A program made the position numbers and the translations under genes. A stretch of 38,620 nucleotides of DNA, taken from Candidatus Moranbacteria bacterium GW2011_GWE1_49_15 (GTDB lineage: Bacteria; Patescibacteriota; Minisyncoccia; Moranbacterales; GWC2-37-73). The notes beneath the pieces are model-generated. The model saw nothing but the letters and a program-made list of their open reading frames with translations, did no database searches and was not told the DNA's origin. Within the stretch, counting starts at the first letter, position 1, and each line of letters opens with the position of its first letter. Below, piece after piece: positions 1-38,620 of the stretch. The DNA is taken from the NCBI GenBank assembly GCA_001003855.1, contig LCPX01000002.1, positions 1-38,620 of the forward strand, in the 5' to 3' direction.

Positions 1-685
1 CCGAACCGCATGTGGAAGATCTGGGAAAATTCCTGATCAGGATGGGAGCGAAAATAAAAGGACTCGGAACGCACACTTTGGAAATCGAAGGAACCAGGAG
101 ACTTAAGGGAACCAAGCATGAAATAATCCCGGACGCCAACGAGGCCGCCACTTTCCTCATTATGGGGGTCGCGACCAGAAGCCCGATCGTCGTGAAGAAC
201 GCGCAAGAGGATGCTTTGGATTTGGTTTTGGAAAAACTCCGCGAAATGGGAGCGGAATTCTTAGTCAGGGAAAACGAAATAGAAGTGGTTCCGACCAAAA
301 AGATTAAAGCTCTTTCTAAGATCGATGCGCGGATATATCCCGGAATCCCGACGGACGACCAGGCGCTTTTCGGAGTTTTGGCGACGCAGGCCGAAGGGGA
401 GACTTTGGTTTTCGACACGATGTCGCGGAAATCGAAAAGATGGGCGCAACCGTGAAGGTTCTCAACCCCCACCAGGCCGTCTTTTCCGGGCCGACCCCGC
501 TGCGGGGTGAAACGATCACGAGCTATGACCTTCGCGCCGGAGCCTCGCTGATTTTGGCCGCGCTGTTGGCGAAAGGGCAATCCGTCATCAAGGAGATTTA
601 CCAGGTGGACAGGGGTTATGAAAAAATAGAAGAGAGACTGCAGAAACTGGGAGCGGATATCCAGAGGGTTCCGGAAGGCGAGTAG
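1..685 (+). pseudogene. murA: UDP-N-acetylglucosamine 1-carboxyvinyltransferase (MurA), 3' part, 5' end outside window, frameshifted near 421-425
   Basis: ORF 12-455 (..DANEAATFLIMGVA..GIPTDDQALFGVLATQAEGETLVFDTM) continues in another frame as ORF 440-685 (MGATVKVLNPHQAVFSGPTPLRGETITSYDLRAGASLILAALLAKGQSVIKEIYQVDRGYEKIEERLQKLGADI). Together they match MurA order except for a short missing segment after DTM. Confidence 0.85.
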
Positions 686-719
686 GAAATTTATAATTCC
701 TAACAGTAAGCAATGGATT

Positions 720-1166
720 ATGGAAAAAGAATTCAAAATCGGAAAGGATTGCATAGGGGTAGGTTGTGGTGCTTTGATTTTCAATAAGAAAAATGAGGTG
801 CTTCTCATGAAAAGAAGCAAGAATGCCAAAAACCAAGCGGGATGGTGGTCGCAGCCCGGAGGGGCTGTCGATTTCAATGAAAAAGCCGTCGTTGCGACGA
901 AAAGGGAAATCAAGGAGGAGTTGGGAATCGAGATAGATATATGGGCGCAAGTCCCGCACATAGACCATGTCCTTAAAAAAGAAAACCAGCATTGGATGGC
1001 CATTCCTTTTTTAGCGAAAATTAAAAAAGGAGTTCCGAAGATTATGGAGCTTGAAAAATGCGACGAAATAGGGTGGTTTTCCCTGAAAAAACTTCCCAGG
1101 AAATTGTCCCAGACTACCAGGGAAACGATCGGAAGTTATTTGAAGAAAAGATATATAAAACTGTAA
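720..1166 (+). CDS. NUDIX hydrolase
   Basis: Nudix box GGAVDFNEKAVVATKREIKEELGI. Confidence 0.9.
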   Translation: MEKEFKIGKDCIGVGCGALIFNKKNEVLLMKRSKNAKNQAGWWSQPGGAVDFNEKAVVATKREIKEELGIEIDIWAQVPHIDHVLKKENQHWMAIPFLAKIKKGVPKIMELEKCDEIGWFSLKKLPRKLSQTTRETIGSYLKKRYIKL

Positions 1167-1191
1167 ATTATTTTTTGAATTTTATTAAAGT

Positions 1192-2199
1192 ATGTTCATA
1201 CGAAAGATGGGAATAGACTTGGGGACGGCGAACACGTTGGTGTTCGTTCCGGGAAGGGGGATCGTGATCAACGAGCCTTCGGTGGTGGCCATTTCGATGA
1301 TAGACAATACCGTTTTGGCGGTGGGGAACGAAGCCAAAGAGATGCTTGGAAGGACACCTGACACGATCGTGGCGTCGCGTCCCATGAAGGACGGGGTTAT
1401 CGCCGATTACCGGGTGACCGAAGCGATGCTCCGCTATTTCATCAACAAGGTGAGCGGCAAAGTCAGGTTTTTCAGGCCCGAAATCATGCTTTCGATCCCG
1501 GCCGGGGTGACTTCGACCGAGAGAAGGGCCGTCGTCGACGCCGCGGTGAAAGCCGGGGCCAAATCGGCCTATGTCGTGAAGGAGCCTCTTCTCGCGGCCA
1601 TCGGTGCGGGAATACCGATCCACAACGCCCAGGGAAACATGATAGTCAACATCGGAGGAGGAACTTCCGAGATAGCCGTGATTTCGCTGGGAGGCGTGGT
1701 CGTCGCGCACAGCGCCCGCGTCGGGGGAAACAAATTCGACCAGGCGATTTCGGATTACATCAAAAGGAAATACGGCTTGGCCGTGGGGGACAGGACGGCT
1801 GAGGAAATCAAGATTGAGATCGGCAGCGCCATCGCCCAGGTCAAGGAGGAACATATGGATATCAGGGGGCGCGACCTGATGGGAGGTCTTCCGAAGACGG
1901 TGAAAATTTCTTCCAATGAAGTGACGGAAGCGTTGCAGGACGAGCTTCGCGAGGTCATCAACGCCATCAAGAAAGTTTTCCAAGAGACCCCCCCGGAATT
2001 GGCGGCTGACATCATGGACAAAGGGATGGTTCTTTCAGGCGGAGGGGCGCTGCTTCGCAATCTCGACCAGCTCATCACCAAGACCATCGGGGTGCCTTGT
2101 TACGTGGCGGACGATCCGCTCTTTTGCGTGATCAAGGGCACGGGAATTTCCCTGGAAAACCTGGATCTCTACAAAAGGACGATAATGCTTTCCAAATAA
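1192..2199 (+). CDS. mreB: Rod shape-determining protein MreB/Mrl
   Basis: MGIDLGTANTLVFV, NIGGGTSEIAVISLGGVV, GMVLSGGGALLRNLD: actin-like ATPase motifs typical of MreB. Confidence 0.95.
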   Translation: MFIRKMGIDLGTANTLVFVPGRGIVINEPSVVAISMIDNTVLAVGNEAKEMLGRTPDTIVASRPMKDGVIADYRVTEAMLRYFINKVSGKVRFFRPEIMLSIPAGVTSTERRAVVDAAVKAGAKSAYVVKEPLLAAIGAGIPIHNAQGNMIVNIGGGTSEIAVISLGGVVVAHSARVGGNKFDQAISDYIKRKYGLAVGDRTAEEIKIEIGSAIAQVKEEHMDIRGRDLMGGLPKTVKISSNEVTEALQDELREVINAIKKVFQETPPELAADIMDKGMVLSGGGALLRNLDQLITKTIGVPCYVADDPLFCVIKGTGISLENLDLYKRTIMLSK

Positions 2200-2251
2200 T
2201 TCCGGCGATTCCATCGAATCGACAAAATCCAATAAAGAAAAAGAAAAAAAC

Positions 2252-3352
2252 ATGAAAATAGGAATCGACGGTTCAAGAGCTTTCATAAAAAGACGCACGG
2301 GAATAGAGGAATATTCTTACCAGGTTATTAAGCATCTGCGCCCTTGGCTCAAGGAGGACGAGGTCTCTTTGTATGTCCGCCATAACCAGGAAGTCGATTT
2401 CGATTTGCCGGACAACTGGAAAGTCAAAAAATTATGGCTCCCATATTTCTCCAGCCAGCTCCGTTTCTCTTTGGAATTGCTGCTCCATCCTTGCGATGCT
2501 TTTTTCGTACCCGCGCACACCGTGCCCCCGATCCATCCGAAAAATACGACGGTGGTCGTGCACGGTCTCGAATACGAATTCCATCCGAAAGCTTATTCCC
2601 GATGGGCGAGGTTTTATATGCGGACGGTGATCAAGAATTCCTGCAAATGGGCGAGCAGGGTCGTTTGCGTTTCGGAAAACACCAAAAGGGACGTGATGAG
2701 ACTCTACGGAACTTCCCAGGAAAAGATAAGGGTGATTTATGAGGGTTATTCCGGAAAGACCGCGGGGCACTCGGAAGCCGGCATACTCGGACATGTTGAG
2801 AAGGAAAAATGCGATATCGGGGCCCCATACTTCCTTTTTATTGGCAGGATCGAAGAAAGGAAGAACGTGAAGGGGATCGTGGAGGCGTTCGATATCGTCA
2901 AGGAGAAATACGGAGTGGCTCACAAGCTGGTCCTTGCAGGAAAGCCCGGTTACGGATATGGGGAGATAAAAGAGAGGATCGGAATTTCCAAATTCAAAAA
3001 TGATATCGTGGAAATGGGATATGTGAGCGATGAGGAGAAATGGGAGATCCTCCGGTGCGCGGACGTTTTCGTTTTCCCGACTTTCTATGAAGGATTCGGA
3101 CTTCCTATCTTGGAAGCACAGAACGCTTTCGTCCCGGTGGTGACTTCCAAGGTCTCGTCAGTCCCGGAAGTGGCGGGGGACGCGGCGCTTTATGCCGATC
3201 CGAAAGACCATCGATCCATAGCCGAGAATATGTATGTTTTGATAAGCAACAGAAACGCCAAAGAGGATATTGTCAGAAGAGGTTTCGAGAACGTTAAAAG
3301 GTTCAGCTGGGCCGATTGCGCCAAAGAGATCGCAGGGGTGTTGCGCGGTTAG
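2252..3352 (+). CDS. Glycosyltransferase family 4/1-type
   Basis: GT-B C-terminal features: YFLFIGRIEERKNVKGIVEAF, VFVFPTFYEGFGLPILEAQ. Confidence 0.9.
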   Translation: MKIGIDGSRAFIKRRTGIEEYSYQVIKHLRPWLKEDEVSLYVRHNQEVDFDLPDNWKVKKLWLPYFSSQLRFSLELLLHPCDAFFVPAHTVPPIHPKNTTVVVHGLEYEFHPKAYSRWARFYMRTVIKNSCKWASRVVCVSENTKRDVMRLYGTSQEKIRVIYEGYSGKTAGHSEAGILGHVEKEKCDIGAPYFLFIGRIEERKNVKGIVEAFDIVKEKYGVAHKLVLAGKPGYGYGEIKERIGISKFKNDIVEMGYVSDEEKWEILRCADVFVFPTFYEGFGLPILEAQNAFVPVVTSKVSSVPEVAGDAALYADPKDHRSIAENMYVLISNRNAKEDIVRRGFENVKRFSWADCAKEIAGVLRG

Positions 3353-3382
3353 ATTTTCGAAATCCTAAGGCGTAAAAATAAT

Positions 3383-4522
3383 ATGGAGAAAAAAAACAAT
3401 TCGGAAAAACGGAACTTTGAAGATCTGCGCGTGGCCTTGGTGCATGATTTCTTGGTGCAACGCGGAGGAGCGGAAAAGGTGCTGGAAGGAATTTCGGAAA
3501 TTTTTCCCGAGGCTCCCGTCTACACCCTTTTGTATGATAAGGAAAAGATGAGGGGAATGTTTGAGGACAGGGATATAAGGCCGTCCTATCTGCAGAAATT
3601 ACCGGCCTTTTTAAGAAAGAGGTATCGATGGTTGTTGCCTTTTTTGCCGGTCATCCCCGAGACGTGGGATCTTCGCGATTTCGACCTCATCATATCCTCT
3701 TCCGGAGCCTGGTCCAAAGGGATCATAACCAAACTTGATACGAAACATGTGGCTTATGTGCATTCCCCGATGCGTTTCGTTTGGGATTACAACGAAAGAT
3801 ATCTTAGGGAAAAAAAGATCAGAAGCTCTGTTTTCAAGCGCCTGATTTTCAGTTATCTGCGGATCTGGGACCGTTTGGCGGCGGATAGGCCGGACCATCT
3901 CATCGCTAATTCCGAACATACCAAAAAGCAAATTGAAAAGTATTACAGAAGGGAGAGCGCGGTGATATATCCGCCGGTGGAATTCAAGTCGGTCGCCGAT
4001 GACGGATCCTTGGAAAAAATAAAGGATTATTTCCTCGTGGTTTCCAGGCTTTCTGGATATAAAAAGACGGACATCGTCGTCGAAGCTTTCAACAAGTTGG
4101 GATTGCCGCTCATCGTCATAGGCGAGGGGGAACAGGAAGGGTATTTGCGTAAAATATCCCAAAGCAACGTGAAGATCTTGGGATGGAAAAGCGACGAGGA
4201 TCTGGCGCGATATTACGCGAAGGCCCGGGCGCTGATCTTCGCTTCGGAGGACGATTTCGGTATAGTCCCGGTCGAAGCCATGGGACACGGCGTTCCGGTG
4301 GTGGCCCTGCGCAAAGGAGGAGTTTTGGAAACCGTGACCGAGGGGTTCAGCGGGGAATTTTTCGACGCTCCGACGCCAGAAGTGCTCGCAGACGGAGTCA
4401 GGCGCTTTTTGGAAAAGGAAAAGATATATGACAGGGGGGATATAAGAAAGGCGGCCCAGAGGTTTTCAAAGGAAAGGTTTAAAAAAGAATTCGAAGAGTT
4501 TATAAGATCATGCGGAGTATGA
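3383..4522 (+). CDS. Glycosyltransferase family 4-type
   Basis: ALVHDFLVQRGGAEKVLEGI N-terminus; DYFLVVSRLSGYKKTDIVVEAF; ALIFASEDDFGIVPVEAMGHGVPVVAL. Confidence 0.9.
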   Translation: MEKKNNSEKRNFEDLRVALVHDFLVQRGGAEKVLEGISEIFPEAPVYTLLYDKEKMRGMFEDRDIRPSYLQKLPAFLRKRYRWLLPFLPVIPETWDLRDFDLIISSSGAWSKGIITKLDTKHVAYVHSPMRFVWDYNERYLREKKIRSSVFKRLIFSYLRIWDRLAADRPDHLIANSEHTKKQIEKYYRRESAVIYPPVEFKSVADDGSLEKIKDYFLVVSRLSGYKKTDIVVEAFNKLGLPLIVIGEGEQEGYLRKISQSNVKILGWKSDEDLARYYAKARALIFASEDDFGIVPVEAMGHGVPVVALRKGGVLETVTEGFSGEFFDAPTPEVLADGVRRFLEKEKIYDRGDIRKAAQRFSKERFKKEFEEFIRSCGV

Positions 4523-5424
4523 ATTTCATAGGCAATAAAAAAGCCGTTAGTTTCATAGAAAAGACGCTTGAAAAGGGGGGCGCGAGCCAAGCCTATCTTT
4601 TTTCCGGACCGGAGGGGGTCGGGAAACTTTTTTTGGCTAAAGCTTTCGCCAAAAGTCTCATTAGTGGAGGTTCGTTGCCTGATTTCGAATCCGGGGATGT
4701 GGAAAAACTCCCGGTGGATCTTATTTTACTCAAACCCGAAATAGAAGAGAAGAAGGGAATAAGGAAAGAGAGGGATATCGCAGTGGAAAGGATCAGGGAT
4801 GCCAAGAAGGACCTGTCCCTCTACCCTTACAGCGGCAAGATGAAGGTCCTGATCGTCGACAACGCGCACAGGATGAACGTAGCTTCCCAGAACGCTTTTT
4901 TGAAATTATTGGAAGAGCCGAATTCCACGTCGGTGATCATCCTGGTCACCCATGAATATTCCAAGATGCTCCCGACGATCCGATCGCGATGTCAAAAGGT
5001 CGGTTTCGGATTGGTCGGACCGGAGGACATGGGGACGGCCGCGGATTTTTTGGGTGGTGATTTCGTCTCCCGATACGCTGAAGCGGCGATGGGCAGGCCC
5101 GGTCTCCTTTTTCGGATGTCGACGAACCAGGAAGAGCTGGCGCTTTACAGGGATGCTTCCGAAGAATTGGCGCAGATGTCGTCCGCCGATCTCAACCGCA
5201 AGTTTTCATTCGCCGAAAAAATGTCCAAGGATGTGGACGGTGCCATAAAGACTTTGAACATGTGGTCCTGGATGATCAGGAAAAAGGCGCTTGCGGAAAA
5301 TGGAGCCGACTTGGATTCTTCCTATGGGAACATCTCCAAGATAGAGGAGACCGTATCCGCGCTCAAGAACACGAACGCCAACGCCAGGTTGGTCCTGGAA
5401 AACCTGCTTATCAATATCCGATAA
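4519..5424 (+). CDS. holB: DNA polymerase III subunit delta' (AAA+ clamp loader)
   Basis: MNFIGNKKAVSFIEKTLEKGGASQAYLFSGPEGVGKLFLAKAF Walker A; NAFLKLLEEPNSTSVIILVTHEYSKMLPTIRSRCQ. Overlaps the previous gene by a few nt; ATG 4510 or 4519. Confidence 0.85.
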   Translation: MNFIGNKKAVSFIEKTLEKGGASQAYLFSGPEGVGKLFLAKAFAKSLISGGSLPDFESGDVEKLPVDLILLKPEIEEKKGIRKERDIAVERIRDAKKDLSLYPYSGKMKVLIVDNAHRMNVASQNAFLKLLEEPNSTSVIILVTHEYSKMLPTIRSRCQKVGFGLVGPEDMGTAADFLGGDFVSRYAEAAMGRPGLLFRMSTNQEELALYRDASEELAQMSSADLNRKFSFAEKMSKDVDGAIKTLNMWSWMIRKKALAENGADLDSSYGNISKIEETVSALKNTNANARLVLENLLINIR

Positions 5425-5431
5425 ACAAAAA

Positions 5432-6358
5432 ATGCTGTCTTTCAAGAAAAACATAAAAAGAAAAGAGGTAGAATACAAAAAGCTCCGCTCGATTTCGAAA
5501 AAGGAGGAGAATTTCAAGGCGCTGGAAAAAGCTTACAGGGTCTTTTATTATATGCTTGTCTTTCTTTTCGCGGCCGTAGCTGTATACGTGATGTTTTTCT
5601 CGCCTTTTATGGCCGTCAGTGCCGTTGAGATAACCGGCCTGGAGGATCTCGATCGTTCCAAAGTTTCTTCGGCCGCCAAGGATGTCTATGGCGGGGCATA
5701 TTTGAAATTGATCCCCAAAAACAATTTCCTATTGTTTCCTCGCAAAGCCGTTTCCAAAAAATTGCAGGAGGAGTTCAAAAGGATAAGGAGCGTGGAAATT
5801 TCAAGGTCATTCCCTGACAAGGTGGAGATAAAAATTACCGAAAGGAAAGCGCTGCTCCTTTGGTGTTCCATCGGTGAGGAATGTTTTATTGTCGACGAGA
5901 ACGGTTATGCTTACAATCGGGTCAGGCTGGACTCGAAGGAAGCTTTGGAGAATAATCTGGTGAAAATAATCAGCGAAGAGGAGACAGGGATTTCCGAGGG
6001 CGACAGGATTTTCGATGCGGAAAAGGTCATTTTCCTACTTGGCGCCAAAGAGCTTTTTAGGGAAAAAACAGGTTTGGAATTTGAGGGCGATATGCGTATC
6101 AAATCCAAGATAGCCGAGGAAGTGGTCTTGAAGAGTCGTGACGGTTGGGGTCTCCATGTGAGCATGACCTTGCCTCTGGAAAAAGCGGCCCAAACCCTCA
6201 AGCTTTTTTTGGAAAAGGAAATGGATACCCAAAATATGTCCAAATTGGAATACATAGATCTTCGGGTGGAAAACAGGATTTATTACAAGTTCAAGAAAGA
6301 GGAGGAGAAAGAAGGTGAGGCCGCGAACGGAGAGGAAGGTAAGGATGATAAGGACTGA
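5432..6358 (+). CDS. FtsQ/DivIB-like POTRA-domain cell division protein
   Basis: Single N-terminal TM segment followed by POTRA-like AVEITGLEDLDRSKV..IRSVEISRSFPDKVEIKITERKALLLW. Confidence 0.7.
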   Translation: MLSFKKNIKRKEVEYKKLRSISKKEENFKALEKAYRVFYYMLVFLFAAVAVYVMFFSPFMAVSAVEITGLEDLDRSKVSSAAKDVYGGAYLKLIPKNNFLLFPRKAVSKKLQEEFKRIRSVEISRSFPDKVEIKITERKALLLWCSIGEECFIVDENGYAYNRVRLDSKEALENNLVKIISEEETGISEGDRIFDAEKVIFLLGAKELFREKTGLEFEGDMRIKSKIAEEVVLKSRDGWGLHVSMTLPLEKAAQTLKLFLEKEMDTQNMSKLEYIDLRVENRIYYKFKKEEEKEGEAANGEEGKDDKD

Positions 6359-6397
6359 CATGTACGTGGCATATTACGTAACCGGTGAAAGGGAAAT

Positions 6398-6433
6398 AAA
6401 AAAACAGCCTCGGTCGTGCCGGGCTGTTTTTTT
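6398..6433. terminator. Intrinsic terminator between convergent genes
   Basis: AAAACAGCC-loop-GGCTGTTTTTTT hairpin with flanking A and T tracts. Confidence 0.8.
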
Positions 6434-6445
6434 GTCGCGTAAGAC

Positions 6446-8287
6446 CTATTCGATATCGGTCACGTGGTAGATGAGTATCGAGGCGCCGATCATGTCGACC
6501 GGTTCGTATTCGAGGGTCCAGCGGTAGCTGTCCTCGGCGGTTTTGGTTTCGCTATAGATGCTGCCTTGCATGTAGTTCGTCGAAAGCGCGTACCAGCCGT
6601 TTTCTATCGGGCGCTTGCTGTCCCACCAAAGGATCGCTTTATCCTCACCGACGGTGCGGAAGATGTCTCCGCCGCCGAAATAATCCACCCGGATCTTGTC
6701 TATTTCCGGATGTTCGTCCAGGTATTTCCTGAGTCTTTTGAGGTCCTGTCCCCAGTCGGTGTTGGAATCGGTGACGTAGTGGTAGCCGTTTTTTGGTCCG
6801 CCGACGGTTTCATTGAAGTATGACGTGAAGGACGGGTAGGCGAAGGCGGTGGTGGCTATCTGCCAGGCGAGCAGAATTCCTATGATGATGGCGAAAACAT
6901 GCCTGGTCTTGAGATGGCTTTCACTGAGGAACTCAAAAACCTTTTTAGTTATCAGGATATAGGCGAAAGGCAGGATGGGGAAAAGATGGCGGAATCCGAT
7001 GTTGAGTCCTCCTTTGATGGAAAGGAAGGCGTAGAGGATTATGAAACCGAACAGTGTGTATCCCACGAGCGATTTCCTGAAGAAGTCGGCCAATTTCTCC
7101 CTAGTTCTGCCGAAATTAAGTTTCGCGTAGGAGAGTGTCTGGGCTGTTTGCTTGGCTGTGTAACCCAAGGAAAAAATCGCGAGCAATAAGAATGGAAGAG
7201 TTTCTTTTATAAGAAAGACCACCGGGAAATACCAGGTGAAGCCGTTGCCGACTTGGCCCAAAAAGTACGCTCCGTTTCCTCCGGACACGCGTTTGAAGAC
7301 CCAGGCCGGTCCGAGCAGATAGGCGCTCCAGGGGCGGGTGAGGTCGGATTCGTTCAGGGCGTGGAGAGTTTTGTTGGTGTAGATTGTTTTCGGGTTGCCG
7401 TCTTCGGCCGAGAAGAAGAATTCTATGGTCTTGGCCAGGGTTTCCTTGGGCATCTCGAAAGTATTGGCTTGGTAGACGACCCATACGACAGCGGCGGCGA
7501 CAATGAAAGCCGCCAAGGATTTCAAGGAATATTTCAGCAGGCTCATGACCCTATCCGTCCAAGCGGTGACTGCGGAAGCGGTATTGTTCCTGACCAGGGC
7601 ATAGACGAACATTATCGCGCCGAAAACCGGAAGAGCCACGATCGAGGAGAATTTGCTGACCAAAAGAAGTCCCATGAAGATTCCACCCAGGGCGACGTTT
7701 TTCCAGGAGGGCGTTTTGAGGAATTTGAGGAAATAATAAAAGGCGAAAGTGAGGAAAGCGGCGATGCCGATGTCGGTGGTGACGAAATGGTTGTGCCCCA
7801 GGATGTTCGGGTCGAAGGCATAGAGCGTAAGGGCGAAAAGTCCGGCTAGGGGACCGGCGATTTCCTTGCCCCATCTGAAGAGGAAAAGCCCCAGAAGCAC
7901 CGAGAGGATGACTATGGGTAGGCGCGACCAGAAGATTATCTTGTCAGGATCGTTTCCTGCTCCGTAGAGAAGGTGTCGCCCGGCCGCCCATTGCCCTTCG
8001 TCCCAGAGGTTCGGCAATTCGCCGGTCCAGAATTTCTCGGAAGTGTCGAAGTTGAGGTCCATAAAGACGAGTGGAAGCGCGGAAAGGTCTTTTATGAGCG
8101 GGGGATGCTCGGGATTGAGGCGCGTGTCATGCTGGGTCAGGTATGAATAGCCGGCGGGAATGTGCGCGACTTCATCGAACGTCGCGCTGTCATTGTTCGC
8201 GTTGAGCGCGGAAACCACGAAAAACAGCGACAGGATCGCGAAAGCGATCTTTTTATAATGCCGCTCCAGGAAGTCTTGGATTTTCAT
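6446..8287 (-). CDS. GT39/PMT-like membrane glycosyltransferase
   Basis: Many TM segments; DEVAHIPAGYSYLTQHDTRLNPEHPPLIKDLSALPL typical of the first luminal loop of PMT-like enzymes. Confidence 0.8.
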   Translation of the reverse strand: MKIQDFLERHYKKIAFAILSLFFVVSALNANNDSATFDEVAHIPAGYSYLTQHDTRLNPEHPPLIKDLSALPLVFMDLNFDTSEKFWTGELPNLWDEGQWAAGRHLLYGAGNDPDKIIFWSRLPIVILSVLLGLFLFRWGKEIAGPLAGLFALTLYAFDPNILGHNHFVTTDIGIAAFLTFAFYYFLKFLKTPSWKNVALGGIFMGLLLVSKFSSIVALPVFGAIMFVYALVRNNTASAVTAWTDRVMSLLKYSLKSLAAFIVAAAVVWVVYQANTFEMPKETLAKTIEFFFSAEDGNPKTIYTNKTLHALNESDLTRPWSAYLLGPAWVFKRVSGGNGAYFLGQVGNGFTWYFPVVFLIKETLPFLLLAIFSLGYTAKQTAQTLSYAKLNFGRTREKLADFFRKSLVGYTLFGFIILYAFLSIKGGLNIGFRHLFPILPFAYILITKKVFEFLSESHLKTRHVFAIIIGILLAWQIATTAFAYPSFTSYFNETVGGPKNGYHYVTDSNTDWGQDLKRLRKYLDEHPEIDKIRVDYFGGGDIFRTVGEDKAILWWDSKRPIENGWYALSTNYMQGSIYSETKTAEDSYRWTLEYEPVDMIGASILIYHVTDIE

Positions 8288-8317
8288 TTTGAGTATGTTT
8301 AATTTTTTATATTTATC

Positions 8318-9874
8318 CTATTGTTTGAGTTCCCACATCTTGTCATCAGGAAAATTCTTATATTCGGTGACGGTCAGGTCGGGGAATTGCGACCTCACTC
8401 TTCCTATGAGATGGCTGTCAGTCAGCAGGATCACGAAATCTCCTTGGGGCTGAAGCGAGTCCAGTTCCCCCGGATAGACGTAATGCGTGTCCGGCAGGTC
8501 AGGGTTGAGGAATTTCACCGGTATCCTTTCCATACTTTCCGCAATCACGTATTTTTGGGTGCCAGCCGGATAGGTTCGCAGGCGGTATGCCATATCTTTG
8601 AGATTGGCATTGAAAGACTCGTGTTGTTTCTGGTTGTTTTTGAAGAAGACGAAATATTTCAAAGTGTTGAATGTCGCGATGAAAATGAACGCGCCGGCCA
8701 GGACCGACAATATCACGACCCTTAGGGAATAGCCGTGTTTGGGGATTTTGCCCATTATCCAGAGGAAAGGGATGGTCGCGAAAATCATGACCACCGGCAA
8801 TGTTCCGATCGCGCGCAGGGCGTGCGGTAGTCCTTCCGCGGTCAAAAATTCCGGGGCCAGCATGGCGAAAAACCAAGCCAGGAGGAAAAAATAAAGATAA
8901 AGCTTTTCATCGTGGACATCATGTCTAAATCTGAGCCAAAGCAGGTGGAAGGCCTTGGCGATCACATATAAAAATCCTGCCAGGAAAGTTATGCCCACGA
9001 TGGGATCAAGTATCGGATAGGGAGGATAGTTGTGCCGCCAGTTCTGGTCGCCCCAGAAATTGTATTTGACCAGACTGAGGACGAAGCTCCTCGCTATGGT
9101 CGGGACGAGCTTGCCCTGGTTCATTTCAGGAGCGAACACCGAGATGGAGGCGGATCTGGATTCCAGATATTCCGGATGCGTATAGAATTCGTAGATCATC
9201 GGGGAAAGCGTTATCAGGGTGGCGGCCCCGAAGACGATTATCTGTTTCCAGAAATTCCTGATGAAATGTTTCTGGGTGATCAGCATGAAAACAAAAAGTG
9301 CTCCGACTATGGCCGGGGCGATGCGGAAAGCGATATAGGTGTGGAAGCCCAGACCGAAAATGAGTCCGGAAAAAATGAAAGGGGAATATTTTTTGCTGCG
9401 AAATCCCTTGAGAAGGAAATAGAAGGAGAATGAAAGGATAAGCGGCACCATGATCGCGCGGAAGCCTATCCTGGAGAAATTAATCGCCCAAAAAGAAAAG
9501 GCTGTCAGGTACGCGCTGATTAGTCCCGCCCTGGCGCTGCGGAAAATCTCCTTTGATAGAAGGAAGACGCCGAAGACCGTGAGCGTTCCGATGAGGATGG
9601 ACGCCAGTTTGAGCGAAAGTACGCTCGGACCCATGAGTTTGATGAAAAAAGCTTGGATGTTTATGAACAAACCTTCGCGTCCGTTGTTGTCGGGATAGAA
9701 AAGTTGGTAATTTCCGGTTTCTATGGCGCGCAGGGCATCCATTCCGTTGACGGCTTCATCGGGATAAATTCCCGAAGGGATGTTTTCGATGTCTGCGAAC
9801 CTCAGGAAAAACGCCGCTGCGATGATGGCGAGCAGCATGAGCACGTTAAGAAAGCATTTTTGTTTTTGTTTCAT
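8318..9874 (-). CDS. GT39/ArnT-like membrane glycosyltransferase
   Basis: Polytopic; PDEAVNGMDALRAIETGNYQLFYPDNNGREGLFINIQAFFIKLMGPS. Confidence 0.75.
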   Translation of the reverse strand: MKQKQKCFLNVLMLLAIIAAAFFLRFADIENIPSGIYPDEAVNGMDALRAIETGNYQLFYPDNNGREGLFINIQAFFIKLMGPSVLSLKLASILIGTLTVFGVFLLSKEIFRSARAGLISAYLTAFSFWAINFSRIGFRAIMVPLILSFSFYFLLKGFRSKKYSPFIFSGLIFGLGFHTYIAFRIAPAIVGALFVFMLITQKHFIRNFWKQIIVFGAATLITLSPMIYEFYTHPEYLESRSASISVFAPEMNQGKLVPTIARSFVLSLVKYNFWGDQNWRHNYPPYPILDPIVGITFLAGFLYVIAKAFHLLWLRFRHDVHDEKLYLYFFLLAWFFAMLAPEFLTAEGLPHALRAIGTLPVVMIFATIPFLWIMGKIPKHGYSLRVVILSVLAGAFIFIATFNTLKYFVFFKNNQKQHESFNANLKDMAYRLRTYPAGTQKYVIAESMERIPVKFLNPDLPDTHYVYPGELDSLQPQGDFVILLTDSHLIGRVRSQFPDLTVTEYKNFPDDKMWELKQ

Positions 9875-10029
9875 TTTTTTTAGTTATTTTTGATTTCAGA
9901 AAAGGCTCCGTTCAACCGACAAAGGGCGGATGACGGTCCGATTTCCGTTTTCATTATATCATCCGATAGGCGTTTTTAAAAGAAGCGTCGCGCGCGTGCG
10001 GATTCTTAGCGCCTTTGGATTTTTTATGG

Positions 10030-10035
10030 TATAAT
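10030..10035 (+). promoter_or_regulatory. Extended -10 element (TGGTATAAT) upstream of the 904-aa ORF
   Basis: TATAAT at 10030-10035 preceded by TGG. It overlaps the annotated TTG start at 10037, so ATG 10073 is the more plausible start. Confidence 0.55.
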
Positions 10036-10072
10036 TTTGACAAACGTCATTTCGTGTAAAACAAAAAAACGC

Positions 10073-12751
10073 ATGGAGGAAGGACCGAGAAAAATTCCAG
10101 TCAGAATCGAAGATGAAGAATCGAAGAAACCCGAAGAAAGAGTTTTTTCAAACGCTCCTGTCATCAAGGGCGCTAATTTGCATAGGCTTTTGGAGCTCAG
10201 TAAGTCTCTGCCGAAAGGACCGGATAATCCGTCTTTGGAAAACGGGCCGACAGGGAAGCCTGTAAGCAAGGTGGCGTTCCCGATGGAGCCCCAGCAGGGA
10301 ACTGTTGAGCGTGTTGCGAAAAATTTGGGAGCGGCAGCGGCTGCCGACATGGAAAATATCCAAGCGAAGGAAAGGAGTTATCTCCGTGCCAGGAACGAAG
10401 TGGGGAACATGCTTACCAGCATAAGGAAATCCCTTGAGGGCCTGTCTTTCGAGGAAGTGGACCAAAGGAAATGGGGATTTAAAATCGATACGGCCCAAAT
10501 AAACATGGACGGACTCGATGAGGATCAAAAAAAGGAGCTCGCGTCCTATGTGGAGAAACTGAACAAGGTCGAGATACCCAAGTTTTTTCCGGAAAAACCG
10601 AAAGTCCCGAGGGTCCGCAAAAGGAAGGTTCTCGGAGAGGAATGGCGGAAAAATGAAAAAAAGGGGGATTTGAACGAGCGGAAGTCTTATGTCGATACCA
10701 TAGTGAAAGGACAGCTGGATAAGTTGGAAGATGTGATTTCCGGAAAAAAGAAGGCGACTAGGATGTTGCTAAAGACCACAGGGGGCATAAACATCCAGAC
10801 GAAATTGCTATCGGTTGCCGACAGGGAGAAGTTGGAGCTTTATATCAAAGAAAAAAAGGAACTTATTTTGACGAAAAAGAGGATAGTGGAAGACATCCTC
10901 GGGAAAAAACTGAAATCCAAGAAGAATGGTTTTGCGGAAAAGATAGCCTCCGAGATCAACGAAGCCAAGGAAAAATTCGACGCTTTGTATGATGAAAAAT
11001 TCGGCAAACTGAAAACTGCTTTCGAAAGCGGCGCGATTGATGCGCAAAAACAAGACGAGTCACAGTCGATGCTGGGCGATATCGCGAACGGATATACGGC
11101 TTTTATTGTGAGCGCCGAAGGTAAACGTTCCGATAAGTCGGTCTTGGCCAGGATTTCGGAATTTTATGCTGAATTAGGCTCGTTGGATTTTGATTTCGCT
11201 CCGGTAGCTGTCGTGGGCAGCGGAGCCGCGGAGGCGGTGCCCGCCACCCCGGCCCAGGGCGCGCCAGAAGAGGAGCCGTTGGAGACTAGAAACGAAGAGG
11301 CACTGGAAAAGAGAATCGAGGAGCTCCACTTGCTGATTAAGGATGCGCTGGACAAGCATATCGACATGGGCAGGGGCCTAGAGGAGATTGAAAAAACGAA
11401 TCCGGTTTTGGGGGGTTATATCAAAAAAGAACTCGGCTTGTTGGAAGAAAACATCAGGCGGTGGCATAAGGAAATCAAGCAAGGGGAAATTTCATTGGCC
11501 CAAGCGGAAGATTCTTTGGTTATTGATTTGGAGGACGAGGTTTCGGAGCCGGGGGAGCGGCAGGCGGGTGACGCCGGTCCTGGAACTGTGGTCACGGAAA
11601 AGTTGCAGCTGGAAAGCGACGCGCGGTTAAACAGAGACAGGGACAGGCTCGATAATTCGAGAAGGATGTTGGTGGAAAACTTCGTTGAAAAGTTCAAGAA
11701 ATACAAGGCTATCGGTCGCGGTTTGGGCATGAAAAACGACGTATTCGAGCGGATCATGGAAGATTATGACGACAGGGATAAAGGTTTCAGGGTATATTAC
11801 CGGGACGACTTGGACGTTTTCAAGAAAGCGGCGAATAGTCTTGAAGCCGCGGACGGTTCGCTTGAAAGCGGTATGGATATTTTCCTGGAAAAAGAAGTCA
11901 GCGAGATAACCGGCCAATTGCAAGAAGGTTTTTCCGGATATGCGGTTGACGCCGATGAATTGGCGGACAAATTCACGGGATATCTTTTCGCCGATATCGC
12001 CGTGGAAAAAAGAAACGGTGCAGAAGAGCCGGAGTTCCGGGAGGTCATTGTTATGGAGCCGGCCGGAATGGAGAATGAGGCTGACATGAAAGGCAATGAG
12101 AGCGAGTCCTTCAAGACTGTCGAAATAAAAGAGGGACCATTGGAAGACGTTGAGAAATTCATTACCGTCAGAAGACATGTCTTGGACAAGCTGCATCCGG
12201 AACTCAAAAATTGGAAAACGATCGACGTGGCCAGGAAGATGCTGGATAATTTCACCCACGACAATCCGAGCGAGGATTTTTCCCAGGGCATGATATCGGG
12301 AGATAGGATTTTGATAGATCTTGAGTCGTTGCATATATTCCCCCTGAATCCGGGCGAGGGAAAAAGGATATATCTGGAAAGATATAAGGGAGAAGAAATG
12401 AGCAATGAACAGTGGAAGGATCTTCCCGATGCCGTCAGGATAGAAATCCTTTCCTATGGAGAGGACGATTTCGGAGGAACGGTCAGGGAATTGCAATCCG
12501 ATTTGGCCGGGCTGTCGAACATCAGGGTCGGAACCGTATGGCAAAAATGGAGGGAGATAAAAGACTCGACTTATGGGGTGGCTTGCGATAAATTCGGCAT
12601 GAAAGTCGGGCTGGACGCCCTTGTCGGCAGGTATGCGGACGTTTTGGATCCGGATACCGTGAAGCCGCAACCCCAGGAAAGCTTGAGGCTCTGGAGCGGC
12701 AAAGTCGCCAATTTGATTTTGAAGCTCAAAAGCGGTAGCAGGAAGCGATAA
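10073..12751 (+). CDS. Large hydrophilic, probably coiled-coil protein of unknown function
   Basis: Long open frame (10037-12751 in the ORF track), highly charged, no TM segment, no domain I recognise. Confidence 0.8.
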   Translation: MEEGPRKIPVRIEDEESKKPEERVFSNAPVIKGANLHRLLELSKSLPKGPDNPSLENGPTGKPVSKVAFPMEPQQGTVERVAKNLGAAAAADMENIQAKERSYLRARNEVGNMLTSIRKSLEGLSFEEVDQRKWGFKIDTAQINMDGLDEDQKKELASYVEKLNKVEIPKFFPEKPKVPRVRKRKVLGEEWRKNEKKGDLNERKSYVDTIVKGQLDKLEDVISGKKKATRMLLKTTGGINIQTKLLSVADREKLELYIKEKKELILTKKRIVEDILGKKLKSKKNGFAEKIASEINEAKEKFDALYDEKFGKLKTAFESGAIDAQKQDESQSMLGDIANGYTAFIVSAEGKRSDKSVLARISEFYAELGSLDFDFAPVAVVGSGAAEAVPATPAQGAPEEEPLETRNEEALEKRIEELHLLIKDALDKHIDMGRGLEEIEKTNPVLGGYIKKELGLLEENIRRWHKEIKQGEISLAQAEDSLVIDLEDEVSEPGERQAGDAGPGTVVTEKLQLESDARLNRDRDRLDNSRRMLVENFVEKFKKYKAIGRGLGMKNDVFERIMEDYDDRDKGFRVYYRDDLDVFKKAANSLEAADGSLESGMDIFLEKEVSEITGQLQEGFSGYAVDADELADKFTGYLFADIAVEKRNGAEEPEFREVIVMEPAGMENEADMKGNESESFKTVEIKEGPLEDVEKFITVRRHVLDKLHPELKNWKTIDVARKMLDNFTHDNPSEDFSQGMISGDRILIDLESLHIFPLNPGEGKRIYLERYKGEEMSNEQWKDLPDAVRIEILSYGEDDFGGTVRELQSDLAGLSNIRVGTVWQKWREIKDSTYGVACDKFGMKVGLDALVGRYADVLDPDTVKPQPQESLRLWSGKVANLILKLKSGSRKR

Positions 12752-12795
12752 CTTCGGATATAATGGAACATATAAACAAGTAAGTTGAAATAATT

Positions 12796-13245
12796 ATGGA
12801 ACCCATAAAGTCAAATCTGGAGCCGATCGATGAGAAAGATCTCGATCTTCGGGAAAAATTGAAAGGTGGAGAGGTGGGGGTCGGAGAATTCGGTGCGGAA
12901 GAAGAGGTTTTCAAAGTCGAGAAGGAAGTTTCCCAGGAAAAGGCGGTAGCCGAAAAGGACAATGCGTATTCCCAGATCATGTCCAAGTTGCAAGATAACG
13001 GTACCGGATCCGATATCGACGCTTCCGTCGTTTCGGACGATGCCCAAAAAGTATCTGAAAAAACCGATGCCGATTCCCAGATCCAGCATCTTGTCGATAT
13101 CGCCATGACCAAGGGGGTCGTGCATGCGGTGAAGGTCGCAAAACACATAGATGACAATTACGTGCTCGATACCTTCCATGACAAACTTATGGCCGAGGGA
13201 TTGCATGATGCCCTTGTCGAAAAGGGGCTATTGAAAAACATGTAG
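12796..13245 (+). CDS. Small acidic protein of unknown function
   Basis: 149 aa, acidic N-terminus, C-terminus DSQIQHLVDIAMTKGVVHAVKVAKHIDDNYVLDTFHDKLMAEGLHDALVEKGLL. Confidence 0.75.
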   Translation: MEPIKSNLEPIDEKDLDLREKLKGGEVGVGEFGAEEEVFKVEKEVSQEKAVAEKDNAYSQIMSKLQDNGTGSDIDASVVSDDAQKVSEKTDADSQIQHLVDIAMTKGVVHAVKVAKHIDDNYVLDTFHDKLMAEGLHDALVEKGLLKNM

Positions 13246-13346
13246 GTCGGTTTTCCGATAAAATAAAAACAGATATAAAAAACAACCTTTTTGCGTCCTT
13301 GTGGCAACTGTCCGTCACAAGGAGTCATCAGGAGTGAAAATAAAAA

Positions 13347-15809
13347 ATGTTCGAAATAGACCTCAATATAATCCTGATCCCGTTGGTCGCGGTTTTGGCC
13401 GCACTTACCCTGGTGGCCGGAGCCCTTTTGGTTCTCCGCAGTTTTTTCAATTTCCGCGCACAGATAAACAGATCGGTGAATATGGATCTTGAGATAATAA
13501 AGATCGCCAAGTCTTTCAAAAGCGGACAGGAGCAGGACAACCCGGAAGGCTGGAAGGAGGAAATAGGAGCCATGGAACAACTCTTAATGACGCTGGCCAA
13601 CCTCAAGGAAAAGAGCTCCTTTTTTGGCAAGCTTGTTTATGGTCAGCCCCACGTGACTTTGGAGTTGGCCCAGCCGGCCAACAGCGAGGAGATCTTATTC
13701 TACATGGCCATACCTAAAAAGTTCAGGGAAAGCATCGAGAAACAGGTGCATAGTTATTTTCCGGAGGCTTCAATCGAGAAGGTTACCGATTATACGATTT
13801 TTTCTCCGGGAAGTTATACGGCGGCCGCGGTCTTGGGGCTCAAAAACAGCTATGCTTTGCCGGTCATGACGTATGAGGATATGAATGTCGATCCTTTGAA
13901 CGAGATTTCCAATGCTTTAAGTAAGTTGCATGATTTCGAGGAGGGAGGAGTGATCCAATTGGTTTTGCGTCCGGCCGGAACCAGTTGGAGAAGACGCGGG
14001 AGGGATATAGCGCACAAAATGCAGCAAGGGAAAAGGCTTAAGGATGCCAGCGGAGATTCTTTTATTCTTGATGCCGGCAAGGAAACTATCAGGATATTGC
14101 AAAATAAGCAGAGCGACCAATCTTATGGGAGCGGGGATTCGGTGCAATTGACGCCTGAGGAGCAGGAACTCGTCAAAGATATTGAGAGGAAATCAGGCAA
14201 AGTCGGTTTCCGGGTCAATATCCGCATCTTGGCTTCAGCCAAAACCCAACAAAGGGCGGATGACATACTTTCCCATTTGGAAAATTCTTTTTCGCAATTC
14301 GAAAGCGCGGAATCCAATCATTTCGTCATTAAAACCAGGACCAAGAATAAGCAGGTCGCTTTCGATTATATATTCAGGAATTTCAATCCGGACAATTCCA
14401 TGATCCTCAGTACGGAGGAGATAGCCAGCATTTTCCATTTCCCGATTTCCACGACCGCGACCCCGAAAATCAAATGGCTGAAAGCCGGGGCGGCCCCGCC
14501 GCCGCTCAACATCCCCAAGGAGGGACTGCTTTTGGGGTATAATGATTATCGCGGCGTGAAAACGGATATCAGGATGACGGACACCGACAGGCGCCGACAT
14601 TTATACACTATAGGTCAGACCGGAGCCGGAAAATCGAATTTCCTCCAGGAATTGGCCAAGCAGGATGCGAAAAACGGCAAGGGATTCTGCTTCATCGACC
14701 CGCACGGGGATGCGATCGAGGATATTTTGACCGCTATTCCGAAGGAGCGGGCGGAGGACGTGATAGTATTCGATCCGTCCGACATGGAGAGACCTTTCGG
14801 TCTCAATATGCTTGAATATGATCCGGCCAATCCCCAGCAAAAGACTTTTGTGATAAACGAAATGATAGGCATCTTCGACCAGTTATACGACCTCAAGGCG
14901 ACGGGAGGGCCTATGTTCGAGCAATACGTCAGGAACGCCATGCTTCTTATCATGGAAGACCCGGACTCCGGTTCAACTTTGATGGAGATTTCCAAAGTGT
15001 TGGCTGACGAGGATTTCAGAAGGATGAAGCTTTCCAAATGCACCAATCCGGTAGTCCGCGATTTCTGGATCAAGGAGGCTGAGAAAGCCGGAGGGGAAGC
15101 TGCGCTTGCCAACATGGTCCCGTATATCACGTCGAAGCTCACGACCTTCATCTCCAACGACATGATGCGTCCGATCATCGCCCAGCAGAAAAGCACGCTC
15201 AATTTCCGCGAAATCATGGATAATGGCAAGATTTTGCTGGTGAAGCTCTCCAAGGGAAAAATCGGCGAGATCAACGCGCATTTGCTCGGTATGGTGATCG
15301 TCGGAAAGATTTTGATGAACGCACTGGGGAGGGTGGATATGCCGGAGGAAGAGCGCAGGGATTTTTATCTGTATTTGGATGAGTTTCAAAACGTCACCAC
15401 GGATTCCATTTCCCAGATCCTTTCCGAGGCCAGGAAATATCGCTTGTGCTTGGTTATCGCGCACCAATTTATCGGGCAACTCAGCGAGCCCATATCCAAG
15501 GCGGTGTTCGGCAACGTCGGTTCCATGTGCGCCTTCCGCGTAGGTCCGGAAGACGGGGAATTTCTGGAAAAACAGTTCGAGCCCATATTCAAAGCCAATG
15601 ATCTTGTTAACGTGGACAACTACAACTGCTTTACGCGCATGCTGGTGAACAACGAGCTTTCGAAACCTTTCAGTATGAAAACCTATCCTCCGACGGCCGG
15701 GGACCAGAAAGTGGCGAATTACCTTAAGGAGCTTTCCAGGTTGAAATACGGAAGGGATTCCCGCATCGTGAACAGGGAAATCATGGAAAGGACGAAGTTC
15801 GCCGAATAA
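13347..15809 (+). CDS. TraD/VirB4-like (type IV secretion-type) P-loop ATPase with N-terminal TM
   Basis: Walker A GQTGAGKSN, FIDPHGDAIEDIL, Walker B-like YLYLDEFQNV, VIAHQFIGQL; N-terminal TM IILIPLVAVLAALTLVAGALLVL. Confidence 0.85.
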   Translation: MFEIDLNIILIPLVAVLAALTLVAGALLVLRSFFNFRAQINRSVNMDLEIIKIAKSFKSGQEQDNPEGWKEEIGAMEQLLMTLANLKEKSSFFGKLVYGQPHVTLELAQPANSEEILFYMAIPKKFRESIEKQVHSYFPEASIEKVTDYTIFSPGSYTAAAVLGLKNSYALPVMTYEDMNVDPLNEISNALSKLHDFEEGGVIQLVLRPAGTSWRRRGRDIAHKMQQGKRLKDASGDSFILDAGKETIRILQNKQSDQSYGSGDSVQLTPEEQELVKDIERKSGKVGFRVNIRILASAKTQQRADDILSHLENSFSQFESAESNHFVIKTRTKNKQVAFDYIFRNFNPDNSMILSTEEIASIFHFPISTTATPKIKWLKAGAAPPPLNIPKEGLLLGYNDYRGVKTDIRMTDTDRRRHLYTIGQTGAGKSNFLQELAKQDAKNGKGFCFIDPHGDAIEDILTAIPKERAEDVIVFDPSDMERPFGLNMLEYDPANPQQKTFVINEMIGIFDQLYDLKATGGPMFEQYVRNAMLLIMEDPDSGSTLMEISKVLADEDFRRMKLSKCTNPVVRDFWIKEAEKAGGEAALANMVPYITSKLTTFISNDMMRPIIAQQKSTLNFREIMDNGKILLVKLSKGKIGEINAHLLGMVIVGKILMNALGRVDMPEEERRDFYLYLDEFQNVTTDSISQILSEARKYRLCLVIAHQFIGQLSEPISKAVFGNVGSMCAFRVGPEDGEFLEKQFEPIFKANDLVNVDNYNCFTRMLVNNELSKPFSMKTYPPTAGDQKVANYLKELSRLKYGRDSRIVNREIMERTKFAE

Positions 15810-15881
15810 GGAGGATAGGAATGGGTTGTTGCGGCTGACGCCGAAGATTTTCCGGGCCGCCCCCATCTTTGCTTGAGAAAT

Positions 15882-15910
15882 AAAAACCACCCTTTGTCGG
15901 GTGGTTTTTT
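15882..15910. terminator. Intrinsic terminator
   Basis: AAAAACCACCC-TTTGTC-GGGTGGTTTTTT between convergent genes. Confidence 0.85.
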
Positions 15911-15947
15911 GCGTGTTCCGATGTCGGCGCGCGGCGACGGATTGTCG

Positions 15948-18266
15948 CTATTGGATATTCATAGCGTTTATCTCATCGGAAGTGATTATGTAAGCTTTTT
16001 TGTCGGTTTCGTTGATGGAGAAACCCGTAGCATCGCTTACGGATTCGTTATGGTATTGCTTAAGAAGCTTCCCTTCTTTGTCGAATTTTATTATCCTGGA
16101 ATTTCCGATATCCATGACGTAGATCCCTTCGGCGGTTATGTCCGTATGGACCTTGTTGAAGTTGACCGGAGTGGTGGAGTTTTCCATGGTGAAATCCACG
16201 ATCTCCCCTCTGAAAAGTTTCCTGAGTCCGGTCTTGTCAGCTAGAAATACGTTGTCATCGATGGCCATGTCGCTCACGGATGACGCGTCCAAAGGTTTTT
16301 TCACCCAGTCAGTTTTCTCCCCGAAGCCGCCTTCGGCGCGCGGATATCGGTATATCTGATTGTTCTTTTTATCCAGAAGGTAGAGGTAAGTCAGATAGGT
16401 AGAGGCTTGGCTTATCTGGGCGCCCTGGGGAATCACGATGGAATTATCCTTGAAATCCAAAGAGACGGGACTGAATGAAACCACTTTTTCCCGGTCAGTC
16501 AGGATGAAAATGAGATTCAAGTCTTTCATGTAGGCGGTGATCCTGCCCGATCCGTACTCCTCAAGCCAGGTGAATTCCTTGGTTTCGTTTTCCTTGATCA
16601 GGGTTACGGTTCTGTCCGTCACCGCATAAAGGTCGCTTTCCAAAGGGAACGAACCGATGACTCCGCTCAGCGAACTTATTTTTTCCACCTGCTCAACGAA
16701 GGCGATATTTCTCTCATTCAAATATTTTTCTTCGTTTTGGTCCGGTGATTCCGTGGTTGGAATGGTGTCTATGGAGGCGGCCTCCTTCTTTTTAAAGTCT
16801 ATTTTTGAGAAAAACAGGGGCAATATTATCAGGGCGAGTATTATTGATACGGTTGAGATTTTCTGTTTGGGCGTAAATCCGGCAAAGAGACGATTCGCCT
16901 TGCTTGCGTCCGGAAGCACGGTCCTCAGTTTCTCCAAGGTGTGTCCGTTCGGCAATAGTTCGGGAATTTTTCCAACCAGCGGTTTCAAATTGGCGATACC
17001 CTCGGAAACGCTCTTTTTGACCGGTATTCCAAGTTTGGATATTTTGGAGACGTTTTTGCGCGGCGAAGGTTGGAATTCCTTTTCATATTGCTCGATTATG
17101 TTTTCCAACGATTCTTCCGGTATCATTTCGGGGGCATCCGGCTTCTTGCGACCCCGGTATTTTTTGCCAAGTCCGTCCTTCAACGAGGAGAATTTACCGG
17201 CGTAGTTGTAGGATGCCGCGGAAGAAAGGGTCTTCTTGGTTTTTTTCCAGGCGGAAAATGCCTGTTTTTTGAAGAAGTCTTTGGTCGCGAACATCGAGTT
17301 ATACATGACCTCTTTGACCATTTGCGCCTGCTCCTGCAACGCCCCGGAATCCTCTTTTTCTTCGTTGTCCCCCTGGATGTATATGTGGCCGGTCTTCTTG
17401 TCGACGTATTCCTTTTCCTGTTCCGGGTCCTCGGTCTCCGGTTTTGCTTCAACGAGCGGGGCTGTCCATTTTTTCTTTTTTGAGAAGGCAGTCTCACTAA
17501 AAACGCTGATAGTGGCGGTTTCCTCTTTTTGTTTTATCGGTTCCTTGCGGACGGTTTTTTTCTCCGGTTCGTCTATGTCGACGATCAATGTTCCGGCCAT
17601 GTCCAGTTCGTTGGTAAGCGCCGTTTTTATGAATTGTATGAATTTGTCCTTGTCGAACCTGGCGACGTTCTTTTTAAGGTCGGAAAGGGAAAGGATATGG
17701 AAAAGGTCTTCGGAAGTGATTATGAGCTTGTCTCCTTTTTCCAGGCGGCCGCTGGAGACGTTCGTGAAAGTTTTCAGCGGATGCGGATCCGGCGAGTCCG
17801 GCGCCAGGTCTTCTGTCACGTCCGTGAGGACCGTGTTCCTATTGAGGAGTATCTTGGCCTTTCCCGTGACGCTGAAATGGATGCTGTTTTTTTCGATAAC
17901 GCAGATAGCGGAGTCTATTTTTCCGAGCCAGTTTATGTTGCCATGCTTGGCCAGTTCGGAAAGGGCCAAATTTACCTTATGCAGGGCGGCGTCGAAGCTG
18001 TCCTGAACCGAGCGCTTGGGATTCAGATAATACTCCTTTTTAACTACGGAGTTGAGGAAATTGACCACGTAGGCGGAATCCTCGCTGTAATCCCTTATTT
18101 CGAAAAATCCCACCAAACTGCCCAAGGGCTGCTGGCTGATATTTTCCGGCTGATAGCTGAAGAGCTCTATATAAGGCTTCAGGTTTGAGTTATTGACTAC
18201 CAAAATAGGGAAAATGCTCTTTTCCATGTCTGTATTTTTTATTTTGTCATTGTTTTCCAGGGGCAT
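15948..18266 (-). CDS. PP2C-phosphatase-like N-terminus, central TM, C-terminal propeller-like region; function unknown
   Basis: ORF track runs to 18338, but ATG 18266 (MPLENND) or 18227 (MEKSIF) fits the -10 at 18277-18282. N-terminal VVNFLNSVVKKEYY..GKIDSAICVIEKNSIHFSVTGKAKILLNRN..LEKGDKLIITSEDLFHIL resembles PP2C; TM TVSIILALIILPLFF; repeated LYAVTDRTVTLIK / NLIFILTDREKVVSF / VFLADKTGLRKLF / IYVMDIGNSRIIKFDKEGK blades. Confidence 0.65.
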   Translation of the reverse strand: MPLENNDKIKNTDMEKSIFPILVVNNSNLKPYIELFSYQPENISQQPLGSLVGFFEIRDYSEDSAYVVNFLNSVVKKEYYLNPKRSVQDSFDAALHKVNLALSELAKHGNINWLGKIDSAICVIEKNSIHFSVTGKAKILLNRNTVLTDVTEDLAPDSPDPHPLKTFTNVSSGRLEKGDKLIITSEDLFHILSLSDLKKNVARFDKDKFIQFIKTALTNELDMAGTLIVDIDEPEKKTVRKEPIKQKEETATISVFSETAFSKKKKWTAPLVEAKPETEDPEQEKEYVDKKTGHIYIQGDNEEKEDSGALQEQAQMVKEVMYNSMFATKDFFKKQAFSAWKKTKKTLSSAASYNYAGKFSSLKDGLGKKYRGRKKPDAPEMIPEESLENIIEQYEKEFQPSPRKNVSKISKLGIPVKKSVSEGIANLKPLVGKIPELLPNGHTLEKLRTVLPDASKANRLFAGFTPKQKISTVSIILALIILPLFFSKIDFKKKEAASIDTIPTTESPDQNEEKYLNERNIAFVEQVEKISSLSGVIGSFPLESDLYAVTDRTVTLIKENETKEFTWLEEYGSGRITAYMKDLNLIFILTDREKVVSFSPVSLDFKDNSIVIPQGAQISQASTYLTYLYLLDKKNNQIYRYPRAEGGFGEKTDWVKKPLDASSVSDMAIDDNVFLADKTGLRKLFRGEIVDFTMENSTTPVNFNKVHTDITAEGIYVMDIGNSRIIKFDKEGKLLKQYHNESVSDATGFSINETDKKAYIITSDEINAMNIQ

Positions 18267-18276
18267 ATCTCTGAAT

Positions 18277-18282
18277 ATTATA
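18277..18282 (-). promoter_or_regulatory. Extended -10 (TGTTATAAT on minus strand) for the PP2C-like gene
   Basis: ATTATA on plus at 18277-18282; minus strand reads TGTGTTATAAT. Confidence 0.5.
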
Positions 18283-18367
18283 ACACATAACCTTCCGGAA
18301 ACGTCCCCCTGTTTTCTTTCTTGATTATACATCAACACTCCTTCAAGTCCAAGGAAGTGATGGGATG

Positions 18368-18396
18368 TTTACTTTTTGGCCCTCGGAAGCTATAAT
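18368..18396 (+). promoter_or_regulatory. Sigma70-type promoter TTTACT-17-TATAAT
   Basis: TTTACT 18368-18373, 17-nt spacer, TATAAT 18391-18396. Confidence 0.65.
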
Positions 18397-18452
18397 GGCA
18401 ATTAGACATGTCCGAAAAGGGCGAAATTCTAATATTTTTTAAAGAAAATGCT

Positions 18453-19058
18453 ATGTCTGAAATTCTAGAGACGTTATTCGGTTCCAGAGCGAAAACGAGA
18501 TTGCTGAGATTTTTCCTGCTGAATCCCGAAGGGGAGTATTCCGTGATGGAAATCGCCCAGAAAAACATGCTTACTAACGCGCAGGTCAGAAAGGAGCTCA
18601 ATTCTTTGAAAAAGATAAAGTTCGTCATAGAGAAGAGCAAGAAAAACCAGAAACATTACATATTGAACAGGAATTTCCATTTCTATCCGGAGCTTAAAGG
18701 ATTGATAGCCAAATCCAATATCTATCCGCAATGCAAGAGCCTCGGTAAGATAAAGGGGATCGGTGACGTAAAGCTGGCTCTTATAAGCGGGATATTCCTC
18801 AACCATCCGAAAAGCAAGGTTGATATGATATTGGTGATCAACAACACCAGCCGGGGCAAGCTCAAGAACGTCATGAATAATCTTGAGGCGGAAGTGGGGA
18901 AGGAAGTCAGTTTCGTCCTTATGAACAGTGAAGAATTCAAATATAGGTTGGATATGCTGGACAGGTTCCTGATGGATTTCTTGGAAGGGCCATATGACGA
19001 AATCGTGAACAAGATCCCCGGACTCAAGAGGTTCGTGGCAGGCATAAAAAAATATTAA
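18453..19058 (+). CDS. Winged-helix transcriptional regulator with nucleotidyltransferase-like C-terminal domain
   Basis: ILETLFGSRAKTRLLRFFLLNPEGEYSVMEIAQKNMLTNAQVRKELNSLKKIKFV HTH; C-terminal VDMILVINNTSRGKLKNVMNNLEAEVG. ATG 18453 preferred over 18408 because of the promoter at 18368-18396. Confidence 0.65.
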   Translation: MSEILETLFGSRAKTRLLRFFLLNPEGEYSVMEIAQKNMLTNAQVRKELNSLKKIKFVIEKSKKNQKHYILNRNFHFYPELKGLIAKSNIYPQCKSLGKIKGIGDVKLALISGIFLNHPKSKVDMILVINNTSRGKLKNVMNNLEAEVGKEVSFVLMNSEEFKYRLDMLDRFLMDFLEGPYDEIVNKIPGLKRFVAGIKKY

Positions 19059-19073
19059 TCTTTCTCGCGCACT

Positions 19074-20198
19074 ATGCTTTTGAACATAATCCTATCGGTG
19101 CTGGTCCTTGTCATTCTCGGTTTCGCTTGGGTCGTTTTCGAAATGAAAAGGAAAATGGAGCAGAGCGCGGATAACCGTGAAGAGCGCGATAGGATAGTGG
19201 CGATGCAGGAGTCACTGAGGCATATCGTCGAAGAAAACCGGGAGCTTCGCAAGGAAATAGACTCGAAACTTTCCCAAACCCACCGTGCCGGACAGGATCA
19301 GATGTCCCAAACCATCCGTACGGTACAGGGAATCACGGAACAGTCCGCCAAGCTCATCAGCAACGTCACTGAAAAACTTACCAAGCTCGATGAGACCAAT
19401 AGGCAGGTGGTCAATTTTTCCGCCCAACTTCAGAACCTCCAGGATATACTGAAGAATCCGAAGCAAAGGGGCGTTTTGGGCGAGTATTTTTTGGAAGAGA
19501 CTCTCAAGAATGTGCTCGGTCCGAAATCATACCAGATGCAATATAAATTGGGCAAAAGCGAAAAAACCGAACAGGATCTGATCGTGGACGCGGTCGTTTT
19601 CGTCAAAGACAAGATAGTGCCCATAGATTCGAAGTTTTCTTTGGAAAATTATGAAAGGATCCTGAATTCCACGGATAGTGGGGAGCGGGAGAGATTCGAG
19701 AAGTTGTTCAAGCAGGACTTGAAGAACCGCATAGACGAGACTTCGAAATATATCCGCCCCGAAATGGGAACGATGGATTTCGCTTTCATGTTCATACCTT
19801 CGGAAGCGATTTATTATGACTTGTTGGTGAACAAGGTGGGTATGGGACAGGTGAATACGCGGGATCTGATCGAGTATGCTTTTCAGGAAAAGAAGGTTAT
19901 CATAGTGTCCCCGACCTCCTTCTTGGCTTATCTGCAAACGGTCCTCCAGGGCCTGCGGGCCTTCCAGATAGAGGAAAGCGCCAAGGAGATCAGGACTAAC
20001 GTGGGCAAGCTCCAGCAGCACATCTCCAAATACGACGAGTACTTCAAGAAAATAGGGAACAGTTTGGGAACCACCGTGAACCATTACAATAACGCCCATA
20101 AGGAATTTGAAAAAATAGACAAGGACGTCGCAAGGATAACGGAGACTGAAAAGGTGATCGAGCCGCTCGCGCTGGAAAGGCCGCAGGAAAGCATGTGA
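19074..20198 (+). CDS. rmuC: DNA recombination protein RmuC homolog
   Basis: N-terminal TM plus coiled coil, then KQRGVLGEYFLEETLKNVLGPKSYQMQYKLG..IVDAVVFVKDKIVPIDSKFSLENYERIL. Confidence 0.9.
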   Translation: MLLNIILSVLVLVILGFAWVVFEMKRKMEQSADNREERDRIVAMQESLRHIVEENRELRKEIDSKLSQTHRAGQDQMSQTIRTVQGITEQSAKLISNVTEKLTKLDETNRQVVNFSAQLQNLQDILKNPKQRGVLGEYFLEETLKNVLGPKSYQMQYKLGKSEKTEQDLIVDAVVFVKDKIVPIDSKFSLENYERILNSTDSGERERFEKLFKQDLKNRIDETSKYIRPEMGTMDFAFMFIPSEAIYYDLLVNKVGMGQVNTRDLIEYAFQEKKVIIVSPTSFLAYLQTVLQGLRAFQIEESAKEIRTNVGKLQQHISKYDEYFKKIGNSLGTTVNHYNNAHKEFEKIDKDVARITETEKVIEPLALERPQESM

Positions 20199-20248
20199 TT
20201 CGCGGTTTCGGGCCAAGGGCATAATCCGGACAGTTTATTGAGCTGAAA

Positions 20249-20614
20249 ATGAAGATGAAATCTTTCATGGCGCAGGAATTTTTCAAAAACGCTATCATCC
20301 AATGGGTCATGATAGTGTCTTTGCTTTTGAACGGGGCTTGCTGGGGCGTCCTTATATTTTTCATCAGGTCGGTTGATTTTCCTATCATATTGCACTATAA
20401 TGTATACTTCGGAGTGGATATCATCGGGGATTGGTGGCAAGCGTATTTCCTACCCCTGATAGCCCTTTCCGTGATGGCTGTGAACGTGCTATTGGCCCAT
20501 TTTTTCTATAAAAACGAGGAGAGGGTCATATCCTACCTGTTGCTGTTGGCTTCGCTGATTGTGCAGATAAGCGCTGCGATAGCCATTGGCGCGATAATAA
20601 GAATAAATTACTGA
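20249..20614 (+). CDS. Small membrane protein, unknown function
   Basis: 121 aa with about three TM segments; tightly spaced before the next ORF (20616). Confidence 0.65.
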   Translation: MKMKSFMAQEFFKNAIIQWVMIVSLLLNGACWGVLIFFIRSVDFPIILHYNVYFGVDIIGDWWQAYFLPLIALSVMAVNVLLAHFFYKNEERVISYLLLLASLIVQISAAIAIGAIIRINY

Positions 20615-20615
20615 A

Positions 20616-22298
20616 ATGTTCAATTTTCCAGACCCCAAAACCAAGGATCCTAAACAATGGAGGTTGCAGCGGAGACTCGAGGTCATCCCCGGCACATTGA
20701 CGTGGTTGACCATCATCGGAATGTTCGCCCTTTCGTTCATAGTCCCCGTTTGGATAGCCGTGTTCATCATAGCTTTCGACATATATTGGATATATAGGAC
20801 CATTTTTATCACTACTTATTCCGTCGTAGCGTATAGGAAATTCCAAGAAGGCAAGACTATCGATTGGTGGGAGAGATGCCAGAATATCGTGGATCCGGCC
20901 AAATACGCCGAGGAGATTTCGGAGAGAATAGCCAAACTCAAAGGACAGTTGGGGGAGAGTTTGAGTTTTTTCCAGAAAAGGAAAGTGAAAAAAGAAATCA
21001 GGAAGCAGGAGACATTCTTGCAGAAGGTCCGGGAAATCGGGGAAAACAAGGACGAGATATTGGATTGGCGCAAGATATTGCACGTGGTGATGCTTCCCAC
21101 CGCCAATGAGCCGGCGGAGGTCATCGAACCCGCGATAGCGGCCATCGCCGACAGCAATTTTCCCAACCAGCAGATCATCATCCTGTTGGCGACCGAAGAG
21201 AGGGAGGATGAGAAGCGGAGGATGGAAAAGGTCAATCATCTCAAGAGTAAGTTCAATGGAGTTTTCCGTGATTTTTTGGTGACTACCCATGAAGTCGCCG
21301 CAGGGGAGTTGAAATGCAAGGCTTCGAACGCCACTTATGCTGCCAAAAAATTGCAGGCATATCTGGATGAAAGGGAGATCGATTACAAAAAAGTCATTTT
21401 TTCCAATTTCGATTGCGACAGCGTGTGCCATCCGCAATATTTCGCCGCGCTCACCTATGAATATATAACCGATCCGAAGAGGCTCCAACGCTCATACCAG
21501 CCGCTTCCGATGTACCACAACAACCTTTGGGACACCAATGCGTTCGTGCGCGTCATCGTGACGAGCTCTTCTTTTTGGCATATGTACCAGAGCACCAGGA
21601 TAGAGATGGTCACTTTCTCCTCGCACAGCGAACCTTTCGACACTTTGGTTAAAGTCGGTTTCTGGCCGGTGAACGTGATCAGCGAGGATTCCATAATCTA
21701 TTGGAAGTGTTATTCCTATTACCATGGGGACTATATGGTCAAACCTATTTATCTGCCTATTTCCCTGGATGCCGTGTTGGCGCACACCTATTGGCAGACG
21801 ATCAAGAACCAATATAAGCAGAAAAGGCGCTGGGCTTATGGAATCGAGAATTTCCCGATGATCATGCGCGCGATCTGGCCTGATAAGAAGATAAAGCTTT
21901 CTAAGAAATTGGGAATCGCTTCCGAGATGCTGGAAGGGCATCATTCCTGGGCCACCTCGTCTTTCATTTTGGCCGTTCTGGGATGGCTGCCGCTCATTTT
22001 CGGCGGTGCCGATTTCAATGAGAGCGTGATAGCGCACAATCTGCCCTTCGTCACCAGGTATCTGATGACGTTGGCTATGGGGGGGTTGATCGTTTCGATG
22101 TTTTTGAGTTTCCTGCTACTTCCTCCGCGGCCCGCGAAGTATTCCAGGAAGAGGTATATTTATATGTTCTTGCAATGGTTCTTGGTTCCGATCATAGCTC
22201 CGACGCTCGGCGCCCTTCCGGCCATAGATTCACAAACCAGGATATTGTTCAAGAAATATTTCGGAGAATTCTGGGTTACCGATAAGATCAGGAAATAA
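20616..22298 (+). CDS. Membrane glycosyltransferase, GT2-like
   Basis: N-terminal TMs, NFDCDSVCHPQYFAALTYEY (DxD-like), KQKRRWAYGIENFPMIM (Q/RxxRW-like), C-terminal TMs. Confidence 0.8.
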   Translation: MFNFPDPKTKDPKQWRLQRRLEVIPGTLTWLTIIGMFALSFIVPVWIAVFIIAFDIYWIYRTIFITTYSVVAYRKFQEGKTIDWWERCQNIVDPAKYAEEISERIAKLKGQLGESLSFFQKRKVKKEIRKQETFLQKVREIGENKDEILDWRKILHVVMLPTANEPAEVIEPAIAAIADSNFPNQQIIILLATEEREDEKRRMEKVNHLKSKFNGVFRDFLVTTHEVAAGELKCKASNATYAAKKLQAYLDEREIDYKKVIFSNFDCDSVCHPQYFAALTYEYITDPKRLQRSYQPLPMYHNNLWDTNAFVRVIVTSSSFWHMYQSTRIEMVTFSSHSEPFDTLVKVGFWPVNVISEDSIIYWKCYSYYHGDYMVKPIYLPISLDAVLAHTYWQTIKNQYKQKRRWAYGIENFPMIMRAIWPDKKIKLSKKLGIASEMLEGHHSWATSSFILAVLGWLPLIFGGADFNESVIAHNLPFVTRYLMTLAMGGLIVSMFLSFLLLPPRPAKYSRKRYIYMFLQWFLVPIIAPTLGALPAIDSQTRILFKKYFGEFWVTDKIRK

Positions 22299-22342
22299 GC
22301 TTCATTGGGGAAGCTCCATCTTTCTTGTTTTCATAAAGCTCT

Positions 22343-23374
22343 ATGGGTTATTCCCTTTATTTTTTTCCTTTCGTTTTTTCATTCCTGATAGCCACCATGC
22401 TGTCGGCGAGCCTTCTTTTGGTGAGAAGATTTTTCCCGGACGACAGGCGTTCCGGAAGGCATGTGCATAAAGCTGGAAAATTGCGTTTGGGCGGAGTGGC
22501 CGTCATAATCGCCTTCGTGGCATCTTTGTTGTTGGACGAAAGTCTTTTTATCCCGCAGTCTTTATGGGGGATAATAGCCGCTTCCGTTTTGATATTGATC
22601 GTCGGCGTTTGGGACGATATCAGGGAACTTAACTGGAAATATCAGTTGTTTTTCCAATTTTCCATAGCGGTCCTGGTTTTCATTATGGGCGTCAGGATAG
22701 AATACGTGACGAACCCGTTCGGGGGAGTTTTCGATTTGGAACCCGAAAGGCTTTTTTTGCCGAATCTGCTGCTGGTGGCGATCTGGATAATGATCTTCAT
22801 GAATTCCATGAATTGGATAGATGGGATAGACGGGTTGAGCGGGGGGATAACCTTGATAGGGGCGACGACCATATTCATTCTCGCCCTTAAGCCGGAGGTT
22901 AATCAGCCCCCGGTAGGAATCATCACGGCCGCTCTTTTCGGAGCCGTCCTGGCTTTTCTGGTGTTCAATTTCAATCCTTCAAGGATAATGGCTGGAACGA
23001 GCGGGTCCATGTTTATGGGGTTTATCTTGGCCGTTTTGGCCATATTCGCCGGAGCTAAAATAGCGACCATGCTTTTGATTATGGCTATACCCATAATCGA
23101 CGCTTTCTGGGTGATCCTTGAGAGGATAAAAAACGGCAAATCCATCTTCGAAGCGGATAGGAACCATCTCCATCACAAACTGTTGGAACTTGGTTGGTCG
23201 CAGAAAAAAATATGCCTCTTTTTTTACGCCGTCACGTTCGTTATCTCCTTGATTGCGCTCAACACGAGGGCGATAGGAAAATTCGTGACCATCTTGCTGG
23301 CGGCGGCGGTCATGGCGTCCCTGCTTTACGTTATAAACAGAAAGGTTTATTCCGTTAAATCCAAAAGCACATGA
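22343..23374 (+). CDS. WecA/MraY-family polyprenyl-phosphate sugar-1-phosphate transferase
   Basis: KLRLGGVAVIIAF, VWDDIRELNWKYQLFFQ, NSMNWIDGIDGLSGGI, GTSGSMFMGFILA, DRNHLHHKLLELGWS. Confidence 0.9.
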   Translation: MGYSLYFFPFVFSFLIATMLSASLLLVRRFFPDDRRSGRHVHKAGKLRLGGVAVIIAFVASLLLDESLFIPQSLWGIIAASVLILIVGVWDDIRELNWKYQLFFQFSIAVLVFIMGVRIEYVTNPFGGVFDLEPERLFLPNLLLVAIWIMIFMNSMNWIDGIDGLSGGITLIGATTIFILALKPEVNQPPVGIITAALFGAVLAFLVFNFNPSRIMAGTSGSMFMGFILAVLAIFAGAKIATMLLIMAIPIIDAFWVILERIKNGKSIFEADRNHLHHKLLELGWSQKKICLFFYAVTFVISLIALNTRAIGKFVTILLAAAVMASLLYVINRKVYSVKSKST

Positions 23375-23823
23375 AAGGAAAAATCGTAAAAATAACAGCC
23401 GGTCTGCTTGTTTTGGCGGGAATAGTCCTGGCTACTTGGAAGGATCCGAAAATTTTTGATTTTGGCGATCAGCATCGGCAAACAGTCGTGCTTTCCGGGC
23501 GGGAATTCGAGGTCGAGATTGCGGACACGCATGAAAAATCTTTACTGGGGCTTGGTGGCAGAGAAGGCATGTGCGAATATTGCGGCATGCTGTTTACTTT
23601 TCCGGAAAAAGCCAGGCACGCGTTTTGGATGAAGGGTATGCGGTTCGATCTGGATATCATATGGGTCGCGGACGGAAAAGCGGTCTGGATCGAGAAAAAG
23701 ATCCCTTTTGACAGCGGTGAAACTTTCGATCCGGACGTCGTTTCAGATCAGGTGTTGGAGCTGAATGCCGGTTTGGCTGATGGAATCGGAATCGCGGTGG
23801 GGGACAGGATCGATTCTCGCTAA
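23371..23823 (+). CDS. DUF192 family exported protein
   Basis: FEVEIADTHEKSLLGLGGREGMCEYCGMLFTFPEKARHAFWMKGMRFDLDIIWV. Confidence 0.85.
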   Translation: MKGKIVKITAGLLVLAGIVLATWKDPKIFDFGDQHRQTVVLSGREFEVEIADTHEKSLLGLGGREGMCEYCGMLFTFPEKARHAFWMKGMRFDLDIIWVADGKAVWIEKKIPFDSGETFDPDVVSDQVLELNAGLADGIGIAVGDRIDSR

Positions 23824-23840
23824 AACGCTTTTAAAACACA

Positions 23841-23866
23841 TAAAACCCCGCAGTTGCGGGGTTTTA
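23841..23866. terminator. Bidirectional intrinsic terminator
   Basis: Perfect palindrome TAAAACCCCGC-AGTT-GCGGGGTTTTA between convergent ORFs. Confidence 0.85.
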
Positions 23867-23956
23867 TGCTATTAAAAAAAATTGATTGCCAAACGAGTGT
23901 TGACAATGAATTTATTCATTTCATTCTAAAGAACGATGCTTTCGCTTCGCAAATCC

Positions 23957-24553
23957 CTATGTAAGGGAAGTAACCAGCGCTGAGTATTTCTGCAGATTTT
24001 TGAGCTGCGCTTCATTCAGATTTTTGGACTGTTCTATCGCGTTCTGGATCAAGTCCTTGGAAAACTCTACGGTAGTTCCAGGGTATACCCTACCCTCGAA
24101 ACCGACGTTCTTCCTTAGGTAATCCTCGATGTAAATCTTGTGCTCTTTGGTCAATTCGGAATTAGGATTCTTTTCGAGATAGTTTGCAAGAGCTCTACGT
24201 GCGAGATGGGTTACCCCGTCTCCGTTTCCAGCTGATTCCACGAATGAACCCTCGGTTTCCTTGCTGACAGGAGCCACCGCCTCTTCGGTCTTTTGGGTTT
24301 GGGTTCCGGCAACCTGCTGTTCTCCCTGCTCTCCTTCAACTTCGATAGTCGCTTGTCCGTCGGCAGCAAGCTGCTCCTGGGAAGCCTCTTCTTCGGTCGC
24401 TAGCGGAGTCTCGGTTCTCTTTGAGTATGAATATATTCCTCCGGCTATAACTATCACGATAACGACGCTAACAATTATGCGGAGATTATCCTGAAACCAT
24501 CTTTTGGCCTTATCCATACCCGTTTCTTGTGATTCTGGTGTCATTTCTTCCAT
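23957..24553 (-). CDS. Membrane-anchored protein with acidic/Gln linker, unknown function
   Basis: TM IIVSVVIVIVIAGGIY, linker, then GDGVTHLARRALANYLEKNPNSELTKEHKIYIEDYLRKNVG. ORF track start 24562 is GTG; ATG at 24553 follows AGGTAGGTG. Confidence 0.75.
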   Translation of the reverse strand: MEEMTPESQETGMDKAKRWFQDNLRIIVSVVIVIVIAGGIYSYSKRTETPLATEEEASQEQLAADGQATIEVEGEQGEQQVAGTQTQKTEEAVAPVSKETEGSFVESAGNGDGVTHLARRALANYLEKNPNSELTKEHKIYIEDYLRKNVGFEGRVYPGTTVEFSKDLIQNAIEQSKNLNEAQLKNLQKYSALVTSLT

Positions 24554-24657
24554 AATTTTCACCTACCTTTCTAGCTTAATCGTTAAAACGCGATTATTTG
24601 CTTTCGTTGAAGCCTTACTCTGCCCCCTGAAGGGCTTCATCGACCCGTCTTTTCTTA

Positions 24658-24686
24658 ATTGTATAGTAGGCAAAATTGCGCGTCAA
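24658..24686 (-). promoter_or_regulatory. Promoter TTGACG-17-TACAAT for the 23957-24553 gene
   Basis: CGTCAA (24681-24686) and ATTGTA (24658-24663) on plus strand, 17-nt spacer. Confidence 0.65.
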
Positions 24687-25184
24687 CTAGACAAAAAGTG
24701 CAATATTTGGCGTAGTAAAGGGATAAAAAAATGATCTTAGATTTTCAATCGTCCGCTTCCGCGCACGCCCTGTCATTTTTTAAAAAAAACTATTTCGGAG
24801 GGATCTCGCGGAAATGAAATTTTCAAAAAATCAGAGCCGCTTTTCGGAGGACGGGAATTTTCCATCAAAAAATTCAATTTTTTTTGATAAAAATTTTCGC
24901 AAATCCCCAGTGGTCAATCCTGTCAGATCCATGGGTGCGGAAAATGTTTTCCCTAAATGTCTGATCCGAAAAATGAAGTTCCGCTCGTTTAAAAATTATT
25001 TCCAGTGCGGCAAGCGACGCCCATGGAATCCTTGGTGCTTGGAGAATTTTCAGTGCGGTGATTATTCCCTGTGTTTATCGGGATAAATCGCGCCAGTGTC
25101 CTGAGAAATTTTTATTTTGTGGCGACATTTTAAAATTCAGTTTCCGCATCCGATATTTTCCATGCTGTGGATAACTTTTTTGCA

Positions 25185-25212
25185 TTGCTTTTTTAAAAAA
25201 ACAATCTATAAT
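25185..25212 (+). promoter_or_regulatory. Promoter TTGCTT-16-TATAAT
   Basis: TTGCTT 25185-25190, TATAAT 25207-25212; upstream of the structured leader. Confidence 0.55.
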
Positions 25213-25319
25213 TAAATCATGAAGAGAAAAAATATTAAAATATTTTTTTGAAACATTTGTACTAAGTTCTGCGAAAATAAAAAAACAAAAATTAAAAATT
25301 AATAATAAAATTTTTTATC

Positions 25320-25560
25320 CTGGGATATGGAAAATATCTTCGGGAAAAAAATAAAAGACTGTTGAAGCCGGTGTGCGAAAGTCGGTCCTGCATCTTTTTC
25401 AAAGATAAAACAAAAACAAAAAACCAATTCCGCCGAATGAGCTCCCTGTCTGTGATATTTCCGAAAACCGAATTGGGAAAGGGTGATTATCTGAAAAAAA
25501 GATGCGGGGCTAACAGCTTCGTATGCTAAGAATCTTCTGACAGTATCAGAAAAGGAGGTG
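25320..25560 (+). ncRNA. Candidate structured 5' leader of the Lys/Ala repeat protein
   Basis: CCTGCATCTTTTT (25387-25399) pairs with AAAAAGATGCGGG (25496-25508); inside, CCAATTC (25424-25430) pairs with GAATTGG (25470-25476); TTCTGA-CAGTA-TCAGAA hairpin just before AAGGAGGTG. Confidence 0.5.
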
Positions 25561-25567
25561 AATGAAA

Positions 25568-25714
25568 ATGGCAGCAAAAAAGAAAGTCGCAAAGAAAAAA
25601 GTAGCCAAGAAAGCTACTAAGAAAGTTGCAAAAAAGAAAGTTGCAAAGAAAAAAGTAGCCAAGAAAGCTACTAAGAAAGTTGCAAAAAAGAAAGTCGCAA
25701 AGAGAAAAAAATAG
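25568..25714 (+). CDS. 48-aa Lys/Ala-rich histone H1-like repeat protein (absent from ORF track)
   Basis: Shine-Dalgarno AAGGAGGTG 25552-25560, then ATG 25568: MAAKKKVAKKKVAKKATKKVAKKKVAKKKVAKKATKKVAKKKVAKRKK*; followed by a terminator. Confidence 0.8.
   Translation: MAAKKKVAKKKVAKKATKKVAKKKVAKKKVAKKATKKVAKKKVAKRKK
25574..25711 (+). repeat. Tandem 54-nt repeat, about 2.5 copies
   Basis: Unit 25574-25627 and 25628-25681 differ at one visible position (GTC/GTT); partial third unit 25682-25711. Confidence 0.9.
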
Positions 25715-25760
25715 TATCTTTTGAATTTCACTAAGCTTAAACGCTTATTAGTGCGCACAA

Positions 25761-25790
25761 GCAAAAAACCACCAAATGGTGGTTTTTTGC
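25761..25790. terminator. Intrinsic terminator
   Basis: Perfect palindrome GCAAAAAACCACC-AAAT-GGTGGTTTTTTGC. Confidence 0.9.
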
Positions 25791-25845
25791 GTTATACGCG
25801 TGTCAGTATCATTTTCAGGGAGATTTGATGTAAAATGTCCCGAGC

Positions 25846-25984
25846 TAACTTTTCTTGGCGCCAAGAAAAGTTACAAAAGAAGCGCCGAACGTGCTCGCGC
25901 TGGCCGGACCGCGACGCTTTCTCGCTGAAATTTACACTTCGCTGTCCCTCGCTGCAGTCCGGAAACGCGCTTCGCAATGTTCGG
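25846..25984. repeat. Palindromic intergenic element
   Basis: 28-bp perfect palindrome TAACTTTTCTTGGC|GCCAAGAAAAGTTA (25846-25873), followed by an imperfect inverted repeat with ends CCGAAC (25885) and GTTCGG (25984) and nested CCGGAC/GTCCGG. Confidence 0.7.
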
Positions 25985-26014
25985 AAAGAAATTGAAATCT
26001 TAGTTTTAACGCTT

Positions 26015-26911
26015 TTAGATTAGATTTATTTTCACTGTCCTCCATTTTTCCGCCAGATCTTGCTTGAATTCCGATTTCGCATTAGGAAAAAAGTCAGGGA
26101 TGATTTTTTCGAGAAGTTCTTTTTGTTCGGGACTGTATTCGATCAATATGGTGACTGATGATAAGTTTCGGATGACAGAGGAGTTCTTTATTTGTTCGAA
26201 TAGCTCCCTGTAATGTTTCAATCCCGCTTCCGGGCTGTAGAGCGCCGTCTTCGGTTCGAAATTTATCACGTCCTTCGGTGCGCTTTCATATATGTCTTCC
26301 GAGAGGTAGGGAAGGTTGGCCAGAATGATCAGGCGGCCGGGTCCTAGGTTATGGATGTCTGGTTTTAAAATGGGAGAAAGGAGGTTTCCGTGGAGAAATT
26401 TTATTTCCTTATCAAGTCCATGGGCTTTGGCGTTTTGTCTGGCCACTTCCAACGCGTCTCCGCTCATGTCGATACCTATGAATTTCAAATTTGAAATTTC
26501 AAACTTGAAATCTTCCATCGCTTTGGCGATGGAGACGATGATATTGCCCGATCCGGTCCCTATGTCGGCGACCACGATATCTTCGTCTTTGTTGCGTAGC
26601 GCGTTACGTAACAGTCCCAAAGCATCCTCCACGAGCATTTCCGTTTCCGGGCGGGGAACAAGGGTGTGTTCGTTCACCTTGAAATCCAATCCATAAAATT
26701 CTCTTCGTCCTGTGATGTAGGCGAGCGGTTCACCCCCGATCCTCCTGGCTATGTCTTTTTCGATAAGGGGCAATTGGTCATCGGTAATATTGTTTTCCGG
26801 ATAAGTTAAAACAAATTCCCTCGATTTTGCAAGGGAATTCGCGATGATAAGCTCGGCGTCCAACGCGTCCAGCTTGCATTTGTATTTTTGAAGCAAGTCC
26901 TTGATGGTCAT
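26015..26911 (-). CDS. prmC: Peptide chain release factor N5-glutamine methyltransferase
   Basis: DIGTGSGNIIVSIAKAM, ILANLPYLSEDIYESAPKDVINFEPKTALYSPEAGLKHYRELFEQI; adjacent to prfA. Confidence 0.9.
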   Translation of the reverse strand: MTIKDLLQKYKCKLDALDAELIIANSLAKSREFVLTYPENNITDDQLPLIEKDIARRIGGEPLAYITGRREFYGLDFKVNEHTLVPRPETEMLVEDALGLLRNALRNKDEDIVVADIGTGSGNIIVSIAKAMEDFKFEISNLKFIGIDMSGDALEVARQNAKAHGLDKEIKFLHGNLLSPILKPDIHNLGPGRLIILANLPYLSEDIYESAPKDVINFEPKTALYSPEAGLKHYRELFEQIKNSSVIRNLSSVTILIEYSPEQKELLEKIIPDFFPNAKSEFKQDLAEKWRTVKINLI

Positions 26912-26917
26912 CGGGTT

Positions 26918-27994
26918 TTATTTTTCCAGGGAAAGAAGTTTTCTGATGTTTTCCTCTTGGAGCTCTTTTAGGATATCGTCCAGGTTTCCGTCCAGAACCC
27001 CTTCGATATTGCTCCAGGATTGCTTGATGCGGTGGTCCGTGATGCGGTCCTGCGGGAAGTTGTAAGTTCTGATCTTTTCGCTGCGGTCTCCGGTTCCGAT
27101 CTGGCTTTTCCTTTCCTCTCCGAGTTCCTTGGCTTTCCTTTCCTCTTCCGCTTGGACGAGACGGGAGCGCAGAACCTTCATAGCCTTGTCCTTGTTCTTG
27201 TGCTGGGATTTCTCGTCCTGGCAGGAAACGATGAGGCCGGTCGGGATATGAGTGATGCGGATGGCTGACTTGGTAGTGTTGACCGATTGCCCTCCCGGAC
27301 CGGAAGAGCAGAAAGTGTCGATGCGCAGGTCGTTCGGGTTTATTTTGAATTCGACTTCTTCGATCTGCGGAAGAACGGCGACGGTCGCGGTGGAAGTGTG
27401 GATCCTGCCCATTTTTTCCGTCTCAGGAACCCTTTGGACGCGGTGCACTCCGGATTCATGCTTGAGGCTTCCGTATACCGGAACATCGCTGGACGAGTTT
27501 ATTTCGAAAACTATCTCCTTGAATCCTCCGAGGTCGCTCTGATGCGAATCCATAACGGAAACTTTCCAGCCGTTCTTTTCGGCATATTTCGAATACATCC
27601 TGAAAAGGTCACCCGCAAAAAGCGAGGATTCGTCTCCGCCGGCCCCCGCGCGGATTTCCATGATCACATCTTTGCCGTCATTGGGGTCTTTCGGAAGCAA
27701 CATGAATTCCAGCTCCTTTTCCAGCTCCTCTTTCCTTTTGGCCAGTTCGATGCTTTCCTCCATGGCCATCTGTTTCATTTCCTCGTCGTTTTCCGCGTTC
27801 ATGATTTCGGCATTGCCTTTCATGTCCGATTCGATCTTTTCCAATTCCTCGATGGTTTGGATGGTTTCGGATAATTCGGATTGCCTTCTTCCCAAGGTGG
27901 CCATTTTTTTCGGATCGGAAACTATCTCAGGGGAATTGAGCTCGTCGGATATTTCCTGGTATTCTTTTTTGATAGCGTCTACTTTGTTCTTCAT
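26918..27994 (-). CDS. prfA: Peptide chain release factor 1
   Basis: GGQ in [51 protein letters not shown] typical of RF1. Confidence 0.93.
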
Positions 27995-28104
27995 ATATAT
28001 GCTGTGTAAATGTGGACGAATTTAGGTGGAATATGGCATGATTAAACCATAAAATACGCGTAAATACAGTTTATCTTTCAAAGAGGGGAAAGTCAATGGA
28101 TGAT

Positions 28105-28134
28105 AAAAACCCGACCATCTTGGCCGGGTTTTTT
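28105..28134. terminator. Intrinsic terminator after rpmE (minus)
   Basis: AAAAACCCG(G)..CCGGGTTTTTT hairpin. Confidence 0.75.
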
Positions 28135-28148
28135 GAAATCGGGATAAG

Positions 28149-28427
28149 TTATTTCTTTTTTTCTTCCTTTTTGGCGGCAGGCTTTTTGGCGGCCTTCGCT
28201 TTCTTGGTAGCCTCTTTTTTGGCTTCGGATTTCTCCGCGAGCTTCTTGAAGCGGTCCACGCGTCCTGTCGTGTCCAGGGTCTTTTTCTTTCCGGTATAGA
28301 AAGGATGGCACTGCGAGCAGATTTCGACATGCATCTCTTTCTGGGTGGCTCCGGTGGTCAGGACGGCTCCGCATGAGCAGGTGATCGTGGCCTCTTCGTA
28401 GAATTTCGGGTGGATATTCTTCTTCAT
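28149..28427 (-). CDS. rpmE: 50S ribosomal protein L31 with Lys/Ala-rich C-terminal tail
   Basis: [49 protein letters not shown]. Confidence 0.93.
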
Positions 28428-28532
28428 GTGAATCTTTACGAATTACGAATCTGTACTTATATACGAATTACGAATTCGGTGTAAATAGATGATAATATTG
28501 TTACTAGAGCAATTTAGCACGTATTGTTAGAA

Positions 28533-28560
28533 TTGACAAGGGCTGAGGGTCTGCTATACT
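28533..28560 (+). promoter_or_regulatory. Promoter TTGACA-16-TATACT for rpsB
   Basis: TTGACA 28533-28538, TATACT 28555-28560. Confidence 0.7.
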
Positions 28561-28744
28561 GAAGCTCGTACTCACTATTTGAATAAAAAACATATTTTTT
28601 CTCGGCCTTTTCCTGCCCCGATATGTCGGGGTTAAGGCTTATGTAAAGGAAAAAATAGGTGATTACTCCCGCCTTTTTGGGGCGGATGTTAATAAATTAA
28701 GGAAAATCCCGGTCTCAAATGCCCTTTTTGCGGAATTTGGCGGG

Positions 28745-29542
28745 ATGAAAGTAATGAAAAAAGAAGAGAAAGCCCCTGTGGCTGCAACTTCGGTTGCGAA
28801 GAAGAGCGAGGGAGTCGAGAATTATTTCTCCACTCTGGATTTGTCGGCGTTGGAGGTAAGTATGGAGGAAATGCTCAAGGCCGGCGTGCATTTCGGACAC
28901 CAGAAAGCCAGAAGGAACCCGAAGATGAACAGATACATCTTCACCACTAAGAAAAGCCTGAACATCATCGACCTCGAGAAGAGCGCTCAGAAAATCAAGG
29001 AAGCTCTTGATTTCATTGCCGGTCTCAGGAAGGAAGGAAAAAACATTCTTTTCGTCGGAACCAAACCGCAGATCAAGAATTTGGTTATTTCGGCGGCCGA
29101 GGCCTCCGGAATGCCGTATGTCGTGGAGAGATGGCTCGGTGGAACTTTCACGAATTTCAAGAATATCAGGTCCAGGACCAGGTATCTCGTCGAATCGCAG
29201 GATAAGATGGAGAAAGGTGAATTCCAAAAATACACCAAATTCGAAAGGATGAAAATGACCGAAGAGCTGGAGAAGATGGAGGACAGGATGGGCGGAATCA
29301 AGCACATGTCAGAGCTTCCGGCCGCCATTTTCGCGACCAGCATCAAAGAGGATAGGATAGCTATCAACGAGGCCCAGAAAATGGGGATTCCGGTGATCGC
29401 GATCGCCGACACCAACACGGACCCTACTCTTGCGGATTATCCTATTCCGGCGAACGACGACGCTTTGTCTTCCGTCAGGCTCATTTTGAGCTATGCTTGC
29501 AAAGCGTTGGCTACTACGGCCGACGTCGCCGCTAAGAAGTAA
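28745..29542 (+). CDS. rpsB: 30S ribosomal protein S2
   Basis: MLKAGVHFGHQKARRNPKMNRYIFTTKKSLNIIDLEKS..WLGGTFTNFKNI..PVIAIADTNTDP. Confidence 0.95.
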   Translation: MKVMKKEEKAPVAATSVAKKSEGVENYFSTLDLSALEVSMEEMLKAGVHFGHQKARRNPKMNRYIFTTKKSLNIIDLEKSAQKIKEALDFIAGLRKEGKNILFVGTKPQIKNLVISAAEASGMPYVVERWLGGTFTNFKNIRSRTRYLVESQDKMEKGEFQKYTKFERMKMTEELEKMEDRMGGIKHMSELPAAIFATSIKEDRIAINEAQKMGIPVIAIADTNTDPTLADYPIPANDDALSSVRLILSYACKALATTADVAAKK

Positions 29543-29608
29543 TTTTTGGTTTTTTGAAATTTGAAATAGGGATTTCAGTCAAAATTAAAAATTAAAATTG
29601 AAAAAGTT

Positions 29609-30187
29609 ATGTTGAATACGATCAAAAAAATAAGGGAGAGAACCGGAGCCGGCGTAGTGAATATCAAGAAAGCCTTGGATGAAGCCGGTGGAAACGAGGA
29701 GAAGGCAATCGAGATCCTTCGCAAGCAGGGGCATGACAAGGCTCTCAAGAAAGCCGACCGCGCCGCCAACGAGGGAGTGGTCGTTTCCTATATACATTCG
29801 AACAACAGGGTTGGATCTCTGGTCAAGCTTCTTTGCGAGACCGATTTCGTGGCCAGGAACACCGAGTTTCAGGAACTGGCCAGGGATATTGCAATGCATG
29901 TGACCGCGATGAACCCCCAGTTTTTGAAGCCAGAGGAGGTTCCCGCTGAGGCCGTCGAAAAGGAGAAGGAAATCTGGAAGGCCCAGTTGGCCAAGGAAGG
30001 TAAGCCGGAGAATATGATGGAGAAGATCATGGAAGGAAAGGAAAAGAAATTCCGCGAGGAAATCTCACTTTTGACCCAGTCTTTCGTCAAGGATCCCTCC
30101 GTTAAGGTGGGGGATTTGATCGCTGAAAAGATCGGAAAGATAGGAGAGAATATCCAGATAGGGGAATTTGTCCGTTTTGAGTTATAA
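29609..30187 (+). CDS. tsf: Translation elongation factor Ts
   Basis: IKKIRERTGAGVVNIKKALDEAGGNEEKAIEILRKQG..VGSLVKLLCETDFVARNTEF. Confidence 0.95.
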   Translation: MLNTIKKIRERTGAGVVNIKKALDEAGGNEEKAIEILRKQGHDKALKKADRAANEGVVVSYIHSNNRVGSLVKLLCETDFVARNTEFQELARDIAMHVTAMNPQFLKPEEVPAEAVEKEKEIWKAQLAKEGKPENMMEKIMEGKEKKFREEISLLTQSFVKDPSVKVGDLIAEKIGKIGENIQIGEFVRFEL

Positions 30188-30230
30188 TATAATCACAAGG
30201 AGGCTGGCAGCTTCCCGATAGAACTGTCTT

Positions 30231-31010
30231 ATGGCTAAATATTTGGCGAAGATATACAGTTGGGAAAATCCCCACTTGTGTTATAGTGATATAGAATTGG
30301 AGCGCGGGGACAGGATAGTTTTGAAAAAAGACGAGTTCCAGAGCGAAATAGGCACCGTTGAAGCTGTCGGGGTGGAAACCAGGGAGAAGCCCAATTGCAG
30401 TGTTGTGAGGAAGGCTACCGAGAAAGACATCGAGGTTTTCGAAAAAAATGAAGATAAGAAAAAGGAAATCTTGGGAACCTGCAAAGAGGAAGTGAAGAGG
30501 TTGGGATTGGGAATGAAGCTCGTGGATGCCAGGATAAGCTTGGATTCAAGCAACGTGGTCATCGCTTTCACGGCGGACGAGAGGGTTGATTTCCGGGAGC
30601 TGGTGAAGAACCTTTCCAAGATATTCCGAAGAAGCGTTAGGATGCACCAGATCGGATCGCGTGACGAGGCCAGGAACCTCGGAGGATGCGGGGTGTGCGG
30701 GAGAGGGCTTTGCTGTCTGCGGTTTTCCGGCAATCTTCCGAGCATTTCCATTGATATGGCGAGGATCCAGCAGATAGCCCACCGGGGAAGCGAAAGGATT
30801 TCCGGAATATGCGGAAGGTTGATGTGCTGCCTCTCATACGAATCCCCCCAATATCAAGAGATGATGGTGGGAATGCCGGAGCTCCATTCGAGCGTGAACA
30901 CTCCCCAAGGCAAAGGGGAGGTGATCGAGATAAACGCGCTCACCCAGGAAATCAAGACGAGGCTTCTGGACGGAAAGTATGTGGTTTTCAAGAAAAAGGA
31001 TATAAATTAA
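30231..31010 (+). CDS. PSP1/RicT-like protein
   Basis: RVDFRELVKNLSKIFRRSVRMHQIGSRDEARNLGGCGVCGRGLCCLRF..GICGRLMCCLSYE cysteine motifs. Confidence 0.9.
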   Translation: MAKYLAKIYSWENPHLCYSDIELERGDRIVLKKDEFQSEIGTVEAVGVETREKPNCSVVRKATEKDIEVFEKNEDKKKEILGTCKEEVKRLGLGMKLVDARISLDSSNVVIAFTADERVDFRELVKNLSKIFRRSVRMHQIGSRDEARNLGGCGVCGRGLCCLRFSGNLPSISIDMARIQQIAHRGSERISGICGRLMCCLSYESPQYQEMMVGMPELHSSVNTPQGKGEVIEINALTQEIKTRLLDGKYVVFKKKDIN

Positions 31011-31025
31011 AAATACATTCGATCA

Positions 31026-31748
31026 ATGCTGTACTATATCGTTCCCCCGATAATAATAGTTGTAGGGACCGCATCCCTGATATTTTTCCTTTTTAGGAAA
31101 TTTTCCGGCATGGAAATGGCCGGTGAATTGCAGGGAAATCTGAACGCTCAAGCGCGGGAGGAAAGGAATGGCAGCAGGATCGGCATATTTTTATCGCAAC
31201 TGTGGCTCAGGATATTGGAGAGGATGATGCAGAGGACAAAGCTTTTTTCCTTGAAAATGCACAACGCCAGCAATAATTGGTTCCACTCCATAAAAAACAA
31301 ACGTGAAAGCATAGGAATGGAGGACGATGGCCGGGATGAAGCCAGGGCAGAGGAGGTTGCGAGCGAAAGTGCGGTCCAGGCAAGAGCGGAGGTCATAGAG
31401 AAAGCAGCGGAACAGAAAGTCGAGGCGGTAATCAGGAGAACTCCCAAGACGGAAGGCATGTCCATAAGGCAGCGCATGTCCAGAAGCAGGCTGGGTCTTC
31501 CGAGGAAGGAGAAGGTGGAATTGGCCAAGCCGCCTATGGAGAAGAACAGGTTGGAGGACGCGCTTATCAAAAGGATAGCGGTGAACCCCAAGGATATCGA
31601 AGCATATGAGAGGTTGGGGGATTATTATTCCGACATGAAGAATTTCAAAGATGCGGTGGAATGTTTCAAGCAGGTGATCAAGCTGGGGCCGAGCAACACG
31701 AAAGCGAAGATAAAACTGAAAAACCTGGAAAGAATTTTGAAAAGATGA
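31026..31748 (+). CDS. Membrane-anchored TPR-containing protein
   Basis: N-terminal TM; C-terminal NPKDIEAYERLGDYYSDMKNFKDAVECFKQVIKLGPSNTKAKIKLKNL. Confidence 0.75.
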   Translation: MLYYIVPPIIIVVGTASLIFFLFRKFSGMEMAGELQGNLNAQAREERNGSRIGIFLSQLWLRILERMMQRTKLFSLKMHNASNNWFHSIKNKRESIGMEDDGRDEARAEEVASESAVQARAEVIEKAAEQKVEAVIRRTPKTEGMSIRQRMSRSRLGLPRKEKVELAKPPMEKNRLEDALIKRIAVNPKDIEAYERLGDYYSDMKNFKDAVECFKQVIKLGPSNTKAKIKLKNLERILKR

Positions 31749-31786
31749 TAGACTGGATTTTGTTTGGCTAAGGCGGCCAAGCATAG

Positions 31787-31858
31787 GCCACCCTAGCTCA
31801 ACGGTAGAGCTACTGTTTTGTAAACAGTGGGTTATCGGTTCAAATCCGGTGGGTGGCT
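31787..31858 (+). tRNA. tRNA-Thr (TGT)
   Basis: GCCACCC/GGGTGGC acceptor, anticodon stem ACTGT-TTTGTAA-ACAGT, T-arm ATCGG-TTCAAAT-CCGGT. Confidence 0.95.
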
Positions 31859-31916
31859 CAGGTTTTTTTAAATCCCTTCCTTGTCGATTTTTCAAATAAC
31901 AAAATTTGAAAAATCA

Positions 31917-32000
31917 TTGGGAAAGGGGTCGGGAAAACGGAAGTTTTCCCGGGGTGGAAATATTAAAACCGCAAGGTTTTAAAGAGTGCTATGCACGACA
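31917..32000 (+). repeat. Repeat A copy 1, immediately 5' of tRNA-Tyr
   Basis: About 73/80 identical to 32231-32310; hairpins GGGAAAAC-GGAA-GTTTTCCC, AAAACC-GCAA-GGTTTT, GTGC-TAT-GCAC. Confidence 0.85.
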
Positions 32001-32003
32001 AAT

Positions 32004-32086
32004 GGGTAGTTGGCGGAGTGGTCAATCGCAGCTGACTGTAAATCAGCCGACTTCGGTCTTCGGGGGTTCGAATCCCTCACTGCCCA
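32004..32086 (+). tRNA. tRNA-Tyr (GTA)
   Basis: GGGTAGT/ACTGCCC acceptor, anticodon loop CTGTAAA, long variable arm, T-arm GGGGGTTCGAATCCCTC. Confidence 0.93.
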
Positions 32087-32141
32087 CATGGTACGAAGTA
32101 CCTTATGAGATGTAAATGGGATGAGAAGTTTATGCCCTGAA

Positions 32142-32224
32142 AGGGATTCGAAGGGTGCGCCCGGGAAAAGCGAACAGCTTTACTTTTTCAGCACCCAGGT
32201 CCGAAGGAGAATCCCTCACTACCC
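32142..32224 (+). repeat. Repeat B1: palindromic cassette downstream of tRNA-Tyr
   Basis: GGGATTC (32143-32149)/GAATCCC (32209-32215); GGGTGC (32153-32158)/GCACCC (32191-32196); right end GAATCCCTCACT duplicates tRNA-Tyr 32070-32081. Confidence 0.8.
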
Positions 32225-32226
32225 CG

Positions 32227-32309
32227 GTGGGAAAGGGGTCGGGAAAACGGGAGTTTTTACGGGGTGGAAATATTAAAACCGCAAGGTTTTAAGGAGCGCT
32301 ATGCGCGAC
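32227..32309 (+). repeat. Repeat A copy 2, immediately 5' of tRNA-Thr(GGT)
   Basis: GGGAAAGGGGTCGGGAAAACGG..GGGGTGGAAATATTAAAACCGCAAGGTTTTAAGGAGCGCTATGCGCGAC; GCGC-TAT-GCGC replaces GTGC-TAT-GCAC. Confidence 0.85.
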
Positions 32310-32382
32310 GCCGTTGTAGCTCAGTTGGTAGAGCGTATCCATGGTAAGGATAAGGTCCGCGGTTCAATCCCGCGCAACGGCT
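32310..32382 (+). tRNA. tRNA-Thr (GGT)
   Basis: GCCGTTG/CAACGGC acceptor, TATCC-ATGGTAA-GGATA anticodon arm, GCGGTTCAATCCCGC T-arm. Confidence 0.93.
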
Positions 32383-32451
32383 CAGGTAATCCGGAAATCG
32401 GCAACCGGCAACCAGTGTAATCAATAATGGGTAACCAAATCATTCAAAAAT

Positions 32452-32613
32452 ATGGGACACATCAAGGACACAATGGCGAAGATGCGATGCTCTGAATGCA
32501 AGGAAATCAATTACTATTCTTCACGCAACAAGAAGAAGGTAAAGGAGAAACTTGAGATGAACAAGTATTGCAAGAGATGCCAGAAGCACACGCTTCATAA
32601 GGAAATGAAATAG
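32452..32613 (+). CDS. rpmG: 50S ribosomal protein L33 (absent from ORF track)
   Basis: [53 protein letters not shown], CxxC..CxxC zinc form; start could be ATG 32473. Confidence 0.93.
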
Positions 32614-32649
32614 TCCAAAGGGGCGGGCTTTGCCCGTCTCTTTAAAATT

Positions 32650-32720
32650 GCGGGCATCGTATAGTGGTAATACGGCGGTCTCCAAAACCGTTAACGTGGG
32701 TTCGATTCCTACTGCCCGTG
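32650..32720 (+). tRNA. tRNA-Trp (CCA)
   Basis: GCGGGCA/TGCCCGT acceptor, CGGT-CTCCAAA-ACCG anticodon arm, G73, T-arm GTGGGTTCGATTCCTAC. Confidence 0.93.
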
Positions 32721-32727
32721 CATTATT

Positions 32728-32764
32728 CAAAAAGCATACCCCTTTATGATGGGTATGCTTTTTG
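32728..32764 (+). terminator. Terminator-like hairpin after tRNA-Trp
   Basis: CAAAAAGCATACCC-9 nt-GGGTATGCTTTTTG, 14-bp perfect stem. Confidence 0.85.
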
Positions 32765-32782
32765 AACATGTCATGAGATGTA

Positions 32783-32869
32783 GAGGGAATCGAAGGGCGC
32801 GCCCGGAAAAAGTGAACAATTTCACTTTTTCAGCGCCCAGGTCCGGAGGAGATTCCTACTGCCCGTGCA
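32783..32869 (+). repeat. Repeat B2: palindromic cassette downstream of tRNA-Trp
   Basis: GGAATC (32786)/GATTCC (32851); GGGCGC (32795)/GCGCCC (32833); AAAAAGTGAA-CAAT-TTCACTTTTT; right end GATTCCTACTGCCCGTGCA identical to tRNA-Trp end 32704-32722. Confidence 0.85.
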
Positions 32870-32877
32870 AATGAAAT

Positions 32878-32915
32878 AAAAGACGCCTCCATGGCGTCTT
32901 TTATTTTATTTTATT
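32878..32915 (+). terminator. Terminator-like hairpin after cassette B2
   Basis: AAGACGCC-TCCAT-GGCGTCTT followed by TTATTTTATTTTATTTTG. Confidence 0.8.
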
Positions 32916-32922
32916 TTGTCTA

Positions 32923-33023
32923 AGTAGGAATCGAGCGTATATGGATGCGAGCGAGCATTCAGCGCTGCCCAGGGCAAGGAGTTTTCAGCAGAAAACGACG
33001 CGTATAATTCCTACTACCGTGCA
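32923..33023 (+). repeat. Repeat B3: divergent cassette with a third tRNA-Trp 3' end
   Basis: AGTAGGAAT (32923-32931)/ATTCCTACT (33007-33015); ATTCCTACTACCGTGCA 33007-33023 resembles the tRNA-Trp 3' end. Confidence 0.7.
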
Positions 33024-33082
33024 AAATAACAAAAGCGCTTTTGAAAAGGAGTGCTTTTTTCGGTTTTGAAGAATAATTTTAA

Positions 33083-33478
33083 CTAGCGATCGGTCTTTTT
33101 GGCTTTTTTGGCGATGCGGGAAGCGTCTTCGGCGAGTTCTTTTTTAGCAGCGATGGCTAATTTACTCATGGATTTCCAGTGTTTTTTGAGATCGGCGGCC
33201 AGGGCGTCGATTTCCGGTTGGCTGGCTTTTTTACTTTTCTTGTATTCTTTGGAGACGGTGTCAATAATGGCTAGATAGACCGGCTCTGTTATTTCGCGGG
33301 CTTTTTCCAATTTCTCTACGACCTCACCTTTCATTTTAATGGCCCAGGCCTTGGCATGTCGTTGATGTTTTTTTCCTTTTGGTCCGAAGAAAAAATAGGC
33401 AGTGGCTGCGAGTCCGGCCAGGCTGGCGCCGGCGACGGCCAACTTGATAGCTTTGGTTCTGTTGATTTTTTTAGGCAT
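33083..33478 (-). CDS. Small Lys-rich protein with N-terminal hydrophobic segment, unknown function
   Basis: 131 aa, TM LAVAGASLAGLAATAYFFF then charged helical tail. Confidence 0.7.
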   Translation of the reverse strand: MPKKINRTKAIKLAVAGASLAGLAATAYFFFGPKGKKHQRHAKAWAIKMKGEVVEKLEKAREITEPVYLAIIDTVSKEYKKSKKASQPEIDALAADLKKHWKSMSKLAIAAKKELAEDASRIAKKAKKTDR

Positions 33479-33504
33479 AAGTTTCGGCTTAAAATTATTA
33501 TTTA

Positions 33505-33861
33505 TTAATTATTTTTTTTCAGTATTTTTTCTTTAGCGCGTTTTCTTCCGCGCGATGGTGGAAAAAACAAACGAAAAAGCATGTTATCCTCCAATCTTTC
33601 CTTAAGCTCCAAAACAAACTCTTCCGACTCCTTGAAATGATCCTGTAGTTTTTCGGAAATTTGATAGAGATTCCGGCCCGCTTTAATGAAATAATATAAA
33701 ACTATCGAAAGCAAAATAGCCAGCACCACGGTTGCGATTGAAGATATAAAGAAAAAAATATCAGCTTTCATGATTGTTGACATGTTTATATGTGTTTCGC
33801 CAAAAGCCTCTTGGACAGAGTCTGATGGCTGGGTGATTTTTTTAGCCAGATGATCTTGCAT
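33505..33861 (-). CDS. Small membrane protein, unknown function
   Basis: TM ADIFFFISSIATVVLAILLSIVLYYFIK followed by an amphipathic region. Confidence 0.6.
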   Translation of the reverse strand: MQDHLAKKITQPSDSVQEAFGETHINMSTIMKADIFFFISSIATVVLAILLSIVLYYFIKAGRNLYQISEKLQDHFKESEEFVLELKERLEDNMLFRLFFPPSRGRKRAKEKILKKNN

Positions 33862-34176
33862 CCTTTCAGAAAAACGTCCCTTTCAGTTTTTGTCATACTG
33901 GCTTTTTTAAGTAATTGCAGTTTCTCTTGATAATACACTACCTGGAAGTTTATATTCCAATAGTTTTTCTCTGCAAGAATACGATGTTCCGAGTTTGTTG
34001 CATTAAGGAGTTAGCGCACTTAGGTTGGCTTCAATAATATCCCAATTTTCAAGTATATTTGTCCGAATGTCATTTAGCGCTTCGTGCAGATAAAACAAGA
34101 AAAAACATCCAATCGGGTGCTTTTTTGTTTTTGATATCGATTGTGGTAAAATAAAATCACTTGAAAAAAACTTCAT

Positions 34177-35559
34177 ATGCAAAACAAAAACAAAATGAAA
34201 AAAATAATATCGATAGGATGCGGCGGCGCGGGGATGTTCTCGGCAATCGTCGCGACCCAGCTTAAAAAAGGGGAATTCGAAGCGATCGTGCTTTCGGATG
34301 AGAAGGATATCTATTGCCGTTGTACGACGCCGTATATCGTGACGGGCGAAGCCCAGCTTTGCGACGCGATCCAGCCGGAAAGCATGATCGAGAGTTACGG
34401 GCCGAAGATCGTGCATGAGAAGGCGATCGGCATCAACACCAAAAGGAAACACGTCCTGACCAAGGAAGGGCGCATCCATAAATATGATTATCTGGTCATC
34501 GCCACGGGTGCTTCCCCGTTCATTCCGCAAATCAAGGGAATGGATTCAAAAAACGTCTTCACTGTCAGGAACAGCCACGACATGGAATGTATCCAAGCTC
34601 GCCTAGGAAAAGCCAAGAGCGCGGTCGTGGTTGGGGCGGGGGTGATCGGCATGGAGATGGCCGGAGCGCTCAAGGCCAAGGGATTGGAAGTCAGCCTTGT
34701 CGAATACGCGCCGGGAATTTCCTCCGGAATCACCGATAAGGAATTCGCCAAAAAGATAATTTCGCATCTGGAAGGAAACGGAATCAAGATGAGATTCCGG
34801 AGCAAGGTCGTGGAAATAAACGACGCGCCGAGAAAAAAGAAAGAAATAATAATCAAAAAAGGCAGGCAAAGCGAAAAGATCGTCGCCGATCTGGTGATCG
34901 TGGCGGCGGGAGTGCGTCCCAATCTGGAGGTCATCAGCGGAACGAAGATAAAAGCCAACCAATTCGGGATACTGGTGGACGAAAAGATGAGGACGAATAT
35001 AAAGGACGTTTATGCTTGCGGGGATTGCTGCGTGCCGCTTTCGGCGGTGACGGGGAAAAACGAACCGAGCTCTTTGGCTTCAAGCGCGATCCAGCAATCC
35101 AAGATCGTCGGATACCAGATGGCGGGATTTCCGATCAAATACGCGGGTTCCACGGGAGCTTTCGCTTTCCAGACGCTTGGCAGGGAATATGCGGCGGCTG
35201 GACTTAATGAAGACGAAGCGCGCAGGAAATTCAGGTGGGTCGTCGTCGGGCGCGCCCAAACCACGGACGTATACAAGGATTTGGAAAGGAACAAGCCCTT
35301 GGACGTGAAGCTGATTTTCGCGGGACCTAAAATGAGGTTGGTCGGCTACGAAGGTTTCGGAAACGGGGTGATCGCTTCGGCGGAAGTCGCCAGTTTCGCG
35401 ATCGGACTTCGCCTCAACATCTTGAAAGTCTTGAAATTCAACTACATCGCGCATCCGAGCCTGACCCCTTGGCCTTTCATGAACCCGATCATCATGGCGA
35501 CCGAGGACGCGATGGGGAGTTTGATGAAAAAATTCAAAGAGTTTTTCGGGAAAAAATAA
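34177..35559 (+). CDS. FAD/NAD(P)-dependent pyridine nucleotide-disulfide oxidoreductase
   Basis: GCGGAGMFSA, YLVIATGASPFIP, VVVGAGVIGMEMAGAL, DVYACGDCC; YCRCTTPYIVTGE near the expected redox Cys of NADH-oxidase-like enzymes. Confidence 0.88.
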   Translation: MQNKNKMKKIISIGCGGAGMFSAIVATQLKKGEFEAIVLSDEKDIYCRCTTPYIVTGEAQLCDAIQPESMIESYGPKIVHEKAIGINTKRKHVLTKEGRIHKYDYLVIATGASPFIPQIKGMDSKNVFTVRNSHDMECIQARLGKAKSAVVVGAGVIGMEMAGALKAKGLEVSLVEYAPGISSGITDKEFAKKIISHLEGNGIKMRFRSKVVEINDAPRKKKEIIIKKGRQSEKIVADLVIVAAGVRPNLEVISGTKIKANQFGILVDEKMRTNIKDVYACGDCCVPLSAVTGKNEPSSLASSAIQQSKIVGYQMAGFPIKYAGSTGAFAFQTLGREYAAAGLNEDEARRKFRWVVVGRAQTTDVYKDLERNKPLDVKLIFAGPKMRLVGYEGFGNGVIASAEVASFAIGLRLNILKVLKFNYIAHPSLTPWPFMNPIIMATEDAMGSLMKKFKEFFGKK

Positions 35560-35583
35560 TAATATTTTTCAAAGCAGATTTTC

Positions 35584-35608
35584 AAAACACCCCCTACGGG
35601 TGTTTTGT
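35584..35608 (+). terminator. Intrinsic terminator
   Basis: AAAACACCC-CCTAC-GGGTGTTTT. Confidence 0.8.
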
Positions 35609-35682
35609 TGGTAATAAGGGAAATATACGAACTTTGCCGGTGTATTAAAATCATAGGCTTAAGTCGCAACTTAATCTCATGT

Positions 35683-35982
35683 ATGTTTGGAATAATAAGA
35701 ACATTGGTAAATATAGTTTTCGGGGTGATCGAATTTCTATTATTGCTCCGTTTCGTATTCAAGTTTTTTGTCGTTAATCCCGGTACCCCTTTCGTTGCTT
35801 GGATTTATGGTACGACGGCGCCACTGGTCAGTCCATTCGCAGGAATCCTTCCGGACCTTAAATTGGGAGGATTCGTGGTCGATTTTGCGACACTGGCCTC
35901 ACTGATCGTTTACGCTTTCGTGAGTTATCTGATTTTGCAATTGTTTTCCCATATAGGCCCTAGGTGGCATAGGGATTCATGA
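35683..35982 (+). CDS. YggT family membrane protein
   Basis: LLLLRFVFKFFVVNPGTPFVAWIYGTTAPLVSPFAGILPDLKLGG; ATG 35683 preferred over ORF-track start 35605. Confidence 0.8.
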   Translation: MFGIIRTLVNIVFGVIEFLLLLRFVFKFFVVNPGTPFVAWIYGTTAPLVSPFAGILPDLKLGGFVVDFATLASLIVYAFVSYLILQLFSHIGPRWHRDS

Positions 35983-36027
35983 ATACCGCCTAGATTCATT
36001 TAAGTTAATTTATTTAATAACAAACAT

Positions 36028-36177
36028 ATGTTGTGGACAATAGCCGTAATATTATTCGTACTTTGGCTCTTGGGATTCATAACGGCGAGCACTTTCGGCG
36101 GATGGATCCATGTGTTGCTGGTCATAGCTCTCGTGGTAATCGTAATACAACTTCTCCAAGGTAGGAAAATTTTGTAG
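36028..36177 (+). CDS. Lmo0937-like 49-aa membrane protein (absent from ORF track)
   Basis: MLWTIAVILFVLWLLGFITASTFGGWIHVLLVIALVVIVIQLLQGRKIL*. Confidence 0.8.
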   Translation: MLWTIAVILFVLWLLGFITASTFGGWIHVLLVIALVVIVIQLLQGRKIL

Positions 36178-36194
36178 TGCCATCATTAATGATA

Positions 36195-36222
36195 AGAAGA
36201 CACCTTTTTCGAGGTGTTTTTT
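36195..36222 (+). terminator. Intrinsic terminator
   Basis: AAGACACC-TTTTTCGA-GGTGTTTTTTTT. Confidence 0.75.
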
Positions 36223-36427
36223 TTGTTTAGCTTTTAAGTGGAGACAGGCATCGAAGGAAACAGTTTTGCTGTTGTAATATAAACATTAATCATTCAGGCA
36301 AAAATATGCCGTATAAAAACATAGAGGAACATATAAAAGACGCGAAATCCGGCAAGTGGAAGAAGAGGGAGTGAGGACGTTTTCGTATGTTCCGATTCCT
36401 GATAATTTCTTAACCTAGCTTAATCAT

Positions 36428-36757
36428 ATGGAATTCTTAATAACCTGGTTGGTGTCCGCGGTGGTCATCCTGCTGCTGTCCTATCTTTTGCCGGGAATCA
36501 CCGTCGCTGGATTCGTCAGCGCCCTGCTGGTAGCCTTGGTTTGGGGTCTGCTTAACGCATTCATAAAGCCGATCCTGCTGGTTTTGACGCTGCCCATCAA
36601 CATACTGACCCTGGGTCTTTTTACCTTCATTCTCAACGCGCTCCTGGTCATGTTGGTAGCGGCTGTCGTTCCTGGATTCCGGGTCGCTAATTTTTGGTGG
36701 GCCCTGCTCTTCAGTGTCCTCTTGTCGTTGGTCATGTTCCTGGTTTCAAAGTATTGA
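36428..36757 (+). CDS. Phage holin family 4-like (YvlD-like) membrane protein
   Basis: LPGITVAGFVSALLVALVWGLLNAFIKPILLVLTLPINILTLGLFTFILNALLVMLV. Confidence 0.85.
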   Translation: MEFLITWLVSAVVILLLSYLLPGITVAGFVSALLVALVWGLLNAFIKPILLVLTLPINILTLGLFTFILNALLVMLVAAVVPGFRVANFWWALLFSVLLSLVMFLVSKY

Positions 36758-36780
36758 AAAAAAGGGGCATCTTTGGCGCA

Positions 36781-36815
36781 GGCGCACCGTGCGAACGGTG
36801 CGCCTTTTGTTTTTG
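36781..36815 (+). terminator. Intrinsic terminator
   Basis: GGCGCACCGT-GCGA-ACGGTGCGCC then TTTTGTTTTTG. Confidence 0.85.
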
Positions 36816-36922
36816 CTTCGCATAGCTGTTTAACGGAACCGATCCTTAAGCGATCTGAATAAAGAAATAAAAACGGAAAGCAATAAAGATGAAACCAAGC
36901 AGGAAAAATAATTTTCGATAAT

Positions 36923-36953
36923 AAAAAAACACACCCTTGCGGGTGCGTTTTTT
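36923..36953 (-). terminator. Intrinsic terminator of the DEAD-box gene
   Basis: AAAAAACACACCC-TTGC-GGGTGCGTTTTTT, one mismatch. Confidence 0.75.
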
Positions 36954-36964
36954 GAAACCAAGAT

Positions 36965-38198
36965 TTATCCGACGAATGTCAGGGCGACTCCGGTCTTGCC
37001 GGCGCGTCCGGTCCTTCCGATACGGTGGATGTAATCCTCGAAGGTCGCAGGGACATCGAAGTTGATCACATGCGAAACGTTCGGGATGTCGAGTCCTCTG
37101 GAAGCGACGTCGGTCGCGACCAGGATCTGGACTATATTCTCCTTGAAAAGTTTCAAGGCTTTCTGTCTTTTGGCGTGGGATTTGTCTCCATGGATGGATT
37201 CGGCCTTGAAGCCCTTGTGGTGCAAGGCCTTGGAAAGCTTCTCCGCTCCGTGTTTGGTCCTGGAAAACACCAAGACTTTTTGGAAGTGGGTTTGCGCCAA
37301 AAGGTTATGCAACACTTCGATCTTATCCTGACCGCGATCGATGCGGACGACGTCCTGGTCGACTTGCGCGGAAGTATCCCTCTTTCTGATGGAAATCTTT
37401 TCGGGATTATTCAAGAACTCGCCGGTAAGCCTTTCGATTTCAGGCGCAAGCGTAGCGGAGAAAAGCAAAGTCTGCCTTTTCGGTGAAACGAGCGAGAGTA
37501 GATAGCGGACATCCGGGATGAATCCCATGTCGAGCATCTGGTCGGCCTCGTCCAGAACTACGTTGGCGAAACGGTCGAGGATCAGTCTCTTTCTTTGGAT
37601 AAGATCCTTGAGTCTTCCTGGCGTTCCGATCACGACGTTGTGCCTTGAACGCAATTTGTCGATCTGCGGGCGGATATTGGCTCCGCCGACGACTACTACC
37701 GAGTTAATGTGAAGTCCCTTGGAGAAAGCCACGAACTCGTCCTGGATCTGGATGGCCAATTCGCGCGTAGGCACGACGACCAGCAGTTTCTCATGCGGGT
37801 TGCGAAGGATCTTGTCGATCATAGGCACCAAGAACGCTCCGGTCTTTCCGGTTCCGGTGTTGGCCAGGCCGATCACGTCTTTTCCTTCCATGATCAAGGG
37901 AATGGTTTTTTCCTGGATCTCGGTCGGGGTTTCGAAACCTCGCTGGGCGATTATGGTTTTGAGGCGTTGGTCGATCGGGAATTCGGGGAAAAGGGTCTTG
38001 GCGATATATTTATCCTCCGCTACCGGTCCGGCCGACTTGTTGATGAACTTGTTGATGTCGATCGCGTTTCCGGTGAACCTTCCTCTTCCTCCGCTTCTTC
38101 CGCGGTTGAAGGTGTTGCTCCTGCCTCCTTGGTAACCGGATCCCGGTCCTCTTCTTTTGGGACCGCGTGGCCCGTTCGGTTTGAAATTCCTGCTTTGC
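36965..38198 (-). CDS. DEAD-box RNA helicase with Arg/Gly-rich N-terminal extension
   Basis: ANTGTGKTGAFLVPM, PTRELAIQIQ, VLDEADQMLDMGF, LLFSATLA, HRIGRTGRAGKTG; N-terminal MQSRNFKPNGPRGPKRRGPGSGYQGGRSNTFNRGRSGGRGRF. ORF extends to 38236; ATG 38198 is an alternative start. Confidence 0.92.
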
Positions 38199-38471
38199 AT
38201 TGGGTTTTTGGCCTCGGGAGTCAGGGCACATAACAAGCCGGGGGACCGATAACGGTTCCTTGCTTTTATTTGCCAGGCTCTGGGCCGATGATTGTTGTTG
38301 TAGCTCCTTGCTAGAGGGCAAGGCTCAAAAAGTGATTCCGCTTGGCGGAAAAGTCCTCTCGTTCACCCGGGCTGAAAAGCTGCGGGCTTCGCTAAACAAT
38401 GAAAATTAAAATCTATGTTTAGATACACGAGATAGTTCAAGGTATTAACATAGATGCTTATAGTAGCACGC

Positions 38472-38500
38472 TTGACTTTCCTTGTCAATAGGAGTATAAT
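38472..38500 (+). promoter_or_regulatory. Promoter TTGACT-17-TATAAT
   Basis: TTGACT 38472-38477, 17-nt spacer, TATAAT 38495-38500; directly upstream of the T-box leader. Confidence 0.85.
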
Positions 38501-38507
38501 GTATAAA

Positions 38508-38620
38508 GAGGATGAAGAGGGGATTGGCAGTCCTTTCGAGCCTGAAATAAGGCATAATCTTCGAAACAACCAGAGAGAAGTCTCCGCTTGTGAGCGGGGG
38601 AAAGCGGGTGGAACCGCGGA
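38508..38620 (+). promoter_or_regulatory. T-box leader (truncated by window end)
   Basis: AGAGAG region, stem CTCCGCT-TGTG-AGCGGGG, then canonical AAAGCGGGTGGAACCGCGG T-box sequence. Confidence 0.85.

What the first reader, a model, noticed from the sequence alone, without database searches (positions are those of the whole stretch)
32704..33060. Three successive 'tRNA-Trp 3' end + terminator' modules
The tRNA-Trp end GATTCCTACTGCCCGTGCA (32704-32722) is followed by a perfect 14-bp terminator-like hairpin. An identical copy (32851-32869) is followed by a different hairpin (AAGACGCC/GGCGTCTT + T-rich). A decayed copy ATTCCTACTACCGTGCA (33007-33023) is followed by a third hairpin-like sequence (AAAAGCGCTTTTGAAAAGGAGTGCTTTTTT). 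Established knowledge: integrases commonly use tRNA 3' ends as att sites, and integration displaces the original 3' end and terminator downstream. Inference: a stack of att scars from repeated integration or excision, with the outermost copy oldest.
Basis: partly seen in the sequence, partly recalled or inferred. Interest (0 to 1): 0.68.

Follow-up and report, generated by a model that had tools for sequence, protein, structure and literature searches.

The report
Mobile structured repeats at tRNA ends
The repeated tRNA endings are footprints of tiny folded DNA elements that insert behind tRNA genes in a group of ultra-small bacteria (Moranbacteria), jump between different tRNA genes, and rebuild both of their ends from whichever tRNA they land on.

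Summary
In detail: tRNA-Trp's 19-nt end recurs at 32851 and, decayed, at 33007, each followed by a hairpin. The copies are not empty att scars. Between them lie two small structured elements: element A (32785-32856) and a truncated element B (32923-33016). Across relatives (Candidatus Moranbacteria and other Patescibacteria) B is a multicopy family. It has a strongly covarying fold (17 of 22 pairs doubly changed) and sits behind 23 kinds of tRNA, plus a tmRNA. Its LEFT end is the reverse complement, and its RIGHT end a direct copy, of that same tRNA's 3' part (own-tRNA matches far above shuffles). Near-identical cores occur behind different tRNAs, with ends altered to fit. The left end sits directly on the tRNA's terminator, so tRNA 3' end + terminator + left end form one long palindrome. 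Recent copies duplicate [tRNA 3' end + terminator]. Neither a reverse transcriptase nor a Y1 transposase is consistently present, so the mobiliser is unknown. Two further core types (A, C) share the design. No Rfam match.

The parts
32650..32721 (+). tRNA-Trp (CCA), target gene
   Evidence: ARAGORN; Rfam tRNA 63.3 bits
32704..32722 (+). tRNA-Trp 3' end, copy 1 (in the gene)
32726..32766 (+). terminator-like hairpin S, 16-bp stem
   Evidence: -22.3 kcal/mol
32785..32794 (+). left end of element A: inverted copy of the Trp T-arm (GGGAATCGAA)
   Evidence: pairs with the T-arm in one hairpin with S
32795..32850 (+). element A core: P1 GGGCGC/GCGCCC (32795-32800/32833-32838), inner hairpin, AGG, P4 TCC-GGA-GGA (32842-32850)
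   Evidence: copies behind Tyr, Gln, Ser, Lys, Pro, Gly in this and other genomes
32851..32869 (+). right end of element A: direct copy 2 of the tRNA-Trp 3' end
32869..32911 (+). terminator-like hairpin S'
32923..32934 (+). left end of element B: 12-nt inverted copy of TCGATTCCTACT (32702-32713)
   Evidence: I4, 100%
32935..33006 (+). element B core, truncated (P1 5' strand and first hairpin lost; P3, P1 3' strand, GGGCAAGGAG, P4, GACGCG kept)
   Evidence: R1 match 49.4 bits at 32849-33016; compare alignment A1
33007..33023 (+). right end of element B: decayed copy 3 of the tRNA-Trp 3' end
33031..33058 (+). terminator-like hairpin S''
   Evidence: -12.6 kcal/mol
32004..32087 (+). tRNA-Tyr (GTA), second occupied target
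32142..32224 (+). element A behind tRNA-Tyr with Tyr-specific ends (GGGATTCGAA left; GAATCCCTCACTACCC right)
31918..31999 (+). element C copy just upstream of tRNA-Tyr
   Evidence: family survey
32228..32309 (+). element C copy just upstream of tRNA-Thr (GGT), 93% identical to the first

Best explanation
The three modules record two insertions of small, non-coding, structured mobile elements (element A, and an older, now truncated element B) behind tRNA-Trp. Shown: B elements form a dispersed family with a conserved covarying fold. They lie on the tRNA strand behind many tRNA kinds and one tmRNA. Each has an inverted copy of that tRNA's T-arm/3' half as its left end and a direct copy as its right end, the junctions lying in the T-loop. 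Cores move between tRNA kinds and genera while the ends fit the new tRNA. The inverted copy abuts the tRNA's terminator hairpin, and in recent copies [tRNA 3' end + terminator] is duplicated. Inferred: a trans-acting enzyme joins the element at a T-loop break. The target's downstream half is then copied twice: once forward (duplicating 3' end + terminator, so tRNA gene and terminator stay intact) and once as a fold-back across the palindromic terminator, which makes the inverted left end. The folded core is probably what the enzyme recognises, as RNA or single-stranded DNA. Repeated insertions stack up at one tRNA.
For: Fold: 96.1% of cells paired, 17 of 22 pairs with two-sided changes, 83 such cells against 20.3 in shuffles and at most 10 in slid controls. 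Copy number: 17 of 19 family genomes, 1-10 copies each; 15 of 287 across the phylum. 108 of 129 elements have a same-strand tRNA/tmRNA within 450 nt. End specificity, 104 elements and 23 tRNA kinds: mean longest own inverted match 11.8 nt vs 7.3 (max 7.9) for reassigned tRNAs; direct 11.1 vs 5.3 (max 5.9). tmRNA case L104: left end GATTGCACTCC fits its unusual T-loop. Mobility: cores 90-95% identical behind Tyr/Gln, Pro/Asp, Tyr/Lys, Gln/Lys, Ser/Glu, similarity stopping sharply at both ends. Palindrome with the terminator in nearly all of 86 segments. Duplicated 3' end + terminator of 30-50 nt in L020, L021, L027, L047, L050, L052, L144, and in L236. Occupied and unoccupied Trp loci among relatives.
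Against: No mobilising enzyme was found and no insertion event was caught between two strains. Some copies behind the same tRNA in related genomes are 94-100% identical (Lys, Gly, Pro in g4 and g7), so many are old and inherited, and a host function that keeps them is possible. Left T-arm copies fit exactly in 61 of 75 testable cases, not all. The fold-back step is inferred from end products only. Genomes are mostly draft metagenome assemblies, though the repeats are 100-200 nt and lie within single contigs next to unique genes.
Confidence: 0.78

Rival explanations
1. Host-serving cis RNA: the elements are regulatory or processing RNAs of tRNA operons (like the rtT repeats of E. coli tyrT). 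The left end can pair either with the tRNA 3' half or with the right copy, a switch between alternative folds, and is kept complementary to the tRNA by selection.
For: Strong conserved fold; fixed orientation and position downstream of tRNAs; the left complement stays perfect over 18-22 nt behind tRNA-Lys in two genera while the right copy decays; terminator, left end and tRNA form one hairpin.
Against: Presence is patchy: 12 of 20 Trp loci have none, and presence varies by tRNA and by genome. Cores cross tRNA kinds and genera. Three different cores (A, B, C) have the same end design, which fits mobility better than one function.
Confidence: 0.14
2. Classical att scars: integrative elements with an integrase entered and left the tRNA-Trp 3' end, leaving displaced 3' ends and terminators.
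For: Direct 3'-end copies at a tRNA are the classical signature (Islander, PMC4383910). Serine-recombinase genes run into tRNA-Trp in four relatives, and gene islands sit between tRNA and element copies in L228, L232, L235, L236.
Against: Between the copies lie specific repeated structured elements, not scars; no integrase or ORF; inverted copies are not part of att scars; the same element cores recur behind 23 tRNA kinds.
Confidence: 0.05
3. The elements are attachment-site remnants or passengers of tRNA-targeting large serine recombinases, which mobilise them in trans.
For: 17 of 30 PF07508 loci are convergent with and close to a tRNA, most overlapping its 3' end. In L229 a serine recombinase gene runs straight into the inverted tRNA-Glu end of a B element.
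Against: B-bearing genomes G000, G005, G011, G126, G215, G293 and G304 lack PF07508, while B-free G002, G006 and G027 have it. None of 30 recombinase loci holds an element within about 1.5 kb. Island junctions lie in the acceptor arm (L233, L236), the element junctions in the T-loop.
Confidence: 0.12
4. Target-primed reverse transcription (a bacterial SINE-like element) using a resident reverse transcriptase.
For: RNA-like fold; target duplication from the T-loop past the terminator; microhomology at the left junction in L021.
Against: RVT_1 is absent from element-rich, nearly complete genomes G009, G011, G014, G017, G207 and G237.
Confidence: 0.1

Closest known systems
rtT repeats of the E. 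coli tyrT operon (Rfam rtT; from memory)
   Same: Tandem repeats downstream of a tRNA gene, each carrying about 19 nt of the tRNA 3' end
   Different: No Rfam match here even at E up to 5; here there is also an inverted tRNA copy, many tRNA kinds, dispersal between tRNAs, and a different covarying fold
tRNA/tmRNA genomic islands (Islander, PMC4383910)
   Same: tRNA gene plus displaced direct copy of its 3' part; tRNA stays intact; tandem arrays occur
   Different: About 130-190 bp with no integrase; inverted copy next to the terminator; junctions in the T-loop on both sides; same core behind many tRNAs
REP/RAYT palindromes and other bacterial MITEs
   Same: Short, non-coding, palindromic, multicopy, probably moved in trans
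   Different: Strict tRNA targeting; both ends remade from the target; the Y1 transposase family is absent from many carriers
tRNA-gene-targeting retrotransposons (Dictyostelium TRE, PMC5006619) and SINEs
   Same: Elements that use tRNA flanks as safe sites; RNA-like structured core
   Different: Bacterial, about 130 nt, no RT needed by co-occurrence, inverted target copy at one end

Membership tests
tRNA-integrated genomic island (tyrosine integrase type) | Displaced direct copy of the tRNA 3' part | tested here: met
tRNA-integrated genomic island (tyrosine integrase type) | Integrase gene between tRNA and displaced copy | tested here: not met
   128 nt and 137 nt between the copies, no plausible gene
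rtT RNA | Match to the Rfam family model | tested here: not met
   cmscan at gathering and at E up to 5
rtT RNA | Tandem downstream repeats with tRNA 3'-end copy | tested here: met
REP/RAYT | Y1 (TnpA/RAYT) transposase in carrier genomes | tested here: not met
   PF01797 absent from G001, G004, G009, G011, G013, G015, G017, G207, G237
MITE | Short non-coding element with terminal inverted repeats and target duplication | tested here: inconclusive
   Short inverted ends GGATT/AATCC and duplication of tRNA 3' end + terminator, but the ends derive from the target, not from the element
MITE | Autonomous transposon with the same ends | tested here: inconclusive
   Gene islands flanked by elements (L224, L228, L229, L232) have no common transposase
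Retroelement (target-primed) | Reverse transcriptase in the genome | tested here: not met
HDV-like ribozyme | Nested double pseudoknot with a J4/2 catalytic C; Rfam match | tested here: not met
   P1/P3/P4 order looks similar, but the P2 candidate does not covary, no J4/2 remains, and there is no Rfam HDV hit

The most novel reading that the evidence does not exclude
A new kind of bacterial mobile element: a protein-free, about 130-nt folded nucleic acid that inserts at the T-loop of any tRNA or tmRNA gene and has both ends rebuilt from the new target (one inverted, one direct) through a fold-back over the terminator. At least three unrelated cores (A, B, C) exploit this route in Patescibacteria.
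Probability: 0.45. Interest if true: 0.88.

Novelty: new variant of a known kind. Interest (0 to 1): 0.74.

Why it matters
Target-specific ends that are remade at each insertion are not, to my knowledge, a property of any described bacterial transposon, REP, MITE or integron cassette. If confirmed, it gives a new insertion chemistry, explains repeated tRNA ends and islands in Patescibacteria without integrases, and offers a covariance model (R1) that finds the family at once. It also makes the question 'which enzyme or RNA activity targets the T-loop?' testable in genomes with very few genes.

Tried and rejected
(1) Known RNA: Rfam at gathering and relaxed thresholds gave only tRNAs and chance hits. 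(2) HDV-like ribozyme: suggested by eye from P1/P3/P4 order and GGGCAA; rejected as above. (3) RT or Y1 transposase as obligatory partner: rejected by absence. (4) Serine recombinase as partner: no strict co-occurrence, different junctions. (5) Autonomous version on viral contigs: exact B and A patterns gave no hit in 2.9 million contigs, and a looser pattern gave only chance hits. (6) Inheritance by tRNA kind: identity medians do not follow tRNA kind across genera (0.563 same vs 0.580 different). (7) My first pair register for element A was one column off; corrected. (9) Literature searches found no description of such elements, but most subscription papers are not held.

Full report
Setting. 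The window is one contig of an 872-kb draft genome in 58 contigs. An exact element pattern searched in 84,980 species genomes hit 25 stretches; 18 records are labelled Candidatus Moranbacteria/Moraniibacteriota, one Parcubacteria group, and six are unnamed bacteria. NCBI places Moraniibacteriota in the Parcubacteria group of Patescibacteria. The stretch studied is a tRNA cluster, Thr-Tyr-Thr-Trp, downstream of rpsB and tsf. Reading the sequence directly, a ribosomal protein L33 gene (about 32473-32613) lies between Thr and Trp.

Observation. All three tRNA-Trp ends and all three hairpins exist at the stated places, and the exact 19-nt copy is far beyond chance. The intervals are not empty. 32784-32856 is 86% identical to 32142-32214 behind tRNA-Tyr; both are bounded on the right by a copy of their own tRNA's 3' end and on the left by an inverted copy of its T-arm. 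I call this element A. The second interval holds a different core, element B, with a 12-nt inverted Trp copy on its left.

Element B is a family. A BLAST search with the window copy found several matches per genome across the family; flanking sequence showed tRNAs of many kinds upstream. An alignment of 33 copies (A1) shows nucleotide-level structure: P1 (GGGCAG/CTGCCC, with CGGCAG/CTGCCG, GGTGG/CCACC, CAACAG/CTGTTG), P3 (CGATGGATGC/GCATTCAGCG, with GTAG paired to AGCTC) and P4 (GGAG...CGAC against CGAG...TGAG). Counted on A1, 96.1% of cells pair and 17 of 22 pairs have two-sided changes, against 7.9 in shuffles and at most 5 in slid controls. A covariance model, R1, found the family in 17 of 19 genomes of the GTDB family, and in 15 of 287 genomes spread over the phylum, in other classes but again beside tRNAs. 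The window copy itself is truncated: P1's 5' strand and the first hairpin are missing.

The ends belong to the tRNA. For 104 non-redundant elements behind 23 tRNA kinds, the longest inverted match of the left end to the own tRNA averages 11.8 nt, against 7.3 (maximum 7.9 in 500 shuffles) when tRNAs are reassigned. For the right end and direct matches the figures are 11.1 and 5.3 (maximum 5.9). T-loop variants are followed: GTCCGATTCC gives GGAATCGGAC, GTTCAATTCC gives GGAATTGAAC, and the tmRNA GAGTGCAATTC gives GATTGCACTC.

The cores move. Core identity is no higher between copies behind the same tRNA in different genera (median 0.563) than between copies behind different tRNAs (0.580). Many best partners sit behind different tRNAs. 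Pairwise alignments show identity confined to [T-arm complement - core - GACGCG] and lost abruptly outside. The T-arm complement itself differs exactly where the two tRNAs differ (Tyr/Gln, Pro/Asp, Ser/Glu). This is direct evidence for retargeting with re-made ends.

Geometry of the product. In nearly all of 86 distinct segments the tRNA 3' half, the following terminator and the left end fold as one long quasi-palindrome, because the inverted tRNA copy begins right on the terminator's 3' arm; the window's two left ends behave the same way. In recent copies the sequence after the right copy repeats the terminator as well (direct repeats of 30-50 nt in L020, L021, L027, L047, L050, L052, L144; also L236). 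The product is therefore tRNA-[3' half-S]-inverted 3' half-core-[3' half-S]. I infer a break in the T-loop, forward copying of the 3' half plus terminator, and a fold-back at the palindromic terminator. These steps are inference.

Elements A and C. A has a smaller core: P1 (GGGCGC/GCGCCC; GGGTGC/GCACCC; GGGT/ACCC), AGG, and a mini-hairpin (TCC-GAA-GGA / CCC-GAA-GGG), with 92% of cells paired and two-sided changes, though only 11 sequences. It occurs behind Trp, Tyr, Gln, Ser, Lys, Pro and Gly; in G021 a 52-nt minimal form stands in a tandem array of about 120-bp units behind tRNA-Pro. A third core, C, is present at 31918-31999 and 32228-32309. Some C copies have the same T-loop ends (Arg inverted 17/direct 16, His 8/22, Glu 10/16, Asp 8/18); others stand 82-86 nt upstream of the next tRNA.

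State of the Trp locus. Among 20 genomes, five have an A-type element, three a B-type element and 12 neither; in four of those 12 (G002, G010, G037, G042) a large serine recombinase gene reads into the tRNA. The repeats in the window nevertheless come from the structured elements.

Mobiliser. RVT_1 and Y1_Tnp are absent from several element-rich genomes. Serine recombinases are common but not strictly co-occurring, and their island junctions lie in the acceptor arm. No viral contig carries the elements. The mobiliser remains unknown.

Verdict. The modules are footprints of small structured mobile elements with target-derived ends, without a described counterpart in the resources searched.

Noticed in passing
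L243-L271; L362, L364, L365: Large serine recombinase genes (PF07508) in Patescibacteria lie convergent with and close to tRNA genes of many kinds (17 of 30 loci), most overlapping the tRNA 3' end; three overlap tRNA-Trp by exactly 15 nt. PMC4383910 (2014) states that serine integrases were not known to target tRNA genes.
   Followed up: partly
window 31918-31999 and 32228-32309; L370, L371, L373: Element C subtype sits at a nearly fixed 82-86 nt upstream of the next tRNA start (Tyr, Thr, Arg, Phe), a different position from the T-loop insertions.
   Followed up: partly
L303 (G021:C19): Tandem array of identical 120-bp units [tRNA-Pro 3' end + terminator + minimal element A] with an assembly gap inside: recent amplification in place.
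   Followed up: partly
L224, L228, L229, L232, L235, L236: Gene islands of 1-8 kb (RT, Fic, primase-like fragment, trypsin-like, HD, unknowns) lie between a tRNA and a distant element with the same tRNA's ends.
   Followed up: partly
L104: A B element behind a tmRNA gene, with tmRNA-specific ends.
   Followed up: yes
L004 (G000:C58, tRNA-Ser): Element C sits inside the apical hairpin of an element A: nested elements.
   Followed up: no
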